Shown in pieces: positions 1 to 57,648 of a stretch of DNA of 57,648 nucleotides (the first letter of the stretch is position 1; each line of letters opens with the position of its first letter). The stretch is taken from assembly GCA_022824225.1 (NCBI GenBank), contig JAJEAH010000044.1, positions 1 through 57,648 of the forward strand, written 5' to 3'. Position numbers and translations under genes: made by a program. The notes under the pieces were generated by a model, which did not search any database, was not told where the DNA came from, and was given only the letters and a program-made list of their open reading frames with translations. This stretch comes from Chloroflexota bacterium (GTDB taxonomy: Bacteria; Chloroflexota; UBA11872; VXOZ01).

Positions 1-648
1 CGCCCTGATGGTGGCGGCGAGAGCGAACATGACGCCGGTGGGGACCGCTATGAACGAGAGGACATGGTGCGGGCCGAAGTAGCTGGTGACGATGGGGCCG
101 AGGGTGATGCGCCAATAGGCGTCGTGCAGGGCTCCTTGCCGGCGGAGGATTCCCATGAGTGTGCCCAGGACGCCCGCGCCAATGACCACCGGCAGGAGGT
201 TGAAGATGACGGCAACCACGGTAAGGATCACGCCGAGCAGCACTGCCGGTCCCAGGTTGGCCTCCGAGTTGCGGATGGTGAGGAACGCGACGACGATGAC
301 AATCAAGATGATGAGGGCGGCGGCGACCTCGATTATGGGCACCGTGCGCAGGCGCTCCATGAAGCCGGAGAGTATGGCCAACGGCGCGAGCACGATGGCA
401 AAGAGAAGGGCCCCGGCCATCAGGGCCACCATGAGCGAATTGAGAATCGGCCAAAGCGCGACGGCAAGCGCGATGGGCACGATGAATGCCAGGGGCGCAA
501 GCGCGCCGGCAATCGCCCCGGAGAGAAGTGTGGCGCGAACGCTCGCCACCATCACCAAGGCGTCCGACACCGTGGCGGAGATGATCTCCCGGCGGGAGAG
601 GTGGCGCATGTCGTCGGAGAAGCGGTCGGAGTCGAACTGCTGTCCCAT
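1..648 (-). CDS. Polytopic membrane protein, 3' end cut by the window
   Basis: The minus strand stays open from an ATG at 648 to the first base of the window (216 codons, no stop), so the C-terminus lies outside. The product starts with about 20 polar residues (MGQQFDSDRF) and then has long hydrophobic stretches at about residues 35-60, 62-95, 104-122, 133-160 and 195-216, so it is an integral membrane protein. A good Shine-Dalgarno (GAGGTGAGGAG) lies just upstream of the ATG. The first membrane segment, around LLSGAIAGALAPLAF, resembles LIAGFIAGASVFAGLF in the next gene (992-1864), so the two look like paralogues. I do not recognise a named family and assign no function. Plus-strand reading frames over this stretch are antisense shadows. 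Confidence 0.7.
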   Translation of the reverse strand, partial: MGQQFDSDRFSDDMRHLSRREIISATVSDALVMVASVRATLLSGAIAGALAPLAFIVPIALAVALWPILNSLMVALMAGALLFAIVLAPLAILSGFMERLRTVPIIEVAAALIILIVIVVAFLTIRNSEANLGPAVLLGVILTVVAVIFNLLPVVIGAGVLGTLMGILRRQGALHDAYWRITLGPIVTSYFGPHHVLSFIAVPTGVMFALAATIRA

Positions 649-991
649 ACTCCTCACCTCAAGCTCTGTGCCGGGCCGCAAATGCGCGGGTGCGGCACTT
701 TGACGGCCAACACACTCCGGGCGAACGCGCGCGCTGCACACGGCGTGTCGGTTCGGGCCTGACGCCGGCCAGGGCGCTCACAAGCGACTGGCGCCGTCCG
801 CCGCGCTTGTGGCGCCTCCCGAATGTCATTCCGAGCGGAGCGAGGAATCTCGTCGCGCGCCGCACGCGAGTTACCCACTTCGCCCTACCCAGTGCGCAGA
901 CCGCGTAACGCCGCTTGATACGTGCACGAGATGGATACATCCCCCGCGCACCGGGCGCAACGGCGGTGCAGGTCCGGGCCCCCCGCCAACG
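649..991. other. Intergenic gap with one REP-like element
   Basis: There is no convincing gene between the start of the first membrane gene and the end of the second. The only recognisable structure is the REP-like element at 825-855. The short reading frames here have no Shine-Dalgarno and no protein-like composition. Confidence 0.5.
825..855 (+). repeat. REP-like dispersed repeat, family A
   Basis: The stretch begins GTCATTCCGAGCGGAGCGAG and continues into GAATCTCGTCG. Sequences of this type (GTCATTC...GAGC..AGCGA.GAATCT) are scattered between genes in many bacterial genomes. A second, more divergent copy lies on the other strand at 26750-26782, and a weak partial match is seen near 56222-56258. 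All three are intergenic. Confidence 0.6.
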
Positions 992-1864
992 TCAGATTAC
1001 GAGCGAACGCTCCCTGGCCGCCGTATACTCATCCCAGAATTCATCCTGCAAGTCCCACGACAGCGTTTCAACGCTAACCTCCCGGATGCCGACGATGCGG
1101 CGGGCGACCTGGCGGGCGCGTTTTATCTGCTCAGGCGTGCGGAACCAGCCCTGGATCTGCGCGGAGCGTCCGTCTTCGCTCACGGCAAGGTCGGCGAAAA
1201 TGCAGCCGAAGAGGTCGCTGTCATTGTGGAGAACGTACGAGAGGCTGAGTGTGCGCCGGAACCAGATGGCCGACCCAACCCACGAACGGAGCATGCCTTC
1301 GAAGAGGCTATTCCAGTATTGGTCGTACACCAGGCCCGAGAGCAGCCAAATCGGCAGCAAATAGAGCACCATGATGGGAAACTCTTTCCAGAAGGCCAGG
1401 CCGAGAAAGAGCAGCGGCACGCCGATGAGGCTGAGGAGCAATCCCGGTAACGTGTCCCAGGGCGTATGCAGCGGCATGGGCAGCAGCCGGCGCTCCACGG
1501 CCCGCAAGTTGAGCCGCGCTTTCACCATGCCCAAGGCACCGCTGATGATGAGGGCCGGCCACAATGCCATGAGGATCGAGACCCAGCCGAACGTGTGGGA
1601 GAGCACGAGAGAGACGACGCCGAGCACGTTGAGGGTAAAGAGCGTGACCATGATGGGCCAGATGGCGAGGATGATCATGATCACGGCAAAGAGACCCGCA
1701 AAGACGCTGGCCCCCGCGATGAAGCCGGCAATCAACGGGATGCGCCGGTCCGCGACCAGAAGGGTGGTCTCGTGGGTCGTGCCGGTGGCCCATTCCTCCC
1801 GACGCAACGCGCGCTGGTTCGTCCACCCGTGCGGGTCCCACCACGGAAGCACTTGGCTGGCCAT
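992..1864 (-). CDS. Membrane protein with soluble C-terminal domain
   Basis: This 290-residue protein has a polar N-terminus of about 45 residues and hydrophobic segments at about 45-75, 78-112, 138-160 and 163-182. A soluble C-terminal part (about 215-290) follows. The C-terminus contains GWFRTPEQIKRARQVARRI then VGIREVSVETL, which is reminiscent of the BON-domain pattern (a glycine-led strand, a helix, then GV..V), but the match is weak. The membrane part resembles the neighbouring partial gene at 1-648. There is a Shine-Dalgarno-like GGGGGGAGAGCAGG before the ATG and a TATCAT at 1909-1914 (minus) that could be a -10 element. No function is assigned. Confidence 0.65.
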   Translation of the reverse strand: MASQVLPWWDPHGWTNQRALRREEWATGTTHETTLLVADRRIPLIAGFIAGASVFAGLFAVIMIILAIWPIMVTLFTLNVLGVVSLVLSHTFGWVSILMALWPALIISGALGMVKARLNLRAVERRLLPMPLHTPWDTLPGLLLSLIGVPLLFLGLAFWKEFPIMVLYLLPIWLLSGLVYDQYWNSLFEGMLRSWVGSAIWFRRTLSLSYVLHNDSDLFGCIFADLAVSEDGRSAQIQGWFRTPEQIKRARQVARRIVGIREVSVETLSWDLQDEFWDEYTAARERSLVI

Positions 1865-2010
1865 AGCCTGCTCTCCCCCCGTCTGACCGTCACTGCGCCT
1901 TCAAGCACATGATACTACGTTGCAGGCCAAAGAGATACTCTGGCCGCACGGCAGGCGCATCTGCGCGGGACCCTTGCCACCCTTTTCCCCGCCCGCACCT
2001 GCCACGCGGC

Positions 2011-2100
2011 GATTGCGCGCTGCGCGACGACTGCGCGCCCCGCGACGACTGCGCGCCCTGCGACGACTGCGCGCCCCGCGACGACTGCCCGCTGCGCTCC
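2011..2100. repeat. Five tandem 18-bp repeats
   Basis: Five 18-bp units run back to back. The three central ones are GACTGCGCGCCCCGCGAC with one C/T difference, and the two outer ones are degenerate. The array ends 2 bp before the stop codon of the ABC permease (gene end at 2103), in the 240-bp gap before the next gene. There are no spacers, so it is not a CRISPR. It is a simple tandem expansion that could affect read-through from the exporter operon. Confidence 0.85.
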
Positions 2101-2102
2101 GC

Positions 2103-2915
2103 TTACGTGCGACGGCGGAACATCCACGTCGCCACCGGCATGGCGACCACGATGATGCCGACGCACCACGCCAGCGCCAGCCAGCCGTTGTTGCCGATGG
2201 GGGTGCCCACCATCCAAGCGCGCATGGCTTCGATTACTTTCGTGATGGGCTGGTTCTCGGCAAAGACGCGCAGCACGATCGGCATGCTGTCCGTGGGCAC
2301 GAACGCGCTGCTGCCGAACGTCAGGGGCATCAGCACCATGAAACCGACCCATTGGGCCGCTTCCAGCGACTTCACCACCATGCCCAAAATGGCCGAAACC
2401 CAGGAGATGGCGAAGGTGAAGATGAGGAGCAGGCCGAAGACGAGCAGCCATTCGGTCCAGGTGGCCGTGGGACGAAAGCCCACGAGGAAACTCGCCGCCA
2501 GCATGATTACGGCGGAAATTGTATTGCGAACGAGATCGGCGAACACGTGTGCCGTCAACAGTGCCGAGCTTGCCATAGGCAGGGCGCGGAAGCGGTCGAC
2601 GATGCCACGCTGCAGGTCTACGAGAACGCTGATCGTCGTCGTATTCGCGCCAAAGGCCGCGGTCTGCACCAGGATGCCGGCGACCAGGAAGTTGACGTAA
2701 CTCGTCCCGCCGGTGTTGATGGCCCCGCCGAAGACATAGCGAAACAGGAGCAGGAACATGACAGGCATGAGGAATGTGGAAAGCAATTGGTCCACGTTGC
2801 GGGTGATGTGCCGGAGGCTGCGCTGGGTCAGCACCCAGGTGTTGTCGAGAGTCCAAAAGATGCCCGGTCGCACTTCGGGTTGCGCCTCGGCGCGTTGGGT
2901 GGCTAGTTGTTTCAT
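2103..2915 (-). CDS. ABC-2 type exporter permease, DrrB-like
   Basis: This 270-residue protein is the membrane subunit of an ABC exporter of the daunorubicin-resistance (DrrB/ABC-2) type. It has about six hydrophobic segments, and the family-typical region FRALPMASSALLTAHVFADL lies between the second and third. The start codon overlaps the stop of the ATPase gene by 4 bp (ATGA), so the two are translationally coupled. Together they should form a transporter extruding a hydrophobic compound or lipid. The substrate cannot be read from the sequence. The length is normal for the family. Confidence 0.85.
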   Translation of the reverse strand: MKQLATQRAEAQPEVRPGIFWTLDNTWVLTQRSLRHITRNVDQLLSTFLMPVMFLLLFRYVFGGAINTGGTSYVNFLVAGILVQTAAFGANTTTISVLVDLQRGIVDRFRALPMASSALLTAHVFADLVRNTISAVIMLAASFLVGFRPTATWTEWLLVFGLLLIFTFAISWVSAILGMVVKSLEAAQWVGFMVLMPLTFGSSAFVPTDSMPIVLRVFAENQPITKVIEAMRAWMVGTPIGNNGWLALAWCVGIIVVAMPVATWMFRRRT

Positions 2916-3940
2916 TTTGCGATGCTCTCCTGGCCGCCGGCATTTGCGCCGTTGGTTTCCGCTGTGGCCGTTGCGCCCGTGAGGGTGAGGAAGACGTCGT
3001 CCAGGGTCGGCCGGTGCAGAGACACGTTCTCAACGTCCACTCCGGCGTCCTCCAGGCGCTGCAGGACGTCCCGGAGTGTATGCACGCCCTCGTTGCTCGC
3101 GATGCTGAGCAAGCGCCGCTTGGGGTCCTGGTGCAGCGCCTGTCCCGCCAAGACGCGCTCGGCCTCGCTGAAGTTGTCGCCGTCGGCCACCACGATGTCC
3201 AGGCGTTCCGTGCCGATGCGGGCCTTGAGCTCGTCTGCCGTGCCGGCGGCGATCACGTTGCCAAGGTCAATAACGACGATCTGGTCCGCCAGTTGGTCGG
3301 CCTCTTCCATGTACTGGGTGGTGAGCAGGATCGTCACGTCACCGGCGGCGAGCCGCTTGATCATCTCCCACAGCACGAGGCGGCTGCGGGGATCGAGCCC
3401 GGTGGTGGGTTCGTCCAGGAAGATCACCGGCGGCGAGGCGATGAGGCTCATCGCCAGGTCCAGGCGGCGGCGCATCCCGCCGGAGTACGTCTTCACCCGG
3501 CGGTGGGCCGCGTCGGTGAGTTCGAACTGTTCCAACAGCTCCCGGGCGCGGCGCTTGGTGTCGGCCCTGCTCAGGCGGTAGAGCCGCCCCAACATGAGCA
3601 GGTTCTCTTCACCCGTCAAGTATTCATCCACCGCGGCGTACTGGCCGGTGAGCCCAATGCTCTTGCGCACCTCGTCGGCGTCGCGCTGCACGTCGTGGCC
3701 GTTGATGAAGGCTTGGCCGCCGTCCGGCGGCAACAGCGTGCTCAATATGCGAATGATGGTCGTCTTGCCGGCGCCGTTCGGCCCTAGCAACGCCAGGATG
3801 TCCCCCCGCCCAACAGAGAAGCTAACGCCCTTCAAGACTTCGAGGGCTTTGAATGATTTTCTCAACTCCGATACGACGATTGCGTTGTCTTTCGTGTCGG
3901 AAGCAGGCGCCGCGGTCGGTGCGGCAGCAGTCTCGGTCAT
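2912..3940 (-). CDS. ABC exporter ATPase, DrrA-like
   Basis: This 342-residue protein is a nucleotide-binding subunit. It has Walker A GPNGAGKTT at about residues 53-61, the signature YSGGMRRRLDLAMSL near 150 and Walker B VIFLDEPTTGLD about 20 residues later, followed by a DrrA-type C-terminal extension ending in HRPTLDDVFLTLTG. Shine-Dalgarno AAGGAGATGCC precedes the ATG. It is the first gene of a two-gene operon with the permease. The substrate is unknown; drug or lipid export is the family norm. Confidence 0.9.
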   Translation of the reverse strand: MTETAAAPTAAPASDTKDNAIVVSELRKSFKALEVLKGVSFSVGRGDILALLGPNGAGKTTIIRILSTLLPPDGGQAFINGHDVQRDADEVRKSIGLTGQYAAVDEYLTGEENLLMLGRLYRLSRADTKRRARELLEQFELTDAAHRRVKTYSGGMRRRLDLAMSLIASPPVIFLDEPTTGLDPRSRLVLWEMIKRLAAGDVTILLTTQYMEEADQLADQIVVIDLGNVIAAGTADELKARIGTERLDIVVADGDNFSEAERVLAGQALHQDPKRRLLSIASNEGVHTLRDVLQRLEDAGVDVENVSLHRPTLDDVFLTLTGATATAETNGANAGGQESIAK

Positions 3941-4151
3941 GGCATCTCCTTAGGGTAGACTTCTGGGAGGCGAAAGGTACGGTTACAAGAATGCATGTGG
4001 GCCGGGCAAGCGCAACGTCCCCGGCCTGGAAGGCGCGGCGAATACTGCGAGCGTGCGGGCGGTGATCGAAAAGCTGGACGCGGGGCAAGGCCGCGACCCA
4101 CAGCGCACGTGTGAGGACACAAGACAACTGCTGGGTTAGGGGACGCTGGGC

Positions 4152-4712
4152 CTAAGCCTTTTCCGTCAATTCCTTCACGTAGCCAAAGGTCTTGTTCGCG
4201 GTTGTCATCTTCACCAAGTTGCTCAAGCGTTTCGTGAACTCCGCCGGGCGGCTGCGCGCTGCGGCCACGAATGCTACGCGGATGCGCCGGTAGTCTTCCG
4301 AAAAGTCCTGGAAGTTCCGCCAGGTTTGCGGGTCTGCTTGCAGGGCGGCGGCAATATCGGGCGGCAGTGTGAACGGTTCCTCTAGGTCTACGCCCTCTGC
4401 GGCGGCAAGTCCCGCCGGTGTCATCTTGCCGGCGGCGATCAAGTTGCGCAGGCGCACTTTGTTGGCTTCCGACCAGTTGCTCTTGGGCTTGCGCGGTGAA
4501 AAGCGCTGGGCGAACCGTTCGTCGTCGATGCCCTTCTGCTGGCTGTCTATCCAGCCGAAGCACAGCGCTTCTTCCACGGCGGCGTTGTACGAGACCCGCG
4601 GCTTGCCGGTGGCCTTGCGGTAGTAGACGAGCCAGACTTCCTGCGCGTCGGCGTGGTGCGCCGCCAACCAGGCCCGCCATTCTACTCTATTCTTGGCGTA
4701 AAAGGTGTCCAT
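4152..4712 (-). CDS. YdeI/OmpD-associated family protein
   Basis: The product, read from the ATG at 4712, is 186 residues: MDTFYAKNRVEWRAWL, then VWLVYYRKATGK and VEEALCFGWIDSQ. These are hallmarks of the bacterial YdeI/OmpD-associated family, whose biochemical role is not established. An upstream in-frame ATG at 4835 would add 41 low-complexity residues that do not match the family, so I use the internal start. It stands alone, about 160 bp downstream of the pepP-efp-bccp operon. Confidence 0.75.
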   Translation of the reverse strand: MDTFYAKNRVEWRAWLAAHHADAQEVWLVYYRKATGKPRVSYNAAVEEALCFGWIDSQQKGIDDERFAQRFSPRKPKSNWSEANKVRLRNLIAAGKMTPAGLAAAEGVDLEEPFTLPPDIAAALQADPQTWRNFQDFSEDYRRIRVAFVAAARSRPAEFTKRLSNLVKMTTANKTFGYVKELTEKA

Positions 4713-4869
4713 AGGTCGATCTACTTCTGCTGGAAGTCTTGATGCGGCAGGTGAACGTGACGGGCATGCGGGCAGAGCGCCGCCGCGAGGGCAGAGGCGG
4801 GCGCCGCAGCGCGTAGTTGGCGTGTCCAGGCGCATGCGCCCAACGCTTGAGGGTCCGCGTCCGTGCGCG

Positions 4870-5385
4870 CTATTCCACGTCGTCTACCGGCGGCTCCGGA
4901 TCGGGCTCGATCAAGGCGAGGGGCTGGCCGTACTCTACTGGCTGCCGTGATTCCACCAGGAAGCGCTCCAGCGTGCCGGCGTAGGGCGCTTGGACTTCAT
5001 TGAGCACGTTCAGCACCTCGATGTAGCCCAGCAACTGCCCTTCTTGCACCTCTGCGCCTTCTTCCACCACGGCGCGCTGATTCGGGCCGCGGCCGCGCGA
5101 AAAAATCCCCACCCGGCCGGCCAACACGGTGTGCGTCTCCGGCTCTTCGGTTGGGGTTGCCGGTTCGGCGGGCGCTGGCGCCGACAGCGCCCGCGCGACC
5201 GCCGGGACAGACTCGGCGGAGCGCTTGATCGTCACCCGCACTTTGCCCTGTTCCAGTGAAATCTCTTCCACATCAGATTCCTCGATGAGGTCCAGCAGCG
5301 GTTGCAGGCGCTCTTGCACAATCTCGGAGAACGCGGGCGGGCACTCGGCGGATTGATCCCGGTCATGGAAAAACGATTTGCTCAT
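4870..5385 (-). CDS. BCCP-like protein lacking the biotin lysine
   Basis: This 171-residue protein has the layout of acetyl-CoA carboxylase biotin carboxyl carrier protein (AccB). An N-terminal helix with EISLEQGKVRVTIKR is followed by a Pro/Ala linker (about 60-85) and a C-terminal biotinyl domain with VVEEGAEVQEGQLLGYIEV and AGTLERFLV. The biotinylation motif, normally E-A-M-K-L/M-x-N-E, reads E123-V-L-N126-V-L-N-E, so Asn replaces the lysine that carries biotin. It follows efp with a 4-bp ATGA overlap, the usual pepP-efp-accB order, but no accC follows. It cannot carry biotin by the known chemistry. By analogy with plant BADC proteins, which also lack the lysine, it may be a structural or regulatory partner of the carboxylase (inference). 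Confidence 0.8.
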   Translation of the reverse strand: MSKSFFHDRDQSAECPPAFSEIVQERLQPLLDLIEESDVEEISLEQGKVRVTIKRSAESVPAVARALSAPAPAEPATPTEEPETHTVLAGRVGIFSRGRGPNQRAVVEEGAEVQEGQLLGYIEVLNVLNEVQAPYAGTLERFLVESRQPVEYGQPLALIEPDPEPPVDDVE

Positions 5386-5948
5386 GATGCACGTACTCGC
5401 TCCACGTAGCCGCTCGTGCGTGTATCCACGCGGATGGTGTCGCCATTGCTGATGAACAGCGGGACGTTTACGACGAGTCCGGTCTCCACCGTGGCCGGCT
5501 TCGTGCCGCCGGCGGCGGTATCGCCTTTGAAACCGGGCGCCGTTTCGGTGACTTCTAATTCAATCGAAGGCGGCAGCGCAACATCGAGCACGCGCTCTTC
5601 GTGCATTTCCAATTCCACCGTGGCGCCGTCCTTGAGAAAATTCACGGCATTGCCCAAGAGACTGCCGTCCACCAAGACCTCGTCATACGATTCCGTATCC
5701 ATGAAATGGTACACGTCGCCGTCGCTATAGAGGTACTGGGCCGGGCGCTGTTCCAGCCGGATGCGCGGGAAGCGCGCCCCGGCGTCGCACGTGCGATCGA
5801 TGATATGTCCGTCTTGCACGTGCCGGAGCTTGAGTCGAACCACAGCGCCGCCGCGCCCCATCTTGATGTGCTTTACGTCTTCCAAGCGAAAGATGGCGTT
5901 TTCATACTCGATGACGACGCCGCGTCGCAAGTTGCCGGTTTCGATCAA
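5382..5948 (-). CDS. efp: Translation elongation factor P
   Basis: This 188-residue protein has the three-domain EF-P fold, with YLYSDGDVYHFMDTESYDE in the middle and the C-terminal signature KGDTAAGGTKPATVETG...VPLFI.NGD.I.VDTR. EF-P relieves ribosome stalling at polyproline. The loop that inserts into the peptidyl-transferase centre reads K-M-G-R32-G-G-A, so the tip residue is Arg rather than the usual modified Lys of E. coli-type EF-P. The start is TTG at 5948, with Shine-Dalgarno GGGGAGG nine to ten bases upstream. It sits between the Xaa-Pro peptidase (37 bp upstream) and the BCCP-like gene (4-bp overlap). Confidence 0.95.
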   Translation of the reverse strand: MIETGNLRRGVVIEYENAIFRLEDVKHIKMGRGGAVVRLKLRHVQDGHIIDRTCDAGARFPRIRLEQRPAQYLYSDGDVYHFMDTESYDEVLVDGSLLGNAVNFLKDGATVELEMHEERVLDVALPPSIELEVTETAPGFKGDTAAGGTKPATVETGLVVNVPLFISNGDTIRVDTRTSGYVERVRAS

Positions 5949-5985
5949 TGCGTGTTGCCTCCCCGTAGTCTCGATGCGTTTAGGT

Positions 5986-7080
5986 TTAGGTTTGGAATCG
6001 CAGTTTGGGCGAGCCGGTCAAGACTTCGGCGCCGTCCGTATGCAGGAGCACCAAGTCTTCGATGCGGACGCCCCCGACGCCCGGCACGTAGATACCGGGT
6101 TCGATAGATACGACGGCGCCGGCGGGCAAGGGCGTGTCACCGGCCAGGGGCGAAAGGCGCGGCGCTTCGTGGATTTCCAGGCCCACGCCATGGCCGAGCC
6201 CGTGGCCGAAGTGGTCGGCGTGTCCGGCTGCCGCGATGACGTCCCGCGCGCAGGCGTCAGCCTCCACCCCGGTCATACCCGCGCGGACCTGTTCCTCCGC
6301 CGCCTCTTGCGCGCGCAGGACAATCCGGTAGATTTCCTGCATTTCCGGCGAGGGTGTGCCCAGGGCCACGGTCCGTGTCATGTCTGAGCAGTAGCCGTCG
6401 GCGATGCAGCCGAAGTCCATGACGATGAACGTGTCGGCGGGGATGACGTCGTTTCCGGGCCGATGGTGGGGCATCGCGCCGTTGGGCCCGGCGGCGATGA
6501 TGGAGGGAAACGACAGCCCCTCCGCGCCGCCTTCCCGCATCAGGACTTCCAAGCGCCAGGCCGCGGCCTTTTCCGTCACGCCGGGGCGCAGCCACGCCAA
6601 TAGTTCGGCAAGCGCGTCGTCGGCGATGGCGATGGCCTTGCGCAGCGCCGCTATTTCGTCAGGTTCCTTGGCCACCCGGAGGTCCTCGATTGCCCTCTGG
6701 CACTCGATAAGTTCAACGTGGCCGGCCAGTGCCTCGCGATACGACCCGTAGGCGGCAACGCTGACGTGGTCGGACTCGAATGCGAGCCGCTCGTAGCCGT
6801 GCTGTTGGCTGAGTTCCAAGAGCAGCGGCGGTACGGGCCCGGTTTGCGGCACCACCGTGAAGTCCGGCGCTTGCTTGCCTGCTTGCTCCGTGTAGCGCGA
6901 GTCGGTGATGAGGAGGGCGTCGGCGGCGCTAAGCAGAAGCCAACCGGAACTGCCGGTAAAGCCGGAGAGATAGCGGCGGTTGTAGTCGTTACTGACGAGC
7001 AGCGCTTCCGCTTCGGAATCCTGTAGCCAGCGGCGCGCTTTGTGTATGCGTGTAGCAGTCGAAGATTCCGCGGTGCTCAT
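5986..7080 (-). CDS. Xaa-Pro aminopeptidase, M24 family
   Basis: This 364-residue protein has an N-terminal creatinase-like domain (NDYNRRYLSGFTGSSGWLLL) and a C-terminal pita-bread metallopeptidase domain. The expected metal ligands are visible: Asp in VMDFG, Asp in YCSDMTRT, His in GHGLGHGVGLEIHE, Glu in SIEPGIYV and Glu in VRIEDLV. It removes N-terminal residues that precede proline. It is the first gene of the pepP-efp-bccp operon, an order also known in Firmicutes and suggestive of a shared link to proline-rich proteins. A TACAAT hexamer lies 42 bp upstream. Confidence 0.92.
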   Translation of the reverse strand: MSTAESSTATRIHKARRWLQDSEAEALLVSNDYNRRYLSGFTGSSGWLLLSAADALLITDSRYTEQAGKQAPDFTVVPQTGPVPPLLLELSQQHGYERLAFESDHVSVAAYGSYREALAGHVELIECQRAIEDLRVAKEPDEIAALRKAIAIADDALAELLAWLRPGVTEKAAAWRLEVLMREGGAEGLSFPSIIAAGPNGAMPHHRPGNDVIPADTFIVMDFGCIADGYCSDMTRTVALGTPSPEMQEIYRIVLRAQEAAEEQVRAGMTGVEADACARDVIAAAGHADHFGHGLGHGVGLEIHEAPRLSPLAGDTPLPAGAVVSIEPGIYVPGVGGVRIEDLVLLHTDGAEVLTGSPKLRFQT

Positions 7081-7121
7081 GGGCGCTCTGCCTGTGGTGG
7101 TGTTTCTGTGGCGTCATTCCA

Positions 7122-7127
7122 ATTGTA
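7122..7127 (-). promoter_or_regulatory. Possible -10 element for pepP operon
   Basis: The minus strand reads TACAAT (five of six to consensus) 42 bases upstream of the Xaa-Pro peptidase start, in the short gap after the SpoIIM-like gene. I see no good -35. Confidence 0.35.
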
Positions 7128-7152
7128 GCACGGCATCGGACTGAAAGTTCCA

Positions 7153-7881
7153 CTAGAGTTCGGGCGCGCCGAGGGACCCGAAGGCAGTCGCCAGCCAGTG
7201 GGCAAGGCGGAGAGTGACCTCGACCTCCACCCACGCGGCAAGAATTACCAAAGGGATGACAAAGAAGACGTACCCCTTGACGACATTGACTGCCGACCAG
7301 AGGACATTGTCCAAGGCGCTCAGCGCGGGCACGGGGCGGAAGATGGACCAGGCAAGCCGCAGGGAAAGCGCGCTGCCGACGAAAACGGCCGGCAACTCGA
7401 ATATGCCGTGGGGCGCAACCAAGGCCAGGCCCATGACGGCCCGGACGAACACCGACGCTTCCATCTGCACGACGAGCATACCCAGAATCACGCCGGGCAG
7501 CAGCGAGACCAGCAGTGGATAGACGCCGAGGGAGAGCAGGGCAAGCAGGGGGCTGAGAAAGACGATGCGCAGATTATTGCGGAGAATGGCGGCGGTGGTT
7601 ATGCCTTCCGCGCCGCCGAGACGGTCGAATTGCGCCGCAACGGCGCGCAAGACCTCCGCCGTGGCCGCGGGACTGCTGACGGCGAGCGCGATGCCGGCGG
7701 CCAGACCGGCAAAGAATGAACCGGTGGTGAAGAGTATCAACCACCGGTTGGCGACGATGAGGGCAGGAATGTCTCGAGAATAGACCCTAGAGAGCGTGAA
7801 GGGCGTGTTCGTAGCCAGGGGAGCGCCATCCGCGTCACAGACGGCAAGGAATAGCCGGCGCAGACGCTCCCAGGCAGGCAT
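7153..7881 (-). CDS. SpoIIM-family (DUF95) membrane protein
   Basis: This 242-residue protein has about five hydrophobic segments and the family hallmark APHGIFELPAVFVG near the middle. That motif defines the stage II sporulation protein M / DUF95 family, which is widespread in non-sporulating bacteria, where its role is unclear. It starts 6 bp after the stop of tatA on the same strand, so the two are co-transcribed. The neighbourhood gives no evidence of sporulation. Confidence 0.8.
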   Translation of the reverse strand: MPAWERLRRLFLAVCDADGAPLATNTPFTLSRVYSRDIPALIVANRWLILFTTGSFFAGLAAGIALAVSSPAATAEVLRAVAAQFDRLGGAEGITTAAILRNNLRIVFLSPLLALLSLGVYPLLVSLLPGVILGMLVVQMEASVFVRAVMGLALVAPHGIFELPAVFVGSALSLRLAWSIFRPVPALSALDNVLWSAVNVVKGYVFFVIPLVILAAWVEVEVTLRLAHWLATAFGSLGAPEL

Positions 7882-7887
7882 GAGGCG

Positions 7888-8157
7888 TTAGCTCTTCTTG
7901 GCAGTTTCCTCGCTGCTGTCGGCCTGGGCGGATTCGGCCTTGGTCTCGCCCGCATCGCCGGAAGAAGCCGTAGCCGCGGCCGCGGCGCCGCCCTCCGCTG
8001 TCCCACCTTCTTCCTCTTCATCCTTCATGGCCGTGCGAAACTCGCGGATGCTCTTACCCAGAGAACCGCCGAGCCCCGCAATCCGGCTGCCCCCAAAGAG
8101 GATTACGATGATCACCAAGATGATGAGGAGCTCTGTCCACCCAAATGTGCCAAGCAT
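7888..8157 (-). CDS. tatA: Sec-independent protein translocase TatA
   Basis: The product is 89 residues. MLGTFGWTELLIILVIIVI forms the single membrane segment, LFGGSRIAGLGGSLGKS is the hinge and start of the amphipathic helix (FG..R.P.L/G.GLG pattern), and the tail is acidic and Ala-rich. TatA oligomerises to form the Tat pore for folded proteins such as the Tat lipoprotein at 43831. I chose the ATG at 8157 because Shine-Dalgarno AGGAAAGGG precedes it. The in-frame ATG at 8181 would place that site inside the gene. Confidence 0.9.
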   Translation of the reverse strand: MLGTFGWTELLIILVIIVILFGGSRIAGLGGSLGKSIREFRTAMKDEEEEGGTAEGGAAAAATASSGDAGETKAESAQADSSEETAKKS

Positions 8158-8204
8158 TCCCGTGTACCCTTTCCTACGCAATAGTCATTCAGCGTCTGAA
8201 TTTC

Positions 8205-8233
8205 ATGATACGCGCTGCGCAAGTGAGAATCAA
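8205..8233 (-). promoter_or_regulatory. Promoter for tatA operon
   Basis: On the minus strand TTGATT is followed after exactly 17 bases by TATCAT, a good sigma-70-type match. The predicted start of transcription is near 8198, which gives tatA a leader of about 40 bases. Confidence 0.6.
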
Positions 8234-8563
8234 ATCCCCCTGGGGCGGAATTGACGGCGGGTGTGCGCGGCGATTCCAGGCCGCGAGCGCGCAAGCAGAA
8301 CTGGCGAGACGCGGCGGGCCTGGGCACACGCCGGCGGGCGCGCAGGCCCGCCCCGCCCGTCACCGCCCGTGTCCCAGCCGCCAGGTTGGCGCGAGGTCTG
8401 GCGGCACTCCGGCCAAATTGGGCTGGGCCTGCGCGCGTAGTCCGCGTCCCGCCCGAACCGCCGCACACTGATTGCCGGTGGGCGGGGCCAGCGCCGCTTG
8501 CGCCACTCACCGGCCATGCGATAAACGGGCGGGACCAACGCGCGCGGCAGGAGCGCCACCTCT

Positions 8564-8593
8564 GCGCAGGGCACCGTCCGGACGGCCCTGCGC
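8564..8593. repeat. GC-rich palindrome / hairpin
   Basis: GCGCAGGGC at 8564-8572 pairs with GCCCTGCGC at 8585-8593, and the interior CGTCCGGACG is itself palindromic, so nearly the whole 30 bases can form one stem with a single bulged A. No T-run follows on either strand. It lies immediately before the -35-like hexamer at 8596, so it could be an operator or an insulating terminator. Confidence 0.6.
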
Positions 8594-8595
8594 GG

Positions 8596-8624
8596 TTGTC
8601 TATAGTACATTGCTATGCTATCGT
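8596..8624 (+). promoter_or_regulatory. Possible promoter for S41 protease
   Basis: TTGTCT and TATCGT are separated by 17 bases and lie about 75 bases upstream of the protease start. The match is moderate (four of six in each hexamer). Confidence 0.35.
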
Positions 8625-8697
8625 GAAAACACGTAGAGGCTTGGCGCACACAAGCCGGCTACGCGGGCGAATGCCTTCTCAATCTAGGGCGTGACCC

Positions 8698-9945
8698 ATG
8701 CGGCGCAAGCACATTCTCGCTGTTGTGCTCTCCTTCTTTCTTATCTTGACGATTGGTACCGGTGCGTTTGCCGCCGGCTACTCGGCCGGCGTCCGAGGTT
8801 CGCCTATACAGTCTCTGGCAGAAGTGCTCAACGGCGTATTGCCCAGCTTCCTGCCTGCCGAGCCGCCGGTAGGTCAGGACGAAAAGTGGCAGCTATTCCT
8901 GGAAGTTTGGGAGATCGTCTCCAGGGAATTCTATCGGCAGCCGATGGACCAAGACGTGATGATGCGCGGCGCCATTCGCGGCATGTTGGAGACCTTGGAC
9001 GATCCCCACACGATACTCCTGGACCCCAGCGCGAGCGAGCGCTCCCGGGAGAACACGCGACAGCGATTCCAGGGCATTGGCGCGCGCATCGAGGAAGAAG
9101 ACGGACAAATCGTCGTTCACTCAGTGTTTCCCGATTCACCGGCCAAGGATGGCGGCTTGCAACCGGGCGACATCATCGTCGCGGTAAACGGTGAGTCGTT
9201 GGAAGGTGTGACGGCAGAGGGCACCGCGTTGCGCATTCGCGGCGAGGCGGGCACGGACGTTGTTCTTACCATCGAGCGCGGCGATGAGGAACCATTCGAT
9301 CTGACCCTGACGCGGGCTGAAGTCAAGATTCCCTCGCTCTCCACGCAAACACTGAGCGGTAACATTGGCTACATACGCCTGTGGGGTTTCGGGGAGCTTA
9401 CGGCGGAGGACTTGCGCGCAGAACTCAAGTCCGTGGTGGACGGAGGCGCGCCGGGCCTCATTCTCGATTTGCGTGACAATCCCGGCGGTCTATTGGGTGC
9501 GGCCATCGATGTTTCCAGTGAGTTTCTGGCGCGCGGCACCGTAGTCCTCTACGAGCAACAGGCCCAACGACAGCGCTCGTATCGCGTGGACACAGACGGC
9601 GTCGCCCAGGACATCCCCCTGGTAGTGCTCGTGAATGAACGCAGTGCGAGCGCCTCGGAGATCGTTGCCGGAGCGTTGGCCCACTATGACCGCGCCACAA
9701 TCATCGGGCAGCGCACGTACGGCAAAGGCACCGTGCAGCTTCCGCACAACTTGGATGACGGCTCGCAACTGCGGGTGACGATAGCGCAATGGCTCACGCC
9801 AGGCCGGGATTCCATATCTGAGGTGGGCATCACGCCGGACATCGAAGTGGACGCTCAGTTCACGGACTCGCTCGAAGAAGATGCGGCGGTGCAGCGTGCC
9901 TTGGAGCAATTGACGCTGGTCGCCGCTCTGCCCGACGTTGCCTGA
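8698..9945 (+). CDS. C-terminal processing protease, S41 (CtpA-like)
   Basis: This 415-residue protein starts with a signal peptide or anchor (basic MRRKH, then a hydrophobic run to about residue 28). An N-terminal helical region precedes a PDZ domain (about 120-205, including GGLQPGDIIVAVNG) and the S41 catalytic core. The nucleophile is Ser318 in ERSASASEIVAG and the general base is Lys343 in TYGKGT. LILDLRDNPGG is the usual core motif. CtpA-type enzymes trim C-termini of exported proteins outside the membrane. It ends 13 bp before the M16 peptidase start, so the two proteases form an operon. Confidence 0.92.
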   Translation: MRRKHILAVVLSFFLILTIGTGAFAAGYSAGVRGSPIQSLAEVLNGVLPSFLPAEPPVGQDEKWQLFLEVWEIVSREFYRQPMDQDVMMRGAIRGMLETLDDPHTILLDPSASERSRENTRQRFQGIGARIEEEDGQIVVHSVFPDSPAKDGGLQPGDIIVAVNGESLEGVTAEGTALRIRGEAGTDVVLTIERGDEEPFDLTLTRAEVKIPSLSTQTLSGNIGYIRLWGFGELTAEDLRAELKSVVDGGAPGLILDLRDNPGGLLGAAIDVSSEFLARGTVVLYEQQAQRQRSYRVDTDGVAQDIPLVVLVNERSASASEIVAGALAHYDRATIIGQRTYGKGTVQLPHNLDDGSQLRVTIAQWLTPGRDSISEVGITPDIEVDAQFTDSLEEDAAVQRALEQLTLVAALPDVA

Positions 9946-9958
9946 TGAGTGTCCCTCT

Positions 9959-11242
9959 ATGAGTGAGAAAACCTTGGTGCGGCACACGCTGCCGAACGGG
10001 CTGCGAGTGCTGGTAATGCCCATGCCGCATACGCGGGCCGTGACTGTCGGCGTCTTCTGCGGCGCGGGGTCGCGCTATGAACCGTTCGACCTCTTGGGCC
10101 TTTCCCATTTCATGGAACACATGCTCTTCAAGGGTACAGTGCAGCGGCCAGATCCCCAGGAAATCGGAGAAGCCGTGGAGCGTACCGGCGGCATTCTCAA
10201 CGCCAGCACCGGACGCGAGGCAACGGTCTTTTGGGCAAAGGTGGCAACGCAGCACCTCGCGGTGGCGTTCGACATTCTGTCCGACATCATTCTCAATCCG
10301 GCCCTGCAGGCAGATGACGTGGAGCGCGAGCGCAGCGTGATCCTGGAGGAACTCGAACTATATCAGGATACGCCGGCGGATTGGGTGCACGTTCTCATCT
10401 CGCGCTTGCTCTGGCCGGGTCACCCGCTTGGCGAAGACATCGGCGGTCGTCCGGAAACGATCATGAACATCACCCGCGACGACCTTGCCAAATACGTCGA
10501 AGACTACTACCGGGGCAACAACATGGTGGTGGTGGTGGCGGGCGGCGTGGACCCGGATAGCGCGCTGCCCCTTGCGGAGGATGCATTCTGCGGTGTGCGG
10601 AAGGGCACCGGCCCGGCCTGGCTTCCGGCTGTGGCGACGCAGCCCGGCGAGCGCGTGATGACGCAAGCGGAAGACCACAATCTCGTGCACTTCTGCATTG
10701 GCGGCAAGGGCCTATCCCACGCCGACCCGGACCGGCATGCGCTGGACCTGCTGAATACCGCGCTGGGCGACGGCATGAGTTCACGGCTGGCGGTGGAGGT
10801 GCGAGAGCGGCTGGGCTTAGCCTATGACATATACTCGTATGCGGAACAGTATTTCGACACCGGGGCCTTTGTCATCTCCGCAGGTGTGGAGGACGCCCAC
10901 CTGGGCAGCGCCCTGTCTGCCATCTGGGAGCAAGTAGACCGTCTGCGCCAGGAGAGGATTCCGCTTGAGGAAATGGACAAAGTGCGTGAGTTCACCAAAG
11001 GTCGACTCCTGCTGAGCATGGAAGATAGCTGGAATGTGGCGAGTTGGTACGGCAGCCAAGAAGTGCTGCTGCATGCCACGATCTCGTTGGACGAGATGCT
11101 GGCGACCATCGACGCGATAACGGCCGACGACATCATGCGCGTGGCGCAGCGGGTGTTCGTGCCCGGCTGGGCGCACGCGGCGCTGGTTGGGCCGGGGCTC
11201 GATCGCGCGGCGATGGAAGACCTGGTGAGTATGTGGAACTGA
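9959..11242 (+). CDS. M16 (inverzincin) zinc peptidase
   Basis: This 427-residue protein has the inverted zinc motif H50-F-M-E53-H54 and the downstream ligand Glu130 in ERERSVILEELELYQD, as in bacterial M16B peptidases related to mitochondrial processing peptidase. A second, inactive-type M16 domain follows (about 165-350). I take the ATG at 9959. A TTG at 9938 would add seven residues and overlap the upstream gene. Single-copy M16B proteins act as homodimers or with a partner, and no partner gene is seen here. It may degrade peptides released by the neighbouring S41 protease (inference). Confidence 0.92.
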   Translation: MSEKTLVRHTLPNGLRVLVMPMPHTRAVTVGVFCGAGSRYEPFDLLGLSHFMEHMLFKGTVQRPDPQEIGEAVERTGGILNASTGREATVFWAKVATQHLAVAFDILSDIILNPALQADDVERERSVILEELELYQDTPADWVHVLISRLLWPGHPLGEDIGGRPETIMNITRDDLAKYVEDYYRGNNMVVVVAGGVDPDSALPLAEDAFCGVRKGTGPAWLPAVATQPGERVMTQAEDHNLVHFCIGGKGLSHADPDRHALDLLNTALGDGMSSRLAVEVRERLGLAYDIYSYAEQYFDTGAFVISAGVEDAHLGSALSAIWEQVDRLRQERIPLEEMDKVREFTKGRLLLSMEDSWNVASWYGSQEVLLHATISLDEMLATIDAITADDIMRVAQRVFVPGWAHAALVGPGLDRAAMEDLVSMWN

Positions 11243-11522
11243 CGTCCGACCGCCTGTTGCCAGGGCCGGGACTACGTTCCTGTCGGCCTGGCGGGCTTGG
11301 TTGACCGGGAAGCAAAAGAGGAGCGCGGTGCGCTGGCCGTAGGATGCCGGATGTGCGGCGGAGCGACTGCCGACGTGGGCGGGTTGCCGGCAGGTTGGCC
11401 CGCCGCCCGTTGGCACGGGGTCGACAGCGGGAACCGTTGAAGAACCTGGCGCCGGTTGGCCCGCCCCCGCGGGCCCTGCCGCTCGACCAAGCGCTACACT
11501 CTCCAAGCGGATATAAGAGACC

Positions 11523-12887
11523 ATGAGGCAAAGAGACTTTCTCCAGTGGGGCGAGCAAGCGCTGGGGTTTGACCAGTTCGAGCTTGCCGAGGAAATCGCC
11601 CGCTACCAGCTTCGGCAGTCGCCGAGTCATCTCCTGGCCCGTATCCTGTTGGGCTGCGTGTATCTTCGGACCGAGCGCCTGGAGGAGGCCGAAGAGCAAT
11701 TGCGGCAAGCGCTGGATATGGATCCGGAGGGCGTGAGCGTCCTACTTAGCTACGCGGACGTGCTGGAGGGCCTGGGACGGGAACGAGCGCTGGCTGCCGT
11801 GCTGCGGCGTGCGTTTGAGTGCGACCCTACGCGTATGGCGGTTAAACAACGTCTGCTCGCCTTGCAGACCGGACTGGGCGACCGGCCGCGCGGAAACGGG
11901 ATTCTGACGCGCACCGGCCTGGCCCGCACCCACTTGCGTTGCGGTCTACTGGAGCACGCCATCGCCGAATTGCGCACCGTGCTCGAAGAGACGCCGTCAC
12001 ACTGGAGCGTCCAAGTTGCCCTCATGGAAGCGCACTGGCTGAATGGGGAACGGCAAGCGGCGAGTAGGCTTGCCGATGAGATCATGCGCGAGCACCCGAA
12101 CTGTCTTAAGGCCATTCTCGTTTCCGCCGACGTGCGCGCGCACATGGGGCTCATCGACCAGGCGCGGCAACTCTTCGAGCGGGCACGGCAAATAGACCCG
12201 GACTTCACCCTGGCCCGCGCGCTCTATCCCGCCAACGGGCCGTCGCGTCTGCCGCTGCCGAACAACGACGCGGAAATTGACGTTCCCGTCGATTTCTTAC
12301 AGCGCATCGAGACGACGCTGGCTGAAGCGCAGCCGGCAAAGACGCAAGAAGTAGAGGACGGAGACTCGCGCCGCCGCGCGGCGGAGGCCCGGGCGCGCAC
12401 GGTGGATGAGGATCAGGCGGCGGAGGGTGAACAGCGGGTGCTTGTTACCCCTGTGGCCGACGACCAAGCCGAGCCGGTCGCGAGTCCCGCGCCGGCCGCG
12501 AGTGCGGAGCCGGTTGCCGACGAGCCGGTTGCCGAGCAGCCGGTTGCCGAGCAGTCGGTTGCCGACCAGTCGGTTGCCGACAAGTCGGCTGGTCAAACGT
12601 CACCAGCCGAGCGCGAAGAGGAAACCGGCCAAGCGGATTCGCCAGGCTGGGATGCGCTCCTCACCAGACTGGAACGTGAAGGCGGCCAGTTGGATGCGGC
12701 CGCGTTGGACGAGATTGCCGCCCAACTCGAAGACTTGGCGGTTGCCGCCCCTAATAGCTTGGAAGCCTGGCAACGGCTGGGTGACGTGTATCAGCGGATC
12801 GGTGAGACCGAACGCGCCATGCGCGCCTATATGCGTGCGTTGCGGGACACGTCTACGGCGACGGACGGCGACGCGGGACAACCGTAG
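11523..12887 (+). CDS. TPR-repeat protein with disordered linker
   Basis: This 454-residue protein has tetratricopeptide-like repeats over about residues 10-240, such as LARILLGCVYLRTERLEEAE and LSYADVLEGLGRERALAAV. A low-complexity acidic/Ala linker (about 265-365) includes VADEPVAEQPVAEQSVADQS. A last TPR-like unit (WQRLGDVYQRIGETERAMRA) lies near the C-terminus. There is no signal peptide, so it is probably a cytoplasmic scaffold. The linker is encoded by five tandem 15-bp repeats. The gene stands alone between the proteases and the DUF4349 gene, and its partner is unknown. Confidence 0.8.
   Translation: MRQRDFLQWGEQALGFDQFELAEEIARYQLRQSPSHLLARILLGCVYLRTERLEEAEEQLRQALDMDPEGVSVLLSYADVLEGLGRERALAAVLRRAFECDPTRMAVKQRLLALQTGLGDRPRGNGILTRTGLARTHLRCGLLEHAIAELRTVLEETPSHWSVQVALMEAHWLNGERQAASRLADEIMREHPNCLKAILVSADVRAHMGLIDQARQLFERARQIDPDFTLARALYPANGPSRLPLPNNDAEIDVPVDFLQRIETTLAEAQPAKTQEVEDGDSRRRAAEARARTVDEDQAAEGEQRVLVTPVADDQAEPVASPAPAASAEPVADEPVAEQPVAEQSVADQSVADKSAGQTSPAEREEETGQADSPGWDALLTRLEREGGQLDAAALDEIAAQLEDLAVAAPNSLEAWQRLGDVYQRIGETERAMRAYMRALRDTSTATDGDAGQP
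12510..12584 (+). repeat. Five tandem 15-bp repeats inside TPR gene
   Basis: Units of the form CCGGTTGCCGAGCAG (with C/T and AGC/ACC/ACA variation) repeat five times in frame. Each encodes a five-residue unit of the type PVAEQ or SVADQ in the disordered linker. The array is prone to copy-number change without frameshift. Confidence 0.85.
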
Positions 12888-13140
12888 GGGCTCGGCAGCG
12901 CGCGTACGGCTGGCCGTCGGGCTGCCGTTTTCCGAGTTCTTGCGTCGCGGGCTCGGCAGCGCGTGTGTGGCATAGGCAGTCGGGCCGTGCGGAGACGACG
13001 CGGTCGTGGCGTTTCGCTCGGTGAGACACTTCCTCTGGCCGACGGGCGTGCGGAGGCGGCGCCTGACCGCTGCGCGCAACTGCCCGCCTCAGGGCCCATC
13101 CCGGGCGGACTAGACATTGCCGCGAGGAGGCAGTGAACCC

Positions 13141-14823
13141 ATGCGTAAAGTCTGGATCGCGCTGGCCGCGTTGATTGGCGGGCTGCTGCTTGTCGGCGGC
13201 GGGGCCGCGATGGTGCTTGGCATCTCATCAGCCAGCATCGATGAAAGCATGCCCTTTTTCGTGAGTGAAGGGATGAGTGCCGAAACGGCAATGGCCGCAG
13301 AAGAAGAGTCTATGGAAATGGCGCGCGATGATATGGTTGCCGCGGAAGCGCCGGCCCAGGCGGAGCCCGCCACGGCCAAAGTAGCGGCAGCCGCCCCGGC
13401 AGCGCCGGTGAGCACGGGCTTTGCGGCAGGCGCCTTGGTAATTCGCAACGGCGCCCTCAACATGGTGGTTAGCAGTCCCGCGAGCGCGGTGGAACGCATT
13501 CAGCAGATCATTGCCGATACGCCCGGAGCGTTCATCGCCAATGCCGAGGTGCGGCAGGCCGGCGACCGCGTGCCGACTACACTCGTACTGCGTGTGCCCG
13601 CGGAGTCGTTCGACGCGGCGCTCGCAGCGCTGCGCGGGCTGGCCCAGGAAGTTCTGGCGGAGCAAGTAACCGCCCGGGACGTGACCGAGGAGTTCACCGA
13701 CGTCGATGCGCGCTTGCGCAACCTGCAAGCTGCGGAAATTCAACTCTTGGCTTTGGTGGAACAAGCGACGGACGTCGAGGACCTGCTCCAAATCGAGAGG
13801 CGCATGGCGGAAGTGCGGGGCGAAATCGAGCGGTTGCAGGGCCGGCTCAACGTGCTGGAAGACCGGATAGCCCTGGCCACTATCACCGTATCCCTGCACG
13901 CGCCGCCGGACTTGACTGTGACTCTATCCACAGCGGGCTTGCCCGCCGCCCACGCCGTGACCCCGTTCACCCTCAACTATCGCAATAGCGGCACGGTTGC
14001 GGCGCGCGACGTTGTCCTCACCATGGACATGCCCGAACGGCTCAGTGTGCTCGACGTGGGGCAGGGCGGCAGCTTCGATCCCATCACCCGTGAGATTACG
14101 TGGATACTTGCCGACGTGGGCCCCTGGGCGGAAGGGCGTACCGTCGTGCATCTGCGGGTGGAGAATGCCGATAGCGACATCTCCCTGGGCGCGGCCATCA
14201 CGGCCACGGGCGTGGACGCCGACCCAGACGACAATACCGCCGGTTTGACCCTGACGTTCGCGCCCGATCTCGCGCTGGATGTCGAGAGTCCACCCTCAGG
14301 CGCGGAGGGTGCCGAAGTCCCGATTTGGGTCATGTATAGCAACGTCGGCACAGCCGATGGGACAGACGTGACGATCCAGGCGTTGGTGCCGCCGGGCCTG
14401 ACCTTTGTGCGCGCCGATTTTGGCGGCAGCTACGACGCGGAGCGTGGCGCCGTGGAATGGAAACTGGGACGCGTGCAGGCCGGGTGGCACGGCCAGGTGC
14501 TCATGCACGTGCGGGTGGACGTGTCCACGGGACGGCTGAAAATCCCCATCTCCATCTCAGCCGACCAAGCCGACGCCGTGACCTTCAACAACGAGGCTGA
14601 AGTCTTCTTGACGGCGCTACGGGAAGACGTATCGGACCGCGACATCTGGCAGCCCGGCCAGACCGTTGAGACGAGCATTGCCGCGCTGGTAGCCGCGGCC
14701 CGCATCGCCGTGGACGCCATCATTTGGCTGTTTACGTTTGGCGTCCCCTTGGCCGCTATCGTGCTTTTGGGGCTGGGTGTACGCGCCGGCATACGCCGGT
14801 TGCGGCGGCGCGGGAACGCGTAG
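13141..14823 (+). CDS. DUF4349 / DUF11-repeat anchored surface protein
   Basis: This 560-residue protein has an N-terminal hydrophobic anchor (about 4-27), then a Met/Glu/Ala-rich linker. A DUF4349-like region follows (about 95-255, with SFDAALAALRGLAQEV and the coiled-coil segment LLQIERRMAEVRGEIERLQG). Two CARDB/DUF11-like Ig-type repeats come next (about 265-385 and 390-480, both with GTVAARDVVLTM / GTADGTDVTIQA strands), and a C-terminal membrane segment ends in basic RAGIRRLRRRG. It should sit in the membrane with both ends anchored and the repeats outside. I chose the ATG at 13141 because GAGGAGG lies eleven bases upstream. The function of the family is not known. Confidence 0.8.
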   Translation: MRKVWIALAALIGGLLLVGGGAAMVLGISSASIDESMPFFVSEGMSAETAMAAEEESMEMARDDMVAAEAPAQAEPATAKVAAAAPAAPVSTGFAAGALVIRNGALNMVVSSPASAVERIQQIIADTPGAFIANAEVRQAGDRVPTTLVLRVPAESFDAALAALRGLAQEVLAEQVTARDVTEEFTDVDARLRNLQAAEIQLLALVEQATDVEDLLQIERRMAEVRGEIERLQGRLNVLEDRIALATITVSLHAPPDLTVTLSTAGLPAAHAVTPFTLNYRNSGTVAARDVVLTMDMPERLSVLDVGQGGSFDPITREITWILADVGPWAEGRTVVHLRVENADSDISLGAAITATGVDADPDDNTAGLTLTFAPDLALDVESPPSGAEGAEVPIWVMYSNVGTADGTDVTIQALVPPGLTFVRADFGGSYDAERGAVEWKLGRVQAGWHGQVLMHVRVDVSTGRLKIPISISADQADAVTFNNEAEVFLTALREDVSDRDIWQPGQTVETSIAALVAAARIAVDAIIWLFTFGVPLAAIVLLGLGVRAGIRRLRRRGNA

Positions 14824-15093
14824 CGACAATGTGAGCGGTTGCGCACCGGCGTCGGATGGGCCGCTGCGCTGTGAAGTATCCTGCGGCGGGAGCGCGACAC
14901 GGCGGGCCCAGTGGCTGCCGCAGCTACGGGGCGCGGCCGGCGCCAACGTGTTCGCGATAGCGTTGCCGGAACGGTCGCAGCCGTAGCATACCCTGGTGAG
15001 ATTTGGGGGCAGGCATGACCTGGAGAGAGTTGCGGCGAATCCAGCGGCTGCCGCCGGTCTGTCGCGAACCCCGCCGCACCCGCTGCCCCTGAA

Positions 15094-16734
15094 ATGAACG
15101 CTCCCGTATCCACCGACGCTATTCTCGCGCGCGCGGCGCTGGTGCTGTTGCTGGGCAACGTCCTCAGCCGCGTGCTGGGGCTTGTGCGCGAACAGACTAT
15201 CGCCTATCTCTTTGGCGTGAGCGGCGCCGCCTCGTCGTTTGTGGCCGCATCGCAAGTGCCGACCATGGTCTTCGACCTGCTGCTTGGCGGGGCGGTCACG
15301 GCTGCCTTGGTGCCGGTCTTCGCCGACTACGCCCGCAATAACCGCGAATTCTCGGCTCTCTTCGGCGCAATGTTGGCGCTGGCGGCGGTGGTGCTTGGCG
15401 CAATGGTGCTCGCGCTGAGTATCTTTGCCGAGCCCCTCGTGCGCGTGCTCGTGCCGGGTTTCGCGTCGCAGGCCGCCAACCAATGCCTCATCTCTGCGTC
15501 CACGGCTACCGCGGCGACAGGGAATAATGAGGCTGCCGCAGACTTGCTGGCGCAGACCGTCACCCTTACGCGGCTGGCCTTGCCGGCCGCCGCCTTTCTG
15601 GGCCTTTCCGGCGTGGTGAATGCGGCGCTCTACGCCGGGCACAAGCCGCACTATCCGGCCTTCTGCGCGGCCGTCTACAACCTGAGCATCATCGTTACGG
15701 CGTTGGCGCTGGTGGGACGGTTTGGCATCGCCAGCTTGGCCGTCGGCGTGCTGGTGGGGTCGGTCGGCCAGCTCGTATTCCAAGCCCCGGGCATATGGCG
15801 CATGGGGCTGCGTCCGCGGTTGGCTCTCAGACACCCCGGCGTGCCCCGCATCCTGCGCCTGTACGCCCCCGTGTTCGCGGGTCTCATCATCACGCAGCTT
15901 GCCATCGTTCTCGACCGCAACCTGGCATCATGCACCGGCCAGGACAGCATCGCGGCGATGAACTACGCGACGAGACTGGTACAGCTTCCCCTGGGGCTAG
16001 TCGGTACCGCCATCGCGTTGGCGGTGCTGCCGCTATTGGCGGCGGCAGGCGGCAGAGCGGATACGGCGGATTTCCGCCGTATCCTCAGCCAGGGCATACG
16101 GCTCATCCTTATGTTGATGCTGCCCGTCTTTGCCTTGATGGTCATCTGGCACCAGCCCATCGTGGCGCTGGTCTACGAGCGCGGCGCATTTGACGCGAGC
16201 GACGCGGACGCCACCGGCCTGGCGCTCTTGCTCTACAGCCTGCAACTGCCGCTCACGGGGCTAGACCAGCTTTTCATCTTCGCCTACTACGCCCGCAAGA
16301 ATACACTCACGCCGGTGCTGGTGGGCATCCTCGGCATCGGCTTCTACCTCGCGGTTGCGCTCCCGCTCTTGCAGCCCCTGGGCATGCCCGGCCTTGTGCT
16401 GGCGAATACGGTGCAGAACTCCGGCCACGCGCTGGTGATGCTCTGGTTGCTCCGGCGCTTGCTCGGCGGGGTAGGGGGCGTGGGCTTTGGCGCGTTCTTT
16501 GCCAGAATCGGCGCGAGCGCATTGATCGTCGCCGGTGGCGCCGGCGGCTTGCTTTATATCCAGCGAGCGCTGGACGCGGACAGCGGCATCCTGGGACTGC
16601 TGGCGCTGGTCTTGGGCGGGGGCGGCGTGCTGCTGTTCGCGTATCTGGGAATCCTGCGTCTCCTCAGACTGCCTGAACTGGCGTTAGTGGCGCAGATGGT
16701 CCCTGCCTCGCTGCGCGGCGCGCTGGGCCGGTAG
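15094..16734 (+). CDS. murJ: Lipid II flippase MurJ (MviN)
   Basis: This 546-residue polytopic protein (about 14 hydrophobic segments) has the MviN/MurJ N-terminal signature LLGNVLSRVLGLVREQTIA then FVAASQVPTMVFDLLLGGA and ALVPVFADY. MurJ flips the peptidoglycan precursor lipid II across the cytoplasmic membrane. Its presence implies a peptidoglycan wall in this organism. No clear Shine-Dalgarno precedes the ATG at 15094. A loop of about 30 residues (QCLISASTATAATGNNEAA) is longer than usual. An 8-bp hairpin without a T-run follows the gene at 16829-16847. Confidence 0.92.
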   Translation: MNAPVSTDAILARAALVLLLGNVLSRVLGLVREQTIAYLFGVSGAASSFVAASQVPTMVFDLLLGGAVTAALVPVFADYARNNREFSALFGAMLALAAVVLGAMVLALSIFAEPLVRVLVPGFASQAANQCLISASTATAATGNNEAAADLLAQTVTLTRLALPAAAFLGLSGVVNAALYAGHKPHYPAFCAAVYNLSIIVTALALVGRFGIASLAVGVLVGSVGQLVFQAPGIWRMGLRPRLALRHPGVPRILRLYAPVFAGLIITQLAIVLDRNLASCTGQDSIAAMNYATRLVQLPLGLVGTAIALAVLPLLAAAGGRADTADFRRILSQGIRLILMLMLPVFALMVIWHQPIVALVYERGAFDASDADATGLALLLYSLQLPLTGLDQLFIFAYYARKNTLTPVLVGILGIGFYLAVALPLLQPLGMPGLVLANTVQNSGHALVMLWLLRRLLGGVGGVGFGAFFARIGASALIVAGGAGGLLYIQRALDADSGILGLLALVLGGGGVLLFAYLGILRLLRLPELALVAQMVPASLRGALGR

Positions 16735-16988
16735 CGCCGATGTTGGCGGGGCGCGCTGAGCGGAGAATCAAGCCTGCCGCCAACGGGCCCATTCGTGGCT
16801 GGTCCTGGCGGGCCGCAGCGTGCCCAATTGCGCAGGGGTCCTGCGCAGTGTGGGTAGAACGTTCGAAAAGTGTGGCATGATAGACGGGTGCCTGGTCCCT
16901 TGCTGCGACGATGCAGGGCAGGGGCAAAGCGCCTGTTAGCGCCCTCTCACGCGAGTACAGGCCGCACCCGGCGGCTACAGGAAAAGAC

Positions 16989-19847
16989 ATGGCAGACGAA
17001 ATGCCAGAGACGACAGACGAACAACAACCCACCGGTTTGCGGCGGGTGCCCATCGAGCAACTGCGCGAGGACGTGCAGTTCCTGGGGCGCGTGCTGGGCA
17101 GCGTGCTGCGCGAACAGCATGGCGAAGCGCTGCTTGAACTGGTGGAAGAAATTCGCTCGCAGGCCATATGGCAGAGAACGACCACCGCCACCGTGTCGTT
17201 GCAGCCTCTGGCGGATTCGGTAGCCGGACTGCGGCAAGAAGACATGCAGCGGGTCGCCCGGGCGTTTTCGCTCTACTTCTATCTCATCAACGCCGCCGAA
17301 GAGCAGCATCGCCTGCGGCGCATGCGGGAGAGCGAACGTGAGAATTACCCGGGGCCGCGCAACCAGTCGATTGCGGCGGCCATCGCGCAGCTCAAGAGCG
17401 AAGGCGTAACGCCCGCGGAACTGACCCCGATCCTCGCGCTGCTCTCCCTACGCCCGGTATTCACGCGCCACCCTACGGAAGTGCGGCGGCGCACGTTGCT
17501 TGTGTTCCTGGAGATGCTGCGGGCGTGCCTGGCCGATCGCGAAGGCAAACGCCGGGACGTCTCCCTGGAATTGCGCACGAACGAGAAGATCCACGAAATC
17601 GTGACGATTCTGGCCCAGACGGACATAACCCCCTGGGAACGGCCAACCGTGCTGGGCGAGGTGGACGATGGGCTCTACTACTTCGACCACGTGCTCTTGG
17701 ACGTCATCCCGCGGCTCTACCATGAGTTGGAGGACGCGCTGGCGGGGTTTGCCGAGGATCACACGTTTGCGCTGCCGCGTTTCCTGACGTTTGGCTCCTG
17801 GATGGGCGGCGACCGGGACGGCAATCCGTTTGTCACGCCGAGCGTTACGGAAGAGACGTTGCGAATGCATCGGTCACTCATTCTCGACCGCTACACCCGT
17901 GACCTCGATGAACTCTGGCGCGTGCTCAGTCCATCGGTGGGCTACGCCACCGTATCACAAGAGTTACTGGATTCGATCGCCAATGACCGCGCTTCCCTCC
18001 CCGGTTCCGGCGTAGGCACTAAGGCCGACCTTGCCGAGCCCTACCGGGCCAAGATCTTCATGATGCAAAAGCGCCTGGCGCGCACCCGGCGGCGCTACGC
18101 CGGCGGCGGCGCCGTGGCGGCTGGCGCGTACAACGATCCCGAGTCGTTTTTGGCAGATCTGTCGGTTATCCGGCGGAGCTTGGTGCAGAACGGCGGCGCG
18201 CGCATTTCCCGGGGCCTGCTGCGGGACGTGATCCGGCGTGTGCAAGTATTCGGCTTCCATCTCGTGGACTTGGACGTACGGGAGCATAGCGGTGTCCACG
18301 CGGCCGCATTGGATGAACTCCTTGCCGCCGCCGGTATTACCCCCAAGTACAGCGACCTCGATGAGGCGGCCAAGGTGGAGTTGCTCACGCGCCTGATTGC
18401 CGCTCCCGCCGCCATCGGATTCGAAGACCTTCCCGTATCTGACCCCGCGCGCCAGGCGTTTCAGACCCTCAAGAGCGTGGCGCGAATGCAAGCGGAGGTC
18501 GGCGTGGCGGCGTGCAACACCTACATCATCAGCTTCACGGAATCGGTGAGCGACGTGCTCGAAGTGGCGTTGCTGGCCAAGGAAGCCGGACTCTGGCAGG
18601 TGGATGACCGGGGGCGTGTGCGCCAAAGCCGCCTCAAGATAGTGCCTCTGCTCGAGACGATCGATGACTTGCGCGGCGGCTTCGACCTCATCCAGGCGTT
18701 GCTGTCGAATGAGGTCTTTCGCTCCCACGTCGCGTGTTGGGACGACCGTTTCGAGGTCATGCTGGGCTACTCCGACAGCAACAAAGACGGCGGTTTCCTG
18801 ACCGCGACGTGGGAACTCTACTGCGCGCAACGGCAGGTAGTGGCGGCAAGCCGGGCCCATGGCACCATTGTGCAACTCTTTCACGGCCGCGGCGGCGCGC
18901 TGGGCCGGGGCGGCGGCCCGACAAACCGGGCGATCATGGCCCAGCCGCCGGACTCGCTGGCGGGCGGCATGAAGCTGACCGAGCAAGGCGAGGTGATCTT
19001 CTCCCGCTACGGGCGCCAACCCGTTGCCCACCGCAATTTGGAGCAGGTGGTGCACGCGATGCTCTTAGCGCGGTTGAGCCCGAGCGTGCTGGAATCCCGG
19101 GCCTCCTTGGAACCGGACTGGGAAACTACTATGGAAGCCCTGGCCCAAACGGCGCTGCGCGTCTATCGGGCCCTGGTCTATGAAACACCGGAATTGCGGA
19201 CGTACTACCAGGAGGCCACGCCCATTCAACATATCAGCCGCATGAACGTCGGCTCGCGGCCGGCGTCCCGCAAGGGCGGCGACCGGGTGGAAGACCTGCG
19301 GGCTATTCCCTGGGTGTTTGCCTGGACGCAGAGCCGGCACAACTTACCCGGCTGGTACGGGGTCGGCAGCGCGCTGCAAGCCTTCATCGTCGACCACGAT
19401 AGCAATCTGGCGCGGCTGCGGACCATGTACCGGCGCTGGGTCTTCTTCCGGTCGCTCATAGACAATGCCCAGTTGAGCATCGGTACCGCGGACATGTCGG
19501 TGGCTCGCCTCTATGCCGGTCTGGTGGCGGACGACCGCGTGCGCGACACGGTGTACGGCGCGATTGCCACGGAGTATGAGCGCACGCGGGACGCCCTGAT
19601 GCAGATCACGGGCCAAGACCTATTGCTGGATTCTTCGCCGGTGCTGCAGCGCTCCATCCTGTTGCGCAACCCCTACGTGGACCCGTTGCACTGTCTCCAG
19701 GTGCGACTGATGCAGGAGTGGCGGGAGCGCTACGCCGACCAGACCGATACACCCCTGGATGAACTGCCCGCTCCGGCGCGCCGTACGTTGGAGGGCATCT
19801 TCCAGACCATCAACGGCATTGCCGCGGGTGTGCAGACCACCGGCTAG
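16989..19847 (+). CDS. ppc: Phosphoenolpyruvate carboxylase
   Basis: This 952-residue enzyme adds bicarbonate to PEP to give oxaloacetate, refilling the TCA cycle. The diagnostic motifs appear in order: FTRHPTEVRRRT (catalytic His), MGGDRDGNPFVT, GYSDSNKDGGFLTATWEL, FHGRGGALGRGGGPTN, EVIFSRYG and PWVFAWTQSRHNLPGWYG. It ends in QTTG, close to the family's QNTG. Length is normal for a bacterial-type PEPC. The start at 16989 has Shine-Dalgarno AGGAAAAG. An upstream in-frame ATG (16911) would add 26 non-homologous residues. Confidence 0.97.
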   Translation: MADEMPETTDEQQPTGLRRVPIEQLREDVQFLGRVLGSVLREQHGEALLELVEEIRSQAIWQRTTTATVSLQPLADSVAGLRQEDMQRVARAFSLYFYLINAAEEQHRLRRMRESERENYPGPRNQSIAAAIAQLKSEGVTPAELTPILALLSLRPVFTRHPTEVRRRTLLVFLEMLRACLADREGKRRDVSLELRTNEKIHEIVTILAQTDITPWERPTVLGEVDDGLYYFDHVLLDVIPRLYHELEDALAGFAEDHTFALPRFLTFGSWMGGDRDGNPFVTPSVTEETLRMHRSLILDRYTRDLDELWRVLSPSVGYATVSQELLDSIANDRASLPGSGVGTKADLAEPYRAKIFMMQKRLARTRRRYAGGGAVAAGAYNDPESFLADLSVIRRSLVQNGGARISRGLLRDVIRRVQVFGFHLVDLDVREHSGVHAAALDELLAAAGITPKYSDLDEAAKVELLTRLIAAPAAIGFEDLPVSDPARQAFQTLKSVARMQAEVGVAACNTYIISFTESVSDVLEVALLAKEAGLWQVDDRGRVRQSRLKIVPLLETIDDLRGGFDLIQALLSNEVFRSHVACWDDRFEVMLGYSDSNKDGGFLTATWELYCAQRQVVAASRAHGTIVQLFHGRGGALGRGGGPTNRAIMAQPPDSLAGGMKLTEQGEVIFSRYGRQPVAHRNLEQVVHAMLLARLSPSVLESRASLEPDWETTMEALAQTALRVYRALVYETPELRTYYQEATPIQHISRMNVGSRPASRKGGDRVEDLRAIPWVFAWTQSRHNLPGWYGVGSALQAFIVDHDSNLARLRTMYRRWVFFRSLIDNAQLSIGTADMSVARLYAGLVADDRVRDTVYGAIATEYERTRDALMQITGQDLLLDSSPVLQRSILLRNPYVDPLHCLQVRLMQEWRERYADQTDTPLDELPAPARRTLEGIFQTINGIAAGVQTTG

Positions 19848-19999
19848 GGCCGGTTCTGGGGCCTGACGTGAGACAGGTTGGCGCACGCCTCTTGTGAGCC
19901 CGCGCGGATTCTGGGTGATTGCCTAGAGCGCCGGCGTTGTTCAACGGCAGCGATTTGGTCTGGTCCTGGACTGGGCCGCGTGTGCGGTGCGGGTTGGCA

Positions 20000-20028
20000 T
20001 TGCGGCAGACAGATGCACGCTGTACGAT
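20000..20028 (+). promoter_or_regulatory. Promoter of first PhyH-like gene
   Basis: TTGCGG and TACGAT are separated by 17 bases. The same elements with the same spacing occur at 21071-21099 before the duplicated gene, and the flanks TTGCGGCAG and GATTGAC / TATTGAC are shared. This conservation through the duplication supports the call. The leader is about 90 bases. Confidence 0.6.
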
Positions 20029-20124
20029 TGACCTAACGACGAATCATCGATGCGCACCCTGGGCGCAAATCCACGCCAACGCCCGGTACCGGCGCGCATC
20101 GCACACGTGGGGAGGAATTGTCAG

Positions 20125-21021
20125 ATGGCGATCAAGACCCTGGCCTTACCGGAAACGTTGACGTCCAACGGCAATGCCTTCGATCTGTCTGACGAGAGTT
20201 TCGGCGAGTTGCGGGACGCCAACGGCTTGCTCGGCAACATGCCCGCAATCCACGAGCGGCTCAAGGAAGACGGCTACCTGCTCTTCCGCAACTATCTGGA
20301 TAGGGACAAAGTGCTGGCGGCGCGCCGCGAACTCATCGGCAAACTGGATTCCATCGGCCTCATCGACCGCGGCAAGCCCTTCATGGACGCTATCTTTTCG
20401 GGCGATACCAGCGGCATCAGCGCGTCGGACCGCACGGCGTTTGCCCGCGAACTGCGTTTGGGTCCGGCGCTGAAGGAAGTCTGTTTCTCCGGCCGGATCA
20501 TGTCGTTCTTCGCAGAATTCTTCGGTGACGAGGTGCTGCACCTCAACTACATCTGGGTGCGCAATCGCCGCCGGGGAGCGGCCGCTCCTTGCCACTTCGA
20601 CTGGGTCTACATGGGCCGGGGCACACGCAACGTGGTGACCACCTGGATCCCCCAAGGGTCGATACCCCTCTGTGACGGCCCTCTGGCGATTCTGCACGGT
20701 TCCCACAAGTGGCAGGAACTGCAGCAGACGTACGGTGCGATTGATGTCGATAAGGATAAAGATAAGAATCCGTACGGCGGCGGCTCGTTGACCAAAGACC
20801 CCAACCAACCCCAACAACGCTTTGGCGGCCGCTGGCTCACCACGGAATTCGAGCCGGGCGACGTGCTCATGTTCGGCATGTTTACGCTGCACTGCTCGTT
20901 GGACAACAATAGCCCGGAGAACCGCATTCGCCTTTCCACCGACACCCGCTACCAACTGGCCAGCGAACCCGCCGACGAACGCTGGATCGGCGACGACCCG
21001 TTCGGCCACGGCATGATGTAG
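20125..21021 (+). CDS. Phytanoyl-CoA dioxygenase-family protein, copy 1
   Basis: This 298-residue protein belongs to the PhyH family of Fe(II)/2-oxoglutarate-dependent oxygenases. The facial-triad HxD is His157-x-Asp159 in CHFDWVYMGRG. The distal His is in MFTLHCSLDN and the 2-oxoglutarate-binding Arg is in ENRIRLSTDTRYQ. The start ATG at 20125 has a strong Shine-Dalgarno (GGGGAGGAA). It is nearly identical in length and very similar in sequence to the next gene, a tandem duplicate. The substrate is unknown. Such genes are abundant in marine and sponge-associated bacteria, which hydroxylate diverse small molecules. Confidence 0.88.
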   Translation: MAIKTLALPETLTSNGNAFDLSDESFGELRDANGLLGNMPAIHERLKEDGYLLFRNYLDRDKVLAARRELIGKLDSIGLIDRGKPFMDAIFSGDTSGISASDRTAFARELRLGPALKEVCFSGRIMSFFAEFFGDEVLHLNYIWVRNRRRGAAAPCHFDWVYMGRGTRNVVTTWIPQGSIPLCDGPLAILHGSHKWQELQQTYGAIDVDKDKDKNPYGGGSLTKDPNQPQQRFGGRWLTTEFEPGDVLMFGMFTLHCSLDNNSPENRIRLSTDTRYQLASEPADERWIGDDPFGHGMM

Positions 21022-21070
21022 GCTCGATTTCTGCGGACGGGCAGTCTGCGCGCGGGCCGGCATGCCGACG

Positions 21071-21099
21071 TTGCGGCAGCTCTGTGTGAAGCGTACTAT
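21071..21099 (+). promoter_or_regulatory. Promoter of second PhyH-like gene
   Basis: TTGCGG and TACTAT with a 17-base spacer are the duplicated counterpart of the pair at 20000-20028. They lie at nearly the same distance (about 95 bases) from the start codon. Confidence 0.6.
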
Positions 21100-21193
21100 T
21101 GACGTGGCGGTAACGCGCGGCGCTGCGGCCTGTGGTAGGGCGCACATGTCCCGCCGCTACGCAGCAATCACTGCACCAGGGAGGGTTGGCACG

Positions 21194-22090
21194 GTGGCTA
21201 CGCAAACACTGGTCTTGCCGGAAACGCTAACATCCAACGGTAACGCCTTCGACCTTTCAGGCGAGACGTTTGGGGAATTGCGCGACGCCAACGGCCTGCT
21301 GGGCAGTGCCGGCGCGCTGCGTGAGCGTTTCGCCGAGGACGGCTACCTGTTGTTGCGCAACTATCTGGACACGGAAAAAGTGCTGGCGGCGCGCCGGGAA
21401 CTCATCGGCAGGCTGGACGACATCGGCTTGATCGATGGGACCAAGCCGTTCATGGATGCGGTCTTTTCCGGCGATACCAGCGGCATCAGCGCCACCGACC
21501 GCCAGCAGTTCGCCCGCGACCTCCGGTCGGGTCCGGCGGTCAAAGAGGTCTGCTTCACCGGCCGCGTCATGGAGTTCTTCGCGCAGTTCTTTGGCGACGA
21601 GGTGCTGCACCTGGACTACATCTGGGTGCGCAACGTGCGGCGCGGCGCGGCCACCGGCTGCCACTTCGACTGGGTCTACATGGGGCGCGGCACCCGCAAC
21701 CTCATGACGGCGTGGATTCCGCAGGGCGACGTGCCCTTGAGCGACGGCCCGCTGGCAATTCTGCACGGCTCCCACAAGTGGCACGAGTTGCAGCAGACCT
21801 ACGGCGCAATCGACGTAGATAGGGATAAGGACAAGAACCCCTACGGCGGCGGCTGGCTGACGAAGAACCCGATCCAGCCCCAAGAGCGCTACGGCGGCAA
21901 GTGGCTCACCACGGAGTTCGCGCCGGGCGATTTGCTCGTCTTCGGCATGTTCACGCTGCACTGCGCCATAGACAACGAAAGCCCGCAGAACCGCATCCGC
22001 CTCTCCACCGACACCCGCTACCAACTGGCCAGCGAACCCGCCGACGAACGCTGGATCGGCGACGACCCCTTCGGCCACGGCATGATGTAG
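21194..22090 (+). CDS. Phytanoyl-CoA dioxygenase-family protein, copy 2
   Basis: This 298-residue tandem paralogue of the preceding gene has the same length once it is read from the GTG at 21194. That start follows Shine-Dalgarno GGGAGGG and gives an N-terminus (TLVLPETLTSNGNAFDL) matching copy 1. The HxD motif is in CHFDWVYMGRG, and the distal His (MFTLHCAID) and Arg (NRIRLSTDTR) are retained, so both copies should be active. Differences cluster in surface positions and in the Ser/Ala region near residues 110-130. An ATG-initiated reading from 21062 is rejected because it would run through the duplicated promoter. Confidence 0.88.
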   Translation: MATQTLVLPETLTSNGNAFDLSGETFGELRDANGLLGSAGALRERFAEDGYLLLRNYLDTEKVLAARRELIGRLDDIGLIDGTKPFMDAVFSGDTSGISATDRQQFARDLRSGPAVKEVCFTGRVMEFFAQFFGDEVLHLDYIWVRNVRRGAATGCHFDWVYMGRGTRNLMTAWIPQGDVPLSDGPLAILHGSHKWHELQQTYGAIDVDRDKDKNPYGGGWLTKNPIQPQERYGGKWLTTEFAPGDLLVFGMFTLHCAIDNESPQNRIRLSTDTRYQLASEPADERWIGDDPFGHGMM

Positions 22091-22180
22091 ACAAGGACTG
22101 CACGGCGGCAGCCCAAAGTGAGTGGGCAGCCGCCGCACCGACCGCGTGGTCCGGGCGTAGTGGGCGCATGACACAACCAA

Positions 22181-22223
22181 AGGCCACAGTGCTGAAGTCT
22201 CTGTAACTTCAGCACTGTGGCCT
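22181..22223 (-). terminator. Terminator after tRNA-Arg
   Basis: A perfect 17-bp inverted repeat (arms AGGCCACAGTGCTGAAG and its complement) flanks a 9-base loop just 3 bases beyond the encoded CCA end. On the minus strand it is followed by TTGGTTGTG, so it most likely terminates the tRNA transcript. It may also block read-through from the PhyH genes on the other strand. Confidence 0.8.
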
Positions 22224-22225
22224 CG

Positions 22226-22301
22226 TGGTACCCCGTGAGCGACTCGAACGCTCGACCCCTGGCTCCGCAAGCCAGTGCTCTATCCACTGAGCTAACGGGG
22301 C
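22226..22301 (-). tRNA. tRNA-Arg (anticodon GCG), CCA encoded
   Basis: The cloverleaf is complete. The acceptor is GCCCCGT with ACGGGGT (G1-U72 wobble), the D-arm is GCTC/GAGC, the anticodon stem is CTGGC/GCCAG with loop TTGCGGA, and the T-arm is GAGCG/CGCTC with loop TTCGAGT. The discriminator is A and CCA is encoded at 22226-22228. The anticodon GCG reads CGC and CGU. A20 and C35, the main arginine identity elements, are present. The usual bacterial tRNA for these codons has anticodon ACG, edited to ICG, so this form is uncommon. Confidence 0.93.
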
Positions 22302-22319
22302 ATTTTGATGTGTGCCCTT

Positions 22320-22325
22320 AGTATA
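22320..22325 (-). promoter_or_regulatory. -10 element of tRNA-Arg
   Basis: The minus strand reads TATACT 18 bases before the first tRNA base. No good -35 is visible. Confidence 0.5.
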
Positions 22326-22593
22326 GCATCTTGGGCTGGGTGGTCGCGTGATTTTCCCGGTCTAGATTGGGTGCTTGGCCTGCGTAGTCTTGTATGGATG
22401 TTCGTCCTGGAAGGGCTTGAATGGACGCGCGAACTCCGTGGCCGAGAAGGGCTGTGGCCTTCGGATTGCTTTGAACGGTTTTGTGCGGTGACGCAGGCAA
22501 GGCGGGGTATTGCCGTGCGGCGCAACGGTCTGCGGGTTTAGTATCTTTCCATCGTCATGCGCGCCTGGTGGGGGCGGCAGCCAGGCGAAACAG

Positions 22594-22636
22594 AAACGGG
22601 AGACTGTGGCGCGGTTCGTCCACAATCTCCCGTTTT
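22594..22636 (-). terminator. Hairpin terminator downstream of hflKC
   Basis: The arms AAACGGGAGA.TGTGG and CCACA.TCTCCCGTTT form a 15-bp stem with one mismatch and a 10-base loop. T-rich tails follow on both strands (TTTTCGTTT on plus, CGTTTCTGTTTC on minus), so it could work both ways. It lies about 140 bases past the end of hflC. Confidence 0.65.
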
Positions 22637-22776
22637 CGTTTCCGGCGGCGAACGCGGCGGCCGGTGCGATCCGGCCGCCGCGTCCTGCTCGCGCAAATGA
22701 GCACGCCTATTGGCTGTGCAACACGCCTATTGGCAACACAAAAGGTCCGGCGTATGCCGTGCCTGCGCTTCCGCGC

Positions 22777-23694
22777 CTAGCCTCCCAGATCGGACTCCGG
22801 CAGCAGGGCGGGCAGCGGTGCGCCAATCTGTTGCTGCGGTGACGGGTCGACGAGGTAGCGGAAGAACTCACTCTCCGGCGAGAGCACGATCATATCGCCC
22901 TCTTGGAGCACCTTCACGTAGGCCTCAAGTCGACGCCGGAAGGCGAAGAACTCGGGGTCTTGGTTCAGGGCGTCGGCGTAGATGGCGATTGCTTCCGCGT
23001 CACCCTCGCCGCGCACCTGCGCCGCTTCCTCCTCGGCTTCCGCCACGATCACGATACGCTCGCGGTCGGCGGAGGCCATGATCTCGGCGGCCTGCTCCTC
23101 GCCCTCAGCGCGGTAGCGGTTGGCTTCACGGGCGCGCTCGGCCCGCATGCGGTCGAAGACGCTCTCCTCGACTTCCTCCGGCAGGTCGGCGCGTTTGAAG
23201 CGCACGTCGATCACCTCGATGCCGAAGTCCAGCGCGCGCTCGCGGCTGGCCATGGTGACGAGACCCATGATGTTCTCGCGTTCATCGGCGATGATGAGGT
23301 CAAAGTCGTAGGTAGCGAGCGTGCGGCGCAACTCTGAGAAGACAACGTCATCCAGGCGGGCCCGGGCGCCGGTCTCGTTCTGCACGCTCACGAAGAACTT
23401 GAGCGGGTCGATGATGCGCCAGCGCGTGACGTGGTCTACTTGGACACGTTTCTTGTCCAGCGTCAGATACTCCTGGGGAGCGGCGTCGCTGGAAAGCAAG
23501 CGCCGGTCAAAATACACTGCTTCCTGAATGAAGGGCAGCTTGAAATAGAGTCCGGGCTCGTTGGCCGTATAGCGGTACTCGCCAAGCTGCAAGATGACGG
23601 CCTGGTTCGTTTCCGTGACCACGAACGTTACCTGGGAAAAGAGGAACAGCGTGAGTGCCCCCAGGGCAACGACGACGGTAAATGTGCGTCCCAT
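22777..23694 (-). CDS. hflC: HflC, SPFH-domain protease modulator
   Basis: This 305-residue protein has one N-terminal membrane segment (about 5-24), an SPFH/band-7 domain starting at VTETNQAVILQLGEY, and a long charged helix with ERAREANRYRAEGEEQAAEI. HflC assembles with HflK around the membrane protease FtsH and limits its access to substrates. The gene follows hflK with a 12-bp gap. The C-terminus ends in a Pro/Leu-rich tail after MIVLSPESEFFRYL, the usual HflC end. Confidence 0.93.
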   Translation of the reverse strand: MGRTFTVVVALGALTLFLFSQVTFVVTETNQAVILQLGEYRYTANEPGLYFKLPFIQEAVYFDRRLLSSDAAPQEYLTLDKKRVQVDHVTRWRIIDPLKFFVSVQNETGARARLDDVVFSELRRTLATYDFDLIIADERENIMGLVTMASRERALDFGIEVIDVRFKRADLPEEVEESVFDRMRAERAREANRYRAEGEEQAAEIMASADRERIVIVAEAEEEAAQVRGEGDAEAIAIYADALNQDPEFFAFRRRLEAYVKVLQEGDMIVLSPESEFFRYLVDPSPQQQIGAPLPALLPESDLGG

Positions 23695-23706
23695 TTGGCG
23701 GCCTTT

Positions 23707-24759
23707 CTACTGGCTAGTGTTTGACGACTGTGACCCGGAGCCTGAATCCAGGCTGCGGATGGGGAGGAAAGGCAGGACGCCGCTGTTATTCTGCGTAATC
23801 AGCACCTTCTCCACGTCCGCCATGGCCAGTTCAATCGCCTCTATGTACATGCGTTCGCGGGTCACCTCGGGGGCGCGGCGGTATTCCTCCAAGATGGAGA
23901 GGAAGCGCTCGCTCTCACCCCGCGCGCTGCGGACGCGCTCTTCGCGGTACGCCTGCGCCTGTTCCAGAATGCGCTTGGCTTCACCGCGAGCGCGCGGCAC
24001 CACGTCTTCGCGGTACGCTTCGGCTTCGTTCACTTTGCGTTCACGGTCCTCACGCGCGCGCACCACTTCGTGGAAGGCGTCCCGCACCTGGTCGGGGGCG
24101 TCAGCCACCTGCAGGCGCACGTCGGTGATGAGAATGCCCGCGTTGTATTCATCCATCAATTCCTGCAAATACGTGCGCGTATTCTCTTGGACCTCGGCGC
24201 GGCGCTCGGTAATGACGCCGTCGATCGGCATCTTGCCGACGGCGCTGCGCAGCGCTACTTCCGTAGTGGTATGGAGAACGTCCTCCGGGTCGTTGACGTT
24301 GAATACGAACGCCGCCGCATCTTTCACGCGGTACTGGACGAGCATGCCGACCTCGACGATGTTCTCGTCGGCGGTGAGCATGAGGGCTTCCTCCAGGATG
24401 CGCCGGGTCTCTTGACCGCCCTGAACGGTCACCGTGCGCTGGCCGATCTCGGCGCGCCGCACATTGGCAACGTCTACGATGACGACGTTCTGCACCGGCC
24501 ATGGCAGGTGATAGTTGACGCCCGGCGACGTGGTGGTCACGTGCCGCCCAAACTGAAGTACAACGCCTTGTTCGGCGGGACCCACGATGTACACACCCGA
24601 GCCGATCCAGATCACGACTGCAATAGCGAGGCCCAAGACGATGAAGCGCTGGAGCCGCCGGGCCCGATCGCGGGTCTGGCGCAGCATTTCCCCAAAGTCT
24701 TCACTATCATCGTCGTCCGGCGGGCCGCCGCGGGGTCCACCACGATCATAGACGGACAT
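23707..24759 (-). CDS. hflK: HflK, SPFH-domain protease modulator
   Basis: This 350-residue protein has a Gly/Asp-rich N-terminus (RGGPRGGPPDDDD), one membrane segment (about 38-58), the SPFH domain (GVYIVGPAEQGVVLQFGRH) and a coiled-coil helix. It is the partner of HflC in the ring-like complex that regulates FtsH. It is the first gene of the operon, with the strong Shine-Dalgarno AAGGAGG nine bases before the ATG. Confidence 0.93.
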   Translation of the reverse strand: MSVYDRGGPRGGPPDDDDSEDFGEMLRQTRDRARRLQRFIVLGLAIAVVIWIGSGVYIVGPAEQGVVLQFGRHVTTTSPGVNYHLPWPVQNVVIVDVANVRRAEIGQRTVTVQGGQETRRILEEALMLTADENIVEVGMLVQYRVKDAAAFVFNVNDPEDVLHTTTEVALRSAVGKMPIDGVITERRAEVQENTRTYLQELMDEYNAGILITDVRLQVADAPDQVRDAFHEVVRAREDRERKVNEAEAYREDVVPRARGEAKRILEQAQAYREERVRSARGESERFLSILEEYRRAPEVTRERMYIEAIELAMADVEKVLITQNNSGVLPFLPIRSLDSGSGSQSSNTSQ

Positions 24760-25105
24760 GCCTTTGCCTCCTTATTGTCTTATTAGCGCGCCCAAACGGC
24801 ACGTGGCAGTGCTTTCCATAAAGTCACCCACCAGATTGCGCGCTGCGTTGCTTTCTACTTACTACGGTACCATTCTCAGCGCCGTTTGTAGAGTGCCGCC
24901 CGGCTCCTCCTCACGTTGCCGCCGGCGTGCGGCGCCAAGTGGGAACTGCCTTGCGCGGGGCGGGCGGCGTGAGGATGCCGGGGTCTTGTCTGTACTCCGG
25001 CTGATTCCACGAGGCTAGCACAGCCCCCGGCGAATCGACTCTCCAGTATAATCTAAGTAAGACACGCAAAGAGATTGCTATCGCTATCGAGAAAGGGAGC
25101 CGGCA
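24760..25105. other. Divergent intergenic region hflK / ferritin
   Basis: This 346-bp spacer between divergent genes holds the ferritin -10 element at 25047-25052. No gene is seen. Confidence 0.45.
25047..25052 (+). promoter_or_regulatory. -10 element of ferritin gene
   Basis: A perfect TATAAT lies 54 bases before the ferritin start codon. The -35 position is C-rich and unrecognisable, so transcription may need an activator or another sigma factor. No Fur-like palindrome is seen. Confidence 0.5.
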
Positions 25106-25612
25106 ATGTTGTCGAAGTCCATGGAAGCAGCGTACAACAGGCAAATCACGGCCGAGCTCTATGCTTCGAATCTCTACCTGGCGATGGGAGCGTACTTCGA
25201 TGCGCTCGCCTATCGCGGCTTCGGCCGCTGGCTGCGCGTGCAGAGCGATGAAGAGCGCCAGCACGCGCAACGCATCATCGACATTGTGGTAGACCGGGGC
25301 GGCGCGGTTGACATTGCAACTATCGAGCCGCCAGGAGAATTCGAGTCGCCCCTGGCCGTGTGGGAGCAAGTGGTTGCGCAGGAGCGCGACGTGACCCGGA
25401 TGTTCCACGATCTCTCGAATCTCGCCGGGGAGGAAAACGACCACACGACGCTGGCGGAACTGGAGTGGTTCCTGCTGGAGCAGGTGGAGGAAGAACGGGT
25501 CACGAGGGACATACTGAACGAAGTCCGCCGCGTCCACGCGTCCCCCAGCGGCATGCTGGTGCTGGACCGCGACTTGGCCGCGCGGGACGCCGCTCCCGCC
25601 GCGGGCGCGTAG
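25106..25612 (+). CDS. Bacterial non-haem ferritin
   Basis: This 168-residue four-helix protein stores iron as ferric mineral. Ferroxidase ligands are visible: Glu in QITAELYASNLYLAM, Glu and His in SDEERQHAQRI, Glu in VAQERDVTRMFHD and the EWFLLEQVEEE segment. The length is right for FtnA-type proteins. Shine-Dalgarno AAGGGAG precedes the ATG. It is monocistronic, next to a tRNA-Gly on the other strand. Confidence 0.93.
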   Translation: MLSKSMEAAYNRQITAELYASNLYLAMGAYFDALAYRGFGRWLRVQSDEERQHAQRIIDIVVDRGGAVDIATIEPPGEFESPLAVWEQVVAQERDVTRMFHDLSNLAGEENDHTTLAELEWFLLEQVEEERVTRDILNEVRRVHASPSGMLVLDRDLAARDAAPAAGA

Positions 25613-25679
25613 GCAAACGCTCCAGCGCACGGGCGTCGGCCTGCCAACAGGCGCGCTGCCCCGCGTTTTGCGTGTTATT

Positions 25680-25754
25680 TGGAGCGGGCAATGGGATTCG
25701 AACCCACGGTCTCAACCTTGGGAAGGTCGCGTGTTGCCACTACACCATGCCCGC
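25680..25754 (-). tRNA. tRNA-Gly (anticodon CCC), CCA encoded
   Basis: The acceptor is GCGGGCA/TGCCCGC, the D-loop contains GTGGCAAC, the anticodon stem is CGACC/GGTTG with loop TTCCCAA (anticodon CCC, reading GGG), and the T-arm is GTGGG with loop TTCGAAT. The discriminator is U and CCA is encoded at 25680-25682. Confidence 0.93.
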
Positions 25755-25985
25755 AGCTACCTACGTTCTACACTAAGAAGTGCGGTGTGCTCTGTCAAGC
25801 CTTTGCTCAAGCGGCCTTGAGATGCGAGTGCCTCCGGAATGCGCTGATATCGAGATAATTCATTCGCCGCATGGATCGCAAGCGATGCGGCCTTGTGGCG
25901 CTCGATGGCTGAAACGGGCCGCTATGGCAATCTGGATAAGAGTACACGATGCGCCGCGAGCGACAATGTGTGAGGAGACATAAAT

Positions 25986-26732
25986 ATGCCTGAGACTCTG
26001 GCCGGCCGCCGTGTGTTGGTTACGGGAGGAGGACGCGGCATTGGCCGCGCGATCGCGCTGGCCTGCGCCCGCGAGGGCGCGCACGTCGCGCTTACGGCGC
26101 GGTCGGCGGACCAACTCGCCGCCGTGGCAAAGGAAATCGAGGACGAGGGCGGCGCCGCGACATCGCTGGCCTGCGACGTGAGCGACGTGGGTCAGGTGGA
26201 AGAAATGGTGCGCGCCGCGGCGGACGCTATGGGCGGCATCGACGTGCTGGTCAATAATGCCGGCGGCGGCACTGAGCACACTCCGGTTGCCGAGAGCACG
26301 CCGGACTTGTGGGTGGCGTGCATCGCCGCGAACCTCATTGGCACGTATGCCTGCGCGCGGTTTGCCCTGCCGGTGATGATCGCGGGCGGCGGCGGCAAGA
26401 TCATCAACATCGGCTCGGGCATGGGCCATGAAGTGCGCCCGGACATTTCTTCTTACGCGACGGCCAAGGCCGCCGTCTGGACATTTACCCGGTGCCTCGC
26501 GCTGGAAGTGTGGGAGCACGACATCGACGTCAACGAGATCGTGCCGGGTCCCGTGCTAACCCCTGCCACCGAAGACCGCTTTTCGCTGGACGGCCCGCCG
26601 CCGTTTGCGCCCAGCGAACGGGTCAAGCTGCCGGAGGAAGTCGCCGACCTTGCGGTGTGGCTGGCCGCTCAGCCCGCCGGCGGGCCCACCGGCCAGAGCT
26701 TTAGCCTCGCCCGCCGCCCTCCGGGCGGTTGA
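25986..26732 (+). CDS. Short-chain dehydrogenase/reductase (SDR)
   Basis: This 248-residue classical SDR has the nucleotide-binding motif TGGGRGIG at about residues 14-21, the structural NNAG at about 90, and the catalytic Ser (NIGSGMG) and Y-x-x-x-K (YATAK) after it. R-S at the end of beta-2 (LTARSADQ) suggests NADP preference (inference). The substrate is unknown. Shine-Dalgarno GAGGAGA precedes the ATG. It is monocistronic. Confidence 0.9.
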   Translation: MPETLAGRRVLVTGGGRGIGRAIALACAREGAHVALTARSADQLAAVAKEIEDEGGAATSLACDVSDVGQVEEMVRAAADAMGGIDVLVNNAGGGTEHTPVAESTPDLWVACIAANLIGTYACARFALPVMIAGGGGKIINIGSGMGHEVRPDISSYATAKAAVWTFTRCLALEVWEHDIDVNEIVPGPVLTPATEDRFSLDGPPPFAPSERVKLPEEVADLAVWLAAQPAGGPTGQSFSLARRPPGG

Positions 26733-27231
26733 GGAAGGGGCGCCGACGTGAGATTCTTCGTCGCTACGCTTCCCAGAATGACACTCGATACACCCCTCGC
26801 GCTTACTCTTCACCCCCCGGTCTTCCCCGCCTCTTTAAACATACAAATGACATATTGGGGAGAAATCTTGCATATTGACAGTCAAATCTCTACGGCCTAG
26901 TCCAAGTCTACTGATTCCAGGCTTCTCTTACCGTGGCAAGCCCGCCTTGCGAGGCGTGCGCTAGGCCGGAAAGTCGTGTCCACGCACTGCCCGCCGCCGC
27001 AGGTGAGCCCGTGCCGCCCTGCCGGTCCAAGTGGGTGAGTCGGGCCGGGCGCGAATACTCCCGTCAGAGCATTCTATTGAGACTCTCCTCGGCCATATTC
27101 CCGCTTGGCCGCAGGAGACGTTGGCCATTTCCCGGCTATCTCTCGGGTCGCGCGACCGCCAGGCCGCGACTGCAAATGGCGTCTTTGCAGACATACAGGG
27201 CGCTGACAATCTGCTTGCGGAAAGAAGGCCC
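26733..27231. other. Intergenic gap SDR / zinc permease
   Basis: This 499-bp gap begins with a family-A REP-like element (26750-26782). An AT-rich stretch at 26835-26890 stands out in the GC-rich surroundings; it contains the palindrome TTGACAGTCAA at 26875-26885. The rest looks non-coding. A 92-codon minus-strand frame at 26961-27239 overlaps the permease end and has no supporting features. Confidence 0.45.
26750..26782 (-). repeat. REP-like dispersed repeat, family A, second copy
   Basis: Read on the minus strand it starts GTCATTCTGGGAAGCGTAGC and ends in GAAGAATCTC, the same design as the element at 825-855, with several substitutions and two extra bases. Confidence 0.55.
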
Positions 27232-28050
27232 TCAGGCAAGGGCTCTGCGCCTGAATAAGGCTACCACCGCGAATATCCCGCTTGCTACCAGGGTCATAGC
27301 GGGAGCGGCGGGCACATTGAAGTGGTAGGAGACGTAGAGGCCTGTCACGGCGGAAGCGGTCCCCAACGCCGCGGCCAGCAGCATCATCGAGACAAAACGC
27401 CTGACCAGCAGATACGCCGCGGCAGCGGGAGTTACCAGCATTGCCATGACTAGGACAATCCCCGCCGCCTGAATCCCGATGACGATAACGAGGGCAAGCA
27501 TGACCAGGAACACGTAGTCGACGAAGTTGGAGCGCGAACCGACAACCTGCGATCCCACGGGGTCAAAGCTCGCGAACATCAGCCAGTGGTGCAGCGTGAA
27601 GAGCCCCAGGATGACAACCACGGTTATTCCAAGGGACACGTAGATGTCGGTCGGAGATATGGCCAAGACCTTACCCAGGAGCAGGTCTTCCATATTGACC
27701 CTGATGGTCGTCGCACTTGCCAGCATCACAAGTCCCAGGGCAAACATGGCGGCAAAGAGAATGCCTATGGAAGTATCCGTGCTGAGGCCTGCGCGCCGGC
27801 TCACCGTTCTAACCAGTACGGCAACGGCCACCCCAGTTGGAATCGCGGCAATGGCCGGGTTGATGCCGACTATGAAGCCAAGCACCATTCCCGGCAGCAC
27901 CGCGTGGGCGAGCGCGTCCCCAATGAAGGCGAGATTCCGGGTGACGACGTACGCGCCAACCAGCGGGCACATCACGCCCACAAGTATCGAGCCGATGAGG
28001 GCTCGCACCATGAAGCCGTACTCAAGCGGGGCGACAAGAAAGTCAATCAC
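27232..28050 (-). CDS. Zinc ABC transporter permease (ZnuB/AztB-like)
   Basis: This 272-residue polytopic protein is the membrane subunit of an ABC-3 metal importer. Family motifs are MCPLVGAYVVTRNLAFIGDALAHAVLPG near the N-terminus and ALVIVIGIQAAGIVLVMAML in the second half. It lies 15 bp after the ATPase gene and is the last gene of the operon. With the ATPase and the binding protein it forms a complete zinc (or manganese) importer. Zinc is favoured by the AztD-like domain upstream. Confidence 0.9.
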   Translation of the reverse strand: MIDFLVAPLEYGFMVRALIGSILVGVMCPLVGAYVVTRNLAFIGDALAHAVLPGMVLGFIVGINPAIAAIPTGVAVAVLVRTVSRRAGLSTDTSIGILFAAMFALGLVMLASATTIRVNMEDLLLGKVLAISPTDIYVSLGITVVVILGLFTLHHWLMFASFDPVGSQVVGSRSNFVDYVFLVMLALVIVIGIQAAGIVLVMAMLVTPAAAAYLLVRRFVSMMLLAAALGTASAVTGLYVSYHFNVPAAPAMTLVASGIFAVVALFRRRALA

Positions 28051-28065
28051 GTTTTCCGTCCACGG

Positions 28066-28815
28066 CTACCCATCCACGTTGAGGCGTAAACCGTGGGCGC
28101 CATACAGCTTCTCCATGACTTGGGACGTAAAGACCAGGTCGGGAGGGCCGCAGGCGCACACCTCGCAGTTCAGGCACAATACCTCGTCGAACCGGCCGGC
28201 CAGGTTGGTCACGTCGTGGGTCGCCAGCATGACGATGCAGCCCTCATCCCGCAGCGATTGGAGGACTTCGACGAGGCCCTCTTGGGCGCCGACGTCGACG
28301 CCGCTGAAGGCCTCATCCAAGAGCAGGACACTCGCCTCTTGGGCCAGAGCCCTGGCGACGAACACCCGTTGCCTCTGTCCTCCCGAAAGCTCCGTCATGA
28401 GCGCAGCGCGCAGATCCCACAGGCCCACACGGCAAATGCATGCCTTGACCAGTTCTCGATCTCTCTTGCCAGGTCGTTGAAACCATTTGAGTCTACAGCG
28501 CCGGCCCATCATTACAACGTCCGTCACGGTCACGGGAAACCGCCAGTTGACGCTCTCCCGCTGCGGCACGTACGCCAAGGCCCCGCCGCCCTGGTCTACT
28601 CGGTGAAGGGTTACCTCCCCTTGGCGAACCGGGAGGAGACCGGCAATAGCATTGAACAGGGTGCTCTTGCCGGCTCCATTCGGTCCAACAACGCCCATGA
28701 GGGTCCCCGCATCCACGTCGAAGGTGACGTCGTTCAGGGCCATGTGCCCATCAAGTTCGACCGTCACGTTTCGAAGCGATACGCTCGCTCTTTGGGCGTT
28801 CGGGGCTGAAGTCAC
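28066..28815 (-). CDS. Zinc ABC transporter ATPase (ZnuC/AztA-like)
   Basis: This 249-residue ATPase has Walker A GPNGAGKST, signature LSGGQRQRVFVARAL and Walker B VLLLDEAFSGVD. Its ATG overlaps the stop of the binding-protein gene by 4 bp. Near the C-terminus the usual L-L-N-R-x-x-x-A-x-G stretch has become LCLNCEVCACGPP, four cysteines in a CxxCxxCxC arrangement. This is unusual for the subunit and could bind metal (inference). The remainder is typical of importers for divalent metals. Confidence 0.92.
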   Translation of the reverse strand: MTSAPNAQRASVSLRNVTVELDGHMALNDVTFDVDAGTLMGVVGPNGAGKSTLFNAIAGLLPVRQGEVTLHRVDQGGGALAYVPQRESVNWRFPVTVTDVVMMGRRCRLKWFQRPGKRDRELVKACICRVGLWDLRAALMTELSGGQRQRVFVARALAQEASVLLLDEAFSGVDVGAQEGLVEVLQSLRDEGCIVMLATHDVTNLAGRFDEVLCLNCEVCACGPPDLVFTSQVMEKLYGAHGLRLNVDG

Positions 28816-31064
28816 TTCAGTGCCTCGACAATTCGGGTCACGTTGGCTCGCACCATGCCAAGGTACGTGTCAGCGCCGCTGCCTTCCGGCCCAAGCGATC
28901 CGGAATAGAGTTGAGCCAGCTCAGCGCCGGTCTCCCGCGCCACGGCTTGCGCCAGCCTGTCACTGACGGTCGTCTCGCCAAACAATGCCGGCACGCCGAG
29001 TTCCCGTATCACGTCGACCAGTTCCGCAATGTGCTCCGCAGAGGGCTCCACGTGGGTTGAAAGGGACGGAATGACCAGACCAACCACCTCGAACCCATAC
29101 GCCTCCGCAAAGTAGGAGAAGCTGTCGTGTGATGTAACCAGCAGCCTGCGCTCCGGCGCCACCGCGCTGACCTGATCTTGGATCCAGGCGTGTAGCTCGT
29201 CGAGCTTCTCCTCGTATTCTGCTGCATTCTGATAATAGACGCTCGCGTTGGCCGGGTCTATAGACGAAAGCCGGGCGGCTATCTCGTTGACAGCTACCTT
29301 CACGCGGATCGGATCGAACCAGAAGTGAGGATCGTACGCGCCGTGCACGTGTCCCTCATGGCCGTGTTCGTCATCGTGTCCGTTTGCCTCATGGCCATCT
29401 TCGTCTCCGTGTTCGTGGTGTTCTTCAGACTCACCCACGATTCCGACGAAGGCAATCTTGGTGGGCGTTCCCGCTACGTCCCAGTGCCGGACTTCCTCCA
29501 GGTCGTGCTCGTCTAGCTGCAGCACCTCGCCACCCACCGTGTCCGTGACGAAGATTGCGCCTGGCGCCGTGGCTAGGTGGGGGCGCGCCCAGGATCCTGT
29601 CTCCACCGGGGTCGCCAGGAAGTCGGCCTTGGAGGCCAGCAGATGCCCATCGTGAGCGTCATACACACGCAGCTCGCCGTCGCTCATGACTACCAACAGC
29701 GACTCACCGCCATGGCCAAGCTGGACCTGGATTGGGCGAAGGCTCTCTGTAGCGGCGAGGAGCAACTCCATCGTCTCCTCTTCCGGCTCCACGATGTAAA
29801 GCCCAGACGCCGAGCCCAGGGCGAAGAAGTGATCCAGGCCGTGGTAGCCCCAAACGTCTGTGACCTGGAAGTCATCAGCAACCCCGTCCGGCGCTATGAA
29901 TGCATGGGAATACTCGCCATCATGAGCCCCCAAAACCAAGACGCCCCCGAGGCATCCGAATGCGGCCTCGTGGCCGTTGCTTGTGCCTCCCTGCAGCGAG
30001 TCGCAAGCCTCAGCACTGTAGAGGACAGTGCCATCCAGTTCTCTTATTTCCGCGCCAATCGGAAGCCGAGTGTCAGCGTTGCCGGGGTAGTCCGGATGCT
30101 TGATGGTTACGGCGAACAGATCGTCCTCTAGGGGTACCGCCGCTCCTTGCTGGGGACCTGCGTCCATCCGTAGAGGAACGTAGCTGTCCCCATGCTCTTC
30201 CAGTTCATGTAGGTCGAGAAGCACCACCTCACCGGAGCCCGCGTAGAAAATCGCCGCCCAGTCGTCGCCTATATGCACGTTCACGGGGCTATCCCCGCTC
30301 AAGTCCAGGGAAAGCTGACTGGTGTCCGACTCTACCAGGTCGAAGTCGTCTCCATGCGCCTCCAAGAATATCCCGCCATCGAACACGCGAGCCGTGTTGG
30401 CATCCGTGGAGACGGCGATTGCGAAGCGGCCATTCTCGGTGGTGTAGATCAAACCGGCCCGCGAATCCAGGCTAAAGCGGTTCTGGTACGCTGCGCCGGT
30501 TTCCAGGTCTATGAGGGAAACCTTCCCTTCCTCGCCATCGCCAATGAGCAAGCGGCCTATGAGCATCTCGTCATGGTGCTCGCCTTCATGCTCGTGCTCG
30601 TCCTCGTGATCGTCATGCATTGCGACCTCGGTGAACTCGATGGGATCGACGAATTCACCAAGCGCGACTATCTTGGATTCATCCGCACTGGCGTTGTGCA
30701 AGAGATCCTCCAGCCACGCGGCCTCCAGATAGAGGCCGATAGACAACACGAGATCCGCATCCGCTACCTTGGCAATGTCGCGGGGTGTGGGTTGGAAGTG
30801 GTGCGGGTCGCCGCCCACTGGCAACAGGCTGAAGACTTCCACTCTGTTTCCACCTACCACCCGTACCCAATCAGCCACAAAGTTGGTGGTTGTCACAACC
30901 TGAATCGCCGGCAGGGCTTGCTCGGGCGCCTCCCCGACAGATGCTTGCGGACCCTGGAAGTCTGCGCAGGCAGCCAGGAAAGCCAAAACAAGTGCGACAA
31001 GACCGGCAGCTAACGTCTGCGCCAACCGCCCGAAGCGATTCCTGCGGTTAAGTATTGGGAGCAT
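28812..31064 (-). CDS. Zinc-binding lipoprotein with inserted AztD-like propeller
   Basis: This 750-residue protein is about 2.5 times the usual length of ZnuA/AztC. A lipoprotein signal ends at Cys33 (AFLAAC). Residues about 52-145 are the first half of a cluster A-I binding protein, with the metal His in DPHHFQPTP (88/89). At the His-rich loop the chain is interrupted. MHDDHEDEHEHEGEHH (149-164) leads into a beta-propeller (about 167-545) resembling the periplasmic zinc chaperone AztD (GKVSLIDLETG, FLEAHGDD, GLYIVEP). A second His-rich segment (549-575) returns to the binding-protein fold with DPHFWFDP (His580), TSHDSFSYFAEAYGF (His646) and GETTVSDRL (Glu697). All metal ligands are kept. 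First gene of the operon; Shine-Dalgarno AAGGAG. Confidence 0.88.
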   Translation of the reverse strand: MLPILNRRNRFGRLAQTLAAGLVALVLAFLAACADFQGPQASVGEAPEQALPAIQVVTTTNFVADWVRVVGGNRVEVFSLLPVGGDPHHFQPTPRDIAKVADADLVLSIGLYLEAAWLEDLLHNASADESKIVALGEFVDPIEFTEVAMHDDHEDEHEHEGEHHDEMLIGRLLIGDGEEGKVSLIDLETGAAYQNRFSLDSRAGLIYTTENGRFAIAVSTDANTARVFDGGIFLEAHGDDFDLVESDTSQLSLDLSGDSPVNVHIGDDWAAIFYAGSGEVVLLDLHELEEHGDSYVPLRMDAGPQQGAAVPLEDDLFAVTIKHPDYPGNADTRLPIGAEIRELDGTVLYSAEACDSLQGGTSNGHEAAFGCLGGVLVLGAHDGEYSHAFIAPDGVADDFQVTDVWGYHGLDHFFALGSASGLYIVEPEEETMELLLAATESLRPIQVQLGHGGESLLVVMSDGELRVYDAHDGHLLASKADFLATPVETGSWARPHLATAPGAIFVTDTVGGEVLQLDEHDLEEVRHWDVAGTPTKIAFVGIVGESEEHHEHGDEDGHEANGHDDEHGHEGHVHGAYDPHFWFDPIRVKVAVNEIAARLSSIDPANASVYYQNAAEYEEKLDELHAWIQDQVSAVAPERRLLVTSHDSFSYFAEAYGFEVVGLVIPSLSTHVEPSAEHIAELVDVIRELGVPALFGETTVSDRLAQAVARETGAELAQLYSGSLGPEGSGADTYLGMVRANVTRIVEALK

Positions 31065-31251
31065 CCCAATCTCCTTTCCTTCTCTACCTTAGTCTGTTTG
31101 GTTACTCAATGCTGGCTTTGGCGCTCAACCAAAGCGTTACGATGCGCCTGTAAACCTTGGACAGGCAAGACCTATAGCGAGATCTCCGCCACCGAGAGGT
31201 TCACAAAGCGGTCTTTGCAGTCTCACAATCGCAAACGCCGAGCTAAAACCA

Positions 31252-31277
31252 CGCAGGTTGCAAACCTGCGCTACCGG
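31252..31277 (-). repeat. Dispersed palindromic repeat, family B, copy 1
   Basis: On the minus strand it reads CCGGTAGCGCAGGTTTGCAA followed by CCTGCG, so its core CGCAGGTTTGCAACCTGCG forms a hairpin. The copy at 48738-48763 differs by one base. Confidence 0.8.
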
Positions 31278-31364
31278 AGGCGACTGCCCACCAAGCCGGG
31301 CAAAGTTCTCCTCGTGCCTGGGTGCGCGTCCCCGTGCAGGGCGCGCGTAAGCCAGGTAGCTCTT

Positions 31365-31413
31365 GAAGCCGGAATGGGCTAGTCGTCAAGCCTTCAGGCG
31401 CCCATCCCGCTTC
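31365..31413 (-). other. Imperfect hairpin in zinc operon leader
   Basis: GAAGCCGGAATGGGC at 31365-31379 pairs with GCCCATCCCGCTTC at 31400-31413, with one bulge and one mismatch around a 20-base loop that contains the mini-hairpin GCCTTCAGGC. A 7-bp stem CAAGTTG/CAACTTG follows at 31420-31438. Together they could be attenuator-like RNA structures upstream of the binding-protein gene (inference). Confidence 0.5.
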
Positions 31414-31447
31414 CCCCGTCAAGTTGGCGAACAACTTGCTTCAGTCC

Positions 31448-31528
31448 TCAGCCGTCCTTAATGGCCGCAAGTCCGGTTTCAGTCGCGGCGGCGAGGAAAC
31501 GGCGTCGGTTCGAATAAGGTTGATCCAC
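31448..31528 (-). CDS. 26-residue ORF resembling a Tat leader
   Basis: A GTG at 31528 opens a 26-codon frame that begins MDQPYSNRRRFLAAATETG and ends LAAIKDG before TGA. It has a full set of expression signals: promoter TTGACA-17-TACACT at 31587-31615, a leader of about 50 bases, and AGGAGGT ten bases before the GTG. The N-R-R-R-F-L-A-A-A stretch looks like the start of a twin-arginine signal peptide, but no continuation of the frame encodes a protein. It is either the stump of a decayed gene for an exported protein or a short leader peptide. Confidence 0.5.
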   Translation of the reverse strand: MDQPYSNRRRFLAAATETGLAAIKDG

Positions 31529-31586
31529 TATAGTCCAGACCTCCTATTGCAATTCGTACGAAAACTCAATTCCAATAGACATAGAT

Positions 31587-31615
31587 AGTGTAGAATTACT
31601 GAGAACAGTTGTCAA
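31587..31615 (-). promoter_or_regulatory. Promoter upstream of Tat-leader ORF
   Basis: On the minus strand a perfect TTGACA (31610-31615) is followed after 17 bases by TACACT (31587-31592) in an AT-rich island. It is the best consensus match in this part of the window. It points toward the micro-ORF and the zinc operon. Confidence 0.7.
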
Positions 31616-31836
31616 TTAGAGGCAAGAAGCGCCTCACTCCCCGGGCATGGAGAGGAAACGGAATGATAGACGCCGCTGGCCGTCGTTGCCTGGCAGAGCG
31701 TCTTTGCCTTCACCCAAGCCCACGTGCAACTACGTTGCTTCGGCAGCGGGCCGGACCAGACACACGCCTCTTTGCAACGCCCCGCCGTGAGGGCATCCCT
31801 CATTGTACCGGCCGTCTCCCGATCGGTACTGTTCGT

Positions 31837-32829
31837 CTAGCCCGTCTCGTCTTCGTACAAGTGACAGGCAACCGCATGTCCGGGACCTACCTCCCGGGTT
31901 GGCGGCATGACTTGCTCGCACACAGGCAGCACGTGGGCGCAGCGCGGGTGAAACGGGCAGCCGGACGGGGGATTGAGCGGGCTGGGCACGTCGCCTCCCA
32001 GCACGATTCGCTCCTGGCGCTGTCCCGGTCGCGGCTCCGGAATGGCCGAAAGCAGCGCTTGGGTATAGGGGTGCCGGGGTTGCCGATACAACTCGTCGCC
32101 GGGAGCGGTCTCCACCAGTTTGCCGAGATACATCACCCCGATCCGGTCCGCAATGTACCGGACCACCGCCAGGTTGTGGGCGATGAACAGGTAGGTCAGG
32201 CCGCGCTCGGCCTGTATGTCGCGCAGCAGGTTGAGAACCTGCGCCTGTACCGACACATCCAGCGCCGAAACCGGTTCATCGCAGACAATGAGCTCTGGTT
32301 GTAGGATCAGCGCCCGGGCAATGCCGATTCGCTGGCGCTGACCTCCGCTGAATTCGTGGGGGTAGCGCCGCGCGTATTCGGGACGCAGGCCGACGGCTGT
32401 GAGCGCCGCCTGCACCTGCGCCTCCCGCTCGCGCTGGGTGCCCAAGCCGTGTACGACCAAGCCCTCAGCGATGCTGGCGCCGACCGTCACACGTGGATTC
32501 AGCGAGCCATAGGGGTCTTGGAAGATGATCTGGGCCTGTTGGCGCCAGGCGGCCAGGGCGCGACCGCGCAGTTTGAACACATCCTGCCCGGCAAAGCGCA
32601 CCTGGCCGCCGGTTGCCGGGATGAGGCGCAGGACGACGCGCCCCGTCGTGGTCTTGCCGCAGCCCGACTCTCCTACGAGACCAAATGTCTCGCCGCGCTG
32701 AATGTGGAAAGAGACCCCATCTACCGCCCGGACTGCCGGCCGGCGGCCGAACCGGCGTCCCCGCACCGGAAAGTGCTTGACCAAGTTCTCGACCTGGAGC
32801 AGCGGCTCAGTCTCGCTCGTGCTCTTCAT
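31837..32829 (-). CDS. Di/oligopeptide ABC transporter ATPase (DppF/OppF-like)
   Basis: This 330-residue ATPase has Walker [10 protein letters not shown], the signature [15 protein letters not shown] and Walker [15 protein letters not shown]. The C-terminal domain with [17 protein letters not shown] is the iron-sulfur-type Cys motif of peptide/nickel ATPases. The ATG at 32829 overlaps the stop of the upstream ATPase gene by 4 bp, which fixes the start against a longer in-frame reading from 32952. It is the last gene of the dppBCDF-like operon. Confidence 0.92.
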
Positions 32830-33881
32830 CGCGGCGCCTGCCCGGAGACGGATGGCTGGGCGCCGCCGGTTGGCGGCGCGGACGCGTGCAGCCAGCAGCG
32901 GACGCGGTGGCCCGGCCCCGCGGCTACCTCCGGCGGTCGCTCGGTCATGCAATGTGAAAGTGCGTGTGGGCAGCGCGGGGTGAAGGCGCAGCCGGCCGGC
33001 AGCCGGCTCGGATGCGGCACACTGCCTGCAATGGCCGGGAGTTGCTCGCTGCGGTCGGTCGCGAGTGAGGGCATGCTCATGAGCAGCCCTTGGGTGTAGG
33101 GGTGTTGCGGGGACTTGAACAGGGTGTCGACCGGCGCGTACTCGACGATCCGCCCCGCATACATCACTGCCACGTCGTCGGCCAGCTCAGCAATCACGCC
33201 CAGGTCGTGGGTAATCAACAGCAGGCTCATCCTCATCTCCTCCTGAAGCTGCCGGAGGAGATCGAGGACTTGGGCCTGAATGGTCACGTCAAGCGCCGTC
33301 GTTGGCTCGTCCGCGATCAGCAAGGCCGGGCGGCAAGCCAGGGCCATCGCGATCATCACCCGCTGGCGCATGCCGCCGCTCATCTCGTGGGGATACGCGC
33401 GGGAGCGCTCGGCCGGAGCCGGGATCCCCACTTGGTGGAGCAACGCGACTGCTTGCTCCCGCGCCGCGCGTCGATTCACGCGCCTGTGCACGCGAACCGC
33501 TTCCGCAATCTGATCCCCGACCCGTTGCACGGGATTGAGCGAGGTCATCGGTTCCTGGAAGATCATCGCGATGTCCCGGCCGCGAACTCTTTGCCACTGC
33601 CGTTCGCGGAGATCGAGTAGATTGCGGCCTTCCAGACGGATCTCACCGGCAAGCTCGCAGGCCGGCGGCGCGGGCAGCAACCCCATCAGGGCCAGGGCCG
33701 TAACGGACTTGCCGCAGCCGGATTCGCCGACCAGACCGAGAATGCGTCCCTGCCCAATGTCGAAAGTCGCGTCCTGCACGGCAGGCACCTCGCCGTCGGG
33801 CGTGGCAAACGAGACGCATAGCCCATGCACCGCAAGTAGAGGCGTTTGTTCTGAGTGGACCCGCTCTGAAGTCTCGGCCAT
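32826..33881 (-). CDS. Di/oligopeptide ABC transporter ATPase (DppD/OppD-like)
   Basis: This 351-residue ATPase has Walker [10 protein letters not shown], the signature [15 protein letters not shown] and Walker [15 protein letters not shown]. The C-terminal Cys motif is [15 protein letters not shown]. It pairs with the following DppF-like subunit as an ATPase heterodimer for a peptide, nickel or metallophore importer. It starts about 40 bp after the permease gene. Confidence 0.92.
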
Positions 33882-33923
33882 CGGTGCTCGCTTGTACTCC
33901 CTATTCGATCGATCTTCTTCTGG

Positions 33924-34850
33924 CTAGCGGTGGCGCGAGCGCGGATCGAGGGCCGCGCGCAGCCCGTCGCCAAGCAAGTTGCACGCCAAAACGGACAGGA
34001 GAATGCACAACCCCGGCAAGAGGACCAGATGCGGCGCCTGATCGAGGTAGGTGCGGGCGTCGTTCAACATCGCGCCCCATTCCGGGTACGGTGGCTGGAT
34101 GCCCAACCCCAGAAAACTGAGCGATGAGATCGTCAGGATGATGTGGCCCAGGTCTAGCGTGGCGAGTACCACGATGGGGCCGATGATATTGGGCAGGATG
34201 TGCCGCGCCATGATGCGCAGGTTCGAAGCGCCCAGCGCGCGGGCTGCCAGCACGAATTCCCATTCGCGGGCCGCGAGCGTCGCGGCGCGAAATATGCGGG
34301 CGTGATCGGCCCAGCCGACGGCGATGATGGCGATCAGGAGGCTCTGGAGGCTGGGGCCGAGAAAACCGACCAATGCCAGCGAAAGGACCAGCCGCGGCAG
34401 CGCCAGCAGCACATCAACACTGCCCACCACCACGCGGTCCACCCACCCGCCGAGAAAGCCGGCCGAGATGCCGACCGCCAGACCAATGAGGAGCAGCCCG
34501 ATGGTCGTGGGAATGGCGCTCCCCAGGGTGGCGCGGGCGCCGTAGATGAGCCGGCTCGCCAGGTCGCGGCCCAGTTGGTCGGTCCCGAGCGGATACTGTG
34601 CGGTGGGGCCTTGCAGTTTATCGCTCAAGTTGATGGCGAGCGGATCGTGGGGCGCAATGAGGGGCGCTGCTGCCGCGATGGCGACAAACAGACCCAGCAG
34701 GATCAGGCCGCCAAGCGCCGCCCGATCGGCCCGTAGCACTTCTCGCGCCGCGCGCCATGGAGAGTGCTCGCCGACCGCATAGACCTCCTCGTCGTGCAGC
34801 GTCTCCGTTGGCGCCGGAGCGGCCGGCAGCGTGGGGCTAGCCATGGTCAT
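33924..34850 (-). CDS. Di/oligopeptide ABC transporter permease (DppC/OppC-like)
   Basis: This 308-residue permease has an N-terminal cytoplasmic stretch, the first membrane segment at about 45-65, the periplasmic signature HPLGTDQLGRDL-type stretch (here YPLGTDQLGRDLASRLIYGA), and the EAA loop ARALGASNLRIMARHILPNI. It overlaps the end of the DppB-like gene by 14 bp. It is complete, unlike its partner permease. Confidence 0.9.
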   Translation of the reverse strand: MTMASPTLPAAPAPTETLHDEEVYAVGEHSPWRAAREVLRADRAALGGLILLGLFVAIAAAAPLIAPHDPLAINLSDKLQGPTAQYPLGTDQLGRDLASRLIYGARATLGSAIPTTIGLLLIGLAVGISAGFLGGWVDRVVVGSVDVLLALPRLVLSLALVGFLGPSLQSLLIAIIAVGWADHARIFRAATLAAREWEFVLAARALGASNLRIMARHILPNIIGPIVVLATLDLGHIILTISSLSFLGLGIQPPYPEWGAMLNDARTYLDQAPHLVLLPGLCILLSVLACNLLGDGLRAALDPRSRHR

Positions 34851-35418
34851 CGCCTCCGCCCCGTGCCCGCGCGCCCAAGCGGATGCGCGGATCGATCACG
34901 GCGTAGAGCAGGTCGGTCGCCAGATTGACGAGCACGAACGTCAGGCCGGCCAGCAGCACAAAACCCTGGATGATCGGGTAATCGCGCGCGTAGATCGAGT
35001 CCACCACGAGCTTGCCCACGCCCGGCCACGCAAAGATCGTCTCGACGATGGCCGCCCCGCCGAGGAGTTGGCCGAACTGCGTGCCGGCGACCGTGACGAC
35101 CGGGAGGAGCGCGTTCCGCAACGCATGTTTGAGCACGACCGCCGACTTGCTCAAGCCCTTGGCGTAGGCCGTGCGAATATAGTCCTGCCCCAAGACTTCC
35201 AGGACGCTGGCGTGGGTCAGCCGGACGAGTGTACCCATCGTGAATACACTGAGCGACATGGCAGGCAAGATCAGGTACCGGAGGTGGCCGTCACCGTAGC
35301 CCGCGACCGGCACGAGCCGCAGTGCCACGGCGAGAGCGTAGATCAGGATCAGCGCCACCGCAAAGCTCGGCAGCGAGGCGCAGAGCAAGGCGAGCACCCG
35401 ACCGGCTTCGTCCACCAC
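34837..35418 (-). pseudogene. N-terminally truncated DppB/OppB-like permease
   Basis: The 193 residues match only the C-terminal part of DppB/OppB, which normally has about 310-340. It begins at LALLCASLPSFAVALILIY (third membrane segment) and continues through the EAA loop DYIRTAYAKGLSKSAVV to DPRIRLGARA. The first two membrane segments and the large periplasmic loop are missing. The only start codons (GTG GTG at 35418) lie 3 bases after the stop of the MMPL-LysM gene, so the 5' part of dppB, and the binding-protein gene expected before it, have been lost. The remaining frame is intact. It is called a pseudogene, though a short product is possible. Confidence 0.75.
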
Positions 35419-35421
35419 CGT

Positions 35422-38400
35422 TTACGGCGGCGGAATACGCAGGCGTTGGCCCACGGAAATCACGTTGGGATCTGCGATCTCATTGAGTTCCACAAGATCG
35501 GCCAGGGATACGCCAAACGCCTGAGCGATGGCGCTAAGGCTATCCCCGGACTGAACGACGTATTCCAGCGGCGCCGGTGTGGGCGTTAGCGGCGGCGCGG
35601 GCAGCGGAGTTGGCGTCGCTACGATAGCTTGCCGTATAGGCGTAGGCGCTTCGGGCGCACTCACAGTCACGTCGGCTGCGGCTCGTGCAGTTTGGCCTGC
35701 GCCATCGCCGTTCCAAATGTCTCTGGTCGCGAACGTTACGACGACTAGCGCAGCCACAGCCGCATACACGATCACACGAGAAAGACCTCGTTCGCCCCCA
35801 AGCGGGGACCTGGTCCCGGCAGGTAAGAGGGGCCACCAGTTGGCTCGTACAGAAGACGGCCACCAATTCGCGCGCCCCACCAGGGTCACGATGCCGGGCA
35901 CGAGCAGCGAACGCACAACCAGGGCATCGATGAGAATGCCCAACGCGACAGCCGCGCCCATCTGAAAGAGCATGAGCAGCGGCGATGCCGTGAGCGCGGC
36001 GAACGTGCCCGCCAGAATGATGCCCGCGGCCGTAATGATAGCGCCCGTGCGCGCCGAAGCCACCCGCACACCTTCCCGCAGGGGCAGCGTTGCGCTTTCC
36101 TCCCGGATGCGGTGCACCAGGAAGACGTTGTAATCCGCCCCCAACGCGATGAGCATGACCATCACCGTCAATGGCAGCAAATAGTACACGCCTTCGTGGC
36201 CCAAAATGCCTTGGAAGAACAACGTGGAGAGTCCAAGGCTGCTGCCGTAGGAGAACACGACAGAGCCAACGAGATACAGGGGCGCAACGAGACTGCGCAG
36301 CAACAGAGCCAGGACAGCGAATATGCCTACTACGGTAACCACGCCTACCGTTCGCAGGTCCTGGCGCACGACGCTCTGAACGTCGGCCACCTCGGCAGTG
36401 GCGCCGCTCAGGAACACCTGCGCCGCGGCCAGGGGGCCGCTGCGCTCCCGCACTAACGTGTCGCGTATGGCGTTCAAGGTCTCAATCGCCTCGGTGCTCA
36501 GAGGATCCTGCCCCAAGATGACGAACAAGCGAATTGTGGTCGCGTCCTCCGAGAGGAAGAGCGGCGAGACCGCCGCGACGGCTTCACTCACGCCGGGCAG
36601 TGCCGATGGAATGAAGAACGGATGGGGATAGGCCGCGAATTCGTCGCGCAGCGAACTCAGGGAATCCGCAATCTCGCGTAGCGCGCCGTCCAATGGGGAA
36701 TCCGCTTCCTCGACCGTGCCGCCGTCTGGAAGAAACACTGCGTCCGGTCGGTCGGCGAAGTAGCCGGCCAGCAAGTCGAGCTGCGCTGCCACCGCACCGC
36801 TAGCCGCTTGTGCTTGGGCGAGCTGAGCGGCCTGCTGCTGCGGCGTGACATCAGTCTGCGCCGGCGCGCTCTGGGCCGCTCGCTGGAGTTCCGCCAGTAG
36901 TCGGGCGGCCTCCGTAAAGGCCGGTTGCGTCTCGACCTCAGGAAAAGCTGCGGCCAATTCGGTAAGGTAGCCGCTCACCGGCGCCAGCGGAGCGGTCGGA
37001 CCGATTGTATCCGGCACACCCTCACCGCCGCGCAATTGCGCCGCCATCTGCTGGAGTTGCGTTGTCGGGTGCGCTTGAGCGCGGACTGCCGCGTTCGCCG
37101 CGGCTAGGTTTGCCATGGCATCCCAGGTCCGCGCAAACGGTGCGGTATCGGCAACGTCCGGGAAGGCCGCGGCCAATTCAGAAACGTATTGCTCGAGCAC
37201 TTCGACCTGGGCGGCGGCGCTTTCTAACCGGCGGGCGGGCGATTCATCGTCGCTTGCCTGTGGCCCCCGCAGACCTGCCGTAATCTGGTCCAACTGGGCC
37301 GGCACGGTAAAGCCAAGGCCACTAATTCCGTCGCCAACTGGATCGACTATGCTGCGGGCTTGATCCACGTTGTCTAAGGCCAAGAGCGCATCTTGCAGCG
37401 CAGCCATGGCGCGGACGTGCGCGGTGGACGTTAGGTCGGCGCTCTCAGGCAACGAAAGCAAGACAACCGCGGGAGCGAATTCGCCCTGCGGGAAGTGCTC
37501 GCCGATGACGTCGAAGCCCTGGCGCGAATCCGTCGACTTTGGCAATGACGCGACCATGGCCAGGTTTTCACGATACTGGAGCAGGCCGACATAGGGGATG
37601 GCCAGCAGGACGGTGATGAGAACCACCGGGATGAGGGGGCGCAGGGCAACGAGATTGCTGACGTTCACCCACAGAGCCGAGGGCTTCGTGTTTTCTACGT
37701 CCATGGTGCGCGGCCAGAAGAGGTGGCGACCGAACAGCGAGAGCAGGGCTGGAGTGAGGGTCAATCCGGCCAGAAGCGTAATGCCGACGGCGAGGGCCAG
37801 GCCCGGCCCCATGGTCTGCACGATGCCAAACCGGGCCATGCCGAGGGCGGAGAGCCCGACGATTGTCGTGACTGCACTGGCCGCAATGACGGCGCCGATG
37901 CGTTGTACCGAGCGCACCGCCGCTTCGAATGCAGAGTGCTTGGCCAGCTCTTCGCGAAAGCGCGATATGAAGAACAACGAATAGTCGGTGCCCGCGCCGA
38001 AAACGAGCACAACCATGTAAGAGTCGAGCAGAGACGATATCTGCCAGCCGAACTGGGCTAAGTAGCCCAGGATTCCCCGAGCAACGAGATAGGCCAGCGA
38101 AATCGTTATGAGGGGGATGAGGATCGCCAGCGGCGCGCGGTAGATGCAGAAGAGCAGGCCGATGACGAGTATGATCGTAACGATGGTAGTTCGGTCTGTG
38201 CTCTCAACCACCGACGCAATCAGGTCAGTGCTTAGTCCCGCTTCCCCGGTAACGTGAACGGCCAACCCGTCGGGCCTGCCCTGGTCGACATACTCGCGAA
38301 TAGCGATGGTGGCTTCGTCCACGGCAGGCTGAAATGCCGCAACGGTGAAGTCCACTCTGACCAGCATTGCGGTGTCGTCGGAGCTTATGAGCGTGGTCGA

Positions 38401-38757
38401 CTGCTCCGGGTGATTGAAGACGGAGACCACGTCGAGGACCGTGGCGGGGCCTGCCGGAGAGAGCAGCCAGTTGTGCACTGACTCCGCAAAGCCGCGGTCG
38501 GCGGCGGTGAGCCCGGCCTCCCGCTTGAACACCAAAAGGCCGGTGCTGGCGGCGCCGCTGCTGGAAAACTTCTCGGAATCCAATGCGCTGGCCGCATTGG
38601 ATTCCGAGGTAGATGGCAGAAAGCTAGTCTGATCGGATGAGGCGACCTCGCTAATCGAGGGCGCGGTGAGGCCGAAGACGAGCGCCAGAGCGATCCACAC
38701 CAGCAAGAGGGGGATTCGCAGCGGCACAATGATGTGCCCAAACTTACGAAACATCAA
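35422..38757 (-). CDS. MMPL-family RND transporter with C-terminal LysM
   Basis: This 1111-residue protein has the MMPL architecture: a membrane segment at the N-terminus, a large extracytoplasmic loop, a bundle of about five segments (DSYMVVLVFGAGTDYSLFFI), a second Ala/Gln-rich loop (about 470-740), and a second bundle (MVMLIALGADYNVFLVHRI). After the usual MMPL end (RANWWP, present twice in tandem) there is an extra membrane segment, a Thr/Pro-rich linker, and one LysM domain (VVQSGDSLSAIAQAFGVSLA, about 1065-1110). MMPL proteins export lipids or hydrophobic compounds. LysM binds peptidoglycan and would tether the pump to the wall. Confidence 0.88.
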   Translation of the reverse strand: MMFRKFGHIIVPLRIPLLLVWIALALVFGLTAPSISEVASSDQTSFLPSTSESNAASALDSEKFSSSGAASTGLLVFKREAGLTAADRGFAESVHNWLLSPAGPATVLDVVSVFNHPEQSTTLISSDDTAMLVRVDFTVAAFQPAVDEATIAIREYVDQGRPDGLAVHVTGEAGLSTDLIASVVESTDRTTIVTIILVIGLLFCIYRAPLAILIPLITISLAYLVARGILGYLAQFGWQISSLLDSYMVVLVFGAGTDYSLFFISRFREELAKHSAFEAAVRSVQRIGAVIAASAVTTIVGLSALGMARFGIVQTMGPGLALAVGITLLAGLTLTPALLSLFGRHLFWPRTMDVENTKPSALWVNVSNLVALRPLIPVVLITVLLAIPYVGLLQYRENLAMVASLPKSTDSRQGFDVIGEHFPQGEFAPAVVLLSLPESADLTSTAHVRAMAALQDALLALDNVDQARSIVDPVGDGISGLGFTVPAQLDQITAGLRGPQASDDESPARRLESAAAQVEVLEQYVSELAAAFPDVADTAPFARTWDAMANLAAANAAVRAQAHPTTQLQQMAAQLRGGEGVPDTIGPTAPLAPVSGYLTELAAAFPEVETQPAFTEAARLLAELQRAAQSAPAQTDVTPQQQAAQLAQAQAASGAVAAQLDLLAGYFADRPDAVFLPDGGTVEEADSPLDGALREIADSLSSLRDEFAAYPHPFFIPSALPGVSEAVAAVSPLFLSEDATTIRLFVILGQDPLSTEAIETLNAIRDTLVRERSGPLAAAQVFLSGATAEVADVQSVVRQDLRTVGVVTVVGIFAVLALLLRSLVAPLYLVGSVVFSYGSSLGLSTLFFQGILGHEGVYYLLPLTVMVMLIALGADYNVFLVHRIREESATLPLREGVRVASARTGAIITAAGIILAGTFAALTASPLLMLFQMGAAVALGILIDALVVRSLLVPGIVTLVGRANWWPSSVRANWWPLLPAGTRSPLGGERGLSRVIVYAAVAALVVVTFATRDIWNGDGAGQTARAAADVTVSAPEAPTPIRQAIVATPTPLPAPPLTPTPAPLEYVVQSGDSLSAIAQAFGVSLADLVELNEIADPNVISVGQRLRIPPP

Positions 38758-39480
38758 TTAGCTCAGGCAACACTGGCGCACGTGCAATCATCGCGCTGCG
38801 TTCATTCGGTGTTGTTTGGCTGCCGTGCGGCCGGATAAAAAGGAGTCCCAAGAGTCAAGTCTACCTTTCGACGCCACCACCCACAACTCTCCGGCGTATC
38901 TCTCATTTAAAACCTATGGTCTCAAGAGCATAAAGCTACTACCATTGGCAATCTCACAATTCAAGAGCATTTTTGCTCGGGCGAGAAAACTGCAAGGCTG
39001 TTAGTTGGGCGCTCGCGCGGGAGCGTTGCCCACCGACCGTTGAGACTCGTTGCTCACCAACTTCGGGACCTACCTGCGCCGGCCGTAGGTAGGGGCGGTG
39101 GCTCGACCGGCGCCGGCGCGCGCTTTGCTGCAGGAAGGCAGGCAGATGCCCTACCGCGAGCGCTCTCTGCAGCGAACGACAGCATGGGCCGGCGCGAACG
39201 GCGCCTGTCGCTTTGCCATGGCTTACTTTCGCCTCAAAGTACGTAGCGTAACGAGGGGATAGGCGTTGCAGGGATACCAATTCGGCGTTGAGGCGCGCCC
39301 CGCAGCCTGTGGGAGTGGGCGTGCCCGCCGGGGGCTGTCTGTGCCATGCGCGTTGACTCATGCTGGCAAAACCTGTTTCATTACAGGCGAGCGTCAAACG
39401 GGCAAAGACGCTGGCCGGGCGCCGACGGCAACCTGAGCAACTCTAGGTTCAGAAGTGAGCAACAGGAGAGGACAGACAAC
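38758..39480. other. Intergenic gap MMPL gene / isomerase gene
   Basis: This 723-bp spacer between divergent genes is AT-richer at about 38830-39000 and GC-rich after that. A possible promoter for the isomerase (TTGACT at 39353, TTTCAT 17 bases on) is weak. A 62-codon plus-strand frame in the AT-rich part has no Shine-Dalgarno and no recognisable features. Confidence 0.4.
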
Positions 39481-40305
39481 ATGAAGAAAGGTCTTAATCG
39501 GGGCGCGCTGCCGGGGAATTGGCAGGCGACGCAGATCCTCGATACCGCCAAAGAAGCCGGTTTCGATGGCGTGGAGCTTACGTTCAACAACGAGGGGCCG
39601 CTGCACGTTAATCTATCCAACGAGGAACTGGGCGCGATGCGCAAGCATGCGGAAACCATCGGCCTGGAACTTCCCAGCACGTACACCGGGCTCAACTGGC
39701 AGGTGCCCATGACGTCTGCCGACCCGGACGAGCGGGCGCACGCGGCGCGCATCAACGAACGCATGCTGGAAATCGCCCACGAGATCGGGGCCAACACCCT
39801 CTTGATCGTGCCCGGCGTCGTGGACGAAGACACCGCCTACGATGACGCCTACAACCGGGCCCGCGACGGGATCGCAGGGCTTATTCCCAAGGCCCGCAAC
39901 CTGGGCGTCAGCATCGGCATCGAAAACGTATGGAACAAATTCCTGTTAAGTCCCCTTGAATTCGCCCGCATAGTGGACGAAATCAATGATCCCCACGTGG
40001 GCGCGTACTTCGACGTGGGCAATATCCTGGCCTACGGCTACCCGGAGCAGTGGATTCACATCCTCGGCAAGCGCATCAAGAAGTGTCACGTCAAGGACTT
40101 CGTGGCGCAGCGGCCCGGCGGCCATTTCACCGCCCTGTTGGAAGGCGATGTGAACTGGCCGGCCGTTCGGCAGGCGTGGCGGGACATCGGCTACGATGAC
40201 TATGTAACTGTGGAGATCGGACCCATGCGCCATAACCCGGCACTGGGCGCGCGCATCATGGCGGAGTCTCTGGACACAATCTTCGGCCTGGGCGATGGCT
40301 CGTGA
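39481..40305 (+). CDS. Sugar phosphate isomerase/epimerase-like TIM barrel
   Basis: This 274-residue protein belongs to the xylose-isomerase-like / AP-endonuclease-2 TIM-barrel superfamily. It shows GFDGVELTFNNEG, the Glu ligand in IGIENVWNKFLLSPLEF, the Asp/His ligands in VGAYFDVGN and KKCHVKDF, and the last Glu in VTVEIGP. This resembles L-ribulose-5-phosphate 3-epimerase-type enzymes, but the substrate is uncertain. The ATG at 39481 follows Shine-Dalgarno GGAGAGG. An upstream in-frame start (39346) would add 45 unrelated residues. No sugar-pathway neighbours are present. Confidence 0.82.
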   Translation: MKKGLNRGALPGNWQATQILDTAKEAGFDGVELTFNNEGPLHVNLSNEELGAMRKHAETIGLELPSTYTGLNWQVPMTSADPDERAHAARINERMLEIAHEIGANTLLIVPGVVDEDTAYDDAYNRARDGIAGLIPKARNLGVSIGIENVWNKFLLSPLEFARIVDEINDPHVGAYFDVGNILAYGYPEQWIHILGKRIKKCHVKDFVAQRPGGHFTALLEGDVNWPAVRQAWRDIGYDDYVTVEIGPMRHNPALGARIMAESLDTIFGLGDGS

Positions 40306-40385
40306 AGGGCTTTCTGCGCACACCGTTAGCATCGCGCCAAAGACGGGCCGTAGCTGGTTACATCTACTAGGCTCAGTTGCTGACG

Positions 40386-41084
40386 ATGAAGTACCTTAGC
40401 TCATATCGGCCGCTAGCCATTGACGGACGCGGAAGGTCAGCCATTCAAAAGTTCGGATTCCCGCCGTTTGTGGACTACTCCTGTCGCAGAGAGCCGGACT
40501 TCGAGTCGAAGTTTCCTTCCATAACCGCTCTATGTCGTGGGTCCAAGTTTGCCCCGCGTCTGAACGAGTCGGACATTGTCGTATACATGACCGTCAAGAG
40601 GAAATATCCTGGATATAGCTTTGCGCACAGGCGGTTAACGGCAATTCTGAGAGTGATTCGGCGGTTTGAGTCGCATAGACTGGCGGCCAGTTGGTATCAA
40701 GACTGTGGATTGGGGCTCCCAAGCAACTGTATGGTTGCGGGTAATCATCCTCTAGAACTTGACAGGGCTAGAAATTTGGACAACTTCAATAGCATAGAGC
40801 AATGGGACACTGTCTATCGCTGCCGGAGCGAGAGAAATGGTGTGTTCCTCGTATGTGACTCGTTGTTTCTTAATCTCTGGTGTCCTCCAGTAATCGAGGA
40901 TGGCATGCTGACTGAAGTTTTTGGCAAAGTTCCCGGCACTCAAAACCCTCCAAGCATAAGTGATCAGGAGTACTCCAAGGTAGCGGGATGGGTCGGTGTT
41001 TCGTACGCCTCAGCACGCTACGGAGGTACATTGTGCATCACCAATGCCGCTCCTGGTGAGCACGCCGACACTTCGCTCTGCTGA
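40386..41084 (+). CDS. Hypothetical protein, lower GC than neighbours
   Basis: This 232-residue protein reads like a real globular protein: NESDIVVYMTVKRKYPG, LTAILRVIRRFESHRLAASWY and LPSNCMVAGNHPLELD. Its composition (roughly 50 percent GC by eye) is clearly below that of its neighbours, which suggests recent acquisition. The D-I-V-V-Y-M-T strand followed by L-T-A-I-L-R-V and an aromatic helix recalls small PUA-like modified-base reader folds, but I cannot place it in a family. I take the ATG at 40386; a TTG at 40377 is also possible. It has no obvious operon partner. Confidence 0.55.
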   Translation: MKYLSSYRPLAIDGRGRSAIQKFGFPPFVDYSCRREPDFESKFPSITALCRGSKFAPRLNESDIVVYMTVKRKYPGYSFAHRRLTAILRVIRRFESHRLAASWYQDCGLGLPSNCMVAGNHPLELDRARNLDNFNSIEQWDTVYRCRSERNGVFLVCDSLFLNLWCPPVIEDGMLTEVFGKVPGTQNPPSISDQEYSKVAGWVGVSYASARYGGTLCITNAAPGEHADTSLC

Positions 41085-41209
41085 GCACAGGCTTTTCGAG
41101 CCATGGAACGCTCGGGGACTCCTCGCCAAATTTGGGGCAGGCATGCTCAGAAACTGTCACGGCAAGAAGAGGGTAGAAAGTTGGCCATCAATTGAGAAGT
41201 GATTCCTTT

Positions 41210-41308
41210 CCGTTCGTGCTGAGCTTGTCGAAGCATGGACGAAAGGGGCGCATGCAAAAGGGATTGCCTCTGCCGGTTGCGCCCTGCGACTGGCTCAGGG
41301 CGAACGGT
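41210..41308. repeat. REP-like inverted repeat, family C
   Basis: The left arm CCGTTCGTGCTGAGCTTGTC (41210-) and the right arm, which read from the other strand is CCACCGTTCGCCCTGAGCCA, form an imperfect inverted pair around a 40-base centre. The arm sequence (CCGTTCG..CTGAGC..GTCGAAG) is of a type scattered through many bacterial genomes. It fills the gap before the accA stop. Related half-units occur in tandem at 43420-43494. Confidence 0.7.
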
Positions 41309-41342
41309 GGACAACCATAGACAGCGCTGTGACAGTTGCCCT

Positions 41343-42293
41343 TTACGGCGCAACTACACCCAGCGACCGGTAGAACCCGTAGCGGCGGTCGATGAGTTTG
41401 GGGAGCGGAAGCTCTTGGAGTGCGGCCAGTTCCTCTACCAGGGCGGTCTTCAAAAGCTGGGCCGCGCCGCGCGGGTCCACGTGAGCGCCGCCGGCCGGCT
41501 CCGGCACGATCCGATGAATGATGCCCAGATTCGCGAGGTCGTCGGCAAAAGGCCTAAGAGACTTGGCCGCTTCCGGCGCGAATTTGGCGTCTTTCCAAAC
41601 TATCGAGGCCGCGCCCTCCGGTGAGGCAACCGAGTACATGCTGTGCTCCAGCATCAGCACGCGGTCGCCGATGCCCAGCGCCAAGGCCCCGCCGCTGCCG
41701 CCCTCGCCAATCACCGTTACCACAATCGGCGTCCGCAGGCGGCTCATGGTCTGCAAATTCTCGGCAATCGCCCATGCCTGACCGCGCTCCTCATCGGCCA
41801 GAAACGGGCTGGCGCCGGGAATGTCGAGCAGCGTAACGAGGGGCAGCCCAAACTTCTCCGCCTGCAGCATGAGTCGCCGGGCCTTGCGGAAACCCTCCGG
41901 ATGGGCCATGCCGAAATTGCGCCGCTGGTTGTCCTTGGCGTCCTTGCCCTTCTGGTGGCCAATCACCATCACCGGCATGTCGTTCAGGCGCGCCGGGCCG
42001 CCGACAACCGCCAAGTCGTCGCCATGCCGGCGGTCGCCGTGCAATTCCACGAAGTCGGTGAAGGCTGAGCGGATGTAGTCGAGGGTGCGGGGGCGCTGGG
42101 GGTGCCGGGCAAGTTGCACGCGGTCCCAGGGAGAAAGTTGCGCGAATACGTCAGTAGTCTGGCGCGCCAACTCAGCACGCAATTCCTGCAACTCGGGTCC
42201 CGCGTCGTCCGGTTTACCATTCTTGCGTTCGGACTCGAGGGAATCAATGCGTGCGCGAAGGTCCACCAGGGGCTGTTCGAATTCGTAGGCCAT
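41343..42293 (-). CDS. accA: Acetyl-CoA carboxylase carboxyltransferase subunit alpha
   Basis: This 316-residue protein is the alpha half of the carboxyltransferase that moves the carboxyl group from biotin to acetyl-CoA, the first step of fatty acid synthesis. Motifs are HGDRRHGDDLAVVGG, GHQKGKD, MAHPEGFRKA, VIGEGGSGGALALGIGDRV and ASPEGAASIVWKDA. The motif usually read as PGAYPGVGAEERGQ is PGASPFLADEERGQ here. It lies 2 bp after accD, so the two form an operon. No working accB or accC gene is in the window. Confidence 0.95.
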   Translation of the reverse strand: MAYEFEQPLVDLRARIDSLESERKNGKPDDAGPELQELRAELARQTTDVFAQLSPWDRVQLARHPQRPRTLDYIRSAFTDFVELHGDRRHGDDLAVVGGPARLNDMPVMVIGHQKGKDAKDNQRRNFGMAHPEGFRKARRLMLQAEKFGLPLVTLLDIPGASPFLADEERGQAWAIAENLQTMSRLRTPIVVTVIGEGGSGGALALGIGDRVLMLEHSMYSVASPEGAASIVWKDAKFAPEAAKSLRPFADDLANLGIIHRIVPEPAGGAHVDPRGAAQLLKTALVEELAALQELPLPKLIDRRYGFYRSLGVVAP

Positions 42294-42295
42294 AG

Positions 42296-43204
42296 TTAGG
42301 GTGCGGTCTCCACGGGCCGCGGGGTGTCGGCGGCGGGCGCAGGTTGCCGGTTGCCGTACATGCTCATCAAGCGGGCAAGCGTTTGCTGCAAGTCACCGCG
42401 GGGGACGATGCAGTCCACCATGCCGCGCTCCAACATGAACTCCGCGGAGTGTGTGCCGGCAGGCAGCTTGGCGTGGGTGATTTGCTCGATGAGCCGCGGG
42501 CCGGTAAAGCCAATGGTGGCTTGGGGTTCGGCGATGATGACGTCGGCCAGCGTGGCGAAACTTGCCGTAACCCCGGCCAGTGTGGGGTCCGTGAGCACCG
42601 AGACGTAGAGCACGCCGGCTTCATGCAGCCGGGCAAGCGCGGCGGACGTCTTGGCCATCTGCATGAGGGAGAACATGCCTTCCTCCATGCGCGCGCCGGC
42701 GGATGCCGACACGATCACCAGCGGCGTGCGGGATTCGGTGGCAAGCTCGATGGCGCGCGTGATCTTCTCACCCACCACCGAGCCCATGGTCGCCATGAAG
42801 AAATTGGTATCTATTACTGCCAAGACCACCGGCTCACCGCGAATCTTGCCGGCGCCGTAGATAACGGCTTCGGGCAGACCGGCCTTTTCGGCTTCGTCCG
42901 CCAGCTTTTGTTCGTAGCTGCGTTCTGGACGCTCGAACGCCAAAACGTCTTCCGAGCGCATGGCGGCGTCGCGTTCCTCAAACGAATCCGGGTCCAGGAG
43001 CAAGGCCACGCGCTTGCGGGCGCTCAGGCGGGCGTGGTAGCCGCACTTCGGGCAGACGTGTGCGTTCTGCTCGAATTCCGCCAGGTAGATCATCTCGCCG
43101 CAGCCGGCGCACTTTTCCCATAGCTCGTCGGGGAGGTCCGGCTGCCGATGCCGGCCGGGCAAGAAGCCAAACCGCCGGTCTTTCTGGCTGAAGAGCTTGC
43201 GCAT
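42296..43204 (-). CDS. accD: Acetyl-CoA carboxylase carboxyltransferase subunit beta
   Basis: This 302-residue protein has the N-terminal zinc ribbon of AccD (C-A-G-C ... C-P-K-C between about residues 33 and 57) and the crotonase-fold core with GVVGEKITRAIELATE, SASAGARMEEGMFSLMQMAKT and PTLAGVTASFATLADV. It forms the alpha2-beta2 carboxyltransferase with AccA. It is first in the accD-accA operon and is preceded by an extended -10 promoter. Confidence 0.96.
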   Translation of the reverse strand: MRKLFSQKDRRFGFLPGRHRQPDLPDELWEKCAGCGEMIYLAEFEQNAHVCPKCGYHARLSARKRVALLLDPDSFEERDAAMRSEDVLAFERPERSYEQKLADEAEKAGLPEAVIYGAGKIRGEPVVLAVIDTNFFMATMGSVVGEKITRAIELATESRTPLVIVSASAGARMEEGMFSLMQMAKTSAALARLHEAGVLYVSVLTDPTLAGVTASFATLADVIIAEPQATIGFTGPRLIEQITHAKLPAGTHSAEFMLERGMVDCIVPRGDLQQTLARLMSMYGNRQPAPAADTPRPVETAP

Positions 43205-43245
43205 GGAATCGCTTTGCGGGTGCCACTGTCTTGGGTCTCAGGGAC

Positions 43246-43254
43246 ATTATACCA
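43246..43254 (-). promoter_or_regulatory. Extended -10 promoter of accD
   Basis: The minus strand reads TGGTATAAT, a perfect -10 with the TG extension. It lies about 40 bases upstream of the accD ATG. The -35 region is not conserved, as is usual with an extended -10. Confidence 0.6.
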
Positions 43255-43419
43255 ATGGCGCCTACTTGGGTATACGTTTGGCCTGCCGGTGGAGGCGTTT
43301 GCGGTTCTATGCCTAGCGGGTATTGGTGAGGGGTGGGTAACGTACGTTTGCTCCCGGCGAGGGGGGGTGAGTTGCGGCGCGCGGTGCTGGGCGAGAGGGG
43401 TTGCGCGCATAGAGAGAGT

Positions 43420-43494
43420 GCGCTTGGACTGTGCTCAGCGCGAACGGGCTGGGGCGGTAGCGCTTGGACTGTGCTCAGCGCGAACGCGATGGGG
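43420..43494 (+). repeat. Direct repeat pair related to family C
   Basis: Two 35-bp units (GCGCTTGGACTGTGCTCAGC then GCGAACG...GGGG) are spaced 40 bp apart. The core GACT..GCTCAG.GCGAACG matches the right arm of the inverted repeat at 41282-41308, so these appear to be tandem half-copies of the same element. Confidence 0.75.
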
Positions 43495-43757
43495 CGCGCA
43501 ACGATGAATTCAACGTACACGGTCTTGCGACGGCTGCGGTTTGATGGGCTGTGTATGTGCAGATGATTTGTCTGACGAGGCAGGGCGGGGCGTGAGCTAT
43601 ATGGCCGCGTGCAGCGATACTTTTGCGCCGGTGAAGGCCGCCGCGCGGCGGGCGGGAATTTCTCGGTGCGCGGCCCCGGGTGCGCCAATGGTGCAGCGCG
43701 AATGGGGGTTTGTCGGGAACCCTTAGGTGCGCGGCCGCGGGCCTCGGAGTAAGCATA

Positions 43758-43787
43758 TTGACCACGGTGAGTCCATGGTGGTAGAGT
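43758..43787 (+). promoter_or_regulatory. Promoter of binding-protein gene
   Basis: TTGACC and TAGAGT with an 18-base spacer lie about 45 bases upstream of the start codon at 43831. The -35 is strong and the -10 moderate. Confidence 0.45.
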
Positions 43788-43830
43788 TGTCACGACGAAA
43801 CGCGTTGAACCCCAAGCGAGGAGGGGAACG

Positions 43831-45222
43831 ATGAGCGCAGTGCAGTTTTCGCGGCGAAGTCTGCTGGCCGGTATGGGAATCGGCGGCGCCGCGGTCCTGG
43901 CGGCGGCCTGCGGCGTCCAACCGGCGGCGGAAATGGCGTCTGAGGATGCAGAGCCGGAAGCAGAAGCTCCCGAAGCCATGATGGAGCCGGGTGCGGTGGA
44001 AGGCGTGGTGACGGTCTGGAGTCCCACGCGATTTGACTTCAGCACAGACCTTGGCGGCGAGATCGCCAATGCTTTCCGCGAAGCATACGACAATAACGTC
44101 CGTGTAGTGCCTTCCACACCGGCCAGCCTGTGGAACACGATTACGACCGCGGCCGCGGCCGGCTCTTCGCCGGACGTTGCTTCCGGTGGTGACTGGTTCT
44201 CGCCTGAGTGGGGGCTCACTGGCGTGGCAACCGACCTCTTGCCGCGCGTCAAGTCTTCCAACCTGGATATGAGCGAGTACTGGGAATCGCTCTTTGCCGA
44301 GAACTACTGGGAAGGCGCGCTCTACGGCTTTACCTACGCTCCCGACTTGCGCGTAATGTACATGCGCACGGAGAGCTACCTGGAGGCGGGCCTGGACCCG
44401 GACAACCCGCCGCAGTACTGGGACGAGATGGAAGAAGTGGTCACCAGGACCTCCAAGGTGGACACGGGCGGCAATCTCACCGTTTCCGGTTACGCGCCCT
44501 TCTGGGGCAGCGGCGGCCACAACGAGTGGATCATTCCCCTCACGCAGCTCGGCGGCTCGCGCTTCAGCGAGGACCGCTGGACGGTCACCATCAACAGCCC
44601 GGAAGCCATACAGGCGCTGGAGTGGCTCAAGAAGATCTTCGACCTCCAGGGCGGCTGGGACAATGTCCAGCAACTTAGAGGCCAGGGTATCCCGTCCAAC
44701 GTGCACTTCAATGACGGCCGCATCGCCAATTACTGGGCGACCTATTCTGAGCGCGGTGAGTGGCTGAATATCAACGCGCCGGACCTCACGTTCCACTTCA
44801 TGCCGTATCCGCGCCCGCGCGAGACCGATCACGCGGCAACCTGGGGCGGCACCCATACGTGGCACATCGGCAATAGCGCGTCTAACCCGGACGGCGGCTG
44901 GGCCTTCATCGAGTTCATGGCGCGACCGGATTGGAATTTGCAGTTTTGCAAGCGCTTCGATCGCATTCCCATCCGCATCGACGTGACGAACTCGGAAGCC
45001 TACCACGATAACGATCCCTTCCGACTGCTGCAGAATTCCCAGATTCCTTTCCGCGTAGGCAACGTGGGCATTCCGGGCGCCGAGGCCCTGCGCCGCCGCT
45101 GGCGCATCCCGTTGGTCGACGACGTGACCTCGGGCAGGGTGACGCCGGAGGAAGGTCTCGCGGCAGCCGAGCACGACATGCAGGCCATTCTCGACGAGTG
45201 GAAGGCCCGCATCGAAAGCTAG
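43831..45222 (+). CDS. Tat-exported lipoprotein, family 1 solute-binding protein
   Basis: This 463-residue protein opens with a twin-arginine signal (FSRRSLLAGMGIGGAAV) ending in a lipobox (AAAC at about 24-27). An acidic Ala/Glu/Met linker follows, then a family 1 extracellular binding protein fold (EIANAFREAYDNNVRVV, NDGRIANYWATYSERGEW). Such proteins feed carbohydrates or related solutes to an ABC permease pair, but no permease gene lies next to it. Shine-Dalgarno GAGGAGGGG precedes the ATG and a strong terminator follows, so it is monocistronic. Confidence 0.88.
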   Translation: MSAVQFSRRSLLAGMGIGGAAVLAAACGVQPAAEMASEDAEPEAEAPEAMMEPGAVEGVVTVWSPTRFDFSTDLGGEIANAFREAYDNNVRVVPSTPASLWNTITTAAAAGSSPDVASGGDWFSPEWGLTGVATDLLPRVKSSNLDMSEYWESLFAENYWEGALYGFTYAPDLRVMYMRTESYLEAGLDPDNPPQYWDEMEEVVTRTSKVDTGGNLTVSGYAPFWGSGGHNEWIIPLTQLGGSRFSEDRWTVTINSPEAIQALEWLKKIFDLQGGWDNVQQLRGQGIPSNVHFNDGRIANYWATYSERGEWLNINAPDLTFHFMPYPRPRETDHAATWGGTHTWHIGNSASNPDGGWAFIEFMARPDWNLQFCKRFDRIPIRIDVTNSEAYHDNDPFRLLQNSQIPFRVGNVGIPGAEALRRRWRIPLVDDVTSGRVTPEEGLAAAEHDMQAILDEWKARIES

Positions 45223-45259
45223 TCGGTTATCCTGTCCAGGCAGACAGCGCGCATAACCT

Positions 45260-45298
45260 CACCCGCCTTGCGGTCACGCAAGGCGGGTGGTTGCTTTT
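45260..45298 (+). terminator. Rho-independent terminator after binding protein
   Basis: A perfect 13-bp stem (CACCCGCCTTGCG and its complement) with a 4-base loop is followed by TTGCTTTT. It begins 37 bases after the stop codon. Confidence 0.9.
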
Positions 45299-45441
45299 AG
45301 TGCCGAACGGCCGGTCGTTCGCGGCAGGCCGCCGGCCGGTGACGGGCGGATGCACGATAGCGGCGTGAAGCGTATCATTGTGCCCAAGGCATATGCGATT
45401 GGCCGCTAGTAGTTTACGCTCAGTGAACGAGGAGTATAAGC

Positions 45442-46164
45442 ATGGCGCTAACCGGCGATCAGATTCGTTTCTTTCGTCACAATGGGTTCCTGCGCTTGCC
45501 GGGGCAACTCCCGGAGGAGACTATCGCGCGGCTGAAGGCGACGATCCTGAATGACGTGACCAATGCGGTCGAGCCGGTCCAGCGCGACAAGCATGGCGAC
45601 GTGATTCGCCTGTCGCAACTCTTGGACCGGGATTCAATTTTCGGAGAGATCGCCACGAGCGACCTTGTTCTCGACTCCCTGGAGTCGCTCCTGGGCCCCA
45701 ACATCGAGATCATTACCAACCGGCACAACCACGCCACGCTCAATCCGCCGTCACGGGGCTACACCGCGTTTCACCGCGACGTGGTGCAGTGGTCGCGGGA
45801 CATCGTCACGGTGCTCTTCTATTTGGAAGAAGCCACCGTAGACAACGGCTGCACGAACGTAATCCCCGGTACGCACCTCTTCAACTGGATACAGAATGAG
45901 GGGGCGAAGACGAGCGTGGAGGGCTTGCTTGGCGACGACCTGCGCGCGCAAGCGGTGCCGCTGCCCAGTCCCGCCGGCGGCTTGGCCGTGATCGACAGCC
46001 AGATCTTCCACCGCGTCGGCACGAATTTGACCGACGGCACCCGCACGAGCATGACGTTCGGCTACGTGAGCGTGGATGAACTGGCGGGAGTGCAGGATCC
46101 GTACCGCATCCTGGTGCGGGGTGAATCCGCCTACGGCGGTAACGTCGCGCGCTCAACGATGTAA
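45442..46164 (+). CDS. Phytanoyl-CoA dioxygenase-family protein, third member
   Basis: This 240-residue PhyH-family oxygenase has HxD at His111-Arg-Asp113 (YTAFHRDVVQW), a distal His in IFHRVGTN and the 2-oxoglutarate Arg in GTRTSMTFGY. It is shorter than, and only distantly related to, the tandem pair at 20-22 kb. Shine-Dalgarno GAGGAGTATAA precedes the ATG. It follows the orphan binding protein but is separated from it by a terminator. The substrate is unknown. Confidence 0.88.
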   Translation: MALTGDQIRFFRHNGFLRLPGQLPEETIARLKATILNDVTNAVEPVQRDKHGDVIRLSQLLDRDSIFGEIATSDLVLDSLESLLGPNIEIITNRHNHATLNPPSRGYTAFHRDVVQWSRDIVTVLFYLEEATVDNGCTNVIPGTHLFNWIQNEGAKTSVEGLLGDDLRAQAVPLPSPAGGLAVIDSQIFHRVGTNLTDGTRTSMTFGYVSVDELAGVQDPYRILVRGESAYGGNVARSTM

Positions 46165-46210
46165 GGGCGACGGTGTAGCGGCGCGTTGGCTCCGGCCCGT
46201 TGCCACGCAC

Positions 46211-46238
46211 AGAGCGGCATGCCTCGGCATGCCGCTCT
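46211..46238. terminator. Palindrome between convergent genes
   Basis: A perfect 13-bp inverted repeat (AGAGCGGCATGCC and its complement) with a 2-base centre lies between the convergent dioxygenase and YyaL genes. There is no T-run, so termination is possible but not certain. Confidence 0.45.
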
Positions 46239-46304
46239 CATCGGCTCTGCGGGTCGGTAACGCCGCCACGCACGGCCCTGCGCCGCGCACGCAGAGCACT
46301 TTGG

Positions 46305-48338
46305 CTAAGGCGCCGATACCTGCGACCGCAACTCGTTTGGGTCGGTGGTCGGTTGCTTGCAGGCGAATTGCCGGCAAACGTAGGCCGTCGCCTGGCCGCC
46401 GCGTTGCGCGCGCTCGGCGAGCAGAGGTATGACCGCCGCCGCCTCGGCGTCCTCCGGACTCTTCAGGGCCAGCGCGGTGTCCGGCGCATAGTGGCCGTTG
46501 ATGCTGGCGAGCAGCGCTTGGGTATCCGGCGCGGCGGGATCGCCCACCACCGCGACCTCCTTGAGCGGCGCCAGGAAATCGTCCGCCACGCAGAGCATGC
46601 GGCCAAACGCGCTCGGTGCTTTGCCCAAGGCTTCCGCTTGCAGCCGCAGCGCCGCTTCCACCGGCTCGGCGTACGCGCGTTCGCCGGTGTAAGCGTGCAT
46701 GCGCAGCAGAGCATCGCACGCGAGCGAGGCGCCGGCGGGCACCGCATTGTCGAAGAGATTGCGGGGCCGCACGATGAGCTTTTCATGGCGGCTCGACGTG
46801 TCGTAGAATGCGCCATTGCCGTCATAGAAGTCTTGCAGCATGGTGTCGCAGAGCGCCCGCGCGGCGGCAAACCATCTGACGTCGAATGTGGCCTGATAGA
46901 GCGCCAGCAGGCCCGCGGCCACGCCGCCGTAGTCGTCCAGGAAACCAAGGCCCGCGGCTTTGCCCGGCGTGTATGTGTGGGCCAGTCTGCCGTCTCGGAG
47001 CATCGACCCCAGTAAGAACTCACCATTGGCCAGAGCCGTCTCACGATACGTGGGTGTGCCCAACTGGCGGGCGGCCTGGGCGAAGGCATGCAGCATGAGG
47101 CCGTTCCAACCGGCGATGACTTTGGTGTCAGTTTCCGGCGCCACCCGCTCGGCGCGCGCCGCCAGCAGCCGGGGGTTGAGGACGGTGCGGATGCGCTCGA
47201 TCTCTTCCGTGCTGCGGTCGGCCTCGGCCCCGTCGGTGAGGAAGAGGATGTTCTTGCCCTCGAAGTTCCCCTCCGACGTAACGCCGTAGAAATTGCACAG
47301 AAGCCGCGCATCCTCGGCCCCGAGTACGTCCTCGATCTCCGCCGGTGTCCAGACGTAGAATTTCCCCTCTTCGCCTTCGCTGTCGGCGTCCTGGGCCGAA
47401 TAGAAGCCGCCCTCCGGTGACGTCATCTCCCGCGCCACGTAATCGAGCGTTTCGCACGCGATCCGTTGATAGAGCTGATTGCCCGTGCGCATGGCGGCAT
47501 CCAGATAGAGGCGGCTGAGCAGCGCATTGTCGTAGAGCATCTTCTCGAAGTGCGGCACCAGCCAGCGTTCGTCCACCGAATAGCGATGAAAACCCCCGCC
47601 AAGCTGATCGTAGATGCCGCCGTTGGCCATGCTATCCAGCGTTTTCGTGATGGCGTTCAGCAGGCTGAGGTCAGAGGTGCGGTGGTTGCGGCGCAGCAAG
47701 AATTCCAGCGCCATCGGCTGAGGGAATTTGGGCGCGGCGCCGAATCCGCCGTGCAGCGGGTCGAAGTTGGCCTGGATAGAGTCTCCCGCTTCACGCAGCG
47801 TGGTGAGGGTGAGCGCGGTCGGCGCCAGGTCGAAGGCGGTGTGCTCGGCGATGAAGTCCCGCAGCTTGTCGGACTGTTCTTCTACCTGCTGGCGGCGCTG
47901 TTGCCAGGCATCGACCACGGCCTCCAGCACGTTGCGAAATGACGGCATGTTCATGCGTGGTTCCGGCGGGAAGTACGTGCCGCCAAAGAACGGCTTGCCG
48001 TCGGGCGTGAGAAAGACCGTCAGCGGCCAGCCGCCCTGTCCGGTGAGGCCCTGCACGGCTTTCATGTAGATGTCGTCGAGGTCGGGACGCTCCTCCCGGT
48101 CCACCTTGATATTTATGAAATGCTCGTTCATGTAGCGAGCGGTCCCAGCGTCCTCGAACGACTCGTGGGCCATCACGTGGCACCAGTGGCAGGACGAATA
48201 GCCGACGGAGAGGAGAATTGGGCGTTGGGCGTCCTTGGCGGCGGCCAGCGCCGCTTCCCCCCATGGATACCAGTGCACGGGGTTCGCGGCGTGCTGCAAC
48301 AGATAGGGGCTCGTTTCTTCCGTCAGCCGGTTCGACAT
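46305..48338 (-). CDS. YyaL/DUF255 thioredoxin-domain protein
   Basis: This 677-residue protein has an N-terminal DUF255 thioredoxin-like domain with C50-H-W-C53 in [16 protein letters not shown] and the conserved starts [15 protein letters not shown] and [10 protein letters not shown] long (alpha/alpha)6-barrel region follows, with [18 protein letters not shown] and [13 protein letters not shown]. The length and motifs match the bacterial YyaL / human SPATA20 family. Its enzymatic role is not settled. It is monocistronic. Confidence 0.92.
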
Positions 48339-48737
48339 AACTCAGCTTTCTATGTGGGGTGGACTTCAAGCATAGTGTGGCGGCCCGCCGGGCATTGCTG
48401 CGAGTGCGCGCCTGCTTGACTTCCGGGTTCGGTTGACGCCAAGGCCCTGCTGATCAGCTATTTGGGAACAGTATTTTGGCTCGGCGCGTCCGCCCAAGTT
48501 TTCTGCGCACGTTGGTGCGCGCCACAGGGGCGCAGGCTACCGGCAAGTAGCGATCGTGCGCTGCGCCAAACTGGCCCCCGCGCTACCTCCCGGCGGCGCG
48601 CCGCTACCTCTCGGAATGGGGCCGCATCTCTACCATCGTGACAGATGGCTGTGCGCCCAGCAAGCGCCGAGCCGCGCCGGGCGCATTCCCGTTTTGGCGC
48701 GGTAGCCTGAACAAGCGCCAGCAAGCGCCGGGCGGCT

Positions 48738-48763
48738 CCGGTAGCGCAGGTTTGCGACCTGCG
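48738..48763 (+). repeat. Dispersed palindromic repeat, family B, copy 2
   Basis: It reads CCGGTAGCGCAGGTTTGCGA then CCTGCG, one mismatch from the copy at 31252-31277. Both lie in intergenic regions. Confidence 0.8.
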
Positions 48764-48853
48764 GCCGAAGCTGAGCGCTCAATTGGGTCTGGGAAGCATC
48801 TCGTGTAAAGATAGTGCCGGCCAGAACGGCGCTTCCCCGCCGGTTGGTCGGAG

Positions 48854-48859
48854 TATAAT
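48854..48859 (+). promoter_or_regulatory. -10 element of nfeD operon
   Basis: A perfect TATAAT lies 27 bases before the start of the nfeD-like gene, with no recognisable -35. Confidence 0.5.
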
Positions 48860-48885
48860 GAAATTAAGGATGAGGTGAACGTGCC

Positions 48886-50220
48886 ATGCGCAGAGCGCTC
48901 CTCAGCACATTCTTGGTACTGGCGGCCCTTCTTGCCGGTGGGACGGCCTTGGCGCAAGAGCGCACGGGCGCTGTAGACACCGTACGCATCACCGGCGCCA
49001 TCGATCCGGCCACGGAACGACTCTTCGCTCGCGCGCTGGACCGCGCCATTGTCGATCAAGCGGAAGTCCTCATCGTGCTGCTCGACACGCCCGGCGGGCT
49101 CGATTCATCCATGCGCGCCATGGTGCAGGGCATGCTCGCGTCGCCCGTGCCGGTGGTGGTGTACGTTTCTCCCCAAGGGGGCCGCGCCGCCAGCGCCGGC
49201 GTCTTCCTGGCCATGGCCGCCCACGTGGCCGTGATGGCGCCGGGCACCGATATTGGCGCTGCGCACCCGGTGACCGTAGGCGGCGGCCAACTCCTCGGCG
49301 ATATGAACGACAAGGTCACCAACGAGGCGGTGGCGTATATTCGCGGCCTGGCGGAATTGCGGGGGCGCAACGCCGAGTGGGCCGAGCAGGCGGTACGCTC
49401 CAGCCAGACCATGACCGCACAGGAAGCCGTGGACGCCGGCGTGGCGGACTTCATGGCCAGCGACCTGCCGGACCTGCTCGCGCAACTGCACGGCATGCAG
49501 GTGCAGACGCCCACGTGGACGCGCACCCTCGTCATTGAAGGCGCGGTGCTGCGGGAACTGGATCACAGCGTCGCGGAGCAGGCGCTCAAGTTCATTCTGA
49601 ACCCGAATACGGCCTATTTGCTCTTTCTCATCGGCCTCTATGCCATCATCGCCGAATTGTACAATCCCGGCGCGGTGATTCCCGCCGTTGTGGGCGCTAT
49701 TGCCATTGTATTGGCGTTGGTGGCGTTCGGCACGCTGCCCATAAATTGGGGCGGCGTGGCGTTGCTGGTCGTGGCTGCGGCGTTGATAGCGTTCGAAGCC
49801 CAGAACCCGGGTCTCGGCGTGTTGGGCTTTGGGGGCGTGGCAGCGCTCGTGTTTGGGACGCTGCTGCTCTACCAGCCTCTCACCGCGCCGTTCGGCGGCC
49901 CCTTCTTCGTTTCGCCCTGGGTGTTCGGCGTCATGTTGGCATTGACCGTGGCATTTCTCGTCTTTCTGGTACGCATTGCCGCGCAATCGCAGCAAGAGCC
50001 CCAGCAATTCCGCGGCCAGCGGCGTATCATCGGGAAGGAAGGCGTGGCTCTCACGGCCCTCGGCCCCGAAGGGATCGTGCGTGTGGAGGGTGAGGACTGG
50101 ACCGCCCGCACAGCCGGTGAGGCCGTGGCGCAGGGAGCGCGCGTCTGGGTCTACGACGTGGAGGGTTTGGCGTTGGTTGTGGGCCCGGCGCCGGAGATTC
50201 CGGCGCTCTCGCGGGCTTGA
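48886..50220 (+). CDS. NfeD-family membrane serine protease
   Basis: This 444-residue long-form NfeD protein has a signal peptide (to about residue 23, ALAQ) and a ClpP-like protease domain. The predicted catalytic Ser103 is in GRAASAGVF and Lys143 in GDMNDKVTNEA, and DTPGGLDSSM is the oxyanion strand. Membrane segments follow at about 245-400, and a C-terminal NfeD OB-fold (GVALTALGPEGIVRVEGE) ends the protein. Long NfeD proteins cleave hydrophobic segments of stomatin-like partners, and the next gene is such a partner. Shine-Dalgarno GGATGAGGTG precedes the ATG. Confidence 0.92.
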   Translation: MRRALLSTFLVLAALLAGGTALAQERTGAVDTVRITGAIDPATERLFARALDRAIVDQAEVLIVLLDTPGGLDSSMRAMVQGMLASPVPVVVYVSPQGGRAASAGVFLAMAAHVAVMAPGTDIGAAHPVTVGGGQLLGDMNDKVTNEAVAYIRGLAELRGRNAEWAEQAVRSSQTMTAQEAVDAGVADFMASDLPDLLAQLHGMQVQTPTWTRTLVIEGAVLRELDHSVAEQALKFILNPNTAYLLFLIGLYAIIAELYNPGAVIPAVVGAIAIVLALVAFGTLPINWGGVALLVVAAALIAFEAQNPGLGVLGFGGVAALVFGTLLLYQPLTAPFGGPFFVSPWVFGVMLALTVAFLVFLVRIAAQSQQEPQQFRGQRRIIGKEGVALTALGPEGIVRVEGEDWTARTAGEAVAQGARVWVYDVEGLALVVGPAPEIPALSRA

Positions 50221-50299
50221 GGGGTATCGGGTGTGGCACAGCGCCGCGGGAGCGGCATCACGTGAGGTGTAGCGCGCACATAGGAGAGAGCAGGGCCCC

Positions 50300-51247
50300 A
50301 TGGATACTCAGTTTATTGTCCTAATCGTCATACTCGTCGTTCTGATTCTCTGGTTGGCCTACTCCGCCATCAAGATTGTGGCGGAATACGAGCGGCTGGT
50401 GGTCTTCCGGCTGGGCCGCGTGATGGCAAACCCGCGCGGGCCGGGCATCGTCTGGCTTTGGCCGCTCATCGACCGGCCGGTGCGCGTGGACCTGCGCGAG
50501 CAGTTCCTGGAAATCCCACAGCAAAGCTGCATTACGTCGGATAACGCGCCGATCCTCATTGACTTTCTCATCTATTGGAAGGTCTTCGATCCCACGGATA
50601 GCGTGGTGCAGGTGGCCAACTTTGCCGGCGCCTCCCAGGGCATCGCGACGACCACGCTCCGCGCCGTTATTGGCGATATTTCCCTGGACGACGTGCTGGC
50701 CAAGCGGGAGCAAATCAACAACATCCTCCGGGCGAAACTCGACGAAGTCACGGTGCGTTGGGGCGTAAAGGTGACGACGGTGGAGATTCGCGAAATCCTG
50801 CCGCCGCGCGAAGTGCAGGACGCCATGAACCGGCAGATGTCAGCCGAACGCAACCGCCGCGCCATGGTCACGGAGGCCGGCGGCCAGAAGCAATCGGCCA
50901 TCCTGGTGGCCGAGGGCGATAAGCAGTCTGAAATCCTGAAGGCGGAAGGCGACCGCCAGGCGACGATCCTCCGCGCGGAGGCCGAACGAGAAGCGCAGTC
51001 GTTGCGCGCCGAGGGCTATGCCACCGCCATCAACCACGTATTTCAGATTGCGCAAACGGTGGACTCGAACACCATGCTCATCCAGTACCTGCAAACCATC
51101 CAGAACATGGCCGAAAGCCCGTCTACCAAGTGGATCTTCCCGCTGGAACTTTCGGCGCTGGCAGGGGGCCTGGGCGGCATCGTCGATGCGAATTCCAAGC
51201 CACGGCACGACGACGGCGGCGAAAAATCTGCGGACGAGCGCGGTTAG
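50300..51247 (+). CDS. SPFH/paraslipin protein (QmcA-like)
   Basis: This 315-residue stomatin-like protein has one N-terminal membrane segment (about 5-25), a band-7 domain beginning VAEYERLVVFRLGRV and the conserved AVIGDISLDDVLAKREQIN. A coiled-coil region is built from repeats of the type AEGDKQSEILKAEGDRQA. It lies 79 bp after the NfeD gene, the conserved STOPP/NfeD pairing, so NfeD probably processes or organises it in the membrane. Shine-Dalgarno AGGAGAGAG precedes the ATG. Confidence 0.93.
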   Translation: MDTQFIVLIVILVVLILWLAYSAIKIVAEYERLVVFRLGRVMANPRGPGIVWLWPLIDRPVRVDLREQFLEIPQQSCITSDNAPILIDFLIYWKVFDPTDSVVQVANFAGASQGIATTTLRAVIGDISLDDVLAKREQINNILRAKLDEVTVRWGVKVTTVEIREILPPREVQDAMNRQMSAERNRRAMVTEAGGQKQSAILVAEGDKQSEILKAEGDRQATILRAEAEREAQSLRAEGYATAINHVFQIAQTVDSNTMLIQYLQTIQNMAESPSTKWIFPLELSALAGGLGGIVDANSKPRHDDGGEKSADERG

Positions 51248-51471
51248 TGCGCGCGGCGACCGGCAACAGGACGGACTCTATCGCCCGCCAACGACGCAGC
51301 GTGATCGTGTGGGACGGTCGGCGAAGCGCTTGTTTTGCGCATTCAGGCCGCCGCCTCTTACCCGGCACTCATTCTACCCACAGACGTGTTGAGGGAGGCC
51401 GGGCGCCCGGTAGCTGAACCGTGGCCGGCCGGTTCCTCGAGAGGCGGGGGCCGGGTCGGCACAGCCGCCCG

Positions 51472-52659
51472 TCAACCGTCCCATTGGCCGGTAACCACTC
51501 GAGCCGCTGCCAGCGCGTACACTTGCGTGGCCGTCACCATCTCCGCGATGCTGATGCGTTCGTCGGGCACAACCCGCCAATCGCTGGGGCCGTAGACCGC
51601 CGTCGGGATGCCGTGCCGCACAATGTCGGCGGAGTCAGTGACGTAGCTGCTGACGGGCAGCCCGTCCGTAAGCGTTGGCTCGGCGCCGGTCACGTCGCGG
51701 TGCGCCTGCGCCGTCAGCGCCACGACCGGTTCGTCGGGACCGATGCGGTACGGACGCTGGTAGACGAGGGTGCGAACGTCAGCGCGAAACTCAGGGTCAT
51801 CGGCCGCGAGTTCCGCGATGACGCGCCGGAAGTCGGCTGTCAGCGTCTCAACCGTCATGCCTGGAATGATGCGCACGTCGCCCCTGGCGGTGCAGCGCTC
51901 AGCGGTGCGCGAGGGCGCGCCCGCAGCGCTGATTTCGCCTACCAGCAGCCGGGGCAGCCCCTCGCACGTTTGGTCGGGGTCGAATGTCAGGTTGCGTTCG
52001 TCCAGAGCGTCCAAGAGCTTGGTCATCTTTGCGATGGCGTCCAAGCCGCTTTCGCGCCGGCTCACGTGCTCGGCGACGCCATAGGTGGTCAGTTCGAATT
52101 GCCACGCGCCGCCGTGGGCGAGTTGCAGGCGCAGGCCGGTGGGTTCGCCGTTGATGGCCATGGCAAAGGGCAGGTCGTTGGACTCCAAGAAGAACTTGGT
52201 GCCCAGGCCGCACACGTCATGGTGCACCACGGCGGTGACCACCAGGTCGCCGGTGCGCGGCAGGTCTGCGCGCGCCACGGCCTCGGCGGCTTTGACCATA
52301 CAGGCTACGGCCCCCTTCATGTCCGTCAGTCCAAATCCGTACAGGCAGCCGTCGGCGACGTATGCGTCGTAAGGATCGCGGGACCACGCTCCCGTTGGCG
52401 ATCCGGTGTCCAGGTGGCTGTTGAAGAGCAGGTGCGGTCCGCCGCCGCTGCCGCGCACGATCCCAATGACGTTGGGCCTGCCCGCTACCACGTCCTGTAG
52501 AATCACCTCGTCGAACGCCCCTGACGCGCGCATCTCCGTGGCCAGAAAAGCGGCAATGGGTCCCTCATTGGGAATCTGGCTGGGTATGCGGGCCAAGCCG
52601 GCCGCCAGGTCAACGAGGCCGTCTTGATCGATGTGTGCAAAGAGTCCGTTTGCGTCCAT
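51472..52659 (-). CDS. M20-like peptidase with altered active site
   Basis: This 395-residue protein has the M20/ArgE/DapE fold. The first metal motif is His82-L-Asp84 (NSHLDTG), the bridging Asp is Asp113 (LTDMKGAVA), a dimerisation domain follows (about 180-290), and there is a Glu172 (NGEPTG). The strand that normally reads D-E-E-V-G-G-L-G-T is HHDVCGLGT (146-154), so the catalytic Glu is His147 and the metal-binding Glu is Asp148. The C-terminal metal His is replaced by Val363 (VVPDERIS). Either the chemistry has changed or it no longer hydrolyses peptides. It is monocistronic. Confidence 0.85.
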   Translation of the reverse strand: MDANGLFAHIDQDGLVDLAAGLARIPSQIPNEGPIAAFLATEMRASGAFDEVILQDVVAGRPNVIGIVRGSGGGPHLLFNSHLDTGSPTGAWSRDPYDAYVADGCLYGFGLTDMKGAVACMVKAAEAVARADLPRTGDLVVTAVVHHDVCGLGTKFFLESNDLPFAMAINGEPTGLRLQLAHGGAWQFELTTYGVAEHVSRRESGLDAIAKMTKLLDALDERNLTFDPDQTCEGLPRLLVGEISAAGAPSRTAERCTARGDVRIIPGMTVETLTADFRRVIAELAADDPEFRADVRTLVYQRPYRIGPDEPVVALTAQAHRDVTGAEPTLTDGLPVSSYVTDSADIVRHGIPTAVYGPSDWRVVPDERISIAEMVTATQVYALAAARVVTGQWDG

Positions 52660-52720
52660 GGTCGATAAACCCTCTCACCGTCATTACGCGGCGGCTACGC
52701 CGGCAGCAACTTTGGGGGCA

Positions 52721-52749
52721 AGTATACTCCGGAGGGCGGAATCTGTCTT
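52721..52749 (-). promoter_or_regulatory. Promoter of M20-like gene
   Basis: On the minus strand AAGACA is followed after 17 bases by TATACT, about 60 bases upstream of the start codon at 52659. Confidence 0.5.
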
Positions 52750-52933
52750 TGGGCGCGGTTCGGTTTCCAGTCGGAAGGTTCGGGCTGCCGCCTGGCGCAT
52801 CTTGAGGCCGTTATCGGGTCAACCGCAACGAGAGGAGCATAGTTAGTATTCCGCATGGGACAGTGTACGCACGTGGGCGTAGGAGCCGCCGCGCGGCTCA
52901 TGCTGCCTCCGCCGGGCCGTTTAGTACACGAAG

Positions 52934-52964
52934 TTGCGATAGTTGCGGATGGTAGCGGTATAAT
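52934..52964 (+). promoter_or_regulatory. Promoter of nagB
   Basis: TTGCGA and a perfect TATAAT are separated by 19 bases. Transcription would start near 52971, which supports the ATG at 52990 as the nagB start. Confidence 0.5.
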
Positions 52965-52989
52965 GGGCGCGGACAAGAAAGAGAGGCCC

Positions 52990-53739
52990 ATGGAAGTCCA
53001 GGTTGTGCCATCATTTGCAGAGATGAGCCGGCGCGGCGCCGCAATGATTGGCGCCGCCATTGCCGAGCGGCCCGACCTCGTGCTGGCATTGCCCACCGGC
53101 GCGACGCCCATTGCATTGTACCGCGAACTCGTGGCGGCCTACGCCCAGGGGCAGGCGAACTTCTCCAGGACACAGACCTTCAACCTCGATGAATACTGTG
53201 GTTTGGGGCCGGACCATCCCGCCAGCTACCACACGTACATGCGGGAGAATCTCTGGGACCACGTCAACCTCCCGCCGGAGCAGGCGCACATTCCCAATGG
53301 CGCGGCGGCGGACCCCGAACGTGAGTGCGAACGCTACGAGCAGGCTGTCGCAGCAGCCGGCTACCCGGACCTGGCGGTACTTGGCATCGGACACAACGGG
53401 CACGTGGGTTTCAATGAGCCCGGAGCGGCGTTGCGGTCCACAGTCCACGTGGCCGACCTCAGCGCGGAAACGCGCAGTCTCGCGTTTCACGCCTGGCGCG
53501 ACCTTTCGCCATGCCTGTTTCCCCAGCTTGCCGCGTTCCCCACGCACGCTATTACCATGGGTATGGGGACGATCCTGAAGTCCCGGCGCATTTTGCTGCT
53601 TGCCAGCGGTGCGGGAAAGGCACAGGCCGTTTGCCGGGCCGTGAACGGGGACGTTACGACGCGGCTACCTGCTTCGTTTCTGCAACTGCATCCCCGAGTC
53701 ACGCTCTTGGTGGACACCGCGGCGGCTGCCCTGCTCTAG
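52990..53739 (+). CDS. nagB: Glucosamine-6-phosphate deaminase
   Basis: This 249-residue protein converts glucosamine-6-phosphate to fructose-6-phosphate and ammonia. Motifs are ALPTGATPIALYREL, FNLDEYCGLGPDHPASYH (catalytic Asp), LGIGHNGHVGFNEPG (His/Glu) and the phosphate loop. The ATG at 52990 has Shine-Dalgarno AGAGAGG and lies after the -10 element. Earlier in-frame starts would lie on or before the promoter. No other amino-sugar genes are adjacent. Confidence 0.92.
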   Translation: MEVQVVPSFAEMSRRGAAMIGAAIAERPDLVLALPTGATPIALYRELVAAYAQGQANFSRTQTFNLDEYCGLGPDHPASYHTYMRENLWDHVNLPPEQAHIPNGAAADPERECERYEQAVAAAGYPDLAVLGIGHNGHVGFNEPGAALRSTVHVADLSAETRSLAFHAWRDLSPCLFPQLAAFPTHAITMGMGTILKSRRILLLASGAGKAQAVCRAVNGDVTTRLPASFLQLHPRVTLLVDTAAAALL

Positions 53740-53777
53740 GCGGAGCGCACCGGACAGAGGCGGCTACGCTGGGCAGG

Positions 53778-54545
53778 CTATTTTTCGCCCAGCGGACGTT
53801 TGGCCGGTACACCGACGCGGCGGGGGTACGCGTCCGGCGTGCTTGAGCGTTTGCGCACCGTAACCACACCGTGCCGTGCCGGCAATGCGGGCAAATCGAA
53901 GGGTGTGACGCGGGGTGGTTCGCCGCCAAGCACTTCCAGCGCGGGGACTGCCGCTTCGAGTTCATCGTCAATGGGCAGGGACTTGAACACCGCCGCCGTC
54001 CCGCCCAGGGCGCAGAATGGCAACGCCAACTCTACCACGGTAGCCAGGTTGCCAATACCCCGTGCCGTCACGAAGTCGTACTGCGCACGGTGAGCGGGCG
54101 CGTGGGCGAGCGGCTCGGCCCGCCCCCAGAGCGCCGAGACGTTGGCAAGGTCCAGTTCGCGAGCGGCGTGTTGCAGGAATTCGACCTTCTTGCGGGTGGC
54201 ATCCAGCAATGTGACGTCCACGTGGGGAAAAGCCAGCGCCAGGGGGATACCGGGAATGCCGCCGCCCGCGCCTAGATCCAGCAACCGCGTCTGTGCACTG
54301 CCGCCGGCCGGAGCGCGTAATCCGGGCACGGCAACCACGGCAGCAATGGACTCGAGTAGCAACACCCGTTCCGCCTCGGCGGGATCCCGGATTGCGGTAA
54401 GATTGACACGCCCCCGCTGCTGCAACAGGAGACCCAAGTAGACGTTGAGACGCTCTAGTTGGGCGTTGGTCAGCGTGAGATCGAGGGCGGCGCAGCCGGC
54501 GCGCAGCTTAGGCAAGAGTTGATCGGACTGGGCAGGTAGAGACAC
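53778..54545 (-). CDS. rsmG: 16S rRNA (guanine-527-N7) methyltransferase
   Basis: This 255-residue RsmG (GidB) protein has the SAM-binding motif LLDLGAGGGIPGIPLA, then DVTLLDATRKKVEFLQHA and the family motif YDFVTARGIGNL. It methylates G527 of 16S rRNA, a position linked to streptomycin sensitivity. The start is a GTG at 54545, only 2 bp from the ATG of the divergent HIT gene, so any promoter for one gene overlaps the coding region of the other. Confidence 0.92.
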   Translation of the reverse strand: MSLPAQSDQLLPKLRAGCAALDLTLTNAQLERLNVYLGLLLQQRGRVNLTAIRDPAEAERVLLLESIAAVVAVPGLRAPAGGSAQTRLLDLGAGGGIPGIPLALAFPHVDVTLLDATRKKVEFLQHAARELDLANVSALWGRAEPLAHAPAHRAQYDFVTARGIGNLATVVELALPFCALGGTAAVFKSLPIDDELEAAVPALEVLGGEPPRVTPFDLPALPARHGVVTVRKRSSTPDAYPRRVGVPAKRPLGEK

Positions 54546-54547
54546 TG

Positions 54548-55048
54548 ATGGAAATTCTGTGGTCGCCGTGGCGCATGGCGTACATCGAGCAAGAGAAGCC
54601 GGAGGCTGACGCCTGCGTCTTCTGTGTCGCGGCAGGCGCGCAGACCGATGCGGACAATCTCGTGGTGCACCGCAACGAGGCGTGCTTCATCCTCCTCAAC
54701 CGCTACCCCTATAATAACGGACACCTCCTCGTGGCGCCGTACCGCCACGTGGCCGAACTGGAAGACTTAACCGGCGCGGAGAGCGCCAACGTCATGGCGG
54801 TGGTGCGGTATGGGGTGCGCGTGCTCCGGCGCGCGCTCCGCCCCGAGGGCGTAAACGTGGGCATCAATCTCGGCGCTGCCGCCGGGGCAGGCATTCCGGG
54901 CCACGTCCACGTGCACGTCGTCCCGCGCTGGCAGGGAGACACAAGCTACATGACCGTCACCGCAGGCACGCGCGTTCTGCCTGAGACGCTGGAACAGACC
55001 CTGAAGCGGCTGTCAGCGGAGATGGCGGAAGCGCCATTTGAGGAATGA
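54548..55048 (+). CDS. HIT-family hydrolase / phosphorylase
   Basis: This 166-residue protein has the histidine-triad motif HVHVHVVPRW at about residues 118-127, the N-terminal WSPWRMAYI and a Cys pair C-V-F-C at about 23-26. This is like the bacterial HIT proteins that include Rv2613c-type diadenosine tetraphosphate phosphorylases. It acts on nucleotide-phosphate bonds, but the exact substrate is uncertain. Shine-Dalgarno CAGGTAGAG lies inside the rsmG coding region. Confidence 0.88.
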   Translation: MEILWSPWRMAYIEQEKPEADACVFCVAAGAQTDADNLVVHRNEACFILLNRYPYNNGHLLVAPYRHVAELEDLTGAESANVMAVVRYGVRVLRRALRPEGVNVGINLGAAAGAGIPGHVHVHVVPRWQGDTSYMTVTAGTRVLPETLEQTLKRLSAEMAEAPFEE

Positions 55049-55077
55049 GCCGTGGGACTTGCTGCGGAGGGCTCGCG

Positions 55078-55512
55078 CTAGCGCTTCTTGCGCCGGGCGG
55101 GGCGTCTCCGCCGCTTGCGTGAGGAACGGCCCTTCTTAGCGTTGGCGGATTCGGTCAGTTTGCGGGGCAGCGTGCGGAAGAGATACCAGAACGTCCTGAC
55201 CAGGATATACACCTGCACAACGGCAATCAGAACAAGCACGAAGCGGTACGAGAGAATGCCCCACTGCGCTTGTCTCAGGAACACGGCTAGCAAGCCGAGT
55301 GCATTCACCACCATGCTCGTGAGCAAGACGACCCGCACCGACAAGCGCCGCACGGGGCTGCTGCCAAAGAGCATGCCGCTGATGAGGTAGTAGATGAACG
55401 ACGTGCCCAAGCCGGCGCCGAAGCCGATGGTGAGCAGAGGGGCAATCTGGCTATAGAACGTTCCCGTAGGGCCGGGGGCGGCAAACAGATACTCGAAGAG
55501 GTCCTGAGGCAT
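55078..55512 (-). CDS. Small membrane protein with basic tail
   Basis: This 144-residue protein has about three hydrophobic segments (22-48, 55-80 and 88-110) and a strongly basic C-terminus (KKGRSSRKRRRRPARRKKR). The ATG at 55512 overlaps the lepB stop (ATGA), which fixes the start; a longer in-frame reading from 55665 lies over lepB. I do not recognise the family. The basic tail could bind nucleic acid or acidic lipids (inference). It is co-transcribed with signal peptidase I. Confidence 0.7.
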   Translation of the reverse strand: MPQDLFEYLFAAPGPTGTFYSQIAPLLTIGFGAGLGTSFIYYLISGMLFGSSPVRRLSVRVVLLTSMVVNALGLLAVFLRQAQWGILSYRFVLVLIAVVQVYILVRTFWYLFRTLPRKLTESANAKKGRSSRKRRRRPARRKKR

Positions 55513-56105
55513 CAGCCTGGAACCTCGACGAATACAACCGCCTCTTTGCGCCCCGCGGGATCGGGCACGTGAAGCTCGAAGTGCTCGATGATGCCAAAGT
55601 CGTCCGGCGGCCAGTAGGCCAGCCACACCTTGCCCACGATGAACTTGCGGGGCAAGAATCCCCATTCGCGGGAATCTCGACTGCCCCGCCGGTTGTCGCC
55701 CATGACAAAATACGCATCGTTCGGTACGGTGCGGAGCGACAGTTCGTCACGTTCGGCAAAGCCGGCGATCTGGGCGCCCCGTTCGACGTACGGTTCGTTC
55801 AGCATCTCGCCATTAACATAAACGCTGCCTTGGCGGATTTCAATAGAGTCCCCGGGAATGGCGACGATGCGCTTGACGAATTGCTCCGACGGATTCTCCG
55901 GATAGTTGAAGACAATGATGTCGCCGTGGGCTGGCTCCGTGCGCATGTAGGCGAGCTTATTGACCAGGACGAACTCGCTATGGTGCAACGTGCCGAACAT
56001 GCTGTTGCCTTCCACGCGATAGTTTTGCACCGCGAGGCGGGTGCCAAAGAAGATGATAGCGGTGAGAATGAGAGTCTGCAGGACTTCCTTTGCGAACGAT
56101 TTCGT
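55512..56105 (-). CDS. lepB: Signal peptidase I, apparent ACG start
   Basis: This 197-residue enzyme removes signal peptides from exported proteins. The catalytic Ser35 is in RVEGNSMFGTL and Lys78 in FVKRIVAIPGD; MGDNRRGSRDSREWG is box E. The membrane anchor (KSFAKEVLQTLILTAIIFFG) is in frame upstream of the first GTG (56030), but no ATG, GTG or TTG precedes it. The only start with a Shine-Dalgarno at the right distance (GGAGG, eight bases) is ACG at 56105. Starting at GTG would delete the anchor. It is operonic with the small membrane protein downstream. Confidence 0.85.
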   Translation of the reverse strand, partial: TKSFAKEVLQTLILTAIIFFGTRLAVQNYRVEGNSMFGTLHHSEFVLVNKLAYMRTEPAHGDIIVFNYPENPSEQFVKRIVAIPGDSIEIRQGSVYVNGEMLNEPYVERGAQIAGFAERDELSLRTVPNDAYFVMGDNRRGSRDSREWGFLPRKFIVGKVWLAYWPPDDFGIIEHFELHVPDPAGRKEAVVFVEVPG

Positions 56106-56142
56106 GGTGGTTTCCTCCGCTGCTGTGGGGGCGTGTGTTCTA

Positions 56143-56148
56143 TTTATA
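56143..56148 (-). promoter_or_regulatory. -10 element of lepB
   Basis: The minus strand reads TATAAA within an AT-rich stretch (CTATAAATAG) about 38 bases before the ACG start. No clear -35 is visible. Confidence 0.45.
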
Positions 56149-56272
56149 GCACATCGATAGTTGGCGTTCTCATTGGCTCGCGTGGCCGGTTGGCGCGGGC
56201 CGGCACGGCGGCGCCTGACCGGAATGGAAATCGGACGCCATTCTGCGCTCGGAATGACCCGCGCTGCCGCGG

Positions 56273-57061
56273 CTACGGCACGGCGGCTCGGTTTTGCCGC
56301 GCTCGCTGGGCGGTGAAACCGAGACCCCGTTCGCGCAGCGATAGCGCGCTCTCGCGGGTCATGACGATGTGGTCGACTACTTCGACTTCCAGGAGTTCGC
56401 CGGCGCGAACAAGCCGATCGGTCATGGTCACGTCGTCGGCGGACGGGGTCGGGTCGCCGCTGGGGTGGTTGTGCGCCACCAGTACGGCGGCGCAGTTCGC
56501 GCGCACGGCCTCCCGAAACACCTCCGCGGCCCGGACAGCCGTTTGGTTGAGTGTGCCGCGGTAGAGCGTCACCTTGCCCACTACGTGGTGCTTTGTGTCG
56601 AGCATGACGACGAGGAACTTCTCCTGCTCTTCGTCCACGAAGTCAGCCAGCAGGTAGTTCTTCGCGTCAGTGGCCGAGCGGATTACGGGCCGTTCCGGTT
56701 GCGTGCTCGCCGCTGCCCGGCGCCCAATTTCCAGCGCCGCCTTCAGTTGGGCCGCCTTCGCCTCACCCACGCCGGGAAACTGGGTAATCTGACGAAAGCC
56801 GGCCTGCGCCAGGCCGCCGGCGCCGCCAAATTCGTCCAGCAACCCCTGGGCGAGCGCAACCACGGATCGCTCCCGCGTGCCGGTGCGCAAGATGATGGCC
56901 AGCAGTTCGGCGGTGGAAAGATGGGCCGGGCCAAGGTCGCGCAGTCGCTCGCGAGGCCGCTCCGACGCCGGCCACTCGCGGACCGAGAGCCGGGCGCTTT
57001 CCGATGTATCCGTTTGGTCCGGCGGCAGGCTGGCAATGGCTTGGTCGGATTCAGGCGGCAC
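56273..57061 (-). CDS. radC: RadC family JAB1/MPN-domain protein
   Basis: This 262-residue protein has an N-terminal helix-hairpin-helix region (LSTAELLAIILRTGT, FPGVGEAKAAQLKAALE) and a C-terminal JAMM domain with H-N-H-P-S-G-D-P and the downstream Asp of the metal site. The start is GTG at 57061 with a weak Shine-Dalgarno. Despite its name, its role in repair is not established. Confidence 0.92.
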   Translation of the reverse strand: MPPESDQAIASLPPDQTDTSESARLSVREWPASERPRERLRDLGPAHLSTAELLAIILRTGTRERSVVALAQGLLDEFGGAGGLAQAGFRQITQFPGVGEAKAAQLKAALEIGRRAAASTQPERPVIRSATDAKNYLLADFVDEEQEKFLVVMLDTKHHVVGKVTLYRGTLNQTAVRAAEVFREAVRANCAAVLVAHNHPSGDPTPSADDVTMTDRLVRAGELLEVEVVDHIVMTRESALSLRERGLGFTAQRARQNRAAVP

Positions 57062-57159
57062 GACTCACGCTCAGCTATAGGGGGTGTCTGGGGGCGGGCA
57101 GCCGGTGCGGCGTTCGGTACGCGGGCGGCGGCTCACCGCAAGGATTCGATCCGGCGGGC

Positions 57160-57585
57160 CTACTGCACCGGCGTGCCGCAGTAGGCGCAGACGTTCCAGC
57201 GTAAGTCCGCCAGGTTGCGGCAGCCGGTGCAGCGCTTCTTCAGGTCGAGTTGGCACATTGGACACACCACGTAGTCTTTTTCAACCCGGTGCTCGCAGTT
57301 CGGGCAGCGCGCCCAGGCTTCACTTTCCACCATGTAGCTCTCTTCTTCCAGCGCCAAGACGTTGGCCTCTGCCAGGGTCTCTTTGGGACGCAGGAACAGG
57401 TACAGGATCAGGCCAAATATGTTGAAGGCCAGCACGAGCAAGACGGAAAACAACTGGACGAGAATGTCGCTGGTGCGCGTGCGAATGTCGTAGAATGCCC
57501 AGATCGCCAGCGCAACCCACAGCGCCAGAATGTAGGCGATAAGGAAAGCCAGGACGTAGTTGAGTATGGTGGCGATAGTGTCCAT
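57160..57585 (-). CDS. Membrane protein with zinc ribbons
   Basis: This 141-residue protein has two hydrophobic segments (about 8-33 and 42-66), a linker with LRPKETLAEANVLALEEES and two to three Cys pairs (C-P-N-C, C-P-M-C, C-T-G-C, C-A-Y-C) forming tandem zinc ribbons at the C-terminus. The ribbons should face the cytoplasm. The second Cys set resembles the general double zinc ribbon family. Shine-Dalgarno AGGGAGC precedes the ATG. The function is unknown. Confidence 0.85.
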   Translation of the reverse strand: MDTIATILNYVLAFLIAYILALWVALAIWAFYDIRTRTSDILVQLFSVLLVLAFNIFGLILYLFLRPKETLAEANVLALEEESYMVESEAWARCPNCEHRVEKDYVVCPMCQLDLKKRCTGCRNLADLRWNVCAYCGTPVQ

Positions 57586-57648
57586 CGAAGCTCCCTGTGG
57601 AGGACGAGCGAGGGCGGTCTATTTCCGTATTGTACCAGTCGGCAGGGG

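Follow-up and report, generated by a model that had tools for sequence, protein, structure and literature searches.

We identified a gene whose product resembles AztC and AztD combined in a single chain: a lipoprotein in which an AztD-derived beta-propeller is inserted, in frame, into the His-rich D-loop of a ZnuA/AztC-type substrate-binding protein (SBP). The gene lies in a 57,648-nucleotide stretch of a Chloroflexota contig (JAJEAH010000044.1; hereafter the window), and the same nested architecture is present in at least 39 Chloroflexota genomes. The first-pass annotation of this DNA knew of no described example, and our searches of open-access papers likewise gave no published description of a nested AztC/AztD or ZnuA-propeller protein. 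The nested protein is a variant of AztABCD and not a new system. The gene, its parts and the neighbouring transporter genes are as follows.

28812..31064, minus strand: nested gene encoding a 750-aa lipoprotein made of an SBP N-terminal part, an AztD-like propeller and an SBP C-terminal part (open reading frame and translation; Pfam, NCBIfam and PDB matches)
30966..31064, minus strand: signal peptide with lipobox LAAC and lipidated Cys33 (sequence)
30633..30905, minus strand: N-terminal part of the ZnuA/AztC domain, residues 54-144, with metal ligand His88 (profile match and alignment)
30558..30632, minus strand: linker 1, rich in His, Asp and Glu, residues 145-169, 6 His in 25 aa; first half of the D-loop (sequence; low pLDDT)
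29439..30557, minus strand: AztD-like beta-propeller, residues 170-542 (NF038015, E=5e-25; 6ck1/6cmk; fold match, TM 0.84-0.87 by target)
30339..30356, minus strand: AztD site-2 motif HGDDFD, residues 237-242, which is HGDHxD in most homologues and here has Asp for His102 (alignment to Paracoccus denitrificans AztD)
29991..30281, minus strand: span of the three site-1 positions, with Asn262, Gln306 and Gln358 in place of His124, His167 and His218 (alignment to P. denitrificans AztD)
29334..29438, minus strand: linker 2, rich in His, Asp and Glu, residues 543-577, 9 His in 35 aa; second half of the D-loop (sequence; low pLDDT)
28815..29333, minus strand: C-terminal part of the ZnuA/AztC domain, residues 578-750, with His580, His646 and Gly722 at the fourth ligand position (profile match and alignment)
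28066..28815, minus strand: ABC transporter ATPase, AztA/MntA-like (NF040873, 1.6e-55; NF053840, 8.8e-67)
27232..28050, minus strand: ABC transporter permease, AztB-like (NF040871, 1.5e-60, 205 bits against a cut-off of 280)

The reading frame of the nested gene is uninterrupted, in keeping with the single 750-residue product proposed in the first-pass annotation, and a simple pattern search found a lipobox in 34 of 37 nested homologues. The assembly is a draft of 87 contigs, and the same annotation had raised the possibility of an assembly artefact joining two genes. We rejected this explanation, which we regard as vanishingly improbable: the architecture recurs in the genomes counted above, including three records titled chromosomes (loci L008, L009 and L011); the gene and its flanks are collinear with those of L006, with 84% DNA identity over 8 kb; and omega values indicate coding constraint on the nested gene.

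The outer parts of the protein belong to an SBP. Pfam ZnuA (PF01297) matched in two stretches with a total E-value of 3.5e-86 (289 bits against a cut-off of 29); in a genome-wide search these cover profile positions 1-97 and 97-263, so that the second resumes exactly where the first ends. The best NCBIfam model for this part was AztC (NF040870) at 257 bits, below its curated cut-off of 350, with MntC of Deinococcus at 252; profile scores fail to separate zinc from manganese SBPs, and zinc is presumably the substrate of the importer. The annotated split of a ZnuA/AztC-type protein at its His-rich loop, with His-rich segments at both junctions, was borne out by these matches and by the composition of the two linkers. 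However, the accompanying claim that all four metal ligands are kept was wrong: alignment recovers the three His ligands (His88, His580 and His646), but the fourth, at the position of PsaA Asp280 and AztC Asp279, is Gly722. Gly replaces this Asp throughout a clade of ZnuA/AztC-type SBPs that includes plain proteins (L013, L014, L017 and L019) and the nested proteins L006-L012 as well as the window copy (codon at 28897-28899).

The insert (about residues 170-542) had been described as resembling AztD, and sequence profile, crystal structures and predicted fold all lead to the same identification. The AztD model NF038015 matches residues 175-540 over profile positions 2-354 of 356 (E=5e-25), and the crystallised AztDs 6ck1 and 6cmk match by sequence at 1e-18 and 6e-17. 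In an AlphaFold2 model of the window protein built with 39 homologues (mean pLDDT 85), the propeller is confidently predicted, and the first nine PDB matches are AztD chains, with TM scores of 0.84-0.87 by target. The next PDB matches are cluster A-I metal-binding proteins, of which 5i4k and 4nno align over 703 columns, across the insert, with TM scores of 0.86-0.88 by target. Both His-rich linkers have low confidence and the pTM is 0.58, so the placement of the SBP relative to the propeller is not confidently predicted. The disulfide pair Cys214-Cys231 of AztD is kept as Cys354 and Cys371, and in all rows aligned. Profile, fold and disulfide together show that the propeller is homologous to AztD. 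We call it an AztD-derived domain and not a bona fide AztD, since its NF038015 score of 88 bits lies below the curated cut-off of 400 (as do the 121-139 bits of the L085 and L009 proteins) and the site-1 ligands are missing.

The transporter genes named in the first-pass annotation are indeed present, downstream of the nested gene in the operon, and the score of each falls short of the curated threshold of its Azt model. ATPase and permease genes also lie beside the nested gene in L006, L007, L009 and L012, and beside a tandem plain copy in L008; they were not found within the fetched flanks of L010, L011, L085 and L086. In L008 (positions 320-6370, Caldilineaceae), a nested SBP gene that has no ATPase and permease of its own lies after a plain SBP, an ATPase and a permease, and the two SBPs may share one importer. 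The window genome has a second operon, whose ordinary binding protein (L001) has an uninterrupted His-rich loop.

A search for the same architecture in other genomes, as the first-pass annotation had suggested, was productive in the Chloroflexota. One scan of genome contigs gave seven further nested genes (L006-L012), and 400 genomes of the phylum gave two more (L085 and L086). In the Caldilineaceae, 11 of 46 genomes carry a nested gene, that is, ten besides L008, two of them cut by contig ends after the propeller; in the class of L009, whose record is titled Dehalococcoidia, the count is at least 22 of 294 genomes, including L009, L085 and L086. The AztD matches of 297 Actinomycetota genomes (15 with matches) and 299 Pseudomonadota genomes (11 with matches) included no nested ones. 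Without exception, the nested homologues carry the insertion in the SBP's His-rich loop, and the two linkers measure 16-70 and 18-92 aa; short linkers occur in L152 (19 and 18 residues) and L011 (17 and 29). None of the seven genomes of L006-L012 has a second AztD, the single match in each being the nested one. Two Dehalococcoidia genomes (G987 and G949) have one nested and one free AztD each, and a Caldilineaceae genome (G455) has a separate aztD gene directly before an SBP gene, presumably the older arrangement. The AztD of G412 (L093/L126) lies at a contig edge, with a free C-terminus and a truncated N-terminus.

Comparison of the SBP and propeller sequences indicates that the propeller behaves as an exchangeable cassette, gained, lost or swapped among SBPs, because the two trees disagree strongly. 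A single SBP clade, in which nested members are 75-99% identical, mixes plain proteins, window-type propellers and a second propeller type that is only 33-37% identical to the window type. L085 and L086 also carry the second type, 59-71% identical to the propellers of L007, L008, L009 and L012, on SBPs only 32-39% identical to theirs. On the SBP tree, eight changes between nested and plain states are required, all forced by well-supported branches (seven, six of them forced, on another such tree), and constraining the propellers to group by SBP clade was rejected (delta lnL 162, AU p=6.8e-6). This incongruence led us to reject a single fusion inherited vertically. The plain operon L017 shares 94-95% DNA identity with the nested operon L007 over 1.1 kb preceding the insertion site and 2.2 kb following it, and the sequence between these flanks is 36 nt long in L017 and 1227 nt in L007; given this identity, the record title of L017, Acidimicrobiia, is doubtful. 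Synonymous divergence differs between the SBP parts and the propeller of the same gene pair (0.05 versus 0.25 for L007/L012; 0.34 versus 0.08 for L106/L107), which points to recombination. The nested L007/L012 propellers are most closely related to a free AztD lipoprotein (L150/L172) whose N-terminal tract is rich in His and Asp, and recombination in the His-rich repeats, where SBP loops and free AztD N-termini share repetitive His/Asp codons, is the likely mechanism of exchange. Except for L141, an unplaced long branch, all nested propellers fall in one Chloroflexota AztD clade with a few free members, so a single ancient capture with later losses and exchanges fits as well as several captures, and the two cannot be told apart.

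In other Chloroflexota, the His-rich loop of the SBPs L020, L021 and L057 carries a different insertion, consisting of two short, apparently helical segments that flank a His-rich stretch. The loop seems to be a general site for insertions.

The degraded zinc ligands of the window propeller had been overlooked in the first-pass annotation. In the numbering of P. denitrificans AztD, site 1 consists of His124, His167 and His218, and site 2 of His99, His102, Asp104 and His408 (PMC6689063). By alignment, site 1 is lost in the window copy, with Asn, Gln and Gln at the three positions; at site 2, His99 and Asp104 are kept, His102 is replaced by Asp, and the position of His408 falls in the unalignable His-rich linker. 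The window copy is thus a poor example of an intact chaperone, because site 1 is gone and one of the tested site-2 ligands is changed. It is also exceptional among the 34 nested propellers: His99, His102 and Asp104 are all kept in 33, the window copy being the exception; all three site-1 His are present in 31; and both Cys of the disulfide pair occur in every one. The other two exceptions at site 1 are L006, a close relative of the window copy that has lost His218, and L152, which has lost two of the three. Purifying selection nevertheless acts on the window propeller: between the window and L006, omega is 0.26 for the propeller and 0.11 for the SBP parts, and propeller values in other gene pairs are 0.15-0.35.

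AztABCD of P. denitrificans and Citrobacter koseri (PMC6689063, PMC7463823) uses the same SBP, ATPase and permease families and the same D-loop, and its AztD is homologous to the nested propeller across the whole length and shares its fold and disulfide, both zinc sites being conserved in most nested homologues. However, AztD is a separate secreted polypeptide that touches AztC only transiently, whereas the window propeller is part of the SBP chain, inside the D-loop; in addition, the fourth ligand is missing from the window SBP (Asp279 to Gly), and site 1 from the propeller. The nearest fusion precedent is streptococcal AdcA (PMC7858048), likewise a single lipoprotein in which a cluster A-I zinc SBP with a His-rich loop is joined to an accessory zinc-binding domain; that domain, in contrast, is ZinT-like, unrelated to the propeller, and attached end to end at the C-terminus rather than nested in the loop. 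Plain Chloroflexota ZnuA/AztC-type lipoproteins (L013-L019 and the window genome's own paralogue L001) share SBP halves up to about 90% identical, the same operon and the same loop position, but their loops consist only of His/Asp/Glu repeats and hold no propeller. As a lead only, the C-terminal part (311-483) of TIGR03772, a 486-position model of an anchored-repeat ABC transporter SBP, matches the C-terminal half of the window protein, hinting at an SBP with extra internal sequence; no members at E<=1e-60 were present in the 81 genomes searched.

Work on AztABCD has shown that zinc passes only from site 2 of AztD, site 1 being dispensable for transfer in P. denitrificans, and that site 2, formed jointly by a hairpin and the N- and C-terminal strands, is located at the propeller termini (PMC6689063). 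The AztC D-loop and its His are required to accept zinc, and formation of the AztD-AztC complex is slow and rate-limiting (PMC6689063, PMC7463823). By analogy, the nested gene would encode the zinc-binding lipoprotein, anchored in the membrane, of an importer of AztABC/ZnuABC type. Both propeller termini are tied to the halves of the D-loop, which would hold site 2 beside the SBP cleft and make the encounter of donor and acceptor intramolecular; propeller and His-rich tethers would collect zinc and pass it to the three-His cleft, which would deliver it to the permease. We think it probable that the AztD-derived propeller serves as such a tethered zinc collector and donor, delivering to the surrounding cleft from site 2. 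For the family, direct intramolecular transfer is plausible, because the donor site at the propeller termini adjoins the cleft and is conserved in nearly all nested homologues. For the window copy, weaker transfer, buffering and decay are all possible; since site 1 is dispensable in P. denitrificans, our best guess is still that zinc is transferred, though more weakly, by a modified site 2 (His, Asp and Asp plus a linker His). Against a tethered donor, alignment places Gly at the position of AztC Asp279, which is proposed to complete transfer in P. denitrificans, and the window propeller has lost site 1 and altered site 2. Joining the D-loop ends to the propeller may also be incompatible with the docking model, in which that loop threads into the channel of the propeller. 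The low confidence in how the two domains are placed, and profile scores that do not tell zinc from manganese SBPs, count against this reading as well.

The nested propeller might instead increase the local zinc supply as a buffer or accessory collector, without ligand-to-ligand hand-over. Plain relatives with very long His/Asp loops at the same place are consistent with this, as are the His-rich loop and ZinT-like domain of AdcA, which are accessory and partly redundant (PMC7858048), and the missing and altered sites of the window copy. A mere collector, however, would have no need of site-2 geometry, and both zinc sites, above all the donor site 2, are kept in nearly all other nested propellers; we therefore consider this explanation unlikely. 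Less probable again, in our judgement, is that the propeller of the window lineage was once a chaperone and is now decaying or serving another role such as docking, with only the SBP still active in zinc uptake. Complete loss of site 1, the change of His102, the site-1 losses in L006 and L152 and an omega higher in the propeller than in the SBP parts would fit such decay. Yet that omega is still in the purifying range and like that of other pairs, His99, Asp104 and both Cys have been retained, the frame and the confident propeller model are intact, and site 1 is unnecessary for transfer in P. denitrificans (PMC6689063). Beyond the tethered-donor reading itself lies a broader proposal, to which we give slightly less than even chances: that AztD has become an interchangeable D-loop cassette in several distantly related zinc lipoproteins of Chloroflexota, where as a covalent intramolecular donor it would remove the rate-limiting AztD-AztC encounter and leave site 1 free to erode.

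Hand-over from chaperone to transporter is known mainly from mutants and from a docking model of AztD with AztC. The nested proteins are a natural covalent version of that complex, with the propeller termini fixed to the halves of the accepting loop, and they allow tests of site 2 as donor, of loop entry into the propeller channel, of the purpose of site 1 and of the speed of transfer without an encounter step. Moreover, a domain of 370 residues that is repeatedly gained, lost and exchanged within a functional loop of an otherwise well-conserved protein clearly exemplifies modular domain insertion.

Free AztD homologues also vary at the ligand positions. Many (L097, L111, L114, L116-L119 and L160-L164) have His for Asp at position 104, giving an HGHH motif, and their sequences suggest a possible second class of donor site. 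In Actinomycetota, second AztD paralogues adjoining a normal aztD (L123, L124 and L125) have lost site-1 His (Gln-Ser/Thr-Arg or His-Lys-Gly) and kept the site-2 motif, a pattern that may be compared with the site-1 loss of the window copy. Elsewhere in the window, at 35422-38757 on the minus strand, a 1111-aa MMPL-family transporter (PF03176, 6e-116) carries a terminal LysM domain (PF01476, 2.7e-16), an unusual-looking pairing.
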